This document shows positions 1 through 64,000 of a DNA stretch of 64,000 nt, piece by piece. The notes under the pieces are model-generated. The model made no database searches. It worked only from the letters and a program-made list of their open reading frames with translations, and was not told where the DNA came from. The DNA is from Loktanella sp. M215 (GTDB lineage Bacteria > Pseudomonadota > Alphaproteobacteria > Rhodobacterales > Rhodobacteraceae). Position 1 is the first letter of the stretch, and every line of letters begins with the position of its first letter. Location: contig NZ_WMEA01000008.1 in the NCBI RefSeq assembly GCF_021735925.1, positions 1-64,000 on the forward strand, written 5' to 3'. The position numbers were made by a program, and so were the translations under genes.

Positions 1-930
1 ATCAGCCTGGTCAACGATATCCTTGATCTGGAAAAGATCAGCGCCGGCAAGATGGAGTTCAACATCAAGCGCCACGACGCCGCCGCTCTGGTCGCCGAAG
101 CGCTGGAAAACAACCGCCCGCTTCTGTTGCGCAACAAGCTGACGTTCCGGGTCGTGGACCGGTCCGACGGCGCCCAGATCCTCGTCGACTCCGACCGGAT
201 GGCGCAGGTCCTCAGCAATCTTCTGTCGAACGCCTGCAAGTTCGCCCCACCCCGCAGCGCGATCCTGGTCGAGATCCAGCGCAGCGACAACATGGTCCGT
301 TTCAACGTCACCGATCGTGGCCCCGGCGTGCCGGCCGCCTTTCGCAGCCGCATCTTCGGCGCCTTTTCGCAGGCGGACAGTTCGGACACCCGGCAGAAGG
401 GTGGCACCGGTCTGGGCCTGAACATCTCTCGTCAGATGGTCGAGAAGATGGGCGGAGAGATCGGCTTTGACAGCGAACCCGATGTGCGAACCACGTTCCA
501 TTTCACCTGCCCGCAGGCCGGCCTGCCGCAACCGCAACCGGACGTGCCACAGGCCACGACAGACGCGCAGTCCAAAAAGGCCGTTCTGCACCTGGAGGAT
601 GATGAAGATTTCGCGGAAGTCATCGTCTACGGTCTGTCGGATCTGGCTGACATCACCAAGGCCGCGACATTGTCAGAGGCGCGGCTGCGCATGACGGAAC
701 GGAATTATGACTTGATCCTGGTGGACTGGGTGCTGCGCGACGGGGACGTCTCCAGCCTGCTTGACGAACTTCTCATCGCACAACCCACCGCACGGATCGT
801 CGTCTTGTCCTCCTCGGACACGGCAAGGGCCGAAACACGCGTGGATCTGGCGATGACGAAATCCCGCGATGGCCTGCCCGGCATCGTCGCCAATCTCAAG
901 CAAGAGATGATGAAAACGGCCGCAGCCTGA
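1..930 (+). CDS. Histidine kinase with C-terminal receiver domain (5' end outside window)
   Basis: The reading frame is open from base 1, so the gene starts upstream; 309 residues are visible. The first residues (LVNDILDLEKISAGK) are the second helix of a HisKA dimerisation domain, so the phospho-accepting histidine lies just outside. A HATPase_c domain follows with an N box (NLLSNACKF), a G1 box (DRGPGVP) and a G2 box (GGTGLGL). From about visible residue 190 there is a receiver-like domain with the acidic pair in LEDDEDF, a phospho-acceptor Asp in LILVDW, Ser in VVLSSSD and Lys in MTKS. It is therefore a hybrid kinase. It is followed by a second kinase and a response regulator in the same direction, suggesting one signalling cluster. 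The stimulus is unknown. Confidence 0.88.
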   Translation: MSLVNDILDLEKISAGKMEFNIKRHDAAALVAEALENNRPLLLRNKLTFRVVDRSDGAQILVDSDRMAQVLSNLLSNACKFAPPRSAILVEIQRSDNMVRFNVTDRGPGVPAAFRSRIFGAFSQADSSDTRQKGGTGLGLNISRQMVEKMGGEIGFDSEPDVRTTFHFTCPQAGLPQPQPDVPQATTDAQSKKAVLHLEDDEDFAEVIVYGLSDLADITKAATLSEARLRMTERNYDLILVDWVLRDGDVSSLLDELLIAQPTARIVVLSSSDTARAETRVDLAMTKSRDGLPGIVANLKQEMMKTAAA

Positions 931-1079
931 CAAGATGGCCCCTGGCGGCACGGCCCTGCATTTCACTTCGCAGAGCCATAAACTTGCCTCAAACCGATTT
1001 TAATAAAAACATCAGAGTAAAAGTGGACGGCCTTGCAAACCGAACTCTTGTCAGACCTTTATCGCAGGACGACTTTTTT

Positions 1080-2723
1080 ATGCGAGCTTCTGTTTCATCA
1101 TCACGGTTCGCTCTGCGATCTGTCACAGCCGGCGCAGCCGGTGTGCTCATCTATAAAACGCAACCCTTCAGCCACCTCGACGCAACCTCTGCCAGCGTGA
1201 TCGCATTGACGGTCGGACTGGTTGGACTGGCCGCCGCCCCGCGCCGCGCCGCCGGACCCGCGACGGTCGTCGCAGCAAGCCCGGTGAAACAGGACGTCGC
1301 AGCGCTCGATATCCACGCCATCGTCATCAGGACCGACGAACAGGGTGAAATCCGCCACGTCAACGACCGCTTCCTCGCTCTGACCGGCTATGAACGTAAC
1401 GCAATCATCGGACGCCCGCTGGCGGTGCTGCATCACCCCAAGGACACCGAACCGCAGGCTCAGGCGGCAAAGGCCTTGGCCGCGGGCGACAGTTGGTCGG
1501 GCGAAACCCGGATTGTCGGCAAGGACGGCATCGTGCTGTGGACCCGTGCCACCGCCCTGCCCGATCTGGACGCCGACGGCCGGCGCTGCGGGACGTTGCG
1601 GGTTTATTCGGACATCAGCCGCCAAAAGGAATCACTGGCTGCCCGCATCGCCACCGCCAGCCTGAACCTGCTGACCGAACCGGTGTTCATGATCAGCACC
1701 GACAACTATGAACTGACCTTTGCCAACGATGCGGCCGCGAAGCTGTTCGACTGGAACCGCGACGACATGTCGGTGATCAACGTCAGATCCCTGCCCCTCG
1801 ATTGCGACCGTGCCGCCGTCGGCCGGCAGATCGCAGCATTGCTGGCCCACGAAATCAACAGCTTTACCTTCGAAGCGATGCACGATGACACGCCTTTCCG
1901 CGTCGACGTCCAGTTGGTCGAACACCCCGAGATCGGCGCGCGAGTCTATGTCGTCCTGCGCGATCAGGTGGCGATCAAGGCCGCCGGGCGCGCCAAGGAC
2001 GAGCTGGTCGCGACCGTCAGCCACGAATTGCGCACGCCGCTGACCTCGATCAAGGGGGCGCTTGGCCTGATCCGCTCCGGTGTTGCGGGCGATCTGACCG
2101 ACAAGATCCGCGACCTGCTGGACATTGCCTATCGCAACGCCGACCGACTGGTGTTGATCGTGAACGACATCCTCGATCTGGAAAAGCTGGCGGCCGGTCA
2201 GATGGACTATGACATGCGGCGGCAGGATCTGGTCCAGACAGTGAAAGAGTCGATTGCCGCGAACGAGGCCTTCGCCACCCGCTTTGGCGTCTCGATCCGG
2301 CTGATCGCCCCGGCTGCGCCGGCCATCGTCTGCTATGACAACGACCGCATCCATCAGGTGATGACGAACCTCATTTCAAACGCCTGCAAGTTCTCGGCCA
2401 CCGGGACCGAGATCGAGATCAGTATTGAATCCGTGGAACAGACGCTGCGCATCAGCGTGGCCGACAAGGGCATCGGCATCCCCGCCAGTGCGCTGGAACG
2501 AATCTTCGACCGCTTTACGCAGGTCGGCAAGACCAGCCGCGCCCGTCAGGGCGGCACCGGGCTGGGCCTGAGCATCGTCAAGGGCATCGTCGAAAGCCAC
2601 GGTGGAACTGTCGTCTTGTCCAGCGTCGAAGGTCAGGGCACTACTGTCACAATTACCCTGCAACGCGCATCTGACGCGGAACATCTCGCGGTCCCGCGCC
2701 GCGCCACCGGAGCTATGAGCTGA
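1080..2723 (+). CDS. PAS-domain sensor histidine kinase
   Basis: This 547-residue protein has hydrophobic N-terminal stretches (about residues 11-50), two PAS-like domains (about 75-185 and 200-310), a HisKA domain with phospho-acceptor His near residue 315 in VSHELRTPL, and a HATPase_c domain with NLISNACKF, DKGIGIP and GGTGLGL. I chose ATG at 1080, which has an AGGAC-like ribosome site; an in-frame TTG at 984 would add 32 residues but lacks one. Its catalytic half resembles that of the preceding kinase (shared LVNDILDLEK-type helix), so the two may be related by duplication. It ends one base before the start of the response regulator, a likely cognate partner. The ligand is not predictable. 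Confidence 0.88.
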   Translation: MRASVSSSRFALRSVTAGAAGVLIYKTQPFSHLDATSASVIALTVGLVGLAAAPRRAAGPATVVAASPVKQDVAALDIHAIVIRTDEQGEIRHVNDRFLALTGYERNAIIGRPLAVLHHPKDTEPQAQAAKALAAGDSWSGETRIVGKDGIVLWTRATALPDLDADGRRCGTLRVYSDISRQKESLAARIATASLNLLTEPVFMISTDNYELTFANDAAAKLFDWNRDDMSVINVRSLPLDCDRAAVGRQIAALLAHEINSFTFEAMHDDTPFRVDVQLVEHPEIGARVYVVLRDQVAIKAAGRAKDELVATVSHELRTPLTSIKGALGLIRSGVAGDLTDKIRDLLDIAYRNADRLVLIVNDILDLEKLAAGQMDYDMRRQDLVQTVKESIAANEAFATRFGVSIRLIAPAAPAIVCYDNDRIHQVMTNLISNACKFSATGTEIEISIESVEQTLRISVADKGIGIPASALERIFDRFTQVGKTSRARQGGTGLGLSIVKGIVESHGGTVVLSSVEGQGTTVTITLQRASDAEHLAVPRRATGAMS

Positions 2724-2724
2724 C

Positions 2725-3108
2725 ATGTCCCCTGCCCCGATCCGCCTTCTGCACGTTGAAGATGACCTCGACATCCTTGAAATCGCCTCCATGTCGCTTG
2801 AAATGGCGGGCGGTTTCGACGTCAGGCAATGCGAAAACGCCGCCGAAGCGCTGCGCGTCGCGCCAAACTTCAAGCCCGATGTCATGCTGTTCGACATGAT
2901 GCTGCCTGAAATGAGCGGCACGCAACTGCTGTCCGCGATCCGTCTCGTGCCCGGCTTTGCCGACATCCCCGTCATCTTCATGACCGCGCGCGCGCAGCCG
3001 CACGAGCGGCGCGACCTGATCGACCGGGGCGCGGTCGAGGTGATCGTGAAACCCTTCGATCCGGTCAAGCTGGGCGATCAGATCCGGGACATCCTCGCCA
3101 CCTGCTGA
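2725..3108 (+). CDS. Single-domain response regulator (CheY-like)
   Basis: A 127-residue stand-alone receiver domain. The acidic pocket is in HVEDDLD, the phospho-acceptor Asp is in DVMLFDMMLPEMSG, the conserved Thr is in VIFMTA and the Lys is in VIVKPFDP. No output domain follows, so it probably acts as a phosphorelay carrier or through protein contacts. It starts one base after the kinase stop and is almost certainly co-transcribed with it. The ORF closes at 3108, about 180 bases before feoA. Confidence 0.9.
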   Translation: MSPAPIRLLHVEDDLDILEIASMSLEMAGGFDVRQCENAAEALRVAPNFKPDVMLFDMMLPEMSGTQLLSAIRLVPGFADIPVIFMTARAQPHERRDLIDRGAVEVIVKPFDPVKLGDQIRDILATC

Positions 3109-3287
3109 CCACGGCTGTCCCTGCCGCACGGCCCCATCGACCGTCGCCATCCTGACGCCACGCAATCCAAGAATTTCAGTCGGGATTATATCTTGACTGT
3201 TTTACTTTGGGGGGCGTAGACAAGGCGTGCCGACGAGATGAACCCCGCCGTGCTTTGGCCACATCCGGCCCCAGGGACACCTTCGTC

Positions 3288-3569
3288 ATGGCCCACGACC
3301 TGCCGCATTCGTCCACGTTGCCCCAGTTTCTGGGTGCCGCGTCCAAAGGCTACGCCGGGCAGGTGCAGGCCATTGCGGTCGCTGACCTGCGGTCCAGCCT
3401 GTCGGCCACGGAAATGGAGCGGCGTCTGATCGAGCTGGGCTTCGTCGAAGGCGCGCGGGTCCAGATCCTGCATCAGGGCCTGTTCGGACGCGACCCGATC
3501 GCCGTGCGCGTCAACGGGTCCACCGTGGCCCTGCGCCGCCGCGAGGCGATGGCCATTCAGGTCGCATAG
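3288..3569 (+). CDS. feoA: Ferrous iron transport protein A (FeoA)
   Basis: This 93-residue protein carries one FeoA/SH3-like domain. The recognisable part includes MERRLIELGFVEGARV, followed by the short beta strands FGRDPIAVRVNGSTVALRR. FeoA proteins are small cytoplasmic partners that support the FeoB transporter. ATG at 3288 gives a normal family length and has AGGGA about ten bases upstream; a TTG at 3207 would add 27 residues without family similarity. feoB begins 22 bases after the stop, so the two form an operon. The 180 bases upstream presumably hold the promoter; I could not identify a convincing Fur or Irr site. Confidence 0.9.
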   Translation: MAHDLPHSSTLPQFLGAASKGYAGQVQAIAVADLRSSLSATEMERRLIELGFVEGARVQILHQGLFGRDPIAVRVNGSTVALRRREAMAIQVA

Positions 3570-3591
3570 AACTCAATCGGGACCTTTTCCC

Positions 3592-5466
3592 ATGGCGGAC
3601 GGCTCACCCCCCCATGACCTGCGCTTTGCCATTGTCGGCGCGCCGAACTGCGGCAAGACCGCTGTCTTCAACGCCCTGACCGGCGGCCGGCAGAAGGTCG
3701 GCAACTACGCCGGCGTCACGGTCGAGCGCAAATCAGGCAAGGCCCACACACCCGCCGGGCGCACGCTGAACATCATCGACCTGCCCGGCACCTATTCCCT
3801 GCGCGCCCGCAGCCCGGACGAGGAAGCCACCCGCGACGTCGTCCTCGGCACCCACCCGGGCGAGGCCGCACCGGACCTGCTGCTGGTCGTGGCCGACGCG
3901 ACCTCGCCCCGGTCCGGCCTGCGTCTGGTGATGGAACTGCGTCAGGTCGGGCGGCCCATGATCCTTGTCATGAATATGATCGACATCGCCCGGCACCGGG
4001 GAATCACCGTCGATCTGGACCGGCTCAGCCGCGATCTTGGGATTCCTGTCGTCGCCTCGACTGCCGTGCGGCGCGGCGGGCAGGACGATCTGTGGCAGGC
4101 GCTGGATGCCGCCGTCGCCGCCGGCATCGCCCCCGCGCAGGACAACCGCTGGACCCCGCCCACCGCCGCCGATCTGCGCCAGTCCCAGCGGGCCGCGGAC
4201 GCCCTGATCGCCGCCGCCGTGATCCAGCCGGACAAGCCCGATACCGTGACCAACCGCATCGACGGCGTGCTGCTGCACCCGGTCTGGGGGCTGGTGATCC
4301 TGCTGGCGCTGCTGTTCGTCATGTTTCAGGCCGTCTTCAGCTGGGCCACGCCCGCGATGGACGCGATCGCCTGGGTCTTCGCGCACATCAGCCTTCTGAT
4401 CGGTCAGATCCTGCCACCGGGCCTTGTCCAAAGCTTCCTGCGTGACGGCGTGATCTCTGGCGTCGGCGGTGTCCTCGTGTTCCTGCCGCAGATTCTGATC
4501 CTGTTCCTCTTCATCCTCCTGCTCGAGGATCTCGGTTACATGGCGCGCGCCGCCTTCCTGATGGACCGGATCATGGGCGGCGCGGGCCTGCATGGCCGCG
4601 CGTTCATCCCACTGCTGTCCAGTTTCGCTTGCGCCATTCCCGGCATCATGGCCGCGCGCGTCATCGACAACCGCCGCGACCGGCTGACGACGATCCTCGT
4701 CGCACCGCTCATCACCTGTTCGGCGCGCATCCCGGTCTATACCCTCATCATCTCGGCCTTCGTCCCCGCGCGGCAGGTCGCGGGCGTGTTCAACCTGCAA
4801 GGCCTCGTGATGTTCGGCCTCTACGCTGCCGGGATCATGGCCGCCCTTGGGGCTGCGGCAGTGGCAAAGTTCGTGTTCTGGCGCGAACAACTCTCGCCGC
4901 CCTTCATGCTGGAACTGCCTGATTACAAGATGCCCCGCGCCCGCGACGTGGGCCGCGGCCTGATGACCCGCGCGCGGATCTTCATCAAGCGGGCGGGCAC
5001 GACGATCTTTTCGATGACGGTCCTGATCTGGGTGCTGGCGACCTTTCCCCGCCCGCCCGCAGGCGCCACCGAACCCGGCATCTTCTACAGTTTTGCCGCC
5101 ATGATAGGCCACCTGATCGAACCCGTGCTGGCCCCCATCGGGTTCAACTGGCAGATCAGCGTCGCCCTGATCCCCGGCATGGCCGCGAGAGAGGTCGCTG
5201 TCTCGGCCCTTGGCACCGTCTATGCCATCCAGGGCGACAACGGCCTGATCGGCCAGACCCTCGCCAACAGCTGGAGCCTTGCAACAGCCCTGTCGTTCCT
5301 CGTGTGGTACATCTTCGCGCCGCAATGCGCCTCGACCCTCGCCGTGATCCGGCGCGAGACGGGCGGCTGGACGTGGATGTGGGTGACCTTCGGCTACATG
5401 CTGGGGCTGGCCTATCTGGCGTCGTTCCTCACCTACCAGATCGCCGTCATTCTTGGCGCAGGTTAA
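3592..5466 (+). CDS. feoB: Ferrous iron transporter FeoB
   Basis: A 624-residue inner-membrane Fe(II) transporter. The N-terminal G domain has G1 GAPNCGKT, G3 DLPGTYS and G4 NMID, and a membrane region with repeated gate segments fills residues from about 225 to the end. At 624 residues it is shorter than many FeoB proteins (about 700-770), the saving being mainly in the linker after the G domain. It follows feoA directly. The caa3 oxidase operon starts 115 bases downstream on the same strand; linking iron supply to haem-copper oxidase assembly is an inference from position only. Confidence 0.95.
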   Translation: MADGSPPHDLRFAIVGAPNCGKTAVFNALTGGRQKVGNYAGVTVERKSGKAHTPAGRTLNIIDLPGTYSLRARSPDEEATRDVVLGTHPGEAAPDLLLVVADATSPRSGLRLVMELRQVGRPMILVMNMIDIARHRGITVDLDRLSRDLGIPVVASTAVRRGGQDDLWQALDAAVAAGIAPAQDNRWTPPTAADLRQSQRAADALIAAAVIQPDKPDTVTNRIDGVLLHPVWGLVILLALLFVMFQAVFSWATPAMDAIAWVFAHISLLIGQILPPGLVQSFLRDGVISGVGGVLVFLPQILILFLFILLLEDLGYMARAAFLMDRIMGGAGLHGRAFIPLLSSFACAIPGIMAARVIDNRRDRLTTILVAPLITCSARIPVYTLIISAFVPARQVAGVFNLQGLVMFGLYAAGIMAALGAAAVAKFVFWREQLSPPFMLELPDYKMPRARDVGRGLMTRARIFIKRAGTTIFSMTVLIWVLATFPRPPAGATEPGIFYSFAAMIGHLIEPVLAPIGFNWQISVALIPGMAAREVAVSALGTVYAIQGDNGLIGQTLANSWSLATALSFLVWYIFAPQCASTLAVIRRETGGWTWMWVTFGYMLGLAYLASFLTYQIAVILGAG

Positions 5467-5581
5467 GGCCCGGACAGAAAACTGCGCCGCCCCTCTGGAC
5501 GGCATCCGGCGGTCGTCTAGTTTGCTGAGGTAACGCGACCGGGTCCACCGGGACGATAGGCCACCGGGGACTCAGCACTTC

Positions 5582-6562
5582 ATGACATTCAAACCGTTCG
5601 CCGCCCCGACCGCGCTGCTGGCCCTTGGCGCCTGCGTCGGACGGCAATCGGTCCTTGATCCGGCCGGGCGCGATGCGAACACGCTGCTGACGCTTTTCGC
5701 CGTCATGCTGGCCGGGTTGATCGTGCTGTGGCTGGCGGTGAACGGCATGATGCTGTTCTTCAACAAGATCAGCACGCGCCACTATGACGAATCCACCGCC
5801 CGCAAGCTGATCGTCGGCGGCGGCATCGTATTGCCGACGCTGGTGATCGCCGCCCTGCTTGCCTGGGGCCTGTCGATCATGCCCGACCAGCGCGCCCCCG
5901 GCGACGGGTTGCGGATCAAGGTCACCGGCGAACAATGGTGGTGGCGTGTCGAATACTGGCCCGAAGGCGCCGCCACGCCCATCGTCGCCGCCAACGAAAT
6001 CCGCCTGCCCGTGGACGCGCGGACCGAATTCAACCTGACCAGCGCCTACGTCATCCACTCCTTCTGGATCCCCGCCCTGGGGGGCAAGATGGACATGTTC
6101 CCGGGCCGCGAGACGATGATCTCTCTGGAACCGACCGAGGCCGGCACCTTCCGCGGCCAATGCGCCGAATTCTGCGGCGCGTCCCACGCCCAGATGGCGT
6201 TCGATGTCGTGACCCTGCCGCAGGACGACTTCGACGTCTGGCTCGCGGCAGAGGCCGCCCCGGCCATGGCAACCGACGGTGCACAAGCGCAGCGCGGGGC
6301 CGAGGTCTTCCTCGCGGAAGGCTGCGGTGCCTGTCACGCGGTCCGTGGCACCGAGGCCGTGGGTCAGGTCGGCCCGGACCTGACCCATGTCGGCAGCCGC
6401 AAAAGCCTCGGCGCCGGGGTGCTGGAACCCACCATCGCGAATATCGCCGACTGGATTGCCCATACGGACGACCTGAAGCCCGAGGTGGAAATGCCCGCCT
6501 ATACTGACATGCCCGAGGACGACCTGATGGCGCTGGCGACTTACCTGAAGGGCCTGAAATGA
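5582..6562 (+). CDS. coxB: Cytochrome c oxidase subunit II with fused cytochrome c (caa3 type)
   Basis: This 326-residue protein begins with a lipoprotein signal ending in LALGAC, so the mature N-terminus is probably lipidated Cys. Two transmembrane helices follow (about residues 34-60 and 78-98). The periplasmic cupredoxin domain carries the CuA ligands in CAEFCGASHAQM. From about residue 235 a cytochrome c domain is attached, with haem site CGACH and a likely Met ligand in VEMPAYTDMP. The subunit accepts electrons and passes them to the catalytic subunit. Its stop overlaps the next start by four bases (ATGA), so translation is coupled. Confidence 0.95.
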   Translation: MTFKPFAAPTALLALGACVGRQSVLDPAGRDANTLLTLFAVMLAGLIVLWLAVNGMMLFFNKISTRHYDESTARKLIVGGGIVLPTLVIAALLAWGLSIMPDQRAPGDGLRIKVTGEQWWWRVEYWPEGAATPIVAANEIRLPVDARTEFNLTSAYVIHSFWIPALGGKMDMFPGRETMISLEPTEAGTFRGQCAEFCGASHAQMAFDVVTLPQDDFDVWLAAEAAPAMATDGAQAQRGAEVFLAEGCGACHAVRGTEAVGQVGPDLTHVGSRKSLGAGVLEPTIANIADWIAHTDDLKPEVEMPAYTDMPEDDLMALATYLKGLK

Positions 6563-9129
6563 AATACTCCGGCACCCACCGCCCGCAGCCCGAAGGCATC
6601 TGGCCCCCGACCGAGGACATGCTGGCCGCCCCCGTCGATCGCGCGGAACAGGCCAAGCGCGAGGACCGTCTGCGCAGGGCCTGGGATGAACCCACCGGCA
6701 TCGCCTACTGGACTGCCGTCAACAACGACAAGGTCGGCGCGTGGTATTCGCTGACCGCGCTCTTCTTCATGCTCTGCGCCGGGGTCTTGGCGCTGCTGAT
6801 GCGGGTGCAGCTGGCGGTGCCGGACAACCAGTTCCTTGACGCGGACCGGTTCAACCAGTTCTTCACGATGCACGGCTCCGCGATGATGTTCCTCTTCGCC
6901 GTCCCGATGTTCGAGGCGATCTCGATCCTCGTCCTGCCCGCCTTCCTCGGCGCGCGGGACATGCCATTTCCGCGCCTTTCGGCCTACGGCTACTGGTGCT
7001 TCCTGATCGGCGGCGTGTTCGTCATGGGGTCAGTGCTGTTCGACAGCGGCCCGCGCGGCGGCTGGTTCATGTATCCGCCCCTGTCCACGATGGACGAAGG
7101 GGTGGGCGCGGACATCTGGCTGCTGGGGTTGTCGTTCATTGAGGTCGCCTCCATAGCCGCCGCCGTCGAACTGATCGTCGGCGTCCTGAAATGCCGCCCG
7201 CCCGGCATGCGCGTCAACCTGATGCCGCTTTACGCGTGGTATGTGCTGGTCGTCGGCGGCATGATCCTCTTCGCCTTCCCGCCCCTGATCGCCGGTGATT
7301 TCCTGTTCGAGATGGAGCGCAGCTTCGACTGGCCCTTCTTCGACCCCACCCGCGGCGGCGATCCGATGCTGTGGCAGCACCTGTTCTGGATCTTCGGCCA
7401 TCCAGAGGTCTACATCATCTTCCTCCCCTCCATCGCCATCGCGGCGATGGTGGTGCCGACGGTCGCGCAGCGTCCCATCGTCGGCTATTCCTGGATCGTG
7501 TTGTCAGCGGTCGGCGTCGGCTTTCTAAGCTTCGGCCTCTGGGTCCACCACATGTTCACGACAGGCCTGCCCACCATCTCGCTCGGCTTCTTTTCCGCCG
7601 CGTCAGAGGCGGTGGTGATCCCCACCGGCATCCAGATCTTCGTCTTTGCCGCCACCTTGATGGTCGGCAAGGTCAAGAAATCCCTGCCGATGCTCTGGAT
7701 CGCGGGCGCGCTTGCGATCTTCACGCTCGGCGGCCTGACCGGCGTCATGCTGGCGATCGCGCCCTTCAACTGGGCCGTCCACGACACCTATTTCGTCGTC
7801 GCGCACCTGCATTACACCCTCTTCGGCGGCATGATCTTTCCGGTGATGGCGGGGGTCTATTACTTCTATCCCTTCATCCGGAAGGGCAAGATGATGTCAG
7901 AGACGCTGGGCCGCTGGTCGTTCTGGCTGATCTTCACAGGCTTCAACGCCGCCTTCCTGCCGATGCACTATACCGGCATGATGGGCATGCCGCGCCGGGT
8001 CTATACCTATGGCGAAAGCATGGACTGGGGCTGGCTGAACATGCTGTCCACGGTCGCCAGCTTCGTCATCGCGGCAGGCTTCGTGGTCTTCGTCGTCGAC
8101 CTGTTGCGCCCTAAAAAGGATTTCGAGGGCCGCCAGCGCAACCCATGGAACGCGGGCACGCTGGAATGGGCACACGACATCCCGGAGGAGAACTGGGGCA
8201 CCCGCACGATCCCCTACATCACCACGCGCTATCCCCTGTGGCAGCAGCCGCAGCTGGTGGAACGGTTGGACGCGGGCCGCTTCTACCTCGGCGACACCGA
8301 ATTCGGCCATCGAGAGACGCTGGTGACCTCCGTTCTGGACGCCAAACCGCTGCACATCCAGCGCGTGACCGGACCGTCTTACATCACGATGCTGGCGGCG
8401 GCCTTCACCGGCGGCGCCTTCATCTTTCCGACGTTCCACATCTACGTACCCGCGATCATCTGCGGTGCCTTCGCGATTGTCTGCGTGCTCTACTGGCTCT
8501 GGACCTCCACCGCGATCATCCCCGACGCGCCCATGGGCGATGTCGGGCTGGATTTGAAGCTGCCGCGCTACGCCTCCGGCTCTGACGCGCCGGGCTGGTG
8601 GGCGGTCTGGATCACGATGTTGGGGGATGCGACGGCCTTCGCCTCGCTGGTGTTCGGCTTCTTCTTCTACTGGACCGCCAGCGATAACTTCCCACCCCAG
8701 GGCGCCACCCATGCCAACGGCACGATGGTCGCCGCCTTCGCCGTGCTGCTGTCCTTGTCATGGGTCGCGACCCGGGTCGCCCGCGGCGTGCACCGGGACG
8801 GCAACGTCACCCTTGGCCGCCTCCTGATGGCTGCCAGCATCGCGCTGACGCTGGCGGGCGGGGCTGCGGTCTACGGCGCGGTCAGCGCCCTCAACCCCAC
8901 AGAGCATGTCTATCCCGCCCTGATCTGCGGTCTGGCCGTCTGGCTTGGCGCGCATCTGATGCTGGGCGTGATCGGTCAGGGCTACTGCCTCGCGCGGTCG
9001 CTGGCAGGCAAGATGACGCCGCTTTACGATGCGGACCTGCAGAACGTCACCCTGCTCTGGCACTTCATCGCGCTGCAATCGCTGGTGACGGCGGCGGTGA
9101 TCGGCCTGCTGCCGGGGTGGATGTCATGA
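6559..9129 (+). CDS. ctaD: Fused cytochrome c oxidase subunit I + III
   Basis: At 856 residues this is a subunit I joined to a subunit III. The subunit I part (about residues 1-560) holds a haem a ligand in MHGSAMMF, the CuB His with its cross-linked Tyr in GHPEVYI, the CuB pair in WVHHM, and the haem ligands in HDTYFVVAHLHYTLFGG. A linker leads to a subunit III-like region (about 650-856) with GWWAVWITMLGDATAF and the terminal helix LWHFIALQSLV. It reduces oxygen at the inner membrane and pumps protons. Such fusions are known among caa3-type oxidases. It lies between subunit II and two small membrane proteins in a run of ATGA overlaps. Confidence 0.94.
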   Translation: MKYSGTHRPQPEGIWPPTEDMLAAPVDRAEQAKREDRLRRAWDEPTGIAYWTAVNNDKVGAWYSLTALFFMLCAGVLALLMRVQLAVPDNQFLDADRFNQFFTMHGSAMMFLFAVPMFEAISILVLPAFLGARDMPFPRLSAYGYWCFLIGGVFVMGSVLFDSGPRGGWFMYPPLSTMDEGVGADIWLLGLSFIEVASIAAAVELIVGVLKCRPPGMRVNLMPLYAWYVLVVGGMILFAFPPLIAGDFLFEMERSFDWPFFDPTRGGDPMLWQHLFWIFGHPEVYIIFLPSIAIAAMVVPTVAQRPIVGYSWIVLSAVGVGFLSFGLWVHHMFTTGLPTISLGFFSAASEAVVIPTGIQIFVFAATLMVGKVKKSLPMLWIAGALAIFTLGGLTGVMLAIAPFNWAVHDTYFVVAHLHYTLFGGMIFPVMAGVYYFYPFIRKGKMMSETLGRWSFWLIFTGFNAAFLPMHYTGMMGMPRRVYTYGESMDWGWLNMLSTVASFVIAAGFVVFVVDLLRPKKDFEGRQRNPWNAGTLEWAHDIPEENWGTRTIPYITTRYPLWQQPQLVERLDAGRFYLGDTEFGHRETLVTSVLDAKPLHIQRVTGPSYITMLAAAFTGGAFIFPTFHIYVPAIICGAFAIVCVLYWLWTSTAIIPDAPMGDVGLDLKLPRYASGSDAPGWWAVWITMLGDATAFASLVFGFFFYWTASDNFPPQGATHANGTMVAAFAVLLSLSWVATRVARGVHRDGNVTLGRLLMAASIALTLAGGAAVYGAVSALNPTEHVYPALICGLAVWLGAHLMLGVIGQGYCLARSLAGKMTPLYDADLQNVTLLWHFIALQSLVTAAVIGLLPGWMS

Positions 9130-9524
9130 AGGTCCAAAGCCGTAGCGAGTTCGGCACCGGCGTCGGCACCCTGCTGAAGATCACCCTCGCGCCGACGATC
9201 TGGGCGTTCCACTTCGTCATTTGCTACGCCGCCACCGCCGTCTGGTGCACCAAGCTGACCGCATCGGGCGATACCGTCACGCTCCAGACCTGGTTGATCG
9301 GCGTCACTGTCGCGGCGCTGGCGGGCATCCTGCTCTGCGGCATCACCGGCTGGCGCGCCTGGCACAAGGGCGGCTACGGAGAGGATGGCCACACCCCTGG
9401 CATCGGCGACACCGAAAGCCGCCAGCGCTTCCTCGGCCACGCCAGCGTCCTGCTCAGCGTCGTGTCCTTCATCGGAGTGATCTTCGTCATCGCCCCCGTC
9501 CTGCTGATCGGCACCTGCGCATGA
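9126..9524 (+). CDS. Small membrane protein of the caa3 oxidase operon
   Basis: A 132-residue protein with three predicted membrane helices (about residues 15-40, 52-75 and 105-128) separated by short charged loops. It starts at an ATG overlapping the subunit I/III stop and ends in an ATGA overlap with the ctaG-like gene, so it is fixed in the oxidase operon. I recognise no catalytic motif or metal-binding set. Similar unnamed proteins accompany caa3 oxidase genes in alphaproteobacteria, and a role as accessory subunit or assembly helper is inferred from position. An in-frame upstream extension to 8760 lies inside the oxidase gene and is not credible. Confidence 0.75.
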   Translation: MKVQSRSEFGTGVGTLLKITLAPTIWAFHFVICYAATAVWCTKLTASGDTVTLQTWLIGVTVAALAGILLCGITGWRAWHKGGYGEDGHTPGIGDTESRQRFLGHASVLLSVVSFIGVIFVIAPVLLIGTCA

Positions 9525-10078
9525 AAGCCGTCGGCATCCTCGGCCTCGCCCTGCTGCTCGCCATCTGGGTCTGGCCGTGGGAGGGTTGGGTTGGCCTGTT
9601 CCCCGCCCACATGGTCCGCCACATGGGGCTGGTCGCCATCGCGGCCCCCCTGCTGGTGATCGGCTTTCCCAAGGCCACGCGCGTCTTCGCCATCTCGCCC
9701 CTCGCCGCCACGGTGTTCGAGTTCGTCACCGTCTGGGGCTTCCACCTGCCCGCCCTGCACGAAGGCGCCGCCTTCAGCACCCCTGCCTTCGTCGCGGAAC
9801 AGGCGCTGTTCCTGCTCGCTGGCCTTTGCGTCTGGGCCGGGTGCCTGCGCGGCGGCGGGCTCGCGGGCGCGGGTGGCCTCTTGCTGACCTCCATGCACAT
9901 GACTCTGCTGGGCGCGCTGCTGACGCTGGCCCCGCGCGTCCTCTACGTGCCGGGCTGCGTCGGATCGCTGGCAGAGCAACAGCTCGGCGGCATGATGATG
10001 CTGGCGATCGGCACACCGATCTATCTGGTCGCAGGCCTCTGGCTGACCGGCGGCGCTCTCAAGGAGGAAGCGGCATGA
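9521..10078 (+). CDS. ctaG: Cytochrome c oxidase assembly factor, CtaG (caa3_CtaG) family
   Basis: A 185-residue multi-pass membrane protein with about five helices. The early segment FPAHMVRHMGLVAIAAPLL matches the characteristic His-Met-rich helix of the caa3-type CtaG family, and later SMHMTLLGALL repeats the His/Met pattern, consistent with copper handling. This family is unrelated to the Cox11-type CtaG. It overlaps its neighbour at the ATGA, and its stop overlaps the start of the tri-haem cytochrome gene. It is expected to help insert copper or mature the oxidase. Confidence 0.8.
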   Translation: MKAVGILGLALLLAIWVWPWEGWVGLFPAHMVRHMGLVAIAAPLLVIGFPKATRVFAISPLAATVFEFVTVWGFHLPALHEGAAFSTPAFVAEQALFLLAGLCVWAGCLRGGGLAGAGGLLLTSMHMTLLGALLTLAPRVLYVPGCVGSLAEQQLGGMMMLAIGTPIYLVAGLWLTGGALKEEAA

Positions 10079-11136
10079 AACGCGTTCTGCAGACCCTCGC
10101 CGTGCTGGCAGTGCTGGGCATCCTCGGCGGGTCCGCCGTGGTGTTCGGCGGGCTTTACAACGTCTCGGCCCGGCTAGGACATTTCCCCGGCGTGCCATTT
10201 ATCCTGCACACGACCTTCAACAATTCGGTCAAGCGCCGCGCCCCCGCCGAAAGCGCCGTTCCCGATCTGGACGCCGAAGGGATGGTTGCCCTCGGGGCCA
10301 AGCACTTCGACGGCGGCTGCAAGGTCTGCCACGCCGCCCCGGGGCAAGAGCGTTGGGCAATCCCCACCGTCATGGTCCCCGCACCGCCCCACATCACCGA
10401 AGCGGTGCAGGACTGGCACCCAAACGAGCTGCACTGGATCGTCGACGAAGGCGTCAAGATGTCCGGCATGCCCTACTGGCCCGCCACGCGAACCGACGAC
10501 ATCTGGCCCGTCGTGGCCTTTCTCGACGCGGTGCAGGACGGCATGACCGGCCAGACCTACGCCGACCTGACAGCACACCCGGCACGGCCCGAGGGCGCAC
10601 CGGATGCCCTGCCCTACTGCGCCATGTGCCACACCAACAGCGGACGCAGCGACAACCCGTTGATCCCGCGCCTCGACATCCAGCCGCAGGCCTACCTCGA
10701 ACAGACGCTGCTGGCCTACGCGGACGGCAGCCGCAACAGCGGCATCATGCACGTCGCCGCCTCTCGCGTGACGCAAGCCGACCTGATGGAACTGGCCGCA
10801 TGGTTCGGATCACAGGACGCGGCCCCTACGACGACAAGCGAGGTCACCGACCGCGATATGATCGCGCGGGGTGCTGCACTGGCGATGCAGGGCACCCGCG
10901 ACGTGCCCGCCTGCACCTCCTGCCACGGCCCCAAGGCCGGTCCCCGCGCCGCCGACTTTCCGCGTCTGGCGGGGCAAAGCGTCACCTTCCTGTCCGAACA
11001 GCTGCACCTTTGGCGCGACGGCACGCGCGGCGGCGGGGCAAAGGCCAACCTGATGACCAAGGCCGCACAGGACCTGAGCGACGACGACATCGCCGCCCTC
11101 TCTGCCTGGTTCGCCGCACAGCCCGCGACCCGCTAG
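10075..11136 (+). CDS. Membrane-anchored tri-haem cytochrome c
   Basis: A 353-residue protein with an uncleaved N-terminal anchor (about residues 5-28) and three c-type haem sites: CKVCH (about 84), CAMCH (about 182) and CTSCH (about 281). The arrangement resembles cytochrome subunits of membrane dehydrogenases, each domain having a Met-containing segment after the haem motif. It has an excellent ribosome site (AAGGAGGAA) and overlaps ctaG by four bases. Located at the end of the oxidase operon, it is a good candidate for delivering electrons to the caa3 oxidase or linking it to a dehydrogenase. The partner is not encoded next to it. Confidence 0.88.
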   Translation: MKRVLQTLAVLAVLGILGGSAVVFGGLYNVSARLGHFPGVPFILHTTFNNSVKRRAPAESAVPDLDAEGMVALGAKHFDGGCKVCHAAPGQERWAIPTVMVPAPPHITEAVQDWHPNELHWIVDEGVKMSGMPYWPATRTDDIWPVVAFLDAVQDGMTGQTYADLTAHPARPEGAPDALPYCAMCHTNSGRSDNPLIPRLDIQPQAYLEQTLLAYADGSRNSGIMHVAASRVTQADLMELAAWFGSQDAAPTTTSEVTDRDMIARGAALAMQGTRDVPACTSCHGPKAGPRAADFPRLAGQSVTFLSEQLHLWRDGTRGGGAKANLMTKAAQDLSDDDIAALSAWFAAQPATR

Positions 11137-11253
11137 GGCATCTGCGCACCGACAGTCTGCGGCAAAGGGGCTTTTCGCGTGAGGCGCGACATGCCACTTT
11201 TCGTGCATGCGGCGCACCCTGCCGCGCCCCTCTGCCCGGAAAGGATGCCCGCC

Positions 11254-12216
11254 ATGAGCTGGAGCCCCACCCCCGACCCGACCCTCGGCGACCGCGACAG
11301 CGTCAACGCCGTCGACATCCTGATCGTCCCCCGCGCCGTCGATCTGGGAGAGATGACCGTCCGCCGCGCCCTGCCCTCGACCAAGCGGCAGATGGTCGGC
11401 CCCTTCATCTTCTTCGACCAGATGGGCCCGGCGGAATTCCTGACCGATCAGGGCATCGACGTGCGCCCGCATCCCCACATCAACCTCGCCACCCTGACCT
11501 ATCTGTTCGAGGGCGAGATCCTGCACCGCGACAGCCTCGGCACCGAACAGGCGATCAAACCCGGGGCCGTGAACTGGATGCGCGCCGGACGCGGCATCGT
11601 CCATTCCGAACGCACCAGCCCCGAACGCAAGCGCGACGGCCAGCGCCTGTTCGGCATCCAGACCTGGATGGCCCTGCCAGAGGACCGCGAGGAGGACGAC
11701 CCCGCCTTCCTGCACCACGGTCGCGACAGCCTGCCCCACATCGATGCCGACGGCGTCACCGCCCGCCTGATCGCCGGGCAGGCCTTCGGCGAAACCTCGC
11801 CGCTGGTCACCGCCTCCGACACGCTCTACGCCGACGTGGCCCTCGCCGCGGGGCGGTCCATGCCGATCGACCCTACGACCGAAGAATGCGCGATCTACAC
11901 CATATCGGGCGAGATCAGCATCGCCGGCGACACCTTCGGCCCGGCGCAACTGCTGGTCCTGCACCCCGGCGACCGGATCACCGTGCGCGCAGGCTCCGAC
12001 GCCCGCTTCATGCTGTTCGGCGGCGCGCCGATGGGGGCACCGCGCTACATCTGGTGGAATTTCGTCTCCTCCCGGCTCGAGCGGATTGAGGCCGCCAAGG
12101 AGGAATGGGCGCGCGGCCGCTTCGACACCGTGCCGGGAGACGAGGCCGATTTCATTCCTTTGCCCGAAGACATCGGCAAGCCGCGCAAGGCGCAGGGCGG
12201 GGTATCCTACCCCTGA
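11254..12216 (+). CDS. Pirin family protein
   Basis: A 320-residue bicupin. The N-terminal cupin holds the pirin metal ligands in HPHINLATLTYLFEGE and the segment MRAGRGIVHSE; the C-terminal cupin ends with APRYIWWNFVSS, a typical pirin signature. Pirins bind iron and some act as quercetinases or as transcription cofactors; no specific role can be assigned here. I placed the start at ATG 11254, with GGAAAGG nine bases upstream; ATG 11245 is also possible. It is 117 bases past the cytochrome gene and 117 bases before the amidohydrolase start. Confidence 0.88.
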   Translation: MSWSPTPDPTLGDRDSVNAVDILIVPRAVDLGEMTVRRALPSTKRQMVGPFIFFDQMGPAEFLTDQGIDVRPHPHINLATLTYLFEGEILHRDSLGTEQAIKPGAVNWMRAGRGIVHSERTSPERKRDGQRLFGIQTWMALPEDREEDDPAFLHHGRDSLPHIDADGVTARLIAGQAFGETSPLVTASDTLYADVALAAGRSMPIDPTTEECAIYTISGEISIAGDTFGPAQLLVLHPGDRITVRAGSDARFMLFGGAPMGAPRYIWWNFVSSRLERIEAAKEEWARGRFDTVPGDEADFIPLPEDIGKPRKAQGGVSYP

Positions 12217-12333
12217 TCGCTGATGCTGCGAGCCGGGCTGGCATCCCGGCCCGACCTGCCGCATGATCGAGCCATGACGGCCCCACACGGACGGGACCGC
12301 CCCCCGTCTTTGCAAGCCTACAGGATGCACCCC

Positions 12334-13749
12334 ATGCAGAACGAAAACCCGATCTGGCCGCTGGTCGATGCCCGAGCGGCAGAGTTCACCGGCCTCGCCG
12401 ACCGCGTGTTCGATACGCCCGAACTGGCCTATACCGAAACGCGGTCCTGCGCCGAACACACTGCCATGCTGAAACAGCAGGGCTTTCGCGTGACCGAAAA
12501 CGTCGCCGGCATCCCGACCGCCGTCATGGGCGAAGCCGGCGAAGGCGGCCCGATCATCGCGATCCTCGGCGAATACGACGCCCTGCCCGGCCTGTCGCAA
12601 CAGCCCGGTATCGCCACGCCCCAGCAAATCAACGACACCGGATTTGGCCACGGCTGCGGGCACAACCTGCTCGGATCCGCCGCCCTCTCTGCCGCCACCG
12701 CCGTCAAGGACTGGCTGGAGGCGGAAGGCATCAAGGGCCGCATCCGCTACTACGGTTGCCCGGCCGAGGAAGGCGGCGCCGCCAAGACCTACATGGTGCG
12801 CGACGGCTGGTTCGACGATGTCGACATCGCGATCACATGGCACCCCGGCGCCTACAGCGCCGTGGACGACATGCGCTCGCTCGCCAACACACGCATTGAT
12901 TTCACCTTCACCGGCAAGGCCGCCCATGCGGCGGGCGCGCCGGAACTGGGCCGCTCTGCCCTCGATTCCGTCGAACTGATGAACATCGGCGTGAACTACC
13001 TGCGCGAACACATGCCCGATCAGGCGCGGGTGCACTACGCCTACCTCGACGCGGGCGGCGTGGCCCCCAACGTCGTGCAGGCCCGCGCCACCGTCCGCCA
13101 CCTGATCCGCAGCCCCGACCTGCAGGGCCTCGCAGACCTCGTGAAACGCGTGCGCGACATCGCGGACGGCGCGGCGCTGATGTCCGGCACGCAGGTCACC
13201 TCCCGCGTCTTCTCTGCCGTCTCCAACCTGCTGGAAAACCGCCCCCTGTCGCAGGCCATGCAGGCAGAGTTCGACGCCCTCGGCCCCGTCCCCTTCGACG
13301 CCGCCGACCACGCCTACGCGGCCCAGATCCGGGAAACGCTGTCCCGCGAGGATATCGCCGACACCTTCCGCAGCGTCGCACAACGGCCCGACTACGACCT
13401 TGTCCTGTTTGATACCGTTGCCCCGCTCGACCGACCGTTTACCGGCGGCATGGGCTCGACCGACGTGGGCGACGTCAGCTGGGCCGTGCCCACCGTGCAG
13501 GCCCGCGTCGCCACCTGTGCCGTGGGCACCGCGCTGCATTCATGGCAGCAGACCGCACAGGGCAAGGCCCCCGCCGCCCACAAAGGGATGCTGCACGCGG
13601 CCAAGGTCATGGCCGCCACCGCGCGCCGTGCCATGACGGACGACGTCCTGCGCGCCGCAGCACAAAAGGCGCACGCGGACCATCTGGCGGATTTCCCCTA
13701 CACCTGCCCGATCCCGGCAGAAACGAAACCGCCCATCGCCGCCGAATGA
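12334..13749 (+). CDS. M20-family amidohydrolase (AbgB-like)
   Basis: A 471-residue metallopeptidase-fold enzyme. Metal-binding motifs include GHGCGHNLLGS (about residue 108) and the catalytic acidic pair in PAEEGG (about 145), then a dimerisation domain with FTGKAAHAAG. Overall it matches the AbgB branch, which hydrolyses p-aminobenzoyl-glutamate or other N-acyl amino acids; the exact substrate is unknown. The start at ATG 12334 gives a normal family N-terminus; longer starts (12325 or 12223) run through sequence with no family similarity. It appears to be a single-gene unit, followed by a GC-rich hairpin at 13757-13782. Confidence 0.87.
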   Translation: MQNENPIWPLVDARAAEFTGLADRVFDTPELAYTETRSCAEHTAMLKQQGFRVTENVAGIPTAVMGEAGEGGPIIAILGEYDALPGLSQQPGIATPQQINDTGFGHGCGHNLLGSAALSAATAVKDWLEAEGIKGRIRYYGCPAEEGGAAKTYMVRDGWFDDVDIAITWHPGAYSAVDDMRSLANTRIDFTFTGKAAHAAGAPELGRSALDSVELMNIGVNYLREHMPDQARVHYAYLDAGGVAPNVVQARATVRHLIRSPDLQGLADLVKRVRDIADGAALMSGTQVTSRVFSAVSNLLENRPLSQAMQAEFDALGPVPFDAADHAYAAQIRETLSREDIADTFRSVAQRPDYDLVLFDTVAPLDRPFTGGMGSTDVGDVSWAVPTVQARVATCAVGTALHSWQQTAQGKAPAAHKGMLHAAKVMAATARRAMTDDVLRAAAQKAHADHLADFPYTCPIPAETKPPIAAE

Positions 13750-13756
13750 TGCGCAA

Positions 13757-13782
13757 ACCCGCTGCCCCACAGGGCGGCGGGT
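13757..13782 (+). terminator. Hairpin after the amidohydrolase gene
   Basis: An 11-bp stem (ACCCGCTGCCC paired with GGGCGGCGGGT, one G-U pair in RNA) closes a four-base CACA loop eight bases past the stop. No T-run follows, so it is only a candidate terminator between this gene and the convergent pbpC. Confidence 0.4.
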
Positions 13783-13957
13783 CCGGTCCTCTCGCGCCCA
13801 GCACCGCACTCGGCCGCCCCGCCATTTGCGCCATGCTGTCGACCATCCGCCGTTCGCAGTAAATCATGCTCTCGCACACCATGCAGTCGGCGATGGTCCG
13901 CACCACAAAGGGCCGGCGCGTCGGCTTGCCCCGGCCCCCCGGTTGCGTATGCCGCCC

Positions 13958-16003
13958 TCATGGGCGCAGATTGATCTGCACACTCGCGGACGCGCCTGCG
14001 GCATCGACAACCGTGACCTGTGCAAATCCGGGGCCGGGCAGCAAGACCTCTGCGCCGCGCGCGCCAGGCGCACCGTTCACGAGGATCGTATAGGGCGGCA
14101 CCCCGCCTCGCAGCTTGACCGGCACCTGCAGGTCCGGGGCCGCGATCTCAGCCCCATCGGGCGGATAGATCACGCGCAAAGGGTCCAAGGGGGCCGCCGC
14201 CGGGGCACTGACCTCGCCCGCCGGCACGAAGCGGCGCAGCGCGGCTGGCAGTGCCGCGTTCGCCACGGTCAGCGTTCCGGGCGGTGGCGGCGCAAGCGGC
14301 ACGTCCGGCAAGGCCGCGAAGATGTCGAACAGCACGGGTGCGGCCAGATCGCCGCCAAAGGCACCCGGCACCGGGGTCCCGTCCGGCCGCCCCAGCCAGA
14401 CCGCCGCCACATGCGCGCCGTCAAAGCCAACCGCCAGCGCATCGCGGTTGCCATAGCTGGTGCCGGTCTTGTAGGCGATGCGCCCGCCCCGCGCGCCCGG
14501 CGGCGGCGGCAATTGCGACAGGATGTGACCGACCTGCCAGGCGGCAACGGGTCCGAACATCGCGACTCCGGTCGAGGCGCCCTGCCCCGGCAGCGCCGAC
14601 AACTTCACCCCCTGCCCTCCCCTTGCCAGTGCTGCATAGGCCTGCGCCAGATCCTGCAACGTGACCCCGGCCCCGCCCAGCACGACCGCCAGTCCCGGCG
14701 CACCCTGCGGCACCACCAGCGGCACGCCCGCCCGCGCCAGCGCCTGCACGATCCGGGCAGGCCCCAGCGCCGCGGCCACCCTGACCACCGGAATGTTCAG
14801 CGACAAGATCAGCGCCCGCCGGATCGACAGCGTGCCGCGAAACATGTTGTCGAAATTCTGCGGTTGCCAAGTGCCAAAAACGGTCGGCCGATCCTCGATC
14901 AGGGTCTCCGGATGCGCCAGCCCGTCATCGAAGGCCAGCCCGTAGACAAAGGGCTTCAGCGTCGACCCGGGCGAGCGCAGGACCAGCGTCATGTCCACGA
15001 ATCCCGCGCGCCCGGTATCCGTCCACGCCGCCGTCCCGACAGAGGCGCGGATCGCCCCACTGTGAATATCCGCCACGACAATCGCTGCCGAGAGAGCGCC
15101 CCCGCGCCGGTCCACGGCCTGCGCGGCCAGCGCCTCGGCCCGGCGCTGCAGGGCCGCGTCGATCGTCGTCTCGATTCGCAGCGCCCCCGGCAGACTGCGG
15201 TGCAACCGCGCCGCCAGCAAGGGGGCCAGCGCCGGAAACGGCCGGCGCAGTGTGGGCAAGGGTTCCCCCATCGCCGCCGTCGCGGCCTGTGCTGTCAGCA
15301 CGCCGGTGGCCGCCGCCCGCCGCAGGACCCGGTCCCTGGCGGCCCGCGCGGCAGCCGGGAACCGGTCGGGCCTGCGCGCCTCTGGCGCCTGCGGCAACGC
15401 CACCAGCAAGGCCGCCTCTGCCGGCGTCAACCGGCGCGGGTCCTTGCCGAACCACGTCAGGCTCGCCGCCCGCACGCCCTCGATGTTGCCGCCATAGGGT
15501 GCCCGCCGCAGATACAGATTGAGGATCGCGTCCTTTCCCAGCCGCCGCTCCAACGCCAGCGCCAGCCGGACCTGACGCCCCTTGCCCGCCCATGTGCCGG
15601 TCGTCCCGTCCTCCAGCAACCGCGCGACCTGCATCGTCAGGGTCGAGGCGCCGGACACCACGTGCCCGCCCCGCACCGCCTGCACCCCGGCCCGCAACAC
15701 CGCCCGGGCATCGACGCCGCCGTGCGCGCGAAACCGGGCATCCTCCCACATCAGCAACAGGTCGACGAACAGCGGATCGACCGCCCCCGGATCCAACCGC
15801 CACCTGCCGTCGCCCACCTGAAACGCCCGCAGCAGGCTGCCGTCGCGGGCCAGAACCTCTGCCCCGACTGGGACCGCAAGGACTGGCAAAGGCGTCGCCG
15901 CGACGAAGGCGTCCAGCCGGTCGCGCCCCAGCGCCCCGCAAAACAGCACCAGCGCAAGCGAGGCGACCCACAGCGCCGCCAGACGGGGATCAGGGCGAGA
16001 CAC
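13958..16003 (-). CDS. pbpC: Penicillin-binding protein 1C (peptidoglycan glycosyltransferase/transpeptidase)
   Basis: A 681-residue class A penicillin-binding protein. After an N-terminal anchor it has a GT51 glycosyltransferase domain with the catalytic region EDARFRAHGGVD and GASTLTMQVARLL, then a transpeptidase domain with SxxK in SPGSTLKPFVYG and the KTGTS box, then a BiPBP_C-like beta domain. I chose GTG at 16003, preceded by GGAGGAG at six bases; an upstream ATG at 16060 lies inside the macroglobulin gene. It overlaps the end of that gene by 14 bases, so translation is likely coupled. The pairing with alpha-2-macroglobulin is widespread and is thought to couple cell-wall repair to protease trapping in the periplasm. 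Confidence 0.94.
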   Translation of the reverse strand: MSRPDPRLAALWVASLALVLFCGALGRDRLDAFVAATPLPVLAVPVGAEVLARDGSLLRAFQVGDGRWRLDPGAVDPLFVDLLLMWEDARFRAHGGVDARAVLRAGVQAVRGGHVVSGASTLTMQVARLLEDGTTGTWAGKGRQVRLALALERRLGKDAILNLYLRRAPYGGNIEGVRAASLTWFGKDPRRLTPAEAALLVALPQAPEARRPDRFPAAARAARDRVLRRAAATGVLTAQAATAAMGEPLPTLRRPFPALAPLLAARLHRSLPGALRIETTIDAALQRRAEALAAQAVDRRGGALSAAIVVADIHSGAIRASVGTAAWTDTGRAGFVDMTLVLRSPGSTLKPFVYGLAFDDGLAHPETLIEDRPTVFGTWQPQNFDNMFRGTLSIRRALILSLNIPVVRVAAALGPARIVQALARAGVPLVVPQGAPGLAVVLGGAGVTLQDLAQAYAALARGGQGVKLSALPGQGASTGVAMFGPVAAWQVGHILSQLPPPPGARGGRIAYKTGTSYGNRDALAVGFDGAHVAAVWLGRPDGTPVPGAFGGDLAAPVLFDIFAALPDVPLAPPPPGTLTVANAALPAALRRFVPAGEVSAPAAAPLDPLRVIYPPDGAEIAAPDLQVPVKLRGGVPPYTILVNGAPGARGAEVLLPGPGFAQVTVVDAAGASASVQINLRP

Positions 16004-19000
16004 GCACCTCTCCTCCGTCGGACCAGCCGCGATAGGCGGGGCGATACATGTCCTCGACACTCGCCGCGGGATGCCGGAACACGCCCGGCGTCACCGCCCG
16101 CACCAGATAGGCCAGCCGGAACGGATCGGACAGAGTCCAGGTCACGGCGGCGCTGAACCGGTCGGACAGAAACTGGCTCATCTCCGGCTCTGCCAGCGCA
16201 TCAAGCCAGTCCAGCCCGGCCACATCGCCCGCCCGCAGCAGGTGCGGATTGTCGATCTCGAATCCCGCCGGCAGCGGATCGGTCACCATCAGTCGCCCGC
16301 CCGCGTCATCCGTCGCACTGAACGGCGTCACCGTAACGACGACAGCCAGCCGCGTCCCCAGCGGCACGGTGGACACATCGACCGGCTGCCCCTCCAGATC
16401 GTAGTAGGCCCGACTGATAGCATAGCCGTTGCCCCCCGCCGCGGGCGGGTCCAGCGGCGGGCCAAGTGCAGTCAGCGTCACCTCCGTCGCCACGGCACCC
16501 TCGTTCGTCACGCTGCGCGCCAAGGGATCAAGCGTCGCCACGACGCCCCCCAGCGCCAGCCCGTCAACCGACAGTGACGGGCTGCCCTGCCCCAAGGCCT
16601 GCGCCGCCAGCACGGTCCAGACCGACTCCTGCGTCGAAAGACCCGCACCCTCCGCCGTCCGCGCCGCGATCTGCGACGCCAGCGCGCGGGTTTCCGCTCC
16701 GGTGTCGATCACCGTCGACCCGGCTTGCGTCGCGGCGGCCAGCACGGCGGCGCGGTCCCGCAAAAGGCTGCCGTAATCGCGGCGGAACACCCGTTGGTCG
16801 TCCGTGCCTTGCGCCAGCAGATCGCGCGCCTGTGCGAACATCCGGTCAGCGCGCGGCTGATCGCCAAGCGTCGCCAGCGCCTCGCCGATCTGCGCGGCCG
16901 CCATCGGGGTGGCGAAACTCTCTGCCGCCGCATCGGCGTCATAGCGCAGATCACCGATCCGCGCCGCCCGCTCGCGCGCCAGCACGACACTGGCATAGGC
17001 AAGCGCCGCGTTTTCACCGGGGTCCGCATAGGCCGGATCGGTGGCATAATTCACCTGATTGACCAGATTGCCGATCGCCGCCTGAAACGGCTGATCCGGC
17101 ACGGCAAAGCCCGCCGACCGCGCCCGTGACAGAAAATCCGTGGCATAGGCATCCAGCCAGAAATCCCCCGCCCCCGGCCCCCACAGCCCGAAGGCCCCCT
17201 CTGCCGTCTGTCGCGTCAGGATCGCGGTGATCGCATCCTGCACGGCCTTTTCCGTATCCTGATCGCCACGCCCGCCCACCTGCGCCGACAGGTCCGGCAC
17301 ATAAAGTAACGGCATCGCGACAGAGGCGAGCTGTTCCGTGCAGCCATAAGGATAGCGCGCCAAGCGTCCCAGCGCGCCCGCCACGTCGAGCGCCGCAAAG
17401 GGTCCCGCCGTCGCGGTCAGCCGCGCGCCGGTGCCAAGCCCCGCCATCAGGGCGGGGTCGATGGGCGCCGTCTCTCCCGGTGCCAAAGTCAAACGAGCCG
17501 TGCGAAAAACGTCGGGTTCGGCCAGCGACACGGGGATCGCAATTTCTTTCGTCACCACATCGCCCGCCGGCGTCGTCAGGCTGAACCGCAGCAGGCCCGT
17601 TCCCGCGTCCTCATCGGCCCGCACAGGCAGGCTGACCGTCGTGCTGCCGCTCTCGGCGACCTCCACTGTCGCTGGCAGCGCGCCTGGGTTCAGCCCGACA
17701 TCACCCGCATCCGCCACGGACAGGCCGACATCGCCCACCGGCCCCGTCACATGGGTCAGCGCCAGCGACACCTGCCCCGTATCACCCGGCGACAGGAACC
17801 GCGGCGCGGTCACGACCATCACGACGGGGTCGCGGATCGTGGCAACCGCCGTGGCCTGCCCCACAGCCCCCGCCGACCAGGCCACGGCCATCACCTGCAC
17901 CGACCCGATGAAATCCGGCACCGGCACGTCCAGCGTCGCCGTGCCGTCCGCGCCCAAGGTCACCGGCCCCGAAAACCAGCTCATCAGCGCCTCGGTCGGT
18001 GGCGGGGCCTGTGTTCCCATCGCCCCGCCCGCGTCGCCACCGCTGCGCACCACGCCGTCGGGCGCGTCCGTCGGCAGGATCAGCCGCCCGTAAAGATCGC
18101 GCAACCCCACGCCCAGACGGCGCTGGCCAAAGTAGTGCTCCATCGGATCGGGCGCCTTGAACCCCGTCAGGTTCAGGATGCCCTGATCGACGACCGCGAC
18201 GGTGACATGCACGACGTCTCCCGCGGCCTGACCCGACACGCGCAAGCGCACCGGTAGGCTGCCGCGCGGCGCGATCGCGGACGGCACATCCATCAGCACC
18301 TGCAACGCCCGCGCACCCGGATCAACGGGCGCATAGGCCAGCCCCAGTGCCCGCACCCCACCCCGGTCGCCCGCAACATCGTCTAGGGGCCGCAACGCGC
18401 TGACGGTGACATAGCTGCCCGCACCCCAGTCATCGGTCACCGCCAGCGGGATCGTGTTTTCGCCCGCCGTCAGCGGCACGATCTTCAGCGCGCTAACCCG
18501 GTTCGACAGGACCGAGACGATGGCCACGGCATCCCGCTCTGCCGTCACATGCACCTGCGCCGTCTCGCCGCTGCGATAGGCCGCCTTGTCCAACGCCACG
18601 CGCAACCGGTCCGGCGTATCCGTCCCCGCTTGCGCCGCACCCCAACCGGCCTGAAACAGGACGGATGCGCCGGCGGCGCCCGTCCCTTCCACGACCAGCT
18701 CATACTGTCCCCAGTCCACCGGCACCGCGATCTCTCCGCTGCCCGCAAGCGCATCACCCGCCGCGACCTGCCTGCGCCGCGTCACCGGCTCCCAATTCCA
18801 GCGCCCGTCGATGGCGTACCATTGATAGTCCGTCTCGACCCGGTTCAGCACCCAGCGGACCGGCATCTGCACCGCGTTCAACGCCGCCCCAACCGCCACG
18901 ACAGCAAAGCGGGCCTCATCCCCGCTCGACACCGCATCGCCCGCGAACAGCGGCCTGATCCCGATCAGCGGCGCGGGCGGCAACACCAGCCGCGTCGCCA

Positions 19001-21440
19001 CCCGCTCCACCGGACGACCCGCGCCTTCACGCACCTGCAGCGCGATCGTGGCCGTCTGCGCCGCCCCGGTCCCGGCGGTCAGCACCACGTCGGTCGCAAA
19101 ATGACCCTGCGCATCGGTCTGACCGGCGGGCAGATAGGTGGTCTGCGGCGTCTCTTCCGCATCCTGCCGCCCGAACTGCACCCCCTCGAAACCCGGAAGA
19201 CTGCGCGCCGGGGCGAGCGTCACGCCCCCCTCGACCGGCAGATCCGCCGCAGGTGCGCCGAACAGCCAGCGTGCGTCGAGCGCCACGCGAACCGTCTGCC
19301 CGGCGACCAAAGGCCCCTCTGCCAGCGCCGGGTCAAAATCGATCCGTTCCGGCAAGAAATCCTCGACCAATGCCCGCGCACTGGCCAGCGCCGGCCCGTC
19401 CGCCGCAACCCGGATATCAACACGCCACGTCCCGCGCGGGGCAGAGGCTGCTAAAGGAAATGACAGCACATATCCACCGTCACCCGCAGGTTCGGGCATC
19501 TGCCGTGCCGCCTCCACCCCGTCGGGGCGGTAAAGGATTGCCGTCACCGGCAAGCCGTCCAGCGCCTGCACCCGCCCGTCGCGGGCCAGCACGGTCGCGT
19601 TGATCACCTCTCCCGCGCGGTAGGCACCGCGGTCTAGCGTCAGGAACACGTCGATCGGCGGGCTGGGCGGCAGGCCCGCCACGCCCCGGTCGGACAGATC
19701 GAACTCCGGATCGGTCAGCGACAGGAACGCCATGTCCTCCGCCGCGCCGCGGACCACCACCGCCGCGGGGGCCTGCGACCCCGGCCCGCGCGTCAGGCCC
19801 GCATCGAACCGCACAACGCCGTCGTCGTCCGCCAGCGCCGTCCCGAGGACCGCGTTGGCACGCGACAGCAGCGTGACCTCTGCCCCCGGCTTCGACCCGG
19901 CATCCGCCAGACCGCGCACCACCACCGTCAGCCCGTCCACCCCCATCAGGGTCGAGATCCCGAGGTCCGAGATCACGAACCACTGCGCCGCGACGCCGGT
20001 CTCCTCCACGTCCTGCCCCGGCACCGTCGCCTGCAGCACGTAGATGCCGGGCGCCAGCGGCCCCGCCTCATCCGGGATCGCAAGGCGGGTTGTCACATCC
20101 GCGTTCAGCTTCCCCTGCCCCGCCACGGTCGCACTGCCGCGCCAGACCTCGGTCGCGCGGTCCGCGTTGAAGCGCTGCGCCGACCAGGCATCCAGCGGGC
20201 GCGCGAACAGATCGTCCTGCAGCGCGCCGATCAGGTTGCGGTCCGACATCCGCATCAGCCGCAGATCGACACGGTCGAGGTTCACCGTCGTCATCGCCAG
20301 CCCCCGGTCGCCCCCCGACGGCAGCACGTAGGCGCGCCCCGGAAACCGCACCGCAGGGCTGCGGTCACGGATATAGCCGCTGATCGCCACGTCCCGCGCC
20401 AACGTCTCTCCGTCGGCCGCCGGAAGACCGCGCCGCAGGGTGATCGCGATGTCCTGCCCGTGGGTCAGACCGCCAACGCAAAGCTGATCACCCCGCGCCT
20501 CGACCGTCAGGCCACTGTCGGGCAGCCGCACGAAGGAGGCGTAATCCAGTCGTTCCAACAGAGGTTCAGAGAAGGCGGCACAGAACGACGGCGACAGGCT
20601 TTCGGACTGCACCGTCTGTTCGGTCACGCGAAAGCCGTTGCGCGCTTCTGACGCGGCCAGCGCATCGGCAATCCCCGGCGCGGGCGACAGGATGGCGGCC
20701 AGCCGCAAGGCCTGCAACCCGTCGCGGCCTCGCCCCAGTTGCTCCCACGCGGCGGCCAGAACCTGCAGGGCCTGCGCCGCCAAGGCGTCATCATCGGCCC
20801 GCAAGTAGCCGTTCAGCGCAAGCGACGCCGCCGTGCCCGCCGCGTCGCTGTCGTAAGTCTCGGGATCGGGCAGCACCTGCCGCGCCAGCCGGATCCAGGC
20901 ATCGGCGGAATCACTGCGCCCGACCTCCGTGGCAAGATACCCCGACGCCGCCGTCAGGTCTCCGGCCCCTGCCGCGCGTGCAGCGTCCCCGACCGGATCG
21001 TCACTGGCCAGCGCCGTGAACGTCGCGCCAAAACTCCGCGCCTGCCGCAAAGCGGCCTGCAGATCCGCATCCGCCAGCCAATCAGCCGCCGCCGCACGTC
21101 GGATCACCTGCTGCCGCGCGACGGCATTGTCGAGGACCTGAGCCGAGGTCGCACCGATGAAATCCTGCGGTATCCCCAGCGCCTCCTTCGGAAAACAGGC
21201 GCGCGATCGCTGGTTGTAGGTCATTGCCACGCAGGCGGTATCCGCGAGGCAGGCCTGAATGCAGGCCTCAAGGCTCGTCTCGAAGATCGGGGTCAGATCA
21301 CCGCCGGGCAGATCCGTGTCGGGCATCAGACTGACGCGCCGGTCAGGCACCAGCGCCTGTTGCGCCATCACAGCCTGCGCTGTGATCATCAGCGCCATCA
21401 GGGCAAAGGCCCAGACGCGTCCCGCACCCGTTCTGCGCAT
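15990..21440 (-). CDS. Bacterial alpha-2-macroglobulin with N-terminal PAN/Apple-like domain
   Basis: A 1,816-residue secreted protease-trap protein. A signal peptide (about residues 1-29, ending AVMA) precedes a short cysteine-rich segment (EACIQAC, TACVAM, RACFPK, about residues 50-90) that resembles a PAN/Apple domain. The rest consists of macroglobulin beta domains and a thioester domain with the reactive motif GCTEQ near residue 1,365. Unlike many bacterial homologues there is no lipobox at the signal cleavage site, so it is predicted to be soluble or held by partners. The start at ATG 21440 has GGAGG eight bases upstream. It is the first gene of a two-gene leftward operon with pbpC. Confidence 0.92.
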   Translation of the reverse strand: MRRTGAGRVWAFALMALMITAQAVMAQQALVPDRRVSLMPDTDLPGGDLTPIFETSLEACIQACLADTACVAMTYNQRSRACFPKEALGIPQDFIGATSAQVLDNAVARQQVIRRAAAADWLADADLQAALRQARSFGATFTALASDDPVGDAARAAGAGDLTAASGYLATEVGRSDSADAWIRLARQVLPDPETYDSDAAGTAASLALNGYLRADDDALAAQALQVLAAAWEQLGRGRDGLQALRLAAILSPAPGIADALAASEARNGFRVTEQTVQSESLSPSFCAAFSEPLLERLDYASFVRLPDSGLTVEARGDQLCVGGLTHGQDIAITLRRGLPAADGETLARDVAISGYIRDRSPAVRFPGRAYVLPSGGDRGLAMTTVNLDRVDLRLMRMSDRNLIGALQDDLFARPLDAWSAQRFNADRATEVWRGSATVAGQGKLNADVTTRLAIPDEAGPLAPGIYVLQATVPGQDVEETGVAAQWFVISDLGISTLMGVDGLTVVVRGLADAGSKPGAEVTLLSRANAVLGTALADDDGVVRFDAGLTRGPGSQAPAAVVVRGAAEDMAFLSLTDPEFDLSDRGVAGLPPSPPIDVFLTLDRGAYRAGEVINATVLARDGRVQALDGLPVTAILYRPDGVEAARQMPEPAGDGGYVLSFPLAASAPRGTWRVDIRVAADGPALASARALVEDFLPERIDFDPALAEGPLVAGQTVRVALDARWLFGAPAADLPVEGGVTLAPARSLPGFEGVQFGRQDAEETPQTTYLPAGQTDAQGHFATDVVLTAGTGAAQTATIALQVREGAGRPVERVATRLVLPPAPLIGIRPLFAGDAVSSGDEARFAVVAVGAALNAVQMPVRWVLNRVETDYQWYAIDGRWNWEPVTRRRQVAAGDALAGSGEIAVPVDWGQYELVVEGTGAAGASVLFQAGWGAAQAGTDTPDRLRVALDKAAYRSGETAQVHVTAERDAVAIVSVLSNRVSALKIVPLTAGENTIPLAVTDDWGAGSYVTVSALRPLDDVAGDRGGVRALGLAYAPVDPGARALQVLMDVPSAIAPRGSLPVRLRVSGQAAGDVVHVTVAVVDQGILNLTGFKAPDPMEHYFGQRRLGVGLRDLYGRLILPTDAPDGVVRSGGDAGGAMGTQAPPPTEALMSWFSGPVTLGADGTATLDVPVPDFIGSVQVMAVAWSAGAVGQATAVATIRDPVVMVVTAPRFLSPGDTGQVSLALTHVTGPVGDVGLSVADAGDVGLNPGALPATVEVAESGSTTVSLPVRADEDAGTGLLRFSLTTPAGDVVTKEIAIPVSLAEPDVFRTARLTLAPGETAPIDPALMAGLGTGARLTATAGPFAALDVAGALGRLARYPYGCTEQLASVAMPLLYVPDLSAQVGGRGDQDTEKAVQDAITAILTRQTAEGAFGLWGPGAGDFWLDAYATDFLSRARSAGFAVPDQPFQAAIGNLVNQVNYATDPAYADPGENAALAYASVVLARERAARIGDLRYDADAAAESFATPMAAAQIGEALATLGDQPRADRMFAQARDLLAQGTDDQRVFRRDYGSLLRDRAAVLAAATQAGSTVIDTGAETRALASQIAARTAEGAGLSTQESVWTVLAAQALGQGSPSLSVDGLALGGVVATLDPLARSVTNEGAVATEVTLTALGPPLDPPAAGGNGYAISRAYYDLEGQPVDVSTVPLGTRLAVVVTVTPFSATDDAGGRLMVTDPLPAGFEIDNPHLLRAGDVAGLDWLDALAEPEMSQFLSDRFSAAVTWTLSDPFRLAYLVRAVTPGVFRHPAASVEDMYRPAYRGWSDGGEVRVSP

Positions 21441-21517
21441 CGTCACGTCCTCCACCACGCGGCCCCTTGGGACAGCTTCCGCCCCGCCCCGGATTCGCGC
21501 AAGCGAATTTCAGGCGC

Positions 21518-22201
21518 CTAGACGTCGACCTCGACCCGCCGGATCGTCGGATCGCAGGCCAGAAGGGCGGCCATCAGATGCCCGGTGTAATGGCTGCGCA
21601 CGTAATCGGCGATGAACCGTGTCGGGGCCACCAGTCGCAAGACGCCGCCGTCACGGGTCCGCATCCGCAACCCGCTGAACCAGGCCTGGAACAGCGCCGG
21701 GGCATCCTGCTGCAGACGGGCGGCCGCCTCGGCCCAGATGCCATCCGCCGCGGTCGTGACAGGGACGGGATGCAGGGGCACGACATTGCTGACCGGGACC
21801 TGGGGCATCGCCGCGGCGCCGGTCATGCGGGCGGTAAAGTCCGGACCGACCGCCGTCCAATAGGGCATCGTGTCCGGCAGCACCGCGTCAAAGTGGATGG
21901 CATGGGTCGCCACACGGCCCCGCGCCGCGGGGATGGTCACGCTGATCCAGCCAAGGCCGCGCATCTGCGCCAGCTCTCGTTTCGCCGTACGTTCCGTCAC
22001 ACCCCACATCCGCGCGATCTCGCGCTGGCCCACACAGAACTGACCCAGTCGCCAGTTGAAGCGGGCCGTGATCAGCAGCGACAACCGCAGCGCCAGACGG
22101 CCCTGCACCGGCGCGCCCTGGGCCGCCAGGGTCAGCAACGCTGTCAGCACATCGTATTTCTGTGCGCCCGCCTGCGGCCCGGCCGCCGGTCTGATCTGCA
22201 T
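21518..22201 (-). CDS. DnaA-like plasmid replication initiator
   Basis: A 227-residue protein. The N-terminal half contains a winged-helix segment (about residues 48-85, VGQREIARMWGVTERTAKRE). The C-terminal 75 residues resemble DnaA domain I: IWAEAAARLQ, then FQAWFSGL, LRLVAPTRFIADYV and a final beta strand. This matches the DnaA-like initiator class of Rhodobacterales plasmids, which lacks the AAA+ and domain IV parts of true DnaA. The start at ATG 22201 has AAGGAG seven bases upstream. It is divergent from parA-parB, the usual layout for this class. A possible promoter with TTGACA lies at 22330-22358. Confidence 0.82.
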   Translation of the reverse strand: MQIRPAAGPQAGAQKYDVLTALLTLAAQGAPVQGRLALRLSLLITARFNWRLGQFCVGQREIARMWGVTERTAKRELAQMRGLGWISVTIPAARGRVATHAIHFDAVLPDTMPYWTAVGPDFTARMTGAAAMPQVPVSNVVPLHPVPVTTAADGIWAEAAARLQQDAPALFQAWFSGLRMRTRDGGVLRLVAPTRFIADYVRSHYTGHLMAALLACDPTIRRVEVDV

Positions 22202-22329
22202 GATCCGCTCCTTGCCCCACGGTCCTCCGCGCTGCGGGGTCCGTCATCCGTTCAACCTCTGGTGGGTGATCATCCTTGCGACCTGCGTCATGGAACCGTC
22301 TTGGCAACGCTTTTGCCACCCTGTCGCTG

Positions 22330-22358
22330 ATTAGCGTTGGATTGCCATCGCCTGTCAA
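22330..22358 (-). promoter_or_regulatory. Predicted promoter of the replication initiator
   Basis: Reading the minus strand, TTGACA (22353-22358) is followed after 17 bases by GCTAAT (22330-22335). The -35 matches the sigma-70 consensus fully and the -10 matches four of six bases. It would give a leader of about 120 bases before the initiator start codon. Confidence 0.5.
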
Positions 22359-22438
22359 GGATTCGTCATCGCCGCCTGCCGCCCTTCCCCTTTCAAAAGA
22401 CAAGAAAAGGTATGGTGTTGGTATAGGGGGTCGCCCAG

Positions 22439-22506
22439 CATGTCCCGCCAAAGCGCCGCGATGTCCCCTCAATGGGTAGTGGCGGGAATTTCATGTCCCC
22501 CCAAAT
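22439..22506 (+). repeat. Three iteron-like direct repeats (putative origin)
   Basis: Three 15-base imperfect repeats lie between initiator and parA: CATGTCCCGCCAAAG (22439-22453), GATGTCCCCTCAATG (22460-22474) and CATGTCCCCCCAAAT (22492-22506). They share the core ATGTCCC and start 21 and 32 bases apart, close to two and three helical turns, so all three would face the same side of the DNA. Just upstream is an A-rich stretch (22392-22411). The arrangement suits initiator binding at an origin; direct evidence is lacking. Confidence 0.5.
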
Positions 22507-22596
22507 CGGGGCGTTCTGGCGTTCCGAATCGTCAGCAGATCGAATCGCTGCAAGGCCTTTGGCGTCGACCGTTGCGCGGCCGGGTCGCAGATCAGA

Positions 22597-22614
22597 CCTT
22601 ATCCGCAGATAAGG
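22597..22614. repeat. parS-like palindrome, copy 1 (imperfect)
   Basis: CCTTATCCGCAGATAAGG, differing from the perfect copies by one base in the centre. It lies 85 bases before the parA start, between the iteron-like repeats and the parA promoter region, so ParB or ParA binding here could also regulate the operon. Confidence 0.65.
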
Positions 22615-22636
22615 TTTTGTAGCACGCAACCATCTC

Positions 22637-22665
22637 TCGACAAAACATGCATTTTGCGCGTAAAT
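22637..22665 (+). promoter_or_regulatory. Possible parA promoter
   Basis: TCGACA (22637-22642, five of six matches to the -35 consensus) and GTAAAT (22660-22665) are 17 bases apart. The spacer includes the inverted element CAAAACATGCATTTTG (22641-22656), a possible autoregulatory site. The -10 match is weak. Confidence 0.3.
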
Positions 22666-22698
22666 CGTCGAAAGCACAGAAACAACGTCCGAGGCATC

Positions 22699-24003
22699 AT
22701 GTTCACTCATCACGACCTGCGCGAGATCCAGACGCGATCGCTCAAGATGCAGGGCTGGATCCGGCAGCAGACCTTCTCTCCCGAGAACACCAAGACGCTG
22801 CGCCGGTTTTCCAGCTGGGAGGTGTCGGAGCTGATCCTGCACATGAACCAGTCCACCTTTCGCGGGCGCATGGCGGCCGACCCCAGCCTGCCCGCCGGAC
22901 TGGTCGAACCCGACGGTCGTCAGCGGTGGTTCACGCTGGAAGAGGTCAACACCCTGCGCCGGAAGCTGAAGGTCAAGGGGAAGTCCCTGATGCCGCCCCG
23001 CCCCAAGGGGCGGGCGTTCCGGACGGCCATCGCCAACTTCAAGGGCGGCGCCGGCAAGTCGACGGTCGCCCTTCACTTCGCCCATGCCGCCGCCCTCGAA
23101 GGCTACCGCGTGCTCTGCGTCGACTTCGACCCGCAGGCGACGCTGTCCCACTCCATGGGTCTCACGGACGTGAGCGAGGAGCAGACGGTCTGGGGCATCA
23201 TGGCCCGCGATCTGGTGCGAGAGACGGAGGCCGCGAACAATGCCCCCGCCGCTGCCGCGTCAGGCACCGCCCTGCCCCGCCGCACGATCCCGTCCAGCAT
23301 CACCGACCTCGGCCTGCAGAATCTGCGCATCGCGGACTTCATCCAGCCGACCGCCTGGCCCACGATCGACATCATCCCCAGCTGCGCCAACGCGGCCTTC
23401 GTGGAGTTCGCCTCCGCCCAGTACCGGCATTTGAACCCGGAGTGGTCGTTCTTTGCCGCCGTGTCCCGCTACCTCGACCAGTTGCCGGACGACCAGTGGG
23501 ACCTGATCTTCTTCGACTGTCCGCCCGCCATCGGCTACCAGTCGATGAACGCAGTCTTCGCCGCGGATATGCTCTATATCCCCTCTGGCCCCGGCTACTG
23601 GGAATACGACAGCACGACGTCCTTCATCGGTCAGCTGGCCGAGGCGCTTGGCGATCTGGCGGATGGTTTTCAGGGCGCGCTGCCAGAGGATGGCATGACC
23701 CTGCCCAAGGCCTTCGTCGACATCCGGTTCCTACTGACCCGGTTCGAGCCCGGCAACGATCTGCACCGCGCGATGCAGGATGCATTCGGCAAGGTTTTCG
23801 GTGACAAGCTGGCCCAGCACCCCGTCGAGATGACGCGTGCCGTCGAACAGTCGGGCCGGTTCCTCGCCTCGATCTACGAGATGGACTACCGCGACATGAC
23901 CCGGGAAACTTGGCGCCGGGCGCGCGCCAGCTTTGATCAGGCTTACGACGAATTTCACGACACCATGCTGCCGCACTGGACCGCCATGGGCGCGCAGGAC
24001 TGA
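22699..24003 (+). CDS. parA: Plasmid partition ATPase ParA
   Basis: A 434-residue type Ia ParA. The N-terminal 110 residues form a DNA-binding region of the kind used for autoregulation, including SWEVSELILHMNQSTFRGRM. The ATPase core has a deviant Walker A KGGAGKST (about residue 114), LCVDFDPQATLS (A' box) and LIFFDCPPAIG (Walker B). ATG at 22699 has GAGG five bases upstream and gives a sensible N-terminus; an earlier in-frame start at 22654 has no such site. It is followed after 61 bases, including a palindrome, by parB. Together they should segregate the replicon, with ATP-bound ParA on the nucleoid pulling ParB-parS complexes. Confidence 0.93.
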   Translation: MFTHHDLREIQTRSLKMQGWIRQQTFSPENTKTLRRFSSWEVSELILHMNQSTFRGRMAADPSLPAGLVEPDGRQRWFTLEEVNTLRRKLKVKGKSLMPPRPKGRAFRTAIANFKGGAGKSTVALHFAHAAALEGYRVLCVDFDPQATLSHSMGLTDVSEEQTVWGIMARDLVRETEAANNAPAAAASGTALPRRTIPSSITDLGLQNLRIADFIQPTAWPTIDIIPSCANAAFVEFASAQYRHLNPEWSFFAAVSRYLDQLPDDQWDLIFFDCPPAIGYQSMNAVFAADMLYIPSGPGYWEYDSTTSFIGQLAEALGDLADGFQGALPEDGMTLPKAFVDIRFLLTRFEPGNDLHRAMQDAFGKVFGDKLAQHPVEMTRAVEQSGRFLASIYEMDYRDMTRETWRRARASFDQAYDEFHDTMLPHWTAMGAQD

Positions 24004-24013
24004 CCCAACCCCG

Positions 24014-24041
24014 CAAAACCTTATCCGCGGATAAGGTTTTG
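24014..24041. repeat. parS-like palindrome, copy 2 (perfect, 28 bp)
   Basis: A perfect 28-bp palindrome with core CCTTATCCGCGGATAAGG and CAAAA/TTTTG arms. It occupies the space between the parA stop and the parB start. Confidence 0.75.
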
Positions 24042-24064
24042 CCAGACCGATAAGGGGACCGACC

Positions 24065-25180
24065 ATGACCCGCAAGAAACGCATCTTCGATGTCGAAATG
24101 CCTGACGACACGCCACAGGCCGCACCCGCCGCATCGGAACCCGATGCCGGGCAGGGCGCGCGGCGCGGCCCGATGGCCAGTGCCATCTCTGAAAACGCGT
24201 CGGCGTTACAGGCGCGCAATGCCGCCGCCGCCGCGATCCGGGCCGAGAACGATGAGCTGGCCCATGCCTTCGTCGCGATGAAGGCGGCGGGGCAGGTGGT
24301 GGAGGCGATCCCCCTTGATCAGGTTCACACCTATCTGCTGACCCGCGAACGGCTGGGCAGCGACGATCCGGAGCTTGATGATCTGGTGACCTCGATCCGC
24401 GAGGTTGGCCTGTCGAACCCGATCCGGGTCGAGGCGCGCGCCGACGGGACCGGTTACGAATTGATCCAGGGCTTTCGCCGCCTGTCCGCCTACCGCGTTC
24501 TGGCCGAGGAGGACCCGGAGACATGGGGCAGGGTGCCGGCACTGGTCCTTCCCCGCGGGGAAGATGTGGCGGGCCTTTATCGCCGGATGGTGGACGAGAA
24601 CGTCGTGCGCAAGGACCTGTCCTTTGCCGAGATGGCCAATGCCGCACAGAATTACGCCGCCGACCCGGCGACGCCGGTGAACGACCTGCAGGGCGCGGTC
24701 AAGGCCCTGTTCCAGTCCGCACCCTATTCCAAGCGCAGCTATATCCGGGCCTTTGCCCGGATGCTGGACCTGATCGGCGACTGCCTGATGTACCCGACCG
24801 AGATCCCGCGCAAGCTGGGCGTCGATCTTGCACGAGAGCTGGAGGACCGGCCTGAACTGGTCGGACGCATCCGCGATGACCTGCGCGACTGGGACATGCG
24901 GTCGATCCACGACGAGCTGGAGGTGCTGCGCCGTCACGTCGGCGTCGACCGCTACATGGACGACGGCCCCGTGACGCCCGCGCCATCGAAGCCCGTGCGC
25001 GCCGGGCTTGCCGACCGGGGCAAGACCAAGACGACCTTCGATCTGCGCACGGCGCGGGGGCGTGTGAAATGCACCGCCGCGGTGGGGCGGCTGGAGATCA
25101 AGATCGACCGCGACTTTTCGACGATGGACCGGGCGCGGCTGGAACGGGCGATTGCCGCGCTGATCGACGGGTTGGATTGA
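24065..25180 (+). CDS. parB: Plasmid partition protein ParB
   Basis: A 371-residue ParB/RepB family protein. A charged N-terminal tail leads to the ParB nuclease-like domain (about residues 80-190) with LIQGFRRLSAYR, the arginine-rich CTP-binding patch, and LYRRMVDENVVRKDLSFAEMA. A helix-turn-helix region follows (about 210-290), then a C-terminal dimerisation part (VKCTAAVGRLEIKIDRD). It should bind the palindromes on both sides of its own gene and spread from them. Operon partner of parA; no repC-like gene follows, so this is not a RepABC system. Confidence 0.92.
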   Translation: MTRKKRIFDVEMPDDTPQAAPAASEPDAGQGARRGPMASAISENASALQARNAAAAAIRAENDELAHAFVAMKAAGQVVEAIPLDQVHTYLLTRERLGSDDPELDDLVTSIREVGLSNPIRVEARADGTGYELIQGFRRLSAYRVLAEEDPETWGRVPALVLPRGEDVAGLYRRMVDENVVRKDLSFAEMANAAQNYAADPATPVNDLQGAVKALFQSAPYSKRSYIRAFARMLDLIGDCLMYPTEIPRKLGVDLARELEDRPELVGRIRDDLRDWDMRSIHDELEVLRRHVGVDRYMDDGPVTPAPSKPVRAGLADRGKTKTTFDLRTARGRVKCTAAVGRLEIKIDRDFSTMDRARLERAIAALIDGLD

Positions 25181-25189
25181 GCGCTGTGA

Positions 25190-25221
25190 ACCAAAACCTT
25201 ATCCGCGGATAAGGTTTTGGT
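25190..25221. repeat. parS-like palindrome, copy 3 (perfect, 32 bp)
   Basis: The longest copy: a perfect 32-bp palindrome centred on CCTTATCCGCGGATAAGG with ACCAAAA/TTTTGGT arms, nine bases after the parB stop codon. It could also fold as a hairpin in the parB transcript. Confidence 0.75.
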
Positions 25222-25312
25222 CTGGCGCGGGCGACAGTGTCGCGCGCGGTTTTTGCGAAAATATATTTAAAACAGCGCGATAGTGCCAATCGGTTTGAAA
25301 TCGCCGCTCCCG

Positions 25313-25332
25313 ACCTTATCCGCGGATAAGGT
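25313..25332. repeat. parS-like palindrome, copy 4 (perfect, 20 bp)
   Basis: ACCTTATCCGCGGATAAGGT, in the 234-base gap between parB and the convergent BCCT transporter. The right flank keeps the TTTTG arm of the other copies but the left flank does not. The rest of the gap (25222-25312, 25333-25377) shows nothing else I recognise apart from an A+T-rich patch near 25256-25273. Confidence 0.72.
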
Positions 25333-25377
25333 TTTGTCATCAAATCTTGTAGCTTACGACGCGGCTTGCAGTCCCTT

Positions 25378-25403
25378 CCTTCTCCGCGGCGCGATGGAGA
25401 AGG
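25378..25403 (-). terminator. Hairpin downstream of the BCCT gene
   Basis: CCTTCTCC and GGAGAAGG form an 8-bp stem around a ten-base loop, 12 bases beyond the BCCT stop. There is no T-run on either strand, so termination is only a possibility. Confidence 0.3.
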
Positions 25404-25414
25404 CACCTCCTGCA

Positions 25415-27073
25415 TTACTCTGCCGGCTGGGCCGCAGCGTTTGTCGGGCTGGCAGGGTCCGCGCCATACAGCTCTCCGGGCAGTTCGGGCGGCATGGCGT
25501 GGTCGGCCTCTGCATCGTTGCGGTATTTCCGGTTGTGCCGGTAGACGATCAGCGGGTCCCACCGCAGCGCCTTGAACAGGCCGATCAGGATCAGCGCCAC
25601 GACGATGGCAAAGGGAAAGCCCGCCACGACCGCCGCCGCCTGCAGCGCCGACAACCCGCCCGCCAGCAGCAGGACAGAGGCCACGGCACCTTCGCTGATC
25701 GCCCAGAAGATGCGCTGCACCCGCGGCGGATTCGGATCGCCGCCCGCAGTCAGCATGTCGATGACGAAGGACCCGGAGTCGGACGAGGTCACGAACCACA
25801 TCACGATCAGGATGATCGCAAAGCCCGACGTCAGGCTGGCGAAGGGGAAGTAGTCCAGCAGGGCGAACATCGCATCGCCGTAGGCGTTCTGCGTCGCCTC
25901 GACCAGCGTCGGATCGCCCCCAAGCGAGATCGACAGCGCCGTGCCGCCGAAGGCGCAGAACCAGAAGAACATGATCGACGCAGGAATCAGCATGACGCCC
26001 ACGATGAATTCGCGGATCGTGCGGCCGCGGCTGATGCGGGCGACGAAGACCCCGACGAAGGGCGCCCAGCTGACCCACCACGCCCAGTAGAAGATCGTCC
26101 AGTCGTTCTGCCATTTGCCGCCGTCGGTCCAGGCCTCGGTCCATGTTCCCCAAGAGATCAGGTCGCGGACATAGGCGCCGTAGCTTTGCACGAAGGTGTC
26201 GAAGATAAAGAGCGTCGGGCCGACGATCACCATGAAGGCCAGAAACAGGATCGACAGGGCGATATTGATGCTCGAAAGCCGCTTGATCCCGCCGTCGAGG
26301 CCCGCGATGACCGACAGCGTCGCCATGGCTGTTATGACCGCGATGACGGCGATCTGGACGAAGGTGTTTTGCGGCAGGCCGAAGACCTCTGTCAGGCCTG
26401 AATTGATCTGCATCGCGCCAAGGCCCAGCGAGGTCACGATGCCGAACATCGTGCCGAAGACGGCGAGGATATCGACCACGTCGCCCCAGAAGCCAAAAAT
26501 GCGGTCGCCCAGCAGCGGGTAAAGGGCGGACCGGATCGTCAGCGGCAGGCCCTTGCGGTAGTGGAAATACGCGAGGCTCAGCGCCACGACCGCATAGACG
26601 GCCCAGGCGTGAAACCCCCAGTGCAGGAAGGAAATCGTCATGGCCTGCTTGGCGGATGCGACGGTCTCGGCCTCGCCAACCGGGGGGGCGAAGTAGTGAT
26701 AGATCGGCTCTGCCGCGCCCCAGTAGATCAGGCCGATCCCGATCCCGGCCGAGAACAGCATCGCCGTCCAGGAAAAGAGGCTGTATTCCGGCGCCTCGTC
26801 CATGCGGCCCAGCCGGATATCGCCGTAGCGGCCGAAGGCGAGGTAGATCACGGCGGCCAGCAGGACGTTGACCAGAATGATCATTGCCCAGCCAAAGGTA
26901 TTGGCCAGCCAGTCCTGCAGCCCGGAAAACACGGCGCCCGCCGTTTCGCTGAAGGCGGCGCCGAGGACGATGAACCCGAGGATCAGGATGGCCGAGACGG
27001 AGAAGACCCTGATGTGCACCTTGGGGAAGATCAGAAGCCGCTGTTGCTTCATCTTGTCCATGTGATCGTTCAT
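25415..27073 (-). CDS. BCCT-family betaine/choline/carnitine transporter
   Basis: A 552-residue inner-membrane protein with about twelve helices. Family marks include GIGIGLIYWGAAEP near the first third and WWVSWAPFVGVFVARISRGR, the conserved tryptophan/arginine helix of BCCT carriers. The C-terminal tail is short and acidic, unlike the long osmosensing tail of BetP. It should import a quaternary amine such as glycine betaine or choline by sodium or proton coupling. ATG at 27073 has GGAAGGG upstream; a start at 27184 would add 37 arginine-rich residues not seen in the family. It is a single gene, convergent with parAB. Confidence 0.92.
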   Translation of the reverse strand: MNDHMDKMKQQRLLIFPKVHIRVFSVSAILILGFIVLGAAFSETAGAVFSGLQDWLANTFGWAMIILVNVLLAAVIYLAFGRYGDIRLGRMDEAPEYSLFSWTAMLFSAGIGIGLIYWGAAEPIYHYFAPPVGEAETVASAKQAMTISFLHWGFHAWAVYAVVALSLAYFHYRKGLPLTIRSALYPLLGDRIFGFWGDVVDILAVFGTMFGIVTSLGLGAMQINSGLTEVFGLPQNTFVQIAVIAVITAMATLSVIAGLDGGIKRLSSINIALSILFLAFMVIVGPTLFIFDTFVQSYGAYVRDLISWGTWTEAWTDGGKWQNDWTIFYWAWWVSWAPFVGVFVARISRGRTIREFIVGVMLIPASIMFFWFCAFGGTALSISLGGDPTLVEATQNAYGDAMFALLDYFPFASLTSGFAIILIVMWFVTSSDSGSFVIDMLTAGGDPNPPRVQRIFWAISEGAVASVLLLAGGLSALQAAAVVAGFPFAIVVALILIGLFKALRWDPLIVYRHNRKYRNDAEADHAMPPELPGELYGADPASPTNAAAQPAE

Positions 27074-27293
27074 CCTTGTCCCTTCCTGCGTCCGCGTCCG
27101 GCGGGGTGCCACACGGTCCGGCCTTGCTGATCCCTGCGCCGCGACGGGGGTGCCGCGGGGCGGTCGTGTGGGTATTTTCGCCACACGTGTCTGTGATCAA
27201 AGTCAAATGGATGGGGTCTGGTTCCCGAAAAGGTGCCGGACGGCCCTTGCCGGGGTGGGGCGGATCAGGCCGGAACGCGGGCCTTCAAGGGTA

Positions 27294-27863
27294 TCAGCGC
27301 CGCAGGCCGTCGACGAAGATATCAAGCAGGCGCAGCACCTGCGTCCGCCATTCAGGACCGGGCGCGCGGGCGTAGCACAGGGCATACATCGTCTGCAGAA
27401 CGTCATCCGCGGTCACGTCATCCCTGATCTGACCCCGCGCCACTGCCGCCGCCAGAAGCCGCGCCACGGCGGCGTTGATCTGCGCGGCGAGCGGGGCGAA
27501 AGGGCGTTTCAGATCGTCCGACATCACGAGCGAGAGCGCGCCCAGCATGCCGCGCTTGGTCTCGACGATGGCCACGTTGGCGTGCAGCCAGCCACGCAGG
27601 GCGCCCAGCGGGTCATCCGTCTGATCGAGGCCGTCTGCGGTGGTGACGAGGTCCTCGAGCTCGCGCAGGAAGACGGCGAGGAACAGCGCCTCGCGGTCGG
27701 GGAAGTTGCGGTAGAGGGTGCCGATGCCCACGCCGGCTTGGCGGGCGACGGCCTCCAGGCTTGCCTCTGGACCGCCTTTGCCCAGCACGTCCTTGGCCGC
27801 CGCGATCAGCAGTTCACGATTACGCAGGGCATCGGAACGCGGTTTGCGTCTGGACGTTTCCAA
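27294..27863 (-). CDS. TetR-family transcriptional regulator
   Basis: A 189-residue regulator with an N-terminal TetR helix-turn-helix (about residues 15-60: VARQAGVGIGTLYRNFPDREALF) and a C-terminal ligand domain resembling TetR_C/SbtR types. The start is a TTG at 27863 preceded by AGGTG; a nearby ATG (27870) is out of frame. It is divergent from the molybdenum hydroxylase operon, and the shared 151-base region has a promoter with an inverted repeat in its spacer, so it probably represses that operon and responds to its substrate or a related compound. Confidence 0.88.
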   Translation of the reverse strand: METSRRKPRSDALRNRELLIAAAKDVLGKGGPEASLEAVARQAGVGIGTLYRNFPDREALFLAVFLRELEDLVTTADGLDQTDDPLGALRGWLHANVAIVETKRGMLGALSLVMSDDLKRPFAPLAAQINAAVARLLAAAVARGQIRDDVTADDVLQTMYALCYARAPGPEWRTQVLRLLDIFVDGLRR

Positions 27864-27880
27864 AGGGCATCACCTTTCAC

Positions 27881-27909
27881 TTGCAAAGCGGAGGGAGCCT
27901 CCGTATAAA
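27881..27909 (+). promoter_or_regulatory. Promoter of the molybdenum hydroxylase operon with embedded operator
   Basis: TTGCAA (27881-27886) and TATAAA (27904-27909) are exactly 17 bases apart. The spacer holds the perfect inverted repeat CGGAGG-GAG-CCTCCG (27889-27903). A dimer bound there would block RNA polymerase; the divergent TetR-family gene is the obvious candidate. Transcription would start near 27916, about 100 bases before the first gene. Confidence 0.55.
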
Positions 27910-28014
27910 TCGTTCCAACGGATCTGCGCAACGCCTGTCGTTGCGGCATGGACCGCCATCCGGCGGGGCGCGCGCGCCCGGCTCCCCGCAAAATAGCACA
28001 GAAGGGAAGGACGC

Positions 28015-28512
28015 ATGTCACTTTCTATCAACCTGACCGTGAACGGTGTCGCACGGGACATCGCGCTGGACGACCCGCGCGTGACACTTCTGGACCTTCT
28101 GCGCGAACGCATGGGTTTGCCGGGGACCAAGAAAGGCTGCGACCGCGGCCAGTGTGGCGCCTGCACGGTGTTGCTGAACGGCAAGCGGATGAACGCCTGC
28201 CTGACGTTGGCGGCGACGCTGGACGGGGCCGAGGTCACGACGATCGAGGGGTTGGCGGATGGCGACAGGCTGCACCCGGTGCAGGCGGCGTTTCTGGACA
28301 ACGACGGGTTCCAGTGCGGCTACTGCACGCCGGGCCAGATCATGAGTGCGGTCGGCCTGATCGCGGAAGGCCGCGCCGGTGACGATCCCGAGCGTATCCG
28401 CGAGGGCATGAGTGGTAATATCTGCCGCTGCGCGGCCTATCACGGCATCACCAAGGCGGTGCAGGAGGCGACGCGCCGCATGGCCGCCGCGGAACAGGGA
28501 GACGTGGCATGA
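28015..28512 (+). CDS. Aldehyde oxidase/xanthine dehydrogenase family, [2Fe-2S] subunit
   Basis: A 165-residue small subunit with two iron-sulfur clusters. The plant-type cluster ligands are in CDRGQCGACTVLLNGKRMNAC, shown here as CDRGQCGAC and a later C near residue 62; the second cluster uses CGYCTPGQIMS and NICRCAAY. It passes electrons from the molybdenum site to FAD. There is no Tat signal, unlike E. coli PaoA, so the enzyme is probably cytoplasmic. ATG at 28015 has AAGGA upstream. It overlaps the FAD subunit by four bases. Confidence 0.93.
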   Translation: MSLSINLTVNGVARDIALDDPRVTLLDLLRERMGLPGTKKGCDRGQCGACTVLLNGKRMNACLTLAATLDGAEVTTIEGLADGDRLHPVQAAFLDNDGFQCGYCTPGQIMSAVGLIAEGRAGDDPERIREGMSGNICRCAAYHGITKAVQEATRRMAAAEQGDVA

Positions 28513-29564
28513 AGCGGTTCGATTTCATCCAGCCCGCCACTGTGGCCGAGGCGCTGAAGGCGTGGCATCCGGGGGCGGCGTGGCTGGGCGGCGGGACCAA
28601 CCTGCTGGACCTGATGAAGGGCGGTGTGATGCAGCCCGACACGGTGATCGACATCAACCGTCTGGCCGATCTGCGCGGGATCACGGCGCTGGATGACGGG
28701 TCGGTGCGGATCGGTGCGTTGGTCAGCAATGCCGATCTGGCGCATGACGCTGACTTTGCCCGCGATTTTCCGATGGTGGCAGAGGCGCTGCTGTCCGGTG
28801 CCTCGGGTCAGTTGCGCAATGCGGCGACGGTGGCGGGCAACCTGATGCAGCGCACCCGCTGCGCCTATTTTCAGGACACCACCGCCGCCTGCAACCGGCG
28901 GGCGCCGGGGACGGGATGCGATGCGCGGGGCGGGGTGGACAGCCATACCGCCGTGCTGGGGTTCAGCGACGGGTGCATCACGACGCATCCGTCGGATTTC
29001 TGCGTGCCGCTGGCCGCACTGGATGCGGTGATTGAGGTGCAGGGGCGTGACGGCGCGCGCGAAATCGCGCTGCGTGACTTTCACCTGTTGCCCGGTGATG
29101 CGCCCGAGCGTGAGACGGCGCTGCGGCCCGGTGAGATCATCGTGGCCTTGCGTCTGCCTGCGGAAGCCAAGGGATTTGCCGGTCACTCTCGCTACCTCAA
29201 GGTGCGGGACCGGACGTCCTATGCTTTTGCCACGACCTCTGCCGCAGCCGCCTTGCGGATCGAGGGCGGCGTGATCGCAGAGGCCCGCCTGTCGCTGGGG
29301 GCGGTTGCGGCAAAACCGTGGCGCGTGACCGAGGCCGAGGCGCTGCTGGTCGGCCATGCGCCGGATGCGGCACCCTTTGATCAGGCGGCGGAGCGCGCGC
29401 TGGAGGGGGCGGCGCCATCGCATGACAACGCCTGGAAAATCACGCTTGCGCGGCGCACGGCGATCCGTGCGCTGGAACTGGCGGCTGCAGGGACGCCTGC
29501 GCGGGTGCCCGCGCTGCCTGCCTCGCCCTTTGCGGACCAAGATGGAGATCACGCCCATGTCTGA
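28509..29564 (+). CDS. Aldehyde oxidase/xanthine dehydrogenase family, FAD-binding subunit
   Basis: A 351-residue medium subunit of the CO dehydrogenase flavoprotein family. The FAD-binding signature is in WLGGGTNLLDLMKGG (about residue 24), and the conserved segment SGQLRNAATVAGNLMQRTRC (about 98) is typical of the PaoB/YagS branch, with Cys residues that could hold an extra 4Fe-4S cluster in this branch. It starts at an ATGA overlap with the iron-sulfur subunit and overlaps the large subunit by eight bases. Confidence 0.93.
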   Translation: MKRFDFIQPATVAEALKAWHPGAAWLGGGTNLLDLMKGGVMQPDTVIDINRLADLRGITALDDGSVRIGALVSNADLAHDADFARDFPMVAEALLSGASGQLRNAATVAGNLMQRTRCAYFQDTTAACNRRAPGTGCDARGGVDSHTAVLGFSDGCITTHPSDFCVPLAALDAVIEVQGRDGAREIALRDFHLLPGDAPERETALRPGEIIVALRLPAEAKGFAGHSRYLKVRDRTSYAFATTSAAAALRIEGGVIAEARLSLGAVAAKPWRVTEAEALLVGHAPDAAPFDQAAERALEGAAPSHDNAWKITLARRTAIRALELAAAGTPARVPALPASPFADQDGDHAHV

Positions 29565-31800
29565 GACCATGACGACGACGCAACGCTATGGGTCCAACGC
29601 CGGTCAGCCGCTGACGCGGCGTGACGGTGTGGCCAAGGTGACGGGGGCCGCGACCTTTGCTGCCGACAATACGCCCGACGGGCTGCTTTACGCAGTCTAC
29701 GTGCCGGCGGCGATCGCGAAGGGGCGGGTGACGCATCTGGATGTCGCCGCCGCCGAAGCGGTCGCCGGTGTGACTTATGTGATGACGCCGCAGAACCGCC
29801 CGGCGTTGCAGGGCGATCCGGAGGAGAAACCGACGCGATTTTCGTTCATCGTGGACGTGTTGCAGAACGATCGGGTGCGCTACGCAGGGCAGCCGATTGC
29901 GCTGGTGCTGGGCGAGACGCTGGAGGCGGCGATCGAAGGTGCGCGCGTGCTGGCGCCGGTCTATGATGCCGAGGCGTCACTGACCGCGCTGGCGGGGCAG
30001 GGGGGTGAGGCGGTGGAACCCGGTGCCTTTGGCCGGCCTGCCGGGACCGAATACGGCGATATCGCGGGCGGTCATGCGGCGGCGGCGCAGTCCATCGACG
30101 TGACCTATGACACGCCGTCGCAGTATCACAACGCGATGGAAACGCATGCGGTCGTGGCGGTCTGGGACGGCGACCGGCTGCACCTTGATCTGCCCAGTCA
30201 GGCGCTGGCGATGTCCTGCGCGGGTTACGCCCATTTCTTTGGCATTCCGGCAGAGAATGTGACGATCAACTGTCCCTATATCGGTGGCGGATTCGGGTCG
30301 AAGGCGTTTCCCACGGGGCCGCAGGTCTTGGCGATCCTTGCCGCACGGACGGCCGGTCGCCCGGTCAAGCTGATGCTGACGCGGGCGCAGATGTTCGGAC
30401 CCGTCGGCCACCGTGGTGCCACCAGCCAGCGGCTGCGGCTGGGGATCGACGATGGTGCAGCGCTGACCGTGCTGGATCACGAGGGCACGGCGGGAACTTC
30501 CAGCTTTGACGATTTCATCGAGCCTGCGGCGAATGCGACGCAGGGGCTTTATGCGGCGGGTGCGCTGCGGTCGGCGCACCGGTCGGTGAAGCTGGATATC
30601 GGCACGCCGGGTCCGATGCGGGCCCCGGGAGAGGCGTCCGGGTCGGCGGCGCTGGAATGTGCGATGGACGAGATGGCGCTGCTGGCGGGCCTCGATCCGC
30701 TGGACTTCCGGTTGCGGAACTATGCAGAGGTCGAGCCGGGGACCGGCAAGCCCTATTCGTCGAAGGCGCTGCGCGAGTGTTATGCGGAGGGCGCCAAGCG
30801 GTTCGGCTGGGCGGACCGGCCGATGGCGCCACGGCAGATGACCGATGCGAACGGCCTGCTGACTGGCTGGGGCATGGGCACGGCGCTGTTCGGCTGCCCG
30901 ATGTTCGAGGCGGAGGCTGTGGCAACCTTGCGCGCGGACGGGTCCGCACTGGTGGAAACCTCTGCCGTGGATATGGGGCAGGGGGCGTGGACGTCGCTGG
31001 CGCAGATCGCGGCGGACAGTCTGGGCCTGCCAATGGACCGGCTGGAGTTCCGGGCCGGGCATTCGTCGCTGCCGAATGCGGGCATTGCCGGTGGGTCTGG
31101 GCATACGGCGACGGCGGGCGGCGCGCTGCACGCCGCGGGCCGCGACGTGATCCGCAAGCTGGGAGAGATGGCGGCCGCCGATCCGGCGTCGCCCTTGCAC
31201 GGCACTGGAAACGCCGCCTTCGTCGCGCGTGACGGGCGGCTGTATGTCGAGGGCGACGACAGCCGCAGTGAGGATTTCGCGGCGATCCTGTCGCGGGCCG
31301 GTGGGGCTGACCTGACTGGCGAAGGCGCGGCGTCGCGGCCCGCCGCCGATGCGGAGGCGCATGCGATGAACGCGCATGGCGCCGTCTTTGCCGAGGTTAA
31401 GGTCGATCCGGACCTAGCCCAAATCCGCGTGACGCGGTTGGTCGGGGCCTTTGCCGCGGGCCGGATCATCAACCCGCAGCTGACCGAAAGCCAGCTGATG
31501 GGCGGGATGATCTGGGGCATCTCCTTTGCCCTGCACGAAGAGGCGAAGCACGATCCTCGCACCGGGCGGATCATGAACGCCGATCTGGCGGGCTATCATG
31601 TGCCGGTGAACGCCGACGTGCGCGGGCTGGAGGTGATGACGATCCACGAGGACGATCCTTACGTGAACGCCCTTGGCATCAAGGGGGTCGGCGAGATCGG
31701 CGTCACCGGCACGGTCGGGGCCATCGCCAATGCGATCTGGCACGCGACGGGCAAGCGGGTGCGCCGCTTTCCGATCCGGATCGAAGATCTGCTGGATTGA
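29557..31800 (+). CDS. Aldehyde oxidase/xanthine dehydrogenase family, molybdopterin-binding subunit
   Basis: A 747-residue catalytic subunit of the YagR/PaoC type. Cofactor-contact motifs include GGGFGSKAFP (about residue 245), PGPMRAPGEASG (about 349) and the C-terminal GVGEIGVTGTVGAIANAI, whose Glu is the expected catalytic base. It probably oxidises aldehydes or N-heterocycles; the substrate cannot be read from sequence. I chose ATG 29557; ATG 29542 is an alternative. No XdhC/PaoD cofactor-insertion chaperone is encoded next to it, so one would have to be supplied elsewhere. A strong hairpin follows the stop. Confidence 0.93.
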   Translation: MSETMTTTQRYGSNAGQPLTRRDGVAKVTGAATFAADNTPDGLLYAVYVPAAIAKGRVTHLDVAAAEAVAGVTYVMTPQNRPALQGDPEEKPTRFSFIVDVLQNDRVRYAGQPIALVLGETLEAAIEGARVLAPVYDAEASLTALAGQGGEAVEPGAFGRPAGTEYGDIAGGHAAAAQSIDVTYDTPSQYHNAMETHAVVAVWDGDRLHLDLPSQALAMSCAGYAHFFGIPAENVTINCPYIGGGFGSKAFPTGPQVLAILAARTAGRPVKLMLTRAQMFGPVGHRGATSQRLRLGIDDGAALTVLDHEGTAGTSSFDDFIEPAANATQGLYAAGALRSAHRSVKLDIGTPGPMRAPGEASGSAALECAMDEMALLAGLDPLDFRLRNYAEVEPGTGKPYSSKALRECYAEGAKRFGWADRPMAPRQMTDANGLLTGWGMGTALFGCPMFEAEAVATLRADGSALVETSAVDMGQGAWTSLAQIAADSLGLPMDRLEFRAGHSSLPNAGIAGGSGHTATAGGALHAAGRDVIRKLGEMAAADPASPLHGTGNAAFVARDGRLYVEGDDSRSEDFAAILSRAGGADLTGEGAASRPAADAEAHAMNAHGAVFAEVKVDPDLAQIRVTRLVGAFAAGRIINPQLTESQLMGGMIWGISFALHEEAKHDPRTGRIMNADLAGYHVPVNADVRGLEVMTIHEDDPYVNALGIKGVGEIGVTGTVGAIANAIWHATGKRVRRFPIRIEDLLD

Positions 31801-31809
31801 TCGGGCTTC

Positions 31810-31838
31810 CCCCGTGGCGCGCGTGCCGCGCCACGGGG
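31810..31838. terminator. Bidirectional terminator-like hairpin
   Basis: A perfect 12-bp stem (CCCCGTGGCGCG with CGCGCCACGGGG) and five-base loop sit between the convergent stops of the molybdenum hydroxylase operon and the LuxR-type gene. No long T-run is present. Confidence 0.6.
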
Positions 31839-31846
31839 TGTGATGG

Positions 31847-32395
31847 TCAGGCGGAGGCCTTGTCCTGTGCGTCGTCTTTCGACCAGTCCTTGTCGGGTTC
31901 CGGCAGGACCATCAGGTCGTCGAGGAACAGGCTGAGCAACTGGCCACGGCCGCTGACGCCAGCCTTGCGGTAGATGGCGTTGCTTTGCGCCTTGATCGTG
32001 CCTTCGCTGACGCCGCGCAGGCGGGCGATATCGGCCCCAGACAACCCCTTGATCGCGAAAAGGGCCACGTCACGCTCTGCCGGGGTCAGGCGCCAGCTGT
32101 CGAAGCGGTCCTCCAGCATCTGCATGAAGGCACCGGAGGCGCGGCGCAGCTGATCCTCGATCTCGGCCGAGCGGCGCAGGGTGCGTTGCAGCACGATGAC
32201 GCCCAGAACCACGCCGAGGAGGAGGCCAAGGGCGGCGCCGAGTTCGATGTATTCGCTGATCTGCCAGCTGATCGGGACCAGCCCCAGAACCGATGAGAGG
32301 ATGTTGGCCAGAAAGAAGATCGCGCAGAGAATCTGCACCAGAAGGATGGCCAGCAGGCCGGCGCCCCGGCGGTCAAGGCGCCGACGCGACGACAT
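31847..32395 (-). CDS. Membrane-anchored LuxR-family regulator
   Basis: A 182-residue protein with two N-terminal membrane helices (about residues 13-36 and 48-70), a short coiled segment, and a C-terminal GerE/LuxR helix-turn-helix (about 103-160) containing LTPAERDVALFAIKGLSGADIA and GVSEGTIKAQSNAIYRKAGV. The layout suggests an inner-membrane-tethered transcription factor that could sense envelope events and bind DNA while anchored. Its ATG overlaps the stop of the upstream PepSY-like gene by one base (TGATG), so the two are translationally coupled. No receiver domain is present. Confidence 0.85.
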   Translation of the reverse strand: MSSRRRLDRRGAGLLAILLVQILCAIFFLANILSSVLGLVPISWQISEYIELGAALGLLLGVVLGVIVLQRTLRRSAEIEDQLRRASGAFMQMLEDRFDSWRLTPAERDVALFAIKGLSGADIARLRGVSEGTIKAQSNAIYRKAGVSGRGQLLSLFLDDLMVLPEPDKDWSKDDAQDKASA

Positions 32396-32913
32396 CAGTC
32401 GTCCTGCCCGTCGTCATCGGACCCGCTGTCGCCGCCACGGCCACGTCCCTTGCCGCCGCCATCGTCTCCACCGCCGGACCCACTGTTCCCGCCGTCACGC
32501 CCGTCGTCAGAGCCGCCATTGTCGTCGTGTCCGGCCCGGTCACCGTCATCGTCGCCACCGCGGGACCCCGATCCGCCACGACCACCCTTGTCATCGGACC
32601 CGCGGCCCGCGGCAGAGCGATCGTCGTTGCGACCCGCCTGCGGGTCCATGATGTGCGGCGTGGCGCGGCCCTTGTCGTCCCGCTCCTGCCAGTAATCGCG
32701 CAGGATCTCGCCTGTCTGCGGGTTGAAGACCATTTCCCGCTCCAGCCGGTCGCTGGTCGCCTCGAGCCGTGTCCGGCCCAGAAGGGTGCGGCTGACCTCG
32801 ATCCGGGTGAAGCCCTGGTCGCGCAACTGCGACAGGATCGAGTCCTGCACAGTCTCGGCCCCGGCGACGGACGGCATCAGGCCGAGGCAGATCAAGATCA
32901 AATATTTCTGCAC
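32395..32913 (-). CDS. Secreted PepSY-like protein with Asp/Gly-rich tail (copy 2)
   Basis: A 172-residue protein. A signal peptide (about residues 1-19, ending AGA) is followed by a PepSY-like fold of about 60 residues (QLRDQGFTRIEVSRTLLGR, then FNPQTGEILRDYW). The last 80 or so residues are a low-complexity tail dominated by Asp, Gly, Ser and Arg, predicted disordered and acidic, perhaps binding cations. It is a paralogue of the next upstream gene and is coupled to the LuxR-type regulator, suggesting a periplasmic sensor or modulator for it. The tail lacks the regular nonapeptide phasing of RTX repeats. Confidence 0.78.
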   Translation of the reverse strand: MQKYLILICLGLMPSVAGAETVQDSILSQLRDQGFTRIEVSRTLLGRTRLEATSDRLEREMVFNPQTGEILRDYWQERDDKGRATPHIMDPQAGRNDDRSAAGRGSDDKGGRGGSGSRGGDDDGDRAGHDDNGGSDDGRDGGNSGSGGGDDGGGKGRGRGGDSGSDDDGQDD

Positions 32914-32935
32914 GGTGGCACTCTTTCACTGTGGA

Positions 32936-32959
32936 GGCCCCTGCATCGGTGCAGGGGCC
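32936..32959 (-). terminator. Hairpin between the two PepSY-like genes
   Basis: GGCCCCTGCA and TGCAGGGGCC make a perfect 10-bp stem with a four-base loop in the 90-base gap. No T-run follows, so it may slow, process or attenuate the transcript rather than end it. Confidence 0.45.
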
Positions 32960-33003
32960 CGCTGGCCATGTTCATTAACACGATTAGGTCCGGAATACCG
33001 AGA

Positions 33004-33558
33004 TCAATCGTCGTCGCTGTCGTCATTCCGGTCCTCGCCGCCGTGCCGTCCGCCATCGGACTTGCCGCCGTTGTCATCGTTGCCGCCGGATGCATTGTCG
33101 CCACCATGGCCGCCGCGATCGCCGGAGTCGTGGTCGTCGCCGTCGTCGCCGTCGTCATCTGACCCATCGTCGTCGTTCATGCCGTCCGACCCGTGGTCGT
33201 CATCTTCCGCGTCGTCACCGCCACGGCCCCGTCCGCGGCCACGGTTGTCGTCGTCGGAGTCTTCGTTTGCTTGGTCGTCGTCACCTGGCATGCCGTTCAT
33301 CATGCCGTCGTGATCCTCGACGTCATTGACTTCCTGCTTCAGGACGTCGCCGGTCGTGGCGTCGTAGGTGACTTCCAGCTGGCGGTCGCCCCGGATCGCT
33401 TCGACCTTGACCTGATTGTCGCGGGTCTTGACCTCGATGCGCGAGTAGCCCTGCTCGGTCAACTGGTCGACGACCTGCTCGCTGATGGACTGGGCGTGGC
33501 CCGCGATGGCGATTGTCGTCAGGAACGTGGCACAGGCGAGTGTGGTGCGGATGGACAT
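33004..33558 (-). CDS. Secreted PepSY-like protein with Asp/Gly-rich tail (copy 1)
   Basis: A 184-residue paralogue of the downstream protein. Signal peptide (about residues 1-22, ending GHA), a PepSY-like domain (QLTEQGYSRIEVKTRDNQ, VTYDATTGDVLKQE), then about 105 residues extremely rich in Asp and Gly with few hydrophobic residues. PepSY domains are found in periplasmic or membrane proteins and can inhibit or bind partners. I chose ATG 33558, directly before the signal peptide and with GAGG upstream. It is first in the leftward set of three. The 283 bases between it and the divergent gene at 33842 hold no other gene and should contain both promoters. Confidence 0.78.
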   Translation of the reverse strand: MSIRTTLACATFLTTIAIAGHAQSISEQVVDQLTEQGYSRIEVKTRDNQVKVEAIRGDRQLEVTYDATTGDVLKQEVNDVEDHDGMMNGMPGDDDQANEDSDDDNRGRGRGRGGDDAEDDDHGSDGMNDDDGSDDDGDDGDDHDSGDRGGHGGDNASGGNDDNGGKSDGGRHGGEDRNDDSDDD

Positions 33559-33841
33559 GTCGTATTCCTCTCTGAATGGTCCAGCGGCGTGCCGGACCCT
33601 GACTGCAGAAAGAGGCCTTGGCGGCCGATTGGCCATTGACCCCAAGGTGCATGGCAGACCCGATCAACCTGCCATCTAGGACCATAAACTCAGGTTTACG
33701 ACCTTTTGGTGCGCGTGCCAGTTGGCGTGGCGGATGATCCCGAGGCGCCTGCAGTCTGGTGGCCGGCTGCGATTTCGCGCAAGGATCGGCGGCAACGGAC
33801 CGGCTGCGGTCCGCCCCCCGATGTCGCTGAAAGGACACCCG

Positions 33842-34408
33842 ATGACTTGGCCCACCCCCCGTCTGGCGCCGCCAGACCCCGCGACCTATGATGCCGATCA
33901 GCAGCGGATCGCCGCAGAGATTGCCAGTGGGCCACGCGGCGTGGTTGCCGGACCGTTGGCCATCTGGCTGCACCGGCCGGGGCTGGCGGACACGGCGCAG
34001 GCGCTGGGGGCCTATTGCCGCTATGGCACGTCGCTGGGGCCGCGCCTGTCTGAACTGGCGATTCTGGTGACCGGGCGCGTCTTCGGATCCGAGTATGAAT
34101 GGTTCGCCCACAAGGACCATGCCCTGGCCGCCGGCCTGCCTGCCGCCACGATCGAAGCGATTCGGCTGAACCAGACACCTGATTTCGAGACGGAGGAAGA
34201 GCGTGTCGTGTATGACGTCGCACGCGCAGCACACCTGAACCGACGGCTGGACGATGCGCTTTACGCCCGCGCGATGGACCTGCTGGGGCAGGACAGGCTG
34301 GTCGATCTGGTCGGGCTGCTGGGCTATTACACGCTGATTTCGCTGACGATCAACGTCTTTGGCGTGACCCCGCCGGACAGTGCCACACCGGAGCTTGCCG
34401 CGGGCTGA
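33842..34408 (+). CDS. Carboxymuconolactone decarboxylase/AhpD-like protein
   Basis: A 188-residue all-helical protein of the CMD/AhpD fold. The core RLSELAILVTGRVFGSEYEW followed by AHKDHALAAGL matches the conserved Glu, Tyr-Glu-Trp and His of the family. The CxxC pair of AhpD-type peroxidase partners is absent, so it is closer to the decarboxylase-like branch; the substrate is unknown. ATG 33842 has AAGGA seven bases upstream. It stands alone ahead of the antiporter gene. Confidence 0.82.
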   Translation: MTWPTPRLAPPDPATYDADQQRIAAEIASGPRGVVAGPLAIWLHRPGLADTAQALGAYCRYGTSLGPRLSELAILVTGRVFGSEYEWFAHKDHALAAGLPAATIEAIRLNQTPDFETEEERVVYDVARAAHLNRRLDDALYARAMDLLGQDRLVDLVGLLGYYTLISLTINVFGVTPPDSATPELAAG

Positions 34409-34582
34409 CCCCGCGTCGCAGATGTCACGCCACATGGTTTCGCAATGGCCGAAGGACCGCCCCATGCGCGCCATGCCGGGATCAGGCAGATCGCCGCCGA
34501 GGCAGATTGGCTGCGGGGCGGTTGCGCCGAAATCGCATGCGCCGCCATTCCCCCGGCGGGCGTTGGGCGATATCTGACGGAC

Positions 34583-37075
34583 ATGGACATCATCCTCGTC
34601 ACCACGATCATCGCCTCGCTGTTTCTGGTCATCGGTCTGGCAGAGCCGCTCGCGGCGCGCCTGCGGCTGCCTTACAGCGTGATCCTTGCCGTGCTGGGCG
34701 TCACCATTGCGGCGGGGGCCACGTTTTTCCTGCGCACGACGCTGACCGATGCGCTGAACCCGGTGGCCGAGGCGATTCTGGGTCTGCCGATCCGGTCGAA
34801 CGTGTTCCTGTATGTCTTTCTGCCGACGCTGCTGTTTCAGGCGACGCTGGGGATGAACCTGCGGCGGATGCTGGACGACTGGGTGCCGATCCTGACGCTG
34901 GCGGTGGTCGCTGTCGTCGTGGCGACGGTCAGCGTGGGCTATGCCCTGTCATGGGCCAGCCCGTTGCCGCTGGCCGTCTGCCTGCTGATCGGCGCGATTG
35001 TGTCCACGACGGACCCGTCGGCGGTCGTGTCGATCTTTCGCTCGATCTCGGCCCCGCGCAGGCTGGCGCGGATCATCGAGGGCGAAAGCCTGCTGAACGA
35101 CGCCGCGGCCATCGCGCTGTTTGGCCTTTTCATGGGATTTGTGATGCTGGGCACGCCGGACCCTTCGTTTTCGGACGCGATCGGCCGGTTCCCGATGCTG
35201 ATCTTGGGCGGCGCGCTGGCGGGATGGATCGTGGCACGGCTGGCGGTCTGGATCATGGCGATGTTCGCCCGGCACGAGCGGGCGCAGATCACCGTGTCGG
35301 TGGCGTTGCCCTATCTGTCCTATATCATCGCGGAACAAAGCGTCGGGGCGTCGGGCGTGATCGCGGTCGTGACCGCCGGGCTGACGCTGAACCTGACCGG
35401 GCCGGGACGGTTGCCGCCGCAGGCCTGGACGTCCCTGCAAGAAGTCTGGGACCTGCTGGCGCATTGGGCCGGGGCGCTGATCTTTATCCTCGCCGCCCTG
35501 CTGATCCCGCGTCTGCTGGAGGCGGTGCGTCTGAACGACATCCTGCTGATCGGCGTCGTGATCCTTGCCGCCGTCGCCGCACGGGCGGTGATCCTGTTCG
35601 GGCTGCTGCCCTTGCTGACGCTGTTGCGCCTGTCGCCGGTGGTGGAACGCCCGTACCGGGCCGCGATCCTGTGGGGCGGACTGCGCGGGGCGGTGACGCT
35701 TGCGCTGGCGCTGGCGGTGACCGAAAGCGTGCGGGTGCCGGTCGAGGTGAAGCGCATCGTCGGCATCCTTGCCACCGGGTTCACGGTGTTCACCCTGATC
35801 GTGCAGGGGTCCACCCTGCGGATGGTGATCGGCTGGCTGGGCCTCGACAAGCTGTCGCCCATCGACGACGCCCTGTCGCGGCAGGTCGTCGCCGTCGCCT
35901 TGCAGACGGTGCGTGAAGACGTCGCCCGCACGACCGAGAATTACGACCTGTCGCGCGAGATCGTCCGATCCGAGGCGAAGCGCTTTGGCGAGCGTCTGGA
36001 TGCGGCCGTCGATTCGGCCGAGGCGAATGCCGATATCCTGGACCGCGACCGGATCACGCTGGGGCTGATCGCGCTGGCGGGTCACGAGCGCGACACCATT
36101 CTGGCGCGGGTGCGGGAACGCACGATCTCGGCCCGGATGGCGGAACGGGTGCTGCTGGACGCGGACCAGTTGATCGAAGGCGCGCGGTCCGGCGGGCGTA
36201 GCGGGTATCAGCGGGCGGCGCGGCGCAACGTGGCTTACGGGCGTGCGTTTCAGGCCGGGGTGGCGTTGCAGCGGCGGCTGGGGATCACGGGGCCGCTGGC
36301 GCGGATGACGGCGGACCGGTTCGAACTGCTGCTGTCGCAGCGGCTGATCCTGCGCGATCTGGGCGCCTTCATCGACGGGCGCATCCGGCGCATCCACGGG
36401 CGGCGGGTCGGGGATCTGCTGCACGAACTTCTGTCGCGGCGGATCGAGGCGGCGGAGACGGCGCTGGAGGGGCTGCGCCTGCAATATCCGGGCTATGCCG
36501 AGGAGCTGGAGCGCCGGTTCATCCGCCGCACGGCGCTGCGGTTGGAAGAACGTGAATACAATGCGATGCGCGAGGACGGGTTGATCGGGTCCGAGGTCTA
36601 TACCGCGCTGGTGCAGGACGTGGGCGCGCGCCGGGCCACGGCGGAGGATCGCCCGAAGCTGGACATCGCGTTGCAGCGCACGGATCTTGTGCGGCAATTC
36701 CCGGTCTTTACGGACCTCGACGACGCGGCTCTGGCGCGGCTGGGGCGCGCGTTGCAGACCGAATATGTGAATGCGGGGCAGGTGATCGTGCCGCGCGACA
36801 GCATCGCGACCCGCGTCTTCTTCATCGCCTCTGGTGCGGTCGAGATCGAGGCGGCGGGCCAGCCCCTGCGGCTGGGGCGCGGCGAGATGTTTGGCCAGTT
36901 GGCGCTGCTGACCCGCAGGCCGCGCCGGGCCGAGGTGCGCGCCATCGCGCCGTCGACCCTTCTGGTGCTGGACGAGATCCGCTTTCGCCGCCTGCTGGCG
37001 GCGAGCAGCGCCCTGCAAGCGGCGGTGCGCGCCAGTGCCGAGAAACGGGGCCTTGATCCCGATGCCGTGCTTTAG
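34583..37075 (+). CDS. CPA1 cation/proton antiporter with C-terminal cyclic-nucleotide-binding-like domain
   Basis: An 830-residue protein. About twelve membrane helices (residues about 5-410) carry the CPA1/NhaP signature STTDPSAVVSIF and GESLLNDAAAIALF, whose Asp residues take part in cation exchange. A long helical cytoplasmic region follows (about 430-690), then a cNMP-binding-like domain (about 700-825: FPVFTDLDDAALARLGRAL, FFIASGAVEIEA, LGRGEMFGQLALLTRRPRRAEVRA). The GEMFGQLALLTRRPRRA segment matches the phosphate-binding cassette pattern. Exchange of sodium or potassium for protons could therefore be controlled by cAMP or cGMP, as in sperm-type exchangers. The ATG at 34583 starts the first helix; longer frames add non-conserved sequence. 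Confidence 0.88.
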   Translation: MDIILVTTIIASLFLVIGLAEPLAARLRLPYSVILAVLGVTIAAGATFFLRTTLTDALNPVAEAILGLPIRSNVFLYVFLPTLLFQATLGMNLRRMLDDWVPILTLAVVAVVVATVSVGYALSWASPLPLAVCLLIGAIVSTTDPSAVVSIFRSISAPRRLARIIEGESLLNDAAAIALFGLFMGFVMLGTPDPSFSDAIGRFPMLILGGALAGWIVARLAVWIMAMFARHERAQITVSVALPYLSYIIAEQSVGASGVIAVVTAGLTLNLTGPGRLPPQAWTSLQEVWDLLAHWAGALIFILAALLIPRLLEAVRLNDILLIGVVILAAVAARAVILFGLLPLLTLLRLSPVVERPYRAAILWGGLRGAVTLALALAVTESVRVPVEVKRIVGILATGFTVFTLIVQGSTLRMVIGWLGLDKLSPIDDALSRQVVAVALQTVREDVARTTENYDLSREIVRSEAKRFGERLDAAVDSAEANADILDRDRITLGLIALAGHERDTILARVRERTISARMAERVLLDADQLIEGARSGGRSGYQRAARRNVAYGRAFQAGVALQRRLGITGPLARMTADRFELLLSQRLILRDLGAFIDGRIRRIHGRRVGDLLHELLSRRIEAAETALEGLRLQYPGYAEELERRFIRRTALRLEEREYNAMREDGLIGSEVYTALVQDVGARRATAEDRPKLDIALQRTDLVRQFPVFTDLDDAALARLGRALQTEYVNAGQVIVPRDSIATRVFFIASGAVEIEAAGQPLRLGRGEMFGQLALLTRRPRRAEVRAIAPSTLLVLDEIRFRRLLAASSALQAAVRASAEKRGLDPDAVL

Positions 37076-37185
37076 ACCGGACCGACCTTGATGCGCCTGC
37101 GACCCAAGCTAATCTGTGACAGGCTTCGGGGCTGACAGCGCGGCAGGCTGCGTCCATGGGCGCAGAATTCGCGCGAGGTTCGCAG

Positions 37186-38283
37186 ATGTCCGACACGTCA
37201 AACCGTTCGTCCGAGGGCGCAGATGCCCCGTCCAAAGCGAAAAAGGGATCGTCCCGGCGCAAGACCATCACGCTGATCATCGTGGCCGTCGTCGTGATCG
37301 TGGCCGTCGTGGGCGGCGTCCTTTATTACCTGCACGCGCGGCAGTTCGCGACGACCGACGATGCCTTTATCGGCGGTGACGTCGTGCGCGTGTCGGCGCA
37401 GGACTCGGGGACGCTGATCGCCGTGCCGGTCACGTCGAACCAGCGGGTCAAGGCGGGCGACGTGCTGGCGCAGATCGACGATTCCGCGACGCAGGCGGAA
37501 CTGGCCCTGCGGCAGGCGCAACTGGCGCAGGCGAAAACCGGGATGGGCGAGGCGCAGGCCGGTATCACCGAGGCGCAGGCAGCACTGGCGGGAGCGAAGA
37601 GCAATGCCGCGGGCGCCGCGGTCACGGCCCGCAACGCGCGCACCAAGGCCGATCGTTACGCCGCATTGGTCGATCAATCCGGGCAGACGGCGATTTCCGC
37701 GCAGACCTACGACGATACGCTGGCCGCCGCCGACCAAGCCGAAGCCGCCGCGGATGTGGCTGCGACACAGGTCAAGACCGCCGAAAGCCGTGTCACGGCG
37801 GCAGAGGCGTCGGCCGCGTCCGCCCGCGCCAATATCGCGGCGGCCGAGGCGAATGTCGCGGCAACGCAGGTGAATGTGGACCACATGACGATCACGGCGC
37901 CCATCGACGGGCAGGTCGTGCAGAACAACGTGAATCTGGGGTCCTACGTCGCGGCGGGCACGCAGCTGATGGCGATCGTGCCGAACGACCTTTATGTGAC
38001 CGCGAACTTCAAGGAAACGCAGATCGCCCAGATCCGTCCGGGGCAGACAGTCGACATCACCATCGACGCCTTTCCCGACGTGGATTTCACCGGAACCGTC
38101 GTGTCGATCCAGAACGGGGCAGGGCAGGCGTTCCAATTGCTGCCGCCGCAGAACGCCACCGGCAATTTCGTCAAGGTCGTGCAGCGGGTGCCGGTGCGGA
38201 TTTCCATCGACAGTCCCACGCTTGGGTCCTATCCCGTCGGGCCGGGCATGTCGGTACTGCCCAGCATCCATCTGGACCACTGA
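37186..38283 (+). CDS. emrA: EmrA/HlyD-type membrane fusion protein
   Basis: A 365-residue periplasmic adaptor with one N-terminal anchor (about residues 28-50), a barrel-sandwich half (DVVRVSAQDSGTLIAVPV), a long alanine-rich alpha-hairpin (about 100-230) and the second half (VDHMTITAPIDGQVVQ). This is the EmrA layout; it should link an inner-membrane pump to an outer-membrane channel. ATG 37186 has GAGG seven bases upstream. The pump gene starts three bases after its stop. No TolC homologue is encoded here. Confidence 0.9.
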   Translation: MSDTSNRSSEGADAPSKAKKGSSRRKTITLIIVAVVVIVAVVGGVLYYLHARQFATTDDAFIGGDVVRVSAQDSGTLIAVPVTSNQRVKAGDVLAQIDDSATQAELALRQAQLAQAKTGMGEAQAGITEAQAALAGAKSNAAGAAVTARNARTKADRYAALVDQSGQTAISAQTYDDTLAAADQAEAAADVAATQVKTAESRVTAAEASAASARANIAAAEANVAATQVNVDHMTITAPIDGQVVQNNVNLGSYVAAGTQLMAIVPNDLYVTANFKETQIAQIRPGQTVDITIDAFPDVDFTGTVVSIQNGAGQAFQLLPPQNATGNFVKVVQRVPVRISIDSPTLGSYPVGPGMSVLPSIHLDH

Positions 38284-38285
38284 CC

Positions 38286-39872
38286 GTGGCGGGGGCTGCG
38301 ACAGCCGGGGCAGGCGGGCAAGCCAGCGCCGGTGCGCCGGACCTGCCTCGCTCTGCCGCCGGGGTCGGTGGGCCGTGGCTGATGACCGTCGTCATCTCTG
38401 CCGCGACGTTCATGGAAATCCTCGACACATCCATCGCGAACGTGGCGCTGGCCAACATCTCTGGCGGGCTGGGGGTGTCGACCAGTCAGGGGACGTGGAT
38501 CGTCACCAGCTATCTGGTCGCCAATGCGATCATCATTCCGGTCAGCGGGTTTCTGTCCAAGGCCATCGGGCGCAAGCGCTATTTCATGATCTCGATCGCG
38601 CTGTTCACGGCGGCGTCGCTGTTGTGTGCCGTGTCCACGTCGCTGGGGATGCTGATCCTGGCGCGCGTCCTGCAGGGCATTGGCGGCGGCGGGCTGGCCC
38701 CGGTGGAACAATCCATGCTGGCCGACAGCTTTCCGCCCGAAAAGCGGGGGCAGGCGTTTGCGGTCTTCGGCATCGTCGTGGTCGTGGCGCCGATCATCGG
38801 GCCGACCATCGGCGGCTGGATCACCAATGTCATCTCTTGGCACTGGATCTTTCTGATCAACGTGCCGGTGGGCATCTTTACCCTGTTCACCGTCGGTGCC
38901 GTGGTCAACGAACCCGCGGCGCTGGTCGATGAGACCGAAAAGTTGCGGGCGGGCGGGCTGAAGGTCGATTACATCGGATTCATCCTCGTGGCGGTCGGTC
39001 TGGCGGGATTGCTGGTCATGCTGGACCGGGGCGAGGCGGAGGGCTGGTTCGCCAGCAACCTGATCCTGACCATGGCCACGATGGCCGTCGTGGGTCTTGG
39101 CGGCATGGTCGCGTGGGAGCTGAACCACCCCGACCCCATCGTGCCGATCGGGTTGCTGGCGAACCGCAACTTTGCGATCTGCACGGTGTTGATCATGATC
39201 ACCGGGCTGCTGGTCTTTGGCACGATCCAGATCATTCCGCAGATGCTGCAACAGGTGTTCGGCTATACCGCCTATGACGCGGGGCTGGCGCTGACCTACG
39301 GCGGGTTCATCTCGCTTTTGCTGATGCCGTTCGCGGGCGCGCTGTCGGGCAAGGTCGATCTGCGGCTGCTGCTGCTGCCCGCCTTCGCCACGCAGGCGGT
39401 GTCGTTCTGGTGGTTCAGCGGGTTCAGTCTGCAAAGCACATTCGGCGATGCGGCCTGGGGACGGTTCTTCATCTCGCTCGGGCTGCCGTTCATCTTTATC
39501 CCGATCACCTCTGCCGCCTATGTCGGGCTGAAGCCGGGGGAGTCGGACAAGGCGTCTGCCTTGCTTAACTTCTTTCGCAATCTGGGCGGGGCGTTCGGAA
39601 TATCCCTGTGCCAGACACTGCTGGCGCGGCGGGAACAGGTGCAGCAGGCGCGGATGACCGAGGGGCTGAACGACTTGAACCCGGTGTTCCGCAATGGCCT
39701 CGATACGCTAACGACCCAGTTGGGCGGGCGGGACGCGGCGCTTGCCACGCTGTATCAGGATGTCCAGCGGCAGGCGGCGATGATGGCCTATATCGAGCTG
39801 TTCCATGTCCTCATGCTTCTGGTGCTGTGCATCCTGCCGCTGATCCTGCTGCTGCGCGCGCGCAAGACCTGA
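38286..39872 (+). CDS. emrB: EmrB-type multidrug MFS transporter (DHA2 family)
   Basis: A 528-residue, 14-helix drug/proton antiporter. Family motifs include LDTSIANVAL in helix 1, the loop 2-3 motif GRKRYFM, and the motif C-like GPTIGGWITNVISWHW. It starts at GTG 38286, just after emrA, and should exchange hydrophobic toxic compounds for protons. The pair is followed by a separate RND pump, making this an efflux-rich stretch. Confidence 0.92.
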   Translation: MAGAATAGAGGQASAGAPDLPRSAAGVGGPWLMTVVISAATFMEILDTSIANVALANISGGLGVSTSQGTWIVTSYLVANAIIIPVSGFLSKAIGRKRYFMISIALFTAASLLCAVSTSLGMLILARVLQGIGGGGLAPVEQSMLADSFPPEKRGQAFAVFGIVVVVAPIIGPTIGGWITNVISWHWIFLINVPVGIFTLFTVGAVVNEPAALVDETEKLRAGGLKVDYIGFILVAVGLAGLLVMLDRGEAEGWFASNLILTMATMAVVGLGGMVAWELNHPDPIVPIGLLANRNFAICTVLIMITGLLVFGTIQIIPQMLQQVFGYTAYDAGLALTYGGFISLLLMPFAGALSGKVDLRLLLLPAFATQAVSFWWFSGFSLQSTFGDAAWGRFFISLGLPFIFIPITSAAYVGLKPGESDKASALLNFFRNLGGAFGISLCQTLLARREQVQQARMTEGLNDLNPVFRNGLDTLTTQLGGRDAALATLYQDVQRQAAMMAYIELFHVLMLLVLCILPLILLLRARKT

Positions 39873-39978
39873 GTCCCGCGCGGGATGTCTGACATGTTGG
39901 GTCTGCGACCGAATGACGCCAAGGCGTTGACCTGCGGCCTGTGTCGCTATGTCGATGACCACCAGCGAAGGGATCCGC

Positions 39979-41067
39979 GTGTCCGGCATCATGAAGATCA
40001 TCGCCAGCCTGTGCATCGTCGTGCTGTGCGGCGCGGCAGGCCTGTGGGGGACGCGGGCGCTGTTGTCCGGTGCGGACGCAAGTGCGGGTGATACGGCGGG
40101 GGGATCGCAGGCGATTCGTGTCGGCGTCGTCAGTCCGCAGGTTCGCGACGTCGAAGATGCGGTAACGACCGTGGGGACGCTGATTCCGATCCGCGCGGTG
40201 GCGCTTGTGCCGAATGTGCCGGGCCGCGTCGTTGCGGTGCCGGTGGTGTCGGGGCAGGACGTGGCGGCAGGCGATCTGTTGATCCAGCTGGACAACCGCG
40301 CCGCCCGCGCTGCACTGGCCGAGGCGGAAGCCACCCGGAGCGAGACCCGGCAGCAGTTCGAGCGGGTTGCGGAACTGGCCGACCGGAACACCGCCGCCGA
40401 GGCGCAGCTGGAAGAGGCCCGCGCCGCCTTTCGCCGGGCGGAGGCTGCCGTGGGGCAGGCCCTGTCGGATCTGGCGGACCGCGCCATCACCGCGCCCTTT
40501 GCCGGGACGCTGGGCCTGATCGACGTGGAGCCGGGCGCCGTTCTGGATGGCACGACCCCGGTGACACGCCTGTCGGACCTGTCCAGCGTCGCGGTCGCGG
40601 CCACCCTGCCGGAGCGGTATTTCGATCGGGTCGCCACGGACCAGACCGTCATCATCACGACGCCGGCCTATCCGGACGAGACGTTTCAGGGCCGGGTCAC
40701 CGTCCGCGCGCCCGAGATCGAGATGGGAACGCGCAGCTTCAGCATCCGGGCAGAGATCGCCAACCCCGGTCACCGGCTGGTGGGTGGCATGTTTGCCAAT
40801 GCGCGGCTGGTGTTCGACACCTATGACGGGCTGGCCATTCCCGATGATGCGATCATCAGCGAGGGGCTGACCACTTATGTCTATGTCGTGCAGGACGGCA
40901 GCGCCGTTCGCACCGATGTCAGCCTCGGCACGGCTTTGGGTGAGCTGACAGAGGTGCGCGACGGGCTGGAGGCCGAGGACCGCGTCGTGGTGGCGGGCTG
41001 GGACGACCTGACCGACGGCGCGCGCGTCGCGATCGACGCGGATTTCAACGGCGAGGGTCTTGAATGA
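39979..41067 (+). CDS. RND efflux periplasmic adaptor
   Basis: A 362-residue HlyD/MFP protein. It has an N-terminal anchor (about residues 5-25), a lipoyl-like half (VVAVPVVSGQDVAAGDLLIQLD), a short helical hairpin, ITAPFAGTLGLIDVEPG, beta-barrel and membrane-proximal domains. I prefer GTG 39979, which has AAGGGA five bases upstream; ATG 39949 in the same frame lacks a ribosome site. The stop overlaps the RND gene start by four bases. It joins the inner-membrane pump to an outer-membrane channel encoded elsewhere. Confidence 0.9.
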   Translation: MSGIMKIIASLCIVVLCGAAGLWGTRALLSGADASAGDTAGGSQAIRVGVVSPQVRDVEDAVTTVGTLIPIRAVALVPNVPGRVVAVPVVSGQDVAAGDLLIQLDNRAARAALAEAEATRSETRQQFERVAELADRNTAAEAQLEEARAAFRRAEAAVGQALSDLADRAITAPFAGTLGLIDVEPGAVLDGTTPVTRLSDLSSVAVAATLPERYFDRVATDQTVIITTPAYPDETFQGRVTVRAPEIEMGTRSFSIRAEIANPGHRLVGGMFANARLVFDTYDGLAIPDDAIISEGLTTYVYVVQDGSAVRTDVSLGTALGELTEVRDGLEAEDRVVVAGWDDLTDGARVAIDADFNGEGLE

Positions 41068-44000
41068 CGCTGCCTGACCTGTGCGTGCGGCGCCCGGTCC
41101 TTGCGACCGTGATGTCGATCCTGATCGTGATCGTGGGCATCGCGGGGCTGATCAACATGCCCGTGCGCGAATTGCCCGATACGTCGACAGCGCAGGTCAC
41201 GGTCAGTGTCGCCTATACCGGGGCGGGTCCGGCGGTCGTGGACAGCGAGTTGGCCAGCGTGATCGAAGGTGCGATTTCCACCGTTGCGGGGATCGACCGC
41301 ATTTCGACGGAATCGGAACTGGGCGGCCTGCGGACGGTCATCACCTTTCGTCAGGGCCGCGATGTGGATCAGGCGGCGTCGGACGTCCGTGCTGCCGTGC
41401 AGGCCGTGTCCGGCGACCTGCCGGAGGAGGCCGAAGAACCCGAAGTCTCCAAGAACGACAGTCAGGGCGATCCGATCGTCTGGATGACGATGGCGTCCGA
41501 CACCTTGTCCGCGCCCGAGCTGACCGATTACGCCGACCGGTTCGTCACCGACCGGCTGGAAACGCTCGCGGGCGTGGCCGCCGTGCAGATCTATGGTGAC
41601 CGGCCCTATGCCATGCGGGTCTGGCTCGACCCCGACCGCATGGCGGCGCGCGGAATCACCGCGACCGAAATCGCGGAGGCATTGCGGGCCAACAACCTTG
41701 AACTGCCGGCGGGCCAGATCGAAAGTGCGTCGCGCACCTATCTGCTGCGGACCCAGACGCGGCTGTCCAGCGTGGCGGACTTCGAAGGGCTGATCGTGGC
41801 CAACGGCGATACCGGGCGGATCACGCTGGCTGACGTGGCACGGGTCGAGATCGGGACGGAAAGCGATGACAGCCAGTTCCGGTCGAACGGCGAAACCGCC
41901 ATCGGGCTGGGTGTGCTGCGGCAGTCGGCGGCCAACACGCTGACGATCTCTTCGGCGGTCGAGGCCGAGGTTGCCGCGATCCGCGAAGACCTGCCGGGCG
42001 GCACGCGCTTGCAGGTGACATCGGACGACGCGGATTTCATCCGCAATTCCATCACGCAGGTCCTGATGACGCTGGCGATTTCCGTGGGCATCGTGGTCGC
42101 GGTGATCTTTGCCTTCCTGACGTCGCTGCGTGCCACGATCATCCCTGCCGTCACGATCCCCATCGCGCTGCTGGGGGCCTGTGCGGGCATTGCCGTCATG
42201 GGGTTTTCAGTCAACATCCTGACGCTTTTTGCGCTGATCCTTGCGATCGGGCTGGTCGTGGATGACGCCATCGTCGTCCTTGAAAACATTGAACGCCGGA
42301 TCGAGGCGGGCGACGACCCGAAAGAAGCCGCCCGCACCGGGGCGAACGAGGTCTTCTTTGCGGTGGTGGCGACCTCTGCCGTGCTGATCGCGGTCTTTGT
42401 CCCGCTGTCGTTTCTGCAAGGCGAGATCGGCCAGTTGTTCCGGGAATTCGGGATCACGCTGGCGATAGCCGTGGCGCTGTCGACCTTCGTGGCGCTGACA
42501 CTCTGCCCGGTCATGGCGAGCCTCGTGCTGAAGAAGGGCATGAACGACAGGCGGTTCGCCCGCATCGTCAAGACGGCGACGGACCGGCTGTCCAGCGGTT
42601 ATCGCAGTCTGCTGACCCGTGCGATCCGCGCGCCGCTGGTCATCCTCGCCCTTGCGGCGGGGCTGACCGGCATGTCGTGGACGCTGTATCAGACCTTGCC
42701 GTCGCAGCTGACCCCTGACGAGGATCGCGGGACCTTTTTCGTGTCGGTGCAGGCACCCGCCGGGTCGGCGCTTGGCCTGACGGACGCGGCGGTGGCGCAG
42801 GTCGAGGACCTGATCGCACCCTACCGCGAGGCGGGTCTGGTCATCGACCTGATCGCCATCGTCGGCCAGTACGGCGAGACCGGGCGCGCCTTTCTGGTGG
42901 CAACCATGTCCCCCTGGGATGCGCGCGACAAAGGCCCGCGCGAGATCCTGTCGGAACTGCGCCCCGCCTTTGACCGGATCACGCTGGCCAGCGTGCGCAG
43001 CTTTGCGCCGTCCGGTCTGGGCGGCGGCGGCGGGTCCGGGCTGGATCTTATCGTGACCGCGCCGAGCTTTGACGCCGCCGCAGATTATTCGGAACAACTG
43101 GCCCAGCGGTTGCGCGACAATGGCGACATCGTCAGCGTGCGCCGCGATTACGAGGTCAACACGCCCGGATTTGACATCAACGTCAACCGCGATCTGGCGC
43201 GCGAGATCGGGATCGACGCGCAGGCGATTTCCGACGCGGTGCGCACCTTCTTTGCCTCGGCCGAGGTGACGGCGTTCATCTCTCAGGACCGGCAGTATCC
43301 GGTCATCCTGCAGGCGCCGGACGACCGCCGCAACGCCGCCAGCGATCTGCGCGGCATCAATGTGCGGGCCGATAATGGCACGCTGGTGCCGCTGGACGGG
43401 CTGGTGACGCTGGAACGTCGCGCGTCGGTCGCGGCCTTCAATCGGCTGGACCGGCAGCCGTCGGTCGAGATTACCGCGTCCCTTGCCGACGGCGTCGATC
43501 TGGGGTCCGCCATCGCGACGATCGAGCGGATCGCGCAGGACCTGCCGCCGCAGATGCAGATCGCCTATTCCGGGCAGGCCGAAAGCTTTCAAGAGACGTC
43601 GGGCGGTATCGCGGTGACCTTCGGTCTGGCGCTGATGGTCGTGTTCCTCGTGCTGGCGGCGCAGTTCGAAAGCTTTATCCAGCCGGTCATCATCCTGTTG
43701 TCGGTGCCGCTGGCCGTGGCGGGGGCGCTGCTGACCCTGCTGGCGGTGGGCGAGGCGGTGAACATCTATACGCAGGTCGGCATGGTCATGCTGATCGGAT
43801 TGATGGCCAAGAACGGCATCCTGATCGTCGAGTTCGCGAACCAGTTGCGGGACCAAGGCTATGCGGTGCGCGAGGCCGCCATCGAGGCTGCGACAGTTCG
43901 CCTGCGCCCGATCCTGATGACCGTGCTGTCGACGGTTCTGGGTGCGGTGCCGCTGGTGTTGTCCAGCGGGGCAGGGGCCGCAAGCCGCGTGTCCATCGGG

Positions 44001-44123
44001 ATCGTCATCATCGGCGGTTTCCTGGCCGCATCGGTGCTGACCTTGTTTCTGACGCCGGTGCTGTATGATCTTTTGCAATGGGACCGGAAGGCGGACGCGA
44101 AGACATCGCAGCGCACCGCCTGA
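41064..44123 (+). CDS. RND-family multidrug efflux transporter
   Basis: A 1,019-residue inner-membrane pump with twelve helices and two large periplasmic loops, like AcrB/MexF. The proton-relay acidic pair is in LVVDDAIVVLENIERR (about residue 400), and RPILMTVLSTVLGAVPLVL near the end is a conserved RND segment. It should export drugs or detergents using the proton gradient. It overlaps its adaptor gene (ATGA) and lies 75 bases before the first Gfo/Idh gene. Confidence 0.94.
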   Translation: MTLPDLCVRRPVLATVMSILIVIVGIAGLINMPVRELPDTSTAQVTVSVAYTGAGPAVVDSELASVIEGAISTVAGIDRISTESELGGLRTVITFRQGRDVDQAASDVRAAVQAVSGDLPEEAEEPEVSKNDSQGDPIVWMTMASDTLSAPELTDYADRFVTDRLETLAGVAAVQIYGDRPYAMRVWLDPDRMAARGITATEIAEALRANNLELPAGQIESASRTYLLRTQTRLSSVADFEGLIVANGDTGRITLADVARVEIGTESDDSQFRSNGETAIGLGVLRQSAANTLTISSAVEAEVAAIREDLPGGTRLQVTSDDADFIRNSITQVLMTLAISVGIVVAVIFAFLTSLRATIIPAVTIPIALLGACAGIAVMGFSVNILTLFALILAIGLVVDDAIVVLENIERRIEAGDDPKEAARTGANEVFFAVVATSAVLIAVFVPLSFLQGEIGQLFREFGITLAIAVALSTFVALTLCPVMASLVLKKGMNDRRFARIVKTATDRLSSGYRSLLTRAIRAPLVILALAAGLTGMSWTLYQTLPSQLTPDEDRGTFFVSVQAPAGSALGLTDAAVAQVEDLIAPYREAGLVIDLIAIVGQYGETGRAFLVATMSPWDARDKGPREILSELRPAFDRITLASVRSFAPSGLGGGGGSGLDLIVTAPSFDAAADYSEQLAQRLRDNGDIVSVRRDYEVNTPGFDINVNRDLAREIGIDAQAISDAVRTFFASAEVTAFISQDRQYPVILQAPDDRRNAASDLRGINVRADNGTLVPLDGLVTLERRASVAAFNRLDRQPSVEITASLADGVDLGSAIATIERIAQDLPPQMQIAYSGQAESFQETSGGIAVTFGLALMVVFLVLAAQFESFIQPVIILLSVPLAVAGALLTLLAVGEAVNIYTQVGMVMLIGLMAKNGILIVEFANQLRDQGYAVREAAIEAATVRLRPILMTVLSTVLGAVPLVLSSGAGAASRVSIGIVIIGGFLAASVLTLFLTPVLYDLLQWDRKADAKTSQRTA

Positions 44124-44197
44124 GGGCCGCGGCCGCGCTTGACGACCGGTATACCGAAGTGCACCATGCGGGGGCTTTGGGTGAGGATCCGCGCGTC

Positions 44198-45247
44198 ATG
44201 GCCGATACGACAAGCGCGACAGCGGCCCTGATCGGGGCCGGGATGGTCGCAAGGACCCATGTCGCAGCCATCGCGGATGCCGGGTCGGTGCGGTTGAAAA
44301 CTATCTGCGGACGCAGCTTGCCACGCGCGCAGAGGCTGGCAGAGGAAACGACGGCGCTGACCGGATATGCCGTTGCCGCAACGACGGATCTGGCGGCGGT
44401 GGCGGCGGACACGCAGATCGACTTTGCCATCGTGCTGACCCCGCCGGATGCCCGCGCCGCGATCATCCGCCCGCTGGCACAGGCGGGCAAGCATATCCTG
44501 CTGGAAAAACCAATGGGCCGCACGGCGGAGGAAGCGCGCGAGGTTGTCGCGATCTGCCGCGCGGCTGGCGTCACGCTGGGCGTCGTGTTCCAGCACCGGG
44601 TGCGAGAGGCGTCCCGCGCCGCCGCAAGACGGATCGCAGCGGGCGATCTGGGTGCGCTCGGGCTGGTCGAGATTGCGGTGCCCTGGTGGCGGGATCAGGC
44701 CTATTACGACGAGCCGGGGCGCGGCAGTTATGCCCGCGACGGGGGCGGGGTGCTGATCTCTCAGGCGATCCACACGATCGACTTGGCGCTCAGCCTTGCG
44801 GGACCTGTCACATCAGTGCGCGCCATGGCCGCGACGACACGCTTTCACGAGATGGAGTCCGAGGATTTCGTCACCGCCGGTCTGACATTTGCCAATGGCG
44901 CAGTGGGGTCGATGGTCGCCAGCACGGCGAGTTTTCCGGGTGGTGCGGAGTCCATCACGCTGCATTTCGACCGGGCAAGCCTGCACCTCGCGTCCGGGCA
45001 GCTGGTCACGCGCTGGCGCGACGGGCGGGTCGACACCGAAGGGGCGACCGGCGGCACCGGTGGCGGGGCCGATCCGATGGCATTCACCCACGCCTGGCAT
45101 CAGGACATCATCACCGATTTTGCGGCGGCGATTGCCGCAGGCCGCGACCCCATCGTCACGGGGCAGGCCGCCTTGGCCGCCCATGATCTGATCGACGCAA
45201 CCATCCGGTCGGCCAGCAGCGGCCGGACCGAGGAGATAGCCCAATGA
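44198..45247 (+). CDS. Gfo/Idh/MocA-family oxidoreductase (copy 1)
   Basis: A 349-residue NAD(P)-dependent sugar or cyclitol dehydrogenase. The N-terminal Rossmann part shows ALIGAGMVARTHVAAI and the nicotinamide-site lysine in LLEKPMG (about residue 102). The C-terminal substrate domain contains HTIDLALSLAG, whose His-Asp belong to the usual catalytic set. ATG 44198 gives a normal N-terminus. It overlaps the next paralogue by four bases and heads the sugar operon. The substrate is unknown. Confidence 0.88.
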   Translation: MADTTSATAALIGAGMVARTHVAAIADAGSVRLKTICGRSLPRAQRLAEETTALTGYAVAATTDLAAVAADTQIDFAIVLTPPDARAAIIRPLAQAGKHILLEKPMGRTAEEAREVVAICRAAGVTLGVVFQHRVREASRAAARRIAAGDLGALGLVEIAVPWWRDQAYYDEPGRGSYARDGGGVLISQAIHTIDLALSLAGPVTSVRAMAATTRFHEMESEDFVTAGLTFANGAVGSMVASTASFPGGAESITLHFDRASLHLASGQLVTRWRDGRVDTEGATGGTGGGADPMAFTHAWHQDIITDFAAAIAAGRDPIVTGQAALAAHDLIDATIRSASSGRTEEIAQ

Positions 45248-46257
45248 CCACCCCCCTGCGCTTCGCTGCCATCGGCATCGACCACCGCCATGTCTACGGC
45301 ATGGCCGCCAACATGATCGACGCGGGCGCCGTCTTTGCCGGTTGGCACACCGAAGGGCATCCGAATACCGAAGAGGGTTTTGTCGAGCGGTTCCCTGAAG
45401 TGCCGCGCGCAGCCGACGCGCAGGCGCTGCTGGACGATCCCGGCATCGAGCTGATCCTGCTGTCCGGCATCCCGCGCGACCGCGCCGGTTGGGCTGCCCG
45501 CGCGATGGAGGCGGGCAAGGATGTGCTGAGCGACAAGCCCGGCTGCACCACCGAAGATCAGCTGGCGATGCTGCAGGACACCGTCGCGCGGACCGGGCGC
45601 ATCTGGTCCATCGATTTTTCCGAACGGTTCGAGGTGCCCGCCGTGACCCGCGCGGCAGAGCTGGTGGCCGAAGGTGCTGTGGGGCGTGTGATCCAGACGC
45701 TTGGTATCGGGCCGCACCGGCTGAACCGGCCATCGCGGCCCGACTGGTTTTTCGACCGCGCCGCCTATGGCGGCATCCTGACCGACATCGCCAGCCACCA
45801 GATCGACCAGTTCCTGTTCTTTACAGGTTCGACCGACGCCACGGTCACGCTGGCGCGTGTCGCCAACTACGCCAACCCCGACGATCCGGGTCTGCAGGAT
45901 TTCGGAGAGATTGCCCTGCAAAGCCCGCAGGGCCACGGCTATATCCGGGTGGACTGGTATACGCCGGACGCGCTGCCGACCTGGGGCGACGGGCGGCTGA
46001 CGATCCTTGGCACCGAAGGCTATATCGAGTTGCGCAAGTATGTGGACGTGGGCCAGCCGGGGACGGATCACCTGATCCTCGTGAACGGGACGCGGTCGGA
46101 GAAGATCGACGCCTCGGGTGCCGGCCTGCCGTTCTTTGCGCGGCTGATCGCGGATATCCGCGACCGGTCGGACACCGCGATGACGCAGGCGCATGTCTTC
46201 AAGGTCTGCGCGCTGTCGCTGCAGGCGCAGGCCATGGCAGAGGCGGCCAACGCATGA
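45244..46257 (+). CDS. Gfo/Idh/MocA-family oxidoreductase (copy 2)
   Basis: A 337-residue paralogue. Its N-terminus (RFAAIGIDHRHVYGMAANMI) replaces the usual GxGxxG loop with GIDHRH, a pattern seen in some family members with altered cofactor handling. The lysine motif appears as LSDKPGC, and the catalytic-type His is in DIASHQIDQFLFF. It is ATGA-coupled to both neighbours. The departure from the canonical nucleotide-binding loop sets it apart from the flanking copies. Confidence 0.86.
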   Translation: MTTPLRFAAIGIDHRHVYGMAANMIDAGAVFAGWHTEGHPNTEEGFVERFPEVPRAADAQALLDDPGIELILLSGIPRDRAGWAARAMEAGKDVLSDKPGCTTEDQLAMLQDTVARTGRIWSIDFSERFEVPAVTRAAELVAEGAVGRVIQTLGIGPHRLNRPSRPDWFFDRAAYGGILTDIASHQIDQFLFFTGSTDATVTLARVANYANPDDPGLQDFGEIALQSPQGHGYIRVDWYTPDALPTWGDGRLTILGTEGYIELRKYVDVGQPGTDHLILVNGTRSEKIDASGAGLPFFARLIADIRDRSDTAMTQAHVFKVCALSLQAQAMAEAANA

Positions 46258-47318
46258 TCGGCGTCGCCATCATCGGTGCCGGGATCGGGGCAGAGCATCT
46301 GGCCGGCTATCGCGCGCTGCCGGACCGGTTCGCCGTCACGACCCTTTGTGATCTGGATACCGCCCGCGCCGCGAAAGCGACTGGCGGGGATCCGGCCATC
46401 GCCGTGACCGGCGATCTGGACGCGGTGCTGCGCGACCCCGACATCGACCTTGTCGATGTCTGCCTGCCGCCGCACCTGCACTTTCCGATCACGCTGCGGG
46501 TGCTGCGGGCGGGGAAGCATGTGATCTGCGAAAAGCCCATCGTGCGCGCGCTGTCAGAGGCCGATGAGTTGGAACGCGCGGCCCTGTCGGCGAACCGTCA
46601 GGTCTTTCCGGTCTTTCAGTACCGCTTCGGGCGCGCGATGCAGCAGCTGGTGGCGCTGCAGCAGGCGGGGCTGGCGGGCAAGGCCTACGTGGCCAGCATC
46701 GAGACGCAATGGAACCGTGGCACCGCCTATTATGACATTCCGTGGCGGGGCACATGGGCGGGCGAATCCGGTGGCGCGTTGCTGGGGCATGCGATCCACG
46801 CCCACGATCTTCTTTGCCATATTCTTGGTCCTGTGGCCGCAGTCTCTGCCATGGCGGATACCCGGGTGAACGCGATCGAGACGGAGGATTGCGCCGCCCT
46901 CGCGTTCCGGATGGACAGCGGCGCGCTGGCGACGAGTTCGGTGACGCTGGGCGGTGGCGACGACACCACGCGGCTGCGGTTCTGCTTTGAGGGCTTCACC
47001 GCCGAAAGCGGCACGGCGCCCTATACGCCCGCGCAGTCCGCATGGCGCTTCATCGCCCGCGCGCCGACGACACAAGGTCAGATCGACGCGGTGACGGAGG
47101 CGGTGCCGGAGGGGCACGGCGGGTTTGCGGGCTATCTGGAGGCGGTGGCGGACGCATTGGACGGCGCGCCGGGGCGCGAGGTCAACCTTGCGGCGGGGCG
47201 CCGGTCCATTGAACTGGTGACGGCGATCTACACCGCGATCCGGAGTGGCACGACGGTCCGTCTGCCACTCGCGCCGGATTCGGAATTTTACAACGGTTGG
47301 ATGCCTTCGCTAGGGTGA
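46254..47318 (+). CDS. Gfo/Idh/MocA-family oxidoreductase (copy 3)
   Basis: A 354-residue paralogue with a regular Rossmann start (GVAIIGAGIGAEHLAGY) and ICEKPIVR as the lysine motif (about residue 92). HAIHAHDLLCHILGP holds the His-Asp pair. It ends 45 bases before the solute-binding protein gene, so the three oxidoreductases and the transporter are probably one operon for oxidation or isomerisation of an imported sugar or cyclitol. Confidence 0.88.
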   Translation: MIGVAIIGAGIGAEHLAGYRALPDRFAVTTLCDLDTARAAKATGGDPAIAVTGDLDAVLRDPDIDLVDVCLPPHLHFPITLRVLRAGKHVICEKPIVRALSEADELERAALSANRQVFPVFQYRFGRAMQQLVALQQAGLAGKAYVASIETQWNRGTAYYDIPWRGTWAGESGGALLGHAIHAHDLLCHILGPVAAVSAMADTRVNAIETEDCAALAFRMDSGALATSSVTLGGGDDTTRLRFCFEGFTAESGTAPYTPAQSAWRFIARAPTTQGQIDAVTEAVPEGHGGFAGYLEAVADALDGAPGREVNLAAGRRSIELVTAIYTAIRSGTTVRLPLAPDSEFYNGWMPSLG

Positions 47319-47363
47319 GGCGAGACAATCAGCCAGCACACGGCATCTGGGAGGAGCCTGACG

Positions 47364-48626
47364 ATGAAAAAGACGATTTTGCGGACGACGGCGATTGCGG
47401 CCGGTCTGGGTTTGACGGCCGGGGCGGCGATGGCACAGGACATCCGGTTCCAGTGCTATTCCGACGGCAACGAATGCGAGGTCTACGACGACCTGCTGTC
47501 GCGGTTCGAGGCCGAAAACGAAGGCGTCAACATCACCGTGGACGTGGTGCCCTATCAGGCGATCCTTGAAAACCTGCCGGTGCAGCTGGCGGCCGGCAAC
47601 GGGCCGGACATGGCCAAGGTCACGGATCTGGGCGGTCTGAATCAGTATTACCTCGACCTCGCGCCCTATATCGACACGGCCTATTGGGACGCATCCTTTG
47701 GCAACACGCTGGACTGGTATCGCGCCGGCGACCGGCAGGGGTATTACGGGCTGCATTCGCAACTGACCATCACCGGCGGTTTCGTGAACGCGACCCTGTT
47801 CGAGCAGGCGGGAGTCGAGATGCCGGGTGCGGGGGCCACGTGGGACGACTGGGCCACCGCGACCCGCGCCGTGGCCGAGGCGACGGACGCGGATTTCCCG
47901 ATGGCGATCGACCGGTCCGGGCACCGCGTGGCGGGTCCGGCGATTTCCTACGGGGCCAAGTTCCTCGATGCGGAGGGCAAGGGCACCTTTGATGGGTTCG
48001 AACCCTTCGCCGCGCAGTTCGTGGCCTGGAACGAGGACGGCACCATGGCGCGCGACGTCTGGGCCAGTCAGGGCGGCGCCACATATGCGGATGCGGCGCA
48101 GGAGTTCATCAACGGCGAGGTCGTGCTCTACTACTCCGGGTCGTGGCAGGTCAGCCGGCTGGATGAACAGGTCGGCGATTTCTTCGATTGGAAGGTGATC
48201 GGATCGCCCTGCGGTCCGACCGGGGCATGCACCGGGATGCCGGGCGGCGCGGGGATCGTGGGATTCGAGCAGACCAAGAACCCTGAGCTGGTGGCGAAGA
48301 TCATCGACTACCTCGCGCAGAAGGACATCTATGCCGAGGCCGCCGCGCGGACCCGCAACCTGCCCGCGCATCATGGCGTGGCCGCCGACGGTGTGACGTT
48401 CGAGGGCGTGACGCCCGCAGCACAGGACGCGCTGAGCGCCTTTGCCGCCGACCTTGCCAATGTCTCGCCCACCGCTTTTGCCTATCAGGGCTACGCAGGC
48501 AACCGGGCGATGTTCGGCATCACGGTAGAGCGTCTGAGTCAGGCCATCGTGGGCGAATTGTCGGTCGAGGATGCGATGACCCGCATGACCGACGATCTGG
48601 CTGCTGCCGTCGCCGGGTCGCAGTAA
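47364..48626 (+). CDS. ABC sugar transporter, periplasmic solute-binding protein (CUT1)
   Basis: A 420-residue family 1 extracellular solute-binding protein. A signal peptide (about residues 1-24, ending AMA) precedes the mature N-terminus QDIRFQCYSDG. Typical features are QLAAGNGPDMAKVTDLGG near residue 78 and several aromatic residues likely to stack on sugar rings. GGAGG lies upstream of the ATG. It supplies substrate to the two permeases that follow. A strong rho-independent terminator-like hairpin lies just after it. Confidence 0.92.
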   Translation: MKKTILRTTAIAAGLGLTAGAAMAQDIRFQCYSDGNECEVYDDLLSRFEAENEGVNITVDVVPYQAILENLPVQLAAGNGPDMAKVTDLGGLNQYYLDLAPYIDTAYWDASFGNTLDWYRAGDRQGYYGLHSQLTITGGFVNATLFEQAGVEMPGAGATWDDWATATRAVAEATDADFPMAIDRSGHRVAGPAISYGAKFLDAEGKGTFDGFEPFAAQFVAWNEDGTMARDVWASQGGATYADAAQEFINGEVVLYYSGSWQVSRLDEQVGDFFDWKVIGSPCGPTGACTGMPGGAGIVGFEQTKNPELVAKIIDYLAQKDIYAEAAARTRNLPAHHGVAADGVTFEGVTPAAQDALSAFAADLANVSPTAFAYQGYAGNRAMFGITVERLSQAIVGELSVEDAMTRMTDDLAAAVAGSQ

Positions 48627-48633
48627 CGCGACG

Positions 48634-48666
48634 CCCCCCGCCGCAGCACGCGGCGGGGGGTCTTTT
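48634..48666 (+). terminator. Intra-operon terminator/attenuator
   Basis: CCCCCCGCCG and CGGCGGGGGG (plus one more C-G pair) form a 10-11 bp stem around AGCAC, followed by TCTTTT. It lies between binding-protein and permease genes, where partial termination commonly keeps binding protein in excess. Confidence 0.8.
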
Positions 48667-48680
48667 CCGGCGGAGCGCCC

Positions 48681-49649
48681 ATGCTGACGATCATCACACC
48701 GATCATGCGGATCATCGAGATCCCGATGCTGGCCCTGCAACGCCTGCTGGGGATCAACAAACTCGCGTGGGCGTTCCTGTTGCCGAACCTGATCCTGTTC
48801 GGGCTGTTCGCATTTCTGCCGGTGATCCTGAACGTCTTCTACGCCACCAGCGGCAGCGACAACGTGCTGTTGCAGAACCGGCCGTTTGTCGGTGCGCAGA
48901 ATTTCGGCAACCTGCTGGATTGCGGCAATTACATCGACCCGAACTCCTGCCGCGAGGACAAGTTCTGGCGCGCGGTCTGGAATACGGTGACCTTCGTTGC
49001 GCTGCAGGTCGGCTTCATGGTGGGCTTCGCCTTGCTGACGGCGGTGATCCTGAACGGCAAGATTAGGGCACGAGGGTTCTTTCGGTCGGTCTTCTTCTTT
49101 CCTGTGCTGCTGTCGCCGGTTGTCGTGGCGCTGATCTGGAAATGGATCCTGCAGCGCGAGGGGGTGCTGAACGCATTCCTCGATTGGACCGGCATCGGCG
49201 GGATCAACTGGCTGGTGGATGCGCAATGGGCGTTCGGATGGTCGGTCTTCATCTCGGTCTGGGCGCACATGGGGTTCTATACGCTGATCCTGCTGGCGGG
49301 CCTGCAGGCCATTCCGCGCGACGTCTACGAGGCGGCGACCATGGACGGCGCGTCTGGCTGGCGCACGTTCCGGCGCGTCACCTTGCCGCTGCTGTCGCCC
49401 ACGATGCTGGTCGTGCTGGTGCTGGCGCTGATCCGCGGCGTGCAGACCTTTGACGAGATCTATGCCTTTACCGGGGGCGGGCCGGGGACGGCCACGACCT
49501 TCATCATCCAATACATCTATGAACGCGGGTTTGCGGGTGCGCCGCGGCTGTTCGGTCTGGCCGCCGCCGCGTCCCTGCTAGTGGCGGGTGTGCTGGTGGT
49601 GCTGACGCTGGTGCAACTGTGGGCCAACCGGAGGAATGTCGATGGCTGA
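48681..49649 (+). CDS. ABC sugar transporter permease (MalF type)
   Basis: A 322-residue inner-membrane subunit with six or more helices. The first periplasmic loop contains a two-Cys segment (LDCGNYIDPNSCRED) that could form a disulfide. The cytoplasmic EAA loop is YEAATMDGASGWRTFRRVTLP, which docks on the ATPase. The stop overlaps the next gene's start region by eight bases. It pairs with the following MalG-type permease. Confidence 0.92.
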   Translation: MLTIITPIMRIIEIPMLALQRLLGINKLAWAFLLPNLILFGLFAFLPVILNVFYATSGSDNVLLQNRPFVGAQNFGNLLDCGNYIDPNSCREDKFWRAVWNTVTFVALQVGFMVGFALLTAVILNGKIRARGFFRSVFFFPVLLSPVVVALIWKWILQREGVLNAFLDWTGIGGINWLVDAQWAFGWSVFISVWAHMGFYTLILLAGLQAIPRDVYEAATMDGASGWRTFRRVTLPLLSPTMLVVLVLALIRGVQTFDEIYAFTGGGPGTATTFIIQYIYERGFAGAPRLFGLAAAASLLVAGVLVVLTLVQLWANRRNVDG

Positions 49650-50703
49650 ACGCAGCGGCGTCATGGGGTTCCTGACCGCGACGCGGGGCAGGGGGCGGCT
49701 GCACTGGACCGACTGGGTATCCTATGGCTACCTCATGTTCGGGATCGTGCTGATGTTCGGGCCGGTGGTCTGGCTGGTGCTGTCCAGCTTCAAGGACCAG
49801 AACGAGCTCGACCGGTTTCCGCCGCGTTTTCTGCCTTATACGCGGGAAACGCTGGTGGTGCCGGGATTCGATGACCCGCTGCCCGCATTCACTGTGACAT
49901 CGGGCGATCTGGCGGGGCAGACTGTGGGGCAGACCCGCCGCGCCGCGGGGCGTGCCGAGGTCGTGTCGCCCGACAACCCCGAAGAGCGCATCCGCCTGAC
50001 CGCCGACATGCTGCAACCGATCGAGCGGGTGGCTTTTGCGACCAGCAACTACAGCCAGTTGTTCGCACGCTTCGATTTTCTGCGGTATTTCTGGAATTCG
50101 ACCTTCATCACCATTGCGGCGACGGTCCTGATGCTGCTGGTCAATTCCATGGCCGCCTTTGCCCTGTCGAAATACCAGTTCCGCGGACGCAACGCAGTGC
50201 TGCTGATCGTCATCGGCACGCTGATGATCCCGCAGACCGTCGTGCTGGTGCCGCTGTTCCTGATCGTGACGAAACTGGGCATGTTCAACAGCCTTTGGGG
50301 GGTCATCATTCCCGGCGCCGCCACGCCGACCGGCGTGTTCCTGCTGCGGCAATACATGATCACCATTCCGGACGAGATCCTCGATGCCGCACGGATGGAC
50401 AAGGCCAGCGAGTGGAAGATCTTCTGGCGGATCATCCTGCCGCTATCGGCTCCCGCCATCGCGGTGCTGGCGATCCTTGCGATCATGTGGCGCTGGAACG
50501 ATTTCCTGTGGCCGCTGATCGTGCTGACCAGGACCGAAAACTTTACCCTGCAACTTGCGCTGAATTCGTTTCAGGGCGAGTTGCAGACGGACTGGCCCAG
50601 CCTGCTGGCGATGACCGTGCTGACGCTGCTGCCGATCGCCGCGGTGTTCATGTTCCTGCAGAAATACATCGCGACGGGCATCGCCTCGACCGGGGGGAAA
50701 TGA
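49642..50703 (+). CDS. ABC sugar transporter permease (MalG type) with enlarged periplasmic loop
   Basis: A 353-residue permease. After the first helix there is an unusually long extracytoplasmic segment of about 100 residues (roughly 48-145), rich in Pro, Asp and Arg, before the second helix. The EAA loop is LDAARMDKASEWKIFWRIILP. Most MalG-type permeases are about 275-300 residues, so the loop explains the extra length; related enlarged loops occur in alpha-glucoside-type permeases. ATG 49642 is favoured because GGAGG lies seven bases upstream; ATG 49636 is too close to it. Confidence 0.9.
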   Translation: MAERSGVMGFLTATRGRGRLHWTDWVSYGYLMFGIVLMFGPVVWLVLSSFKDQNELDRFPPRFLPYTRETLVVPGFDDPLPAFTVTSGDLAGQTVGQTRRAAGRAEVVSPDNPEERIRLTADMLQPIERVAFATSNYSQLFARFDFLRYFWNSTFITIAATVLMLLVNSMAAFALSKYQFRGRNAVLLIVIGTLMIPQTVVLVPLFLIVTKLGMFNSLWGVIIPGAATPTGVFLLRQYMITIPDEILDAARMDKASEWKIFWRIILPLSAPAIAVLAILAIMWRWNDFLWPLIVLTRTENFTLQLALNSFQGELQTDWPSLLAMTVLTLLPIAAVFMFLQKYIATGIASTGGK

Positions 50704-50730
50704 CGATGACCAGATGGGGAAAGAACTGAC

Positions 50731-51801
50731 ATGGCCAGGGTTGAACTGCGGCAGGTCCGCAAGTCCTACGGCGACGTCGAGGTCATCAAGGGCATCGACC
50801 TTGACGTGCAGCACGGAGAGTTCTGCGTCTTCGTCGGCCCGTCCGGCTGCGGCAAGTCCACGCTGCTGCGGATGATCTCTGGGCTGGAGCCGATCAGCGG
50901 GGGCCAGATCGTGATCGACGACGCGGTGGTCAACGATATTCCCGCCGCCGACCGGGGCCTTGCGATGGTGTTTCAGTCCTACGCGCTCTATCCCCATATG
51001 TCCGTGCGGCAGAACCTGAGTTTCGGGCTGGAAAACATCAACACGCCCAAGGCCGAGATCAAGGCGAAGGTCGATCAGGTGTCCAAGATGCTGCAGATCG
51101 ACATGCTGCTCGACCGCCGCCCGAAGGATCTGTCCGGCGGGCAGCGCCAGCGTGTCGCCATCGGGCGCGCCGTGGTGCGCGAACCGCGGGTGTTCCTGTT
51201 CGACGAGCCCTTGTCGAACCTTGATGCGGAGTTGCGCGTCGACATGCGCAAGGAGATCACGGCCCTGCACCGGCGGCTGGAAAACACGATGATCTATGTC
51301 ACGCACGATCAGGTCGAGGCGATGACCATGGCCGACAAGATCGCGGTCCTGCGGCTAGGAGAGCTGGAGCAGTTCGGGCGGCCGCTGGATCTGTATAATC
51401 GGCCCCGCAACCTGTTCGTGGCCGGCTTCATCGGGTCGCCCAAGATGAATTTCATCACGGGTCAGATCGACGGCGACGCCGTTGCGCTGGGAACGGGCGA
51501 GCGAATGCCGTTGCCCGCTGCGGGGTTCCGTCATCAGCCGGGGCAGACGGTGACGCTGGGCATCAGGCCAAACCATCTGAGCGTCGGTGACGACGGGCCG
51601 ATCCGGATGACGGTCGCCAGCGTCGAGCAACTGGGCGGCGAGTCCTATATCTATGGCGCTTTGTCGGATGGTGGCGCGATTGCCCTGCACCTGTCCGGGC
51701 AGGTCGGCGCCCGGATCGGAGAGGTCTTGACCATCCGTGCCGACCCGGCAGAGGTTCATCTGTTCGACACCGAAAGCGGTTTGTCCCTGCGCAGTGACTG
51801 A
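50731..51801 (+). CDS. ABC sugar transporter ATP-binding protein (MalK/UgpC type)
   Basis: A 356-residue ATPase. Walker A is GPSGCGKST (about residue 36), the signature is LSGGQRQR, Walker B is VFLFDEP, and the switch His is in YVTHDQVEAM. A C-terminal TOBE/OB regulatory domain follows (about 240-356). It powers the two permeases and ends the operon. The next gene begins about 106 bases later in the same direction. Confidence 0.94.
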   Translation: MARVELRQVRKSYGDVEVIKGIDLDVQHGEFCVFVGPSGCGKSTLLRMISGLEPISGGQIVIDDAVVNDIPAADRGLAMVFQSYALYPHMSVRQNLSFGLENINTPKAEIKAKVDQVSKMLQIDMLLDRRPKDLSGGQRQRVAIGRAVVREPRVFLFDEPLSNLDAELRVDMRKEITALHRRLENTMIYVTHDQVEAMTMADKIAVLRLGELEQFGRPLDLYNRPRNLFVAGFIGSPKMNFITGQIDGDAVALGTGERMPLPAAGFRHQPGQTVTLGIRPNHLSVGDDGPIRMTVASVEQLGGESYIYGALSDGGAIALHLSGQVGARIGEVLTIRADPAEVHLFDTESGLSLRSD

Positions 51802-51907
51802 CGGTTGCCGGTGACAGACCGGATCGCTAAACATTCATTGACGTCGGCCTGTGGGGTGCCATGTTCTGCGGCGTGCCGCGACCGATCATACCCTAAGGAG
51901 ACCCGTC

Positions 51908-53557
51908 CTGCCCGGTCAACCCATATCCCCGTTTTCGGTGCCGATCTTCCGCTCTATCTGGCTGGCGTCGATGTCGTCGAACTTCGGCGGGTTGGTGCAG
52001 GCCGTGGGGGCGTCATGGTTGATGACCACGCTGTCGGATTCCCCCCAAGAGGTGGCGCTGGTGCAGGCCTCGACCGCGCTACCGATCATGTTCTTCTCGC
52101 TGGCGGCGGGGGCGATTGCCGACAACCTTGACCGGCGCAAGGTGATGCTGTGCGCGCAGATCTACATGGTTGTGGTGTCCTTGCTGCTGGCGTTCTTTGC
52201 GTGGAACGACTGGCTGACGCCCTGGGGGCTGCTGGGATTCACCTTTGCCATCGCCTGCGGCACGGCGCTGAACAACCCGGCGTGGCAGGCCGCCGTCGGG
52301 GACATGGTGCCGCGCAATGCCTTGCCCGGGGCGGTGGCGCTGAATTCGATGGGGTTCAACATGGCGCGGTCCGTAGGGCCGGCGATTGGCGGGGCCATCG
52401 TGGCCGTGGCGGGGGCGGCGGGTGCCTTCCTGACGAATGCGCTGAGCTATATCGGGCTGATTGTGGTGCTGCTGCGCTGGCACCCGGACCGAAAGCCGCG
52501 CACGCTGCCGCGCGAGCGGATCGACGTCGCCATGGCTGCCGGTCTGCGCTACGTCGCGATGTCGCCGAACCTGTGCATCGTGCTGCTGCGCGGGTGTTTG
52601 TTCGGTGCGGCGGCGGCGGCGATTCCGGCGCTGATGCCCATCGTGGCGCGCGATCTGATCGTTGGCGGGCCGCTGACTTACGGCATCCTGCTGGGCGCCT
52701 TCGGGATCGGTGCCGTGGGCGGTGCGCTGTCGAGTGGGCGGCTGCGGGCGCGTTTCACGACCGAAGGCATCGTGCGGATCGCCTCTGTCGCCATGGTGCT
52801 GGGCGCTGTCGGAGCGGGGCTCAGCCGGACGCTGATCCTGACGCTGCCCGCGCTGATGCTGGCGGGATCGGGCTGGGTGCTGGCGCTGTCGACCTTCAAC
52901 GTCACGGTGCAGCTGTCGACGCCGCGCTGGGTCGTCGGGCGGGCGCTGTCACTGTATCAGATGGCGACCTTCGGCGGCATGGCGGCGGGCGCCTGGGGGT
53001 TCGGCGCCGTGGCCGAAAGCCATGGTGTGACCCTCGCCCTGCTGGCGGCGGCGGCATTGCAGGCGGCGGGGGGCGTGTCGGGGCTGGTCCTACCGCTGCC
53101 TGCGGGCGGGGACGAAGACCTTGAACCGCTGGACAATCTGGGCGAGCCGGAGACGGCGGTGCCGGTTCACGCCCGGTCCGGACCGATCGTCATCACGATC
53201 GAGCACCGGGTGCCCGAGGCGAACATTCCCGCCTTCGTGCGCGCGATGAACGAGAGGCGGCGCATCCTGCGCCGGGACGGTGCGCAACGCTGGACGCTGC
53301 TGCGCGATCTGGCCGAGACCGAGCTGTGGATCGAACGCTATCACGTGGCGACCTGGCTGGAATACATCCGTGACCGGCAGCGCCGGACCCGTGCCGATCA
53401 GGAGAACTCTCAACAGATCCGCGCGTTGCATATCGAAGGGCATGCCCCCCGCGTCCACCGGATGATCGAACGCCCCGTCGGATCGGCGTCGTCAGAGCAT
53501 ACGCCCGGCGGGCAGGAGGCCGGCGATCCGATGACGGACCCGACGCGGGCGAACTAG
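51908..53557 (+). CDS. MFS transporter (MFS_3/enterobactin-exporter-like)
   Basis: A 12-helix transporter of the MFS_3 branch, with a conserved cytoplasmic C-terminal extension (about 120 residues, including IEHRVPEANIPAFVRAMNE and WLEYIRDRQRRT) typical of this branch. Its start is uncertain. A strong AAGGAG (51895-51900) is followed seven bases later by an in-frame CTG at 51908, which would begin just before the first helix. The only earlier standard codon is GTG 51851, which has no ribosome site. With CTG the protein is 549 residues. Substrate unknown; siderophore or drug export is typical of relatives. Confidence 0.8.
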   Translation: MPGQPISPFSVPIFRSIWLASMSSNFGGLVQAVGASWLMTTLSDSPQEVALVQASTALPIMFFSLAAGAIADNLDRRKVMLCAQIYMVVVSLLLAFFAWNDWLTPWGLLGFTFAIACGTALNNPAWQAAVGDMVPRNALPGAVALNSMGFNMARSVGPAIGGAIVAVAGAAGAFLTNALSYIGLIVVLLRWHPDRKPRTLPRERIDVAMAAGLRYVAMSPNLCIVLLRGCLFGAAAAAIPALMPIVARDLIVGGPLTYGILLGAFGIGAVGGALSSGRLRARFTTEGIVRIASVAMVLGAVGAGLSRTLILTLPALMLAGSGWVLALSTFNVTVQLSTPRWVVGRALSLYQMATFGGMAAGAWGFGAVAESHGVTLALLAAAALQAAGGVSGLVLPLPAGGDEDLEPLDNLGEPETAVPVHARSGPIVITIEHRVPEANIPAFVRAMNERRRILRRDGAQRWTLLRDLAETELWIERYHVATWLEYIRDRQRRTRADQENSQQIRALHIEGHAPRVHRMIERPVGSASSEHTPGGQEAGDPMTDPTRAN

Positions 53558-53623
53558 AAGGCTGGCGACGGGGCGGATGATAAGCTATCCTCCTTTAGCG
53601 TACGTATTATGAAGGAGTGCGTT

Positions 53624-53845
53624 GTGGGCCGGATCAAGGTGAACCTGACGCTGGATGAACAGGTGGCAGCGGATGCACGGTCGCTCGGGCTGAACATGTC
53701 TCGCTTGGCCGAGGCTGCGATCAGCGATGCCGCAAAGGCAGAGCGCAACCGCCTGTGGCGCGCGCAGAACGCGGCGGCCATCGCCACCTATGCCGCAGAG
53801 GTGGCACAGGACGGCTTGCCGCTGGCCCGTTTCAGAAGTTTCTGA
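53624..53845 (+). CDS. ccdA: CcdA-like antitoxin
   Basis: A 73-residue protein with an N-terminal ribbon-helix-helix (IKVNLTLDEQVAADARSLGLN) and a C-terminal toxin-binding tail (ERNRLWRAQNAAAIATYAAEVAQ), as in CcdA. GTG 53624 has AAGGAG six bases upstream; ATG 53609 would contain that ribosome site in its own codons. It starts four codons before the toxin frame shift point: its stop is followed three bases later by ccdB. Labile antitoxin; probably represses the operon with the toxin. Confidence 0.85.
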   Translation: MGRIKVNLTLDEQVAADARSLGLNMSRLAEAAISDAAKAERNRLWRAQNAAAIATYAAEVAQDGLPLARFRSF

Positions 53846-53848
53846 CGC

Positions 53849-54142
53849 GTGGCGCAATTCGACCTTTATCGGCTGGACGGCGACCAGCTTGTCGTCGATC
53901 TGCAGACCGATCTGATCGGGATTGACGCCTCTCGGGTCGTGGCACCGCTGCGCGACGCGGGGCGTTATGCCGCGTTTCCGGGTCTGACGCCGTCCGTGGA
54001 ATTTGACGGGACGACTTGGATCGTCCGGGTGCAGGAACTGGCGGCGGTGCCGGGCGGGGTCCTGAAGGCGCCGGTCGGATCATTGGCCGCGCACCGGGAT
54101 GCGTTGAAACGGGCGTTGGACATCCTGATCGACGGCGTCTGA
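53849..54142 (+). CDS. ccdB: CcdB-like toxin (gyrase poison)
   Basis: A 97-residue protein close to the normal CcdB length of about 100. Family features are the N-terminal FDLYRLDGDQLVVDLQTDLI, a central RVVAPLRDAG and a C-terminal helix (HRDALKRALDILIDGV) in place of the gyrase-contacting Trp-Gly-Ile end of F-plasmid CcdB. It starts at GTG 53849, coupled to ccdA. CcdB poisons DNA gyrase when the antitoxin is lost, stabilising plasmids. The absence of the terminal WGI means gyrase poisoning cannot be assumed. Confidence 0.85.
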   Translation: MAQFDLYRLDGDQLVVDLQTDLIGIDASRVVAPLRDAGRYAAFPGLTPSVEFDGTTWIVRVQELAAVPGGVLKAPVGSLAAHRDALKRALDILIDGV

Positions 54143-54150
54143 GCGGGCGG

Positions 54151-55848
54151 TCAACCTGTCAGGGCATCGGCGGCGCGGAACAGGCGCCTCGGGGGCAGGG
54201 TTTTCCGTTTCTGCGTCATGCGGATCCACCGCGGCACGTCGCAGCCGGGCATGGGGCGGGACACGCCGAAGCCCTGAATGTGATCGCAGCCCAGGGCATT
54301 GAGGACAAGACGCTCCTCCGGCGTTTCGACGCCTTCGGCCAGCGCATCCATTCGCAGGGCATGTGCCAAGCCGATCATTGCAGCGGTGATCTTGGCGAGT
54401 TCCGAATACGGGTGAATGTCCTTCACGAAACTCTGGTCGATCTTGATGCGGTCGACCTTGAAATTGCGCAGGTTCGCGATCGAGGCATGCGCCGTCCCGA
54501 AATCATCCAGTTCGATCCGGAAGCCCGCGTCGGACAGATCGTGAATGTTCTGCAGCATCTGGGGCGCCGTGCTGTCGATCATCGCGCTTTCCAGAATTCC
54601 GACCGCGATCAGCGTCATCGGCAGGCCAAAGCGATCTGCGGCACCCACCAGCCTTTCCACCAGATTGACGTGACGCAACCGGTCCGCCGTCAGGTTGAGG
54701 GACAGTTGCGGGATCGTCAGACCCGTATCCAGCCAGCCCCGCATCGTGGAAAATGCGTGGTCGACAAGATGTGAATCGAGGCTTTCCAGCAGATCTGCGT
54801 CCTTGGCCGCATCCAAAAAATGAAACGGCGTCAGCAGGCCGCGGGTGGGGTGATGCCACCGCGCCAGCACCTCGATCCCGACCAGATGACCTGAGCGCCC
54901 TTCGATCTGGGGTTGGAAAAAGGGCTCGAACTCGTTGTTCTGCAGACCCTGCCGGATCTGACCCTGCAAGGCTTCGCATTCCTCGACGCGGGTGCGCAAG
55001 CTGGGCGTGAAGAAACGGTAGGTGCTGCGCCCACCGTTTTTCGCAGTGTAAAGGGCCAGATCCGCGTTCGCCAAGTGCCGGTCCAGCGGGATGCCGTCCG
55101 ACCGGTTGCCATAGGCGATGCCGATGCTGGCGCCGACAGTGCAGGTCCGGTCGTTGAAGAAGAATGGTTTCGCGATATCGGTGATGATGTGGGCGGCCCG
55201 CTCGGCCATGGCCGTTTCCGGCATCCGTTCGAAGAACAGCAGCGTGAACTCGTCCCCGCCCAGCCGTGCGATGAAATCCTCGCGGCGGATATGAAAAGCC
55301 ATCGCCTTCGCGGCATGCCGCAGGGCGGCGTCACCGGCCGCGTGGCCCAGCCCGTCGTTGATCTGCTTGAACCTGTCGAGGTCGATCTGCATGACCGTGA
55401 CGTGATCGTCCGGCCAGCCGCCCTTGTTTGCCCGGTTCATCACCTCGTGAAACGCGCGGCGGTTCGGCAATGCCGTCAGTTCGTCGGTCAGGGCCAGTCG
55501 TTCCATGTCGCGCCCGCCAAGGTCCGCCACAAGCCGCGCGGCAGAGACGACACAGCCGATGGTGGTCGACAGTTCGGTCGTCACGAATCGTGCCAATTCT
55601 GCCAGACCGACGGGATCGGGATCGCCGCCCTTTGCGAACCGGGTGATGACGTGGCGCGCCATGTCTTCGAAACAGGTGAAGGTCCGGATCGCGTCGCGGG
55701 TAAAGGCACCGTTCATCATCCGGATCAGCGCCGGGTCCGCGTCTTTCAGCAGCGTGACATCGGCGTTGCGCAGATCGGACCAGACGCCGATGATCTTTCC
55801 CAACAACTGGCGGGCCTGATGCCCTGTCGGGGTCGCATCGCTGGCCAT
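54151..55848 (-). CDS. GGDEF-EAL c-di-GMP signalling protein
   Basis: A 565-residue cytoplasmic protein. An N-terminal helical region (about 1-110) precedes a GGDEF domain with intact GGDEF and an I-site RxxD exactly five residues before it (RRED-FIARL-GGDEF). The EAL domain has EVL in place of EAL, but retains LSLNLTAD, ELDDFGTAHASI, KIDQSFV, EGVET and the Gln of HIQGFGVSRP, so phosphodiesterase activity is possible. ATG 55848 overlaps the stop of a 21-codon frame; a GTG at 55950 is an alternative start. It lies downstream of a globin gene in the same direction, suggesting a gas or redox input supplied by a separate protein. Confidence 0.88.
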   Translation of the reverse strand: MASDATPTGHQARQLLGKIIGVWSDLRNADVTLLKDADPALIRMMNGAFTRDAIRTFTCFEDMARHVITRFAKGGDPDPVGLAELARFVTTELSTTIGCVVSAARLVADLGGRDMERLALTDELTALPNRRAFHEVMNRANKGGWPDDHVTVMQIDLDRFKQINDGLGHAAGDAALRHAAKAMAFHIRREDFIARLGGDEFTLLFFERMPETAMAERAAHIITDIAKPFFFNDRTCTVGASIGIAYGNRSDGIPLDRHLANADLALYTAKNGGRSTYRFFTPSLRTRVEECEALQGQIRQGLQNNEFEPFFQPQIEGRSGHLVGIEVLARWHHPTRGLLTPFHFLDAAKDADLLESLDSHLVDHAFSTMRGWLDTGLTIPQLSLNLTADRLRHVNLVERLVGAADRFGLPMTLIAVGILESAMIDSTAPQMLQNIHDLSDAGFRIELDDFGTAHASIANLRNFKVDRIKIDQSFVKDIHPYSELAKITAAMIGLAHALRMDALAEGVETPEERLVLNALGCDHIQGFGVSRPMPGCDVPRWIRMTQKRKTLPPRRLFRAADALTG

Positions 55849-55913
55849 CAGATGGGGGCCATGACCTGCATCGCGAAGCTGTGGCACAGCACATGCAGTT
55901 CGGTGGCGTTCAT
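55848..55913 (-). CDS. Possible short coupled leader ORF (21 aa)
   Basis: Between globin and GGDEF-EAL genes a frame starting at ATG 55913 encodes MNATELHVLCHSFAMQVMAPI and stops in a TGATG overlap with the next start. There is no clear ribosome site, and it could equally be part of a longer, GTG-started GGDEF-EAL protein's untranslated region. I recognise no family. Confidence 0.25.
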   Translation of the reverse strand: MNATELHVLCHSFAMQVMAPI

Positions 55914-55974
55914 GACCAAAAGTGACAGCGGGGATGCCGGCGGACAGCACAGGGGCGGCTGGGGTGCTGCGGCG

Positions 55975-56394
55975 TCAATGGGCACGATGGCCGGCACCTT
56001 CTAGCATGGTTTCGCAGACCGCCCCGAGGGCCGCGGTCCATGCGGCCCGGTAGTCGGCAGACCATTCGTCCCGCATCAAGGTAGACATGGTTTCGATCAG
56101 CACGTCCGTCACGATGGCATAGTGGCCGGGCTCTGCCCCGTAATCGACATGGCGCTTGCCCAAGGCCATCAGCGCCAGCCGGATCTGGTCGAGGTTGTCG
56201 GCGCTTTCGACGATCATCACGATGGATTGCCAAAGTTTTTCGCATTGTTCGAACATGTCCTCTGAAAACAGGGGGCGCACGGCGGGCGCGGTCTGGAAAA
56301 GTTTGACGTAGAACGCGTCGGTCGCCGCCACGTTCGACGCCGCCAGCCGTTCGGCAGACCTGCGTATCAAATCGATCTGTACGTCCGACAGCAT
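55975..56394 (-). CDS. Single-domain globin
   Basis: A 139-residue globin without an attached reductase. The heme-binding pattern includes FYVKLFQTAPAVRPLF in the B/C helices and LGKRHVDYGAEPGHYAIV around the proximal His (about residue 85). It resembles the globin part of flavohaemoglobins and single-domain haemoglobins. ATG 56394 has AGG seven bases upstream; a longer frame to 56451 is less likely. It heads an operon with the GGDEF-EAL gene, consistent with oxygen or nitric oxide sensing or handling tied to c-di-GMP. The 201 bases upstream separate it from the divergent MaoC gene. Confidence 0.87.
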   Translation of the reverse strand: MLSDVQIDLIRRSAERLAASNVAATDAFYVKLFQTAPAVRPLFSEDMFEQCEKLWQSIVMIVESADNLDQIRLALMALGKRHVDYGAEPGHYAIVTDVLIETMSTLMRDEWSADYRAAWTAALGAVCETMLEGAGHRAH

Positions 56395-56595
56395 GATTCT
56401 ACCTGTTGCAACGGGTGGGCCAACGCCGTCGTAGATCGATAACGATAACAACGGGTGAACCGCATCCGCAACTTGGCGGTGGACACCGGACCGTCTAACG
56501 CGAGAGTTTCACTGCGGTCGGTCGCCTGCGTCTCGCCATGACGGGTGCGATGGGATATTGCCGTGGTCAGGCGCAATCTGCTGAAGGACCCTGTC

Positions 56596-57054
56596 ATGGC
56601 CGGACTTTATTTCGAAGACTTTCATGTCGGGCAGACCTTTCGACACGAGTTGACCCGCACGGTAACCGAAGCGGACAACACCATGTTCAGCCTGATGTCG
56701 ATGAACCCGCAGCCGCTGCATATCGACGCGCATTTCGCGGAAGGGACCGAATGGGGGCAGCGCCTGTTCAACTCCATGTTCACGCTGGCGATCATGGTGG
56801 GCCTCAGCGTGCAGGACACGACCCTTGGCACGACGATCGGCAACCTGGGCTTTTCGGACGTCACCTTTCCCGCACCCGTGTTTCATGGCGATACGCTACG
56901 GGCAGAGACGAACGTCTTGGCGGTGCGACCCAGCAAGTCCCGCTCGACGCAGGGCATCGTCACGTTCGAGCATCTGTGCTTCAAACAGGACGGCACATTG
57001 GTCGCCAGATGCGAGCGTGCAGCACTGATGAAAACACGCGGGGGGGCGAACTGA
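56596..57054 (+). CDS. MaoC-like (R)-hydratase
   Basis: A 152-residue single hot-dog domain protein. The hydratase motif region is FSLMSMNPQPLHID, in which Asn and His correspond to the catalytic pair of MaoC dehydratases (Asp replaced by Asn). The later FGDVTFPAPVFHGDTLRAETNV-type segment is also conserved. ATG 56596 has AAGGA eight bases upstream. Its stop overlaps the lyase start (TGATG). It probably hydrates an enoyl- or mesaconyl-type CoA ester, the product passing to the neighbouring lyase; the exact substrate is inferred. Confidence 0.85.
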   Translation: MAGLYFEDFHVGQTFRHELTRTVTEADNTMFSLMSMNPQPLHIDAHFAEGTEWGQRLFNSMFTLAIMVGLSVQDTTLGTTIGNLGFSDVTFPAPVFHGDTLRAETNVLAVRPSKSRSTQGIVTFEHLCFKQDGTLVARCERAALMKTRGGAN

Positions 57055-57911
57055 TGCGCAGTTTTCTGTTCGTGCCCGGCGACAGCCCCCATAAATTCGC
57101 CAAGGCCCGCACCGGCGAGGCCGATGCGCTGATCCTCGATCTGGAGGATTCAGTGGCGGCCAGCGCCAAGGATGCCGCGCGGGGCACCGTGGCCGAAATG
57201 CTGGATGCGCCGCGCGAAGGGCCCGCGCTTTTCGTGCGGGTCAATGCGCTGGATACGGGGCTGACGCTGGCCGATCTGGCCGCCGTGATGCCGCACCGCC
57301 CGGACGGGATCGTGCTGCCCAAGTGCGAAAGCCCCGCTGACCTGCGCAGGGTGGCGCATTACCTTGCCGCGTTCGAAGCGGCGCATGACCTGCCGTCGAC
57401 AAAGATCCTCGCGATCGTCACCGAAACCGCTGCCTCGCTGTTCACCACCGGGCAGTATGCGGGCGTGGACGCGCGTCTGTGGGGGATGATGTGGGGTGCC
57501 GAAGACCTTGCCGCCTCGCTTGGCGCGCGCGAAAACGGGGCACGGCAGGGCTATCACGAGCCGTTTCGTCTGGCGCGGAACCTGTGTCTGGCAGGGGCGG
57601 CAGCGGCGGGCGTGGTCGCCGTGGATACCATCTGCGCCGTACTGGATGATCTAAGTGTGATCGAGGGCGAGGCCGCTGCGGCGCGCCGCGACGGATTTGG
57701 CGCCAAGGCGGTGATCCATCCCAAGCATGTCGCTGTCGTCAATACCGCCTTTACCCCGACACAGGTAGAGCTGGACTGGGCGCAGAAGGTGCTGGACGCC
57801 TTCGCCGCCGACCCCGGTGCGGGTGTCGTGCGGATCGACGGGCAGATGATCGACAAACCCCACGAACGCGCCGCCCGCAAGATCATGGCGGCCGCCGGCA
57901 TCGGGGATTGA
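57054..57911 (+). CDS. CitE-like CoA-ester lyase
   Basis: A 285-residue TIM-barrel lyase of the citrate-lyase beta/malyl-CoA lyase family. Seen motifs are SFLFVPGDSPHKFAKA at the N-terminus, LILDLEDSV with metal-binding acidic residues (about 25-33), ILAIVTETAASLF (about 122) and WGAEDLAASLGA (about 146). GAKAVIHPKHVAVV is the C-terminal signature. No lyase alpha or gamma subunits are nearby, so it is a stand-alone enzyme cleaving malyl-, beta-methylmalyl- or citramalyl-CoA. Translationally coupled to the MaoC-like gene. Confidence 0.88.
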   Translation: MRSFLFVPGDSPHKFAKARTGEADALILDLEDSVAASAKDAARGTVAEMLDAPREGPALFVRVNALDTGLTLADLAAVMPHRPDGIVLPKCESPADLRRVAHYLAAFEAAHDLPSTKILAIVTETAASLFTTGQYAGVDARLWGMMWGAEDLAASLGARENGARQGYHEPFRLARNLCLAGAAAAGVVAVDTICAVLDDLSVIEGEAAAARRDGFGAKAVIHPKHVAVVNTAFTPTQVELDWAQKVLDAFAADPGAGVVRIDGQMIDKPHERAARKIMAAAGIGD

Positions 57912-58138
57912 CACCGCGATTGGTCGCGGAAAAGCCGCGCCCCGCGCTTGAAACCCCGTGATTTGCACGGCGCGCTCAATGAAAAATGGCGGGACATCAG
58001 ACCCAAGACAGACCAGTGCCGGATCCGTTATGACACCGCCGATGCGCAGGGCGGTGGCCAGAACCGCCCCTTTGCAAAGGCTGTCAGGGCGGGCGGATCA
58101 TCGCCATCGCGGGCAGGGGGACTTTGCCGCGTGGGCGA
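57912..58138. other. Non-coding or degenerate stretch
   Basis: About 230 bases between the lyase stop and a transposase remnant. Both strands have short open frames, none with a ribosome site or recognisable family. A minus-strand frame reads like protein (VPPFFIERAVQ) but lacks start and context, so it may be old gene debris. Confidence 0.3.
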
Positions 58139-58350
58139 TCAGGCCGGCAGGAGGACCTGACGGGCTACGCGTGGCCAGTCCTTGTGGTTCAAGGCAGCCT
58201 CTGCCAGCGCGCCCGGCAACGACTGATTGAAGAAGGCCTGATCGGGCGTTTTGCTGTTGAGCGATGAGTGAGGTCGCCGGCTGTAGTAAATGCCCAGTTA
58301 ACGCCCGATGGCGGCACGGGCTTCCGAGACGCTCGCGCAGGCGTGAGTTG
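58139..58350 (-). pseudogene. IS3-family transposase remnant (C-terminal end)
   Basis: Reading the minus strand, SVSEARAAIGR is followed by a stop (TAA) and then LGIYYSRRPHSSLNSKTPD and AFFNQSLP, the hallmark C-terminal end of IS3-family OrfB (usual form IGRYLxxYNxRRPHSSL). The stop replaces the expected Tyr codon, so a single base change broke the frame. Upstream of about 58350 similarity ends, and no orfA, catalytic DDE core or terminal inverted repeats were found. It is a truncated relic. The next 95 bases up to the ABC ATPase stop (58351-58445) contain nothing I recognise. Confidence 0.75.
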
Positions 58351-58445
58351 TGGTCAGCAAACTGTCGGTGCTTCTGGTTGGTGATGCGTCCGAGCCTGCG
58401 AGGCTGACACCGACGAGGGCTGGGATCGTCAGGGCTGACGAAACT

Positions 58446-59447
58446 TCACCGCAGACGGCTGCCGTCGGCGGCGAAAAGGTAACTCTTGGCGGTATCGAAC
58501 CCGAGCCCCACGGTATCGCCGACGCGGGCCGGATGCTGGCCGAACATGCGGATTGTGGCAACTTCATCGGGTCGGGTCTGCACCACGATATTCGTGTCGC
58601 CCCCCAGCCTTTCCACATGGGTGACCGTCCCTTGCAGCGCACTGTCGGGGTCGAGCCGCAGATCCTCTGGCCGAATGCCGAGTTCCGCGCCCGCAGGGGC
58701 ATCGTCCGGCGGGGTCAGAAAGTTCATCGCAGGTGCGCCGAGAAATCCGGCGACGAAGCGATTGGCAGGGTTGTTATAAAGCTCCATCGGTGTGCCGATC
58801 TGTTCGACGCGGCCGTCGCGCAGCACGACGATGCGGTCGGCCAAGGTCATCGCTTCGGTCTGGTCGTGTGTCACGTAGATCATGGTGGCGCCAAGGGTAC
58901 GGTGCAGCTGCGCGATCTCGATCCTTGTGTTCATGCGCAGGGCGGCATCGAGGTTCGACAAGGGTTCGTCGAACAGGAACAGCTTTGGTTGGCGTACGAT
59001 CGCGCGCCCGATGGCGACGCGCTGGCGCTGGCCGCCGGACAGTTCTGCCGGCCGGCGGGTCAGGTAGGGAGCGAGGTTCAGGATCCGTACCGCCTCGGCC
59101 AGTCGCGCGGCGATGACGTCCTTGGGCGCGCCTTCCTGCTTCAGGCCAAGTGTCATGTTGTCCGAGACGTTCAGGTGCGGGTAAAGGGCGTAACTCTGGA
59201 ACACCATTGCGATACCACGCTTTGCGGGCGGCACTGAGTTGACGCGCTGGCCGCCAATTTCGACGGTGCCCGATGTGGCATCTTCCAGGCCCGCGATGAC
59301 GCGCAACAACGTTGATTTTCCGCAGCCCGAGGGACCGACGAAGACGACGAATTCGCCCTTTTCCACGGTCAGGTCGATGCCGTGCAGCACCTTGACGGTG
59401 CCGAACGCCTTGCTGACGCCGTCGAGTTTCAGGCTGGTGTCGGTCAT
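58446..59447 (-). CDS. ABC sugar transporter ATP-binding protein (second CUT1 system)
   Basis: A 333-residue MalK/UgpC-type ATPase. Walker A GPSGCGKST, signature LSGGQRQR, Walker B LFLFDEP and YVTHDQTEAM are intact, followed by a C-terminal TOBE region somewhat shorter than that of the copy at 50.7 kb. It is the last gene of the leftward operon and overlaps the oxidoreductase by four bases. It ends near the IS3 relic but looks full length. Confidence 0.93.
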   Translation of the reverse strand: MTDTSLKLDGVSKAFGTVKVLHGIDLTVEKGEFVVFVGPSGCGKSTLLRVIAGLEDATSGTVEIGGQRVNSVPPAKRGIAMVFQSYALYPHLNVSDNMTLGLKQEGAPKDVIAARLAEAVRILNLAPYLTRRPAELSGGQRQRVAIGRAIVRQPKLFLFDEPLSNLDAALRMNTRIEIAQLHRTLGATMIYVTHDQTEAMTLADRIVVLRDGRVEQIGTPMELYNNPANRFVAGFLGAPAMNFLTPPDDAPAGAELGIRPEDLRLDPDSALQGTVTHVERLGGDTNIVVQTRPDEVATIRMFGQHPARVGDTVGLGFDTAKSYLFAADGSRLR

Positions 59448-60472
59448 GGGGTATCCTTGAGCGCGACGGGATAGCCCGTCCGGATGGAATGATCAGCGGC
59501 GAGGCAGATCGCCAGCGACTGCACCGCGTCGGCCATGTGGCGCGACAGGTCGACGTCGTTCGCTATGGCGTCCAACAACCACGCCTGTTCGGCGTCGCAC
59601 AGCGCCTGATGCCCCGGCTCGTCGGGCATGTCGATCAATGTGTCGCCGGTCAGGCGGTGGACCTTGATCGCGCCAACCTTCGTGTGGCCATCCACGTCGT
59701 CGGACCGGCCGGTATTGCCCTCGGTGATCGACACGGCGCCGTTCGGCGAGACGATATCCTTCACGAAACTCGCGGTCTCGGACATCATCGGGCCCCAGCC
59801 GGCCTCGTACCAGCCGACCGAACCATCGTCGAACACGACCTGAAACTGGCCGTAATTGTACATGCCCTCGGGCAGCTCGTCGGACAGGCGCAGACCCATG
59901 CCGTTGACGCGGACGGGCTGGGCGTCGGTGATCTGGCACATGACGTCGACGTAATGCACGCCGCAATCGACGATGGGCGATGTCGTCTGCATCAGCGCCT
60001 TGTGGGTGTCCCAGGTCGGACCGGTCGATTGCTGATTCAGATTGAGGCGAAAGACATAAGGCCCGCCAAGCCCACGGGCCTCTGCGATCAGGCGCTGCCA
60101 GCTGGGGTGGTGGCGCAGGATGTAGCCGACGCCCAGCTTGCGGTTCAGGCGTTCCGCCGCGGCCACGACACGGCGGGCGTCGGCGACGCTGGTGGCAAGG
60201 GGCTTTTCGACAAAGACGTGGGCGCCTGCCTCCATCGCCGCTATGGCGTAGTCGGCGTGACTATCGGAATAGGTCGCGACGACGACAAGGTCGGGCTGCG
60301 TCTGCGCCAGCGCCTCGGCGTAGTCGGTAAACAGCGGATAGCCTTGCAAATCGACCGGCAGGTCGACGGGTGAACGGTTCACCAGTCCGACGATCTGCGC
60401 GTCTGGATGATCGTGGTGGGCCAGTGCATGGCTGCGCCCCATGTTGCCAAGGCCGGCGATAAGGATCTTCAT
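59444..60472 (-). CDS. Gfo/Idh/MocA-family oxidoreductase (second system)
   Basis: A 342-residue NAD(P)-dependent oxidoreductase. The Rossmann start is KILIAGLGNMGRSHALAH, the lysine motif is FVEKPLAT (about residue 95) and the catalytic-type His is in IVDCGVHYVDVM. ATG at 60472 overlaps the MalG stop, and its own stop overlaps the ATPase start, so it is embedded in the transport operon. It likely acts on the imported sugar or amino sugar. Confidence 0.9.
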   Translation of the reverse strand: MKILIAGLGNMGRSHALAHHDHPDAQIVGLVNRSPVDLPVDLQGYPLFTDYAEALAQTQPDLVVVATYSDSHADYAIAAMEAGAHVFVEKPLATSVADARRVVAAAERLNRKLGVGYILRHHPSWQRLIAEARGLGGPYVFRLNLNQQSTGPTWDTHKALMQTTSPIVDCGVHYVDVMCQITDAQPVRVNGMGLRLSDELPEGMYNYGQFQVVFDDGSVGWYEAGWGPMMSETASFVKDIVSPNGAVSITEGNTGRSDDVDGHTKVGAIKVHRLTGDTLIDMPDEPGHQALCDAEQAWLLDAIANDVDLSRHMADAVQSLAICLAADHSIRTGYPVALKDTP

Positions 60473-61308
60473 TTGACGGCTCCTGATGTGATGCCGCGGA
60501 TCAGCTGCCGCGAAAAGATGACGTAAAGGACCATGACCGGCAGGATCGCCAGCGACAGCGCCGAGAGGACGGCATTCCAGTCCGTTACAAACTGGCCGAT
60601 GAAGACCTGAGAGCCCAAGGTCAGCGTCTTGACGTCTTCCGACGGCGCCAGGATCAGCGGGAACCACAGGTCGTTCCAGATCGGGATCATGTTGAACACC
60701 GCGACCGTCGCCATCGCAGGGCGGACCAGCGGCAGCACAAGGCGGAAGAAGATCGCGTATTCCGATAGTCCGTCGATCCGGCCAGCATTTTTCAGATCGT
60801 CGGACACCTGCCGCATGAACTCTGACAGGATGAAGACCGCCAGCGGCAGACCCTGCGCCGTGTAGACGAGGATCAACGCCCAGAGGGTGTTCACCAGCCC
60901 GCTCGCCACCATCATCTGCAGGATCGCCACGGTGCCGATGCGGATCGGGATCATGATGCCGAGTGCAAGGTAGAGGCCCATCAGCGTATTGCCCTTGAAG
61001 CGATACTCGGCCAGCGCGAAGGCCGCCATCGCGCCGAACAGCAGGATGAAGAACAGCGACACGACAGTGACGATCATCGAGTTCTGGAAATAGCCGAAGA
61101 AATCGCCCTGCTTCAGCACCGTCTGGTAGCCGATCAGCGAGAAGCTGTCGGCGTTTGGCAGCGCCAAGGGTTCGCGAAAGATCGCCTTGCGCGCCTTGAA
61201 GCTGTTGATGACGATCACGAAGACCGGGAACAGCGCAATCAACATGTAGGCGATCAGCGCCACGTGGGCGGCCACGGTGTTCAGGGGGTTGGTCCGCGCG
61301 GTGCTCAT
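60469..61308 (-). CDS. ABC sugar transporter permease (MalG type, second system)
   Basis: A 279-residue six-helix permease of normal length. The EAA loop is LKNAGRIDGLSEYAIFFRLVLP. It forms the channel with the MalF-type subunit encoded seven bases upstream. In contrast to its 49.6-kb counterpart it lacks an enlarged periplasmic loop. Confidence 0.92.
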   Translation of the reverse strand: MSTARTNPLNTVAAHVALIAYMLIALFPVFVIVINSFKARKAIFREPLALPNADSFSLIGYQTVLKQGDFFGYFQNSMIVTVVSLFFILLFGAMAAFALAEYRFKGNTLMGLYLALGIMIPIRIGTVAILQMMVASGLVNTLWALILVYTAQGLPLAVFILSEFMRQVSDDLKNAGRIDGLSEYAIFFRLVLPLVRPAMATVAVFNMIPIWNDLWFPLILAPSEDVKTLTLGSQVFIGQFVTDWNAVLSALSLAILPVMVLYVIFSRQLIRGITSGAVK

Positions 61309-61315
61309 CTGACCC

Positions 61316-62233
61316 TCAGAACTGGTAACGGCGGATGCGCGTCTGGATGCCGAAAAGATACAGGCACACGCCGATCAGGATGACCCCGAACATCGCACTG
61401 GCAATGGCCGACCCCATGTAGGGATCGCCCAATTGCAGCTGAAAGCCAAAGAATGTGCGATAGAGGAACGTGCCGAGGATGTCGGAGGCGAAGTTCGGCC
61501 CCGCCAGCGCGCCCTGCGCCGCATAGATCAGGTCGAAGGCGTTAAAGTTCGCCACGAAGGTCAGGATCGAGATGATGCCGATCGAGGGCAGGATCAACGG
61601 CAGCTTGATCTTCCAGAAGGCGCCCCAGCCGGTGATGCCGTCGCATTCCGCGGCTTCCAGCACCTCGTCCGGGATCGACAGCAAGGCGGCGTAGATCAGC
61701 ATCATCGGGATGCCGACGAACTGCCAGACAGAGATCAGGGCGAGCGTGGTGAGCGCCGAACTTTCCTTGCCCAGCCAGGGCGAGAAAAGGGATTTCAGGC
61801 CAACCGCATCCAGCATGCCCGGTGCGATGCCCCAGATCGGCGAGAGGATCAGTTTCCACGCGAAGCCGACGATGACGAAGGACAGGATCGTGGGGACGAA
61901 GATCGCGGTGCGGTAGATGCCCGAAAACCGCAGGCGCGGGTTCGACAGGATCGCGGCGAGGGCGATGCCGATGGGGTTCTGCACCGCCATGTGAATGACG
62001 AAAAACCAGCAGTTGTTGACCAGCGCGTTCCAGAACTGCCTCGACCAGTTGGGGTCGCCGAACAGCGTCTTGAAGTTGGCCAGCCCGACGAAGACCGCCC
62101 CGCCATCGCCCTTGTTGAACAGGGCCAGCCGCAAGGTGTCGAACAGGGGAATGATCATGATGGCCGTATAGACCAGCACCGCGGGGGCCAGAAAGACGGC
62201 AATGTGCCAGGGTCTGCGGGGTCTGTCGGTCAT
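61316..62233 (-). CDS. ABC sugar transporter permease (MalF type, second system)
   Basis: A 305-residue six-helix permease. The EAA loop is LEAAECDGITGWGAFWKIKLP. ATG 62233 has AAGGG six bases upstream; an in-frame start at 62305 would add 24 residues and run into the binding-protein gene. Separated by 50 bases from the binding-protein stop. Confidence 0.91.
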   Translation of the reverse strand: MTDRPRRPWHIAVFLAPAVLVYTAIMIIPLFDTLRLALFNKGDGGAVFVGLANFKTLFGDPNWSRQFWNALVNNCWFFVIHMAVQNPIGIALAAILSNPRLRFSGIYRTAIFVPTILSFVIVGFAWKLILSPIWGIAPGMLDAVGLKSLFSPWLGKESSALTTLALISVWQFVGIPMMLIYAALLSIPDEVLEAAECDGITGWGAFWKIKLPLILPSIGIISILTFVANFNAFDLIYAAQGALAGPNFASDILGTFLYRTFFGFQLQLGDPYMGSAIASAMFGVILIGVCLYLFGIQTRIRRYQF

Positions 62234-62283
62234 GGCGGCCCTTCGGATGGATGGCCCCGGCACGGTTGCCGGGGCCGGTTCGC

Positions 62284-63537
62284 TTACTCTGCGGGCTTGT
62301 ACCACGTGTTGAGGCCGTCCTGCAGGCGCTTTCCGGCATCCTGCGGCGTCTCTTCACCCTTGATGACCTGCGCAGACGCGTTCCACGTCTCGTTTTCCAG
62401 GTTTGGGGTGCCGCGCGACAGGATCTGGTATGTGGACCGGATTGTCGATTTGCAGGTGTCGCGCCAGCTGACGAATTCCTGCGCCAGCGGGTCCTCCAAT
62501 TTGACCGGTTCACTGGACAGCGGGAAGAATCCCGGCAGGGCGTTGGCGTAGAGCGATGCGAACTCGGGGCTTGCGACCCAATCCAGGAAAGCCTTGGATT
62601 CTTCGGGGTGTTCGGTCGCCTTGTTCATGCCGATCGCGATGTCGACGTGATCCGAGATGTAGCAGTCGTCGCCCGCTGCTGGCACGGGTGGCGGGAAGGC
62701 CCCCATTTCGAAATCCGCGAGGCCGTTGAAGCCCGAGATTTCCCACGACCCGGCGGGATAGATCGCGGCGCGGCCGAGGGTGAAGAGGTTCTGGCTGTCG
62801 GGGTAGGTCTGTGCCTCGAACCCGTCGCCAAGGTAGTCCTTCCAGCGGGCCAGCTGCTCGAATGGCGCAACCCAGTCTGCGTCGGTCAGCTTCTGCTCGC
62901 CCTTGATCAGGGCCGTGCGGCCTTCCTCGCCCTTCCAATAGTTCGGGCCGATGTTCTGATAGCCCATCGTGGCGGCTTCCCACTGGTCGTTGGTGCCCAT
63001 CGCCATCGGGATGTAGGTGCCGTCTTCCTTGATCTTGTCGAGGACGGCAAAGAAGTCGTCGACGGTTTTCGGAACGTCCAGTCCCAGTTCGGCAAAGGCG
63101 TCCTTGTTGTAGATGAAACCGTGGATCACCGAGGCCATCGGCACGCAGAAGGTGGCGCTGCCGTCGTCGGTGGACCAGCCGGATTTTGCCACATCGGAAA
63201 AGTTCGCCATGCCGGGCAGGTCGGAGAGGTCCTCAAGCTTGCCGCCGTCATAGAGGGCCAGCGACGCGTCGAAGGGGCGGCAGGTGATCAGGTCACCGGC
63301 GGACCCTGCGTCCAGCTTGGAGTTCAGCACGGCGTTGTATTCAGCCGGGGCCGAGGGGGCGAAGTTCAGCTTGATGCCGGGATGGGATGCCTCGAAGGCG
63401 GGGATGATCTGGTCCTGCCAGATCGACAGGTCGTCGTTGCGCCAGCTTTCGATGGTCAGCGTGACGTCCTGCGCAAAGGCCGACCCCGCCAGCAGGGTCG
63501 AGGCCAGCAGTGTGGCGGTAAAGGTGCGGTAGGTCAT
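62284..63537 (-). CDS. ABC sugar transporter, solute-binding protein (second CUT1 system)
   Basis: A 417-residue extracellular solute-binding protein. The signal peptide (about residues 1-22, ending AFA) is followed by QDVTLTIESWRNDDLSIW. Later KLDAGSAGDLITCRPFD and several Trp and Tyr residues suit a sugar site. The ATG has GGGAG about five bases upstream. The start is 36 bases after murQ, implying that the imported compound is linked to muramic acid or amino-sugar metabolism. Confidence 0.92.
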   Translation of the reverse strand: MTYRTFTATLLASTLLAGSAFAQDVTLTIESWRNDDLSIWQDQIIPAFEASHPGIKLNFAPSAPAEYNAVLNSKLDAGSAGDLITCRPFDASLALYDGGKLEDLSDLPGMANFSDVAKSGWSTDDGSATFCVPMASVIHGFIYNKDAFAELGLDVPKTVDDFFAVLDKIKEDGTYIPMAMGTNDQWEAATMGYQNIGPNYWKGEEGRTALIKGEQKLTDADWVAPFEQLARWKDYLGDGFEAQTYPDSQNLFTLGRAAIYPAGSWEISGFNGLADFEMGAFPPPVPAAGDDCYISDHVDIAIGMNKATEHPEESKAFLDWVASPEFASLYANALPGFFPLSSEPVKLEDPLAQEFVSWRDTCKSTIRSTYQILSRGTPNLENETWNASAQVIKGEETPQDAGKRLQDGLNTWYKPAE

Positions 63538-63573
63538 TGTCGTCTCCCAGGTGTTGAAGGTGAGCAGCCCGTT

Positions 63574-64000
63574 CTAGCGGGGGTCTTGGTCTTGCAGCGC
63601 CGCGAGCGCCGGGCGCAGGTGGCCGTGATGATGGGTCAGAAGGGCCGTGGCCGTGGCAGGGTCCGCGCCCGCTGCAATAAGACAAGCGGTTTTCGTGTCA
63701 TAACGGGCAGCATTCAGGGATTGGGTTGCGACCGCCTCGCTGACGCGGGCCACGTCGGCCACGATCCGTGCCGCACGGCCCCGCAGTTTGGCATTGTCGG
63801 CGCGCAGGTTGACCATGTCGCCGTCATGGACATGCCCCAGCCGCACGCCCGCAAGGGTCGAGATCATGTTCAGCGCCGCCTTTTGCGCGGTCCCGGCGCC
63901 CATGCGGGTCGATCCGGCCAGCGCCTCTGGCGGGGTGGACAGGCAGATCGCGACGTCGGCGGCGTGCAGCAGCGGTGTATCCGGATTGTTCGCGATGCCG
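63574..64000 (-). CDS. murQ: N-acetylmuramic acid 6-phosphate etherase MurQ (5' end outside window)
   Basis: The frame is open to the window edge, so only the last 141 residues are seen. They include the family signature STRMGAGTAQKAALNM, followed by AGVRLGHVHDGDMVNL and ADNAKLRGRA, all typical of MurQ. The enzyme removes the D-lactyl ether from MurNAc-6-phosphate to give GlcNAc-6-phosphate, as part of cell-wall recycling or MurNAc use. It is the apparent first visible gene of the leftward operon with the second CUT1 transporter. Confidence 0.92.
   Translation of the reverse strand, partial: GIANNPDTPLLHAADVAICLSTPPEALAGSTRMGAGTAQKAALNMISTLAGVRLGHVHDGDMVNLRADNAKLRGRAARIVADVARVSEAVATQSLNAARYDTKTACLIAAGADPATATALLTHHHGHLRPALAALQDQDPR

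Follow-up and report, generated by a model that had tools for sequence, protein, structure and literature searches.

A DnaA-like plasmid replication and partition module of Loktanella sp. M215 with a candidate iteron origin and palindromes that co-vary with a ParB residue

Contig C8 of Loktanella sp. M215 (133,372 bp) is a plasmid-like 133-kb replicon, probably a low-copy DnaA-like plasmid of Rhodobacterales, and this replicon type is already known. Its replication and partition module carries palindromes whose outer bases co-vary with residue 221 of ParB and, less strictly, with residue 222. The whole reading, in which a replication and partition core, parS palindromes, an iteron origin and a residue-to-base specificity belong together, is drawn from sequence comparison and has in our judgement a probability of roughly 88%. 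The module lies in the window, by which we mean the whole stretch of 64,000 nucleotides analysed, i.e. the first 64 kb of C8. Table 1 lists its features.

Table 1. Features of the replication and partition module (positions in the window)
Feature	Position	Strand	Details or basis
DnaA-like initiator gene	21518-22201	-	227 aa; winged helix ~11-127, linker, DnaA domain I 155-227
Intergenic region, candidate origin	22202-22698		Conserved blocks in 14 aligned loci; contig GC-skew minimum
Conserved pair AACGCTTTT ... TTAGCGTTG, inverted AACGC/GCGTT parts	22306-22339		Intergenic comparison
Conserved block TGTCAAGGATTC	22353-22364	+	31/74 intergenic regions; expected fraction 0.000
Iteron-like repeat 1, TGTCCCGCCAA	22441-22451	+	Conserved TGTCCCC
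Iteron-like repeat 2, TGTCCCCTCAA	22462-22472	+	21 bp after repeat 1
Iteron-like repeat 3, TGTCCCCCCAA	22494-22504	+	32 bp after repeat 2
Palindrome copy 1, imperfect, candidate ParB site	22592-22619		Core CCTTATCCGCAGATAAGG; 28 bp
Conserved TCGACA ... GCGTAAAT, parA promoter candidate	22637-22665	+	Intergenic comparison
parA, Walker-type partition ATPase, N-terminal extension	22699-24003	+	AAA_31 4.5e-25
Palindrome copy 2, candidate ParB site between parA and parB	24014-24041		Perfect over 30 bp
parB	24065-25180	+	371 aa; residues 221-222 = codons 24725-24730
Palindrome CTTCCCCGCGGGGAAG of the other main class within parB, possible relic	24548-24563		Palindrome search
Palindrome copy 3, candidate ParB site after parB	25192-25219		Perfect over 32 bp
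Palindrome copy 4, candidate ParB site after parB	25309-25336		Perfect over 20 bp

The assembly comprises 11 contigs and 5.2 Mb, and C8 is separate from the 4.0-Mb contig C1 (4,005,088 bp), which bears the match taken as the chromosomal DnaA. The GC content of C8 is 63.6%, compared to 64.4% in a 17-kb chromosomal sample, and a comparison of the two ends of C8 found no terminal overlap. The cumulative GC-skew minimum of C8 is located at 23-24 kb, on the module, which is not the position far from any origin on a large chromosome that the sequence-only reading had held up against itself. The divergent arrangement of a DnaA-like initiator and parAB described in that reading was recovered in all its parts from open reading frames, Pfam domains and a repeat search. 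The plasmid modules listed first among the matches shared 71-74% DNA identity with the Loktanella module; Marinovum pMaD5 was 72.5% identical over 82% of the queried stretch and its product is named 'plasmid replication protein DnaA-like-I'. The module thus has the DnaA-related replicase domain, the adjacent parAB and the homology to a named member (pMaD5) of a DnaA-like plasmid replicon, as well as the ParA Walker ATPase and the clamp-type ParB with helix-turn-helix (HTH) of a ParABS system. A RepABC plasmid, in which repA, repB and repC follow one another in a single operon, was also considered and ruled out: parB is followed by an opposite-strand BCCT transporter gene, and the initiator is divergent and of the DnaA_N type.

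Pfam placed DnaA_N at residues 155-212 of the initiator (E 4.7e-10, above the gathering score) and gave a sub-threshold Crp-type HTH at residues 35-87. The AlphaFold2 model (pLDDT 89) combines a winged-helix part with a DnaA domain I part. Foldseek matched it best to chains D and B of 4tps, a structure of SirA together with DnaA domain I, and these chains were taken as DnaA on the basis of their length. The initiator showed no AAA+ domain and no DNA-binding domain of DnaA, DnaA_N being the only part of DnaA that Pfam returned, and because of this the most likely role of its domain I is to recruit the host helicase or DnaA. For the winged helix, the phased TGTCCCC repeats between the initiator gene and parA are the most likely target.

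These three repeats are among the blocks common to 14 aligned intergenic regions. A strict iteron pattern occurred in 43 of 74 intergenic regions, where 0.009 copies are expected per region, and was absent from 31. Repeat spacings were also counted pattern-free in 67 of the 74 regions, those with a ParB identity between 55% and 59% being left out. Spacings of 32, 21 and 53 were found in 48, 44 and 44 of the 67 regions and led in both groups of relatives (19, 18 and 16 of 26; 29, 26 and 28 of 41), in which the median over spacings was 1 and 2 regions, respectively. The module therefore has what characterises an iteron-type oriV, namely phased direct repeats, spaced by 21 and 32 bp, that adjoin the initiator gene, and the three repeats likely mark oriV. 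The members of the conserved pair AACGCTTTT / TTAGCGTTG were present in 35/74 and 29/74 regions (expected fractions 0.001 and 0.005), and TCGACA and GCGTAAAT in 32/74 each (0.086 and 0.005). The latter element was not among the matches of a sigma-70 consensus scan, which gave one promoter-like match, at 25289-25260 on the minus strand; together, the sigma-70 and terminator scans returned nothing that identifies the palindromes. Neither iterons of this type nor a ParB residue code was found in the literature searched, and Petersen et al. 2011 may already describe the palindromes or the origin. The iteron region would be a small, testable oriV for this replicase class, an origin not found described in the portions of the literature searched.

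Both partition proteins match partition families, some of them below curated cut-offs; ParA, for example, matches partition_RepA at 7.4e-55, under that family's curated cut-off. The ATG of parA at 22699 is conserved (among 14 aligned loci, one of which is the window, 13 have ATG there), and the reading frame could open upstream at 22654. ParB has a clamp-type N domain and an HTH. In its structure model, residue 221 is the first residue of helix 221-240, which comes after helix 208-215, and residues 221-222 are predicted to stand at the start of the recognition helix. A PDB sequence search based on the ParB alignment gave matches to the N domain and none to the HTH. From what is known of these families, ParB would recognise the palindromes as parS sites and ParA would move the ParB-palindrome complexes.

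The four matched palindromes noticed earlier were confirmed by a repeat search, which located all four 28-bp copies; no palindrome of the module's own class was found inside its parA or parB. If all four bases were equally frequent, an exact 18-bp palindrome would turn up by chance 7.6e-5 times in 5.2 Mb. The 133-kb contig has 7 perfect palindromes with a length of 16 bp or more compared to 5.65 expected from Markov shuffles, and palindromes as such are therefore not in excess. The unusual trait is that the copies in the module have one common sequence, not how many palindromes there are. Of the exact 18-mers in the genome, three lie in the module and one lies on the chromosome, so that in its own genome the palindrome is not spread without a link to ParB, although one chromosomal copy exists.

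To follow the palindrome across relatives, we used 81 loci, consisting of the window and the best 80 of 179 loci that encode a relative in a scan of genome contigs, and looked for 16-mers that recur and have no more than one mismatched pair, no sequence being supplied. The family pattern was found at 76 of the 81 loci. Among these 76 scored loci (from the best 80 of 179 plus the window), at least two sites were present in 75, at least three in 66 and at least four in 49; sites lay within parA in 71, after parB in 61, within parB in 43, in the initiator-parA gap in 37 and in the parA-parB gap in 33. The largest cluster of alike palindromes had at least two members at 77 of 80 loci (best 80 of 179 plus the window, L101 left out for having no candidate palindrome) compared to 6 of 400 shuffles. 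A clear family site was not found at L077, L100, L101 and L105, though L077, L100 and L105 share the HTH motif, and L094 has a near version only. Palindrome position 5 varies between T and C within the class of the module. These results show that palindrome and module stay linked across genera. The palindrome is kept with the module at ~60% ParB likeness, and differences in the site go along with differences in the ParB recognition helix, which upholds the earlier proposal that the palindromes are centromere sites for ParB. The further proposal that copy 1 doubles as an operator fared worse: 17 bp separate the copy from the conserved TCGACA downstream of it, only the 37 of 76 scored loci have a copy in this gap, and the RepA-like N-terminal extension of ParA also disfavours it. 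ParA proteins with such an extension usually autorepress.

The exact 18-mer was present in 10 of 394 genomes sampled from the family. In seven of these (G000, G006, G145, G160, G186, G189 and G303) it stands beside this parA or parB; at the loci fetched from G123, G159 and G195 it was not found beside parA or parB. G195 has 134 scattered copies of the 14-bp core, which counts against our reading. The chromosomal copy in Loktanella sp. M215 (C1:1780453-1780470) has a helicase gene (AAA_30, UvrD_C_2) on one side and a convergent Alph_Pro_TM gene on the other, with little space between the two genes, and its sequence can form a hairpin. Nine genomes of the genus were compared, of which four (G000, G394, G006 and G395) carry the site or a variant in this place, exact in the genome under study and with one or two bases changed in three of the eight others; it was not found there in G400, G399, G396, G397 and G398. 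The exact 14-mer was found nowhere in G395, and hence a plasmid of this class was not seen in that genome. For the chromosomal copy, a working ParB site is less likely than a terminator or a chance remnant. That the chromosome keeps a cognate site on which the plasmid ParB acts, for example coupling segregation or timing of both replicons, is distinctly improbable.

Residue 221 of ParB matched bases 1-2 of the palindrome in all 94 labelled rows (Y with CT, K with GT, R with TG and P with TT), and of 354 alignment columns only column 221 reached a normalised mutual information of 1.0, the next best being 0.38. The first set comprised 77 aligned and 74 labelled rows, in which base 1 was C with Tyr in 68/68, T with Pro in 3/3 and G with Lys in 3/3; the set later grew to 97 aligned and 94 labelled rows. 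L050, L057 and L108 (no usable ParB reading frame) and L101 (no palindrome) were excluded, L077, L100 and L105 were aligned and left unlabelled, and L056 was labelled A despite mixed sites. Base 2 was preset to T for the 74 rows, and TT at positions 2-3 was confirmed in 74/74 consensus sites. The rule linking residue 221 to base 1 was noticed on reading the alignment; an earlier ranking of columns on the 74 labelled rows had put 253, 222 and 220 first, for base 4.

Another 28 plasmid loci were fetched after the rule had been noticed. It held for each of the 20 that have Y, K or P as residue 221 (L142, L143, L147-L149, L152-L164, L167 and L169), and the six with Arg221 (L144-L146, L150, L151 and L168) all have TG, five of them predating any Arg rule; L165 and L166 have a different HTH, and no family site was found there. 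The stretches fetched for L143, L144, L157, L158, L165, L166 and L167 showed no DnaA-like initiator. These records were found with the Lys221 protein of L102 and other queries, and several of the loci are related to those of the first set: L161 adds a second Marinovum algicola to L054, L142 is 79% like the query L102, and L162 and L163 are Loktanella salsilacus, as is L033. In the batch L142-L161 (20 loci), 15 have Y, K or P and fit, and five have Arg221; their sites were labelled by hand. L146 was labelled TG despite imperfect mixed sites (GGTCCCC, AGTCCCC and TGTCCCC), and L157 has a single unrepeated palindrome. For base 4, column 253 (0.51) outranks column 222 (0.39); Gln222 went with base-4 C in 48/48 rows, and six rows have C without Gln222. 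The match at residue 221 suggests that one ParB amino acid may decide which palindrome is recognised. The pairing of residue 221 with the bases would then set partition specificity and thereby part of plasmid compatibility.

The match between residue and site could instead reflect shared ancestry of ParB clades and palindromes, residue 221 not reading the bases at all. On the ParB tree, bases 1-2 and residue 221 change only four times each, base 4 five times and residue 222 thirteen times, and the independent pairs (1-2 for bases 1-2, 3-4 for base 4) are too few for a significant sign test. However, all 354 columns share this tree and only column 221 is perfect, with the next at 0.38; residue 221 is also where the recognition helix begins in the model, and an excerpt of PMC7383237 has chromosomal ParB reading base 1 through a residue of the HTH region. 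We therefore consider common descent an unlikely explanation, though one to be reckoned with, and favour base reading by residue 221.

This co-variation also bears on two accounts of the palindromes that do without ParB. As transcription terminators behind parA and parB, they would explain why copies 2 and 3 directly follow stop codons and have A/T flanks, and why the hairpin-capable chromosomal copy lies between convergent genes. Copy 1 is upstream of parA, however, the copies of relatives lie within parA at 71 and within parB at 43 of the 76 loci scored among the best 80 of 179 plus the window, the terminator scan found none in 21400-25500, and the sequence is conserved beyond what a hairpin needs and co-varies with ParB, which leaves terminators very improbable. 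Slightly less credible still are sites for the initiator or host DnaA that control replication through paired DnaA-box-like TTATCC arms. The palindromes do surround the replication core, and copy 1 has an arm, TTATCCGCA, that differs from the DnaA box TTATCCACA by a single mismatch, but the arms of other classes (CTTCCCCG, GTTCCCCG and TGTCCCCG) are not DnaA-box-like, the initiator has only the DnaA_N part of DnaA, and the site classes follow a ParB residue. A search for DnaA boxes gave two near matches in the window, one of them copy 1, compared to four expected by chance.

With the palindromes read as ParB sites, the earlier expectation that the exact palindrome should define an incompatibility group needs refining: the palindrome family is linked to the module, and the exact 18-mer has no one-to-one map onto a published group. 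The 18-bp core, proposed as a search key, turned out to be common to several genera; position 5 varies, and DnaA-like-I plasmids differ in palindrome. Marinovum pMaD5 (DnaA-like-I) has CTTATCC sites. The available part of PMC3910554 names pMeth_A285 of Leisingera methylohalidivorans as DnaA-like-I, and the 285-kb record of that strain, which we infer from size and strain to be pMeth_A285, has TGTCCCC sites. As judged from these records, plasmids called DnaA-like-I bear different palindromes. In strain SC52, two replicons with DnaA-like initiators differ in sites and HTH triplets. The genome under study has a TTTACCGCGGTAAA palindrome beside a ParB-like gene on C4, and on C6 a GTATCGCATGCGAAAC pair of near-palindromes flanks the ParB-like gene. 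Two Loktanella salsilacus plasmids with the same site were considered as a case of natural coexistence and rejected; they come from different strains and hence say nothing on compatibility. Roseobacters carry up to twelve extrachromosomal replicons per cell (PMC9025767, in the part available), and the residue-to-base rule could help explain the coexistence of similar plasmids. If the rule is true, the partition compatibility of this plasmid class could be read from sequence and tested by single substitutions, and the DnaA-like-I label would need to be divided by partition site.

The module shares the DnaA-like replicase, the adjacent parAB and probably the large, low-copy replicon with the DnaA-like plasmid replicons of Rhodobacterales, which were reportedly described by Petersen et al. 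in 2011 (Mol Biol Evol). In contrast to RepABC plasmids, its initiator is divergent and DnaA-like, and its candidate origin lies between the initiator gene and parA rather than within the replicase gene. In RepABC plasmids, the palindromes are group markers and cis-acting anchors for ParB/RepB, and one reciprocal base change separates RepABC-1 from RepABC-2 (PMC5613091, in the part available). Palindromes thus serve alike as anchors, whereas the ParB residue matched to bases is, as far as that part goes, a feature of the Loktanella type. In chromosomal ParB and Noc, which base is preferred at position 1 depends on one HTH-region residue (R173 or Q173), according to the same excerpt of PMC7383237. 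Compared to ParB-parS and Noc-NBS as described there, the Loktanella system likewise has a clamp-type N domain and a single HTH-region residue that would choose base 1; it differs in being plasmid-type and in its palindrome, and residue 221 would be at most a possible counterpart of residue 173 of Caulobacter ParB.

The exact plasmid palindrome is also found on the chromosome of Loktanella sp. M215 (locus L011), where it lies in a convergent gap; an exact or near version occupies this gap in four of nine genomes of the genus. In genome G303, the contig that carries the module has an extra copy of the 14-bp core (L113), ~217 kb from the module.

In the window, parB of this CTTATCC-class plasmid contains a CTTCCCC-class palindrome. 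The same palindrome is present in L032, a relative's locus, and could have been left behind when the plasmid changed its site class. For the Leisingera methylohalidivorans module (L168), the searched stretch holds 16 palindromes of the TGTCCCC type, the majority downstream of parB, compared to four copies in the window. L100, L101 and L105 have related parAB genes together with GTTGACAGCTGTCAAC palindromes. No match to the DnaA-like initiator was detected at these loci, which possibly have a different replicase type.

Locations of the features (G000, own genome; C1, its chromosome contig)
Feature	Location	Setting
Large gene with bacterial alpha-2-macroglobulin domains	window 15990-21458	adjoins initiator
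CTTCCCC-class palindrome	window 24548-24563	within parB
Exact plasmid palindrome, L011	G000:C1:1780453-1780470	convergent gap
14-bp core, L113	G303:C5:355029	module contig

TTATCCGCGGATAA occurs 134 times in genome G195, over many contigs. Neither parA nor parB was found adjoining the copies at the loci fetched (L019, L028 and L116). Some copies are consecutive, with a spacing of ~30 bp, and the set looks like a dispersed palindromic repeat.
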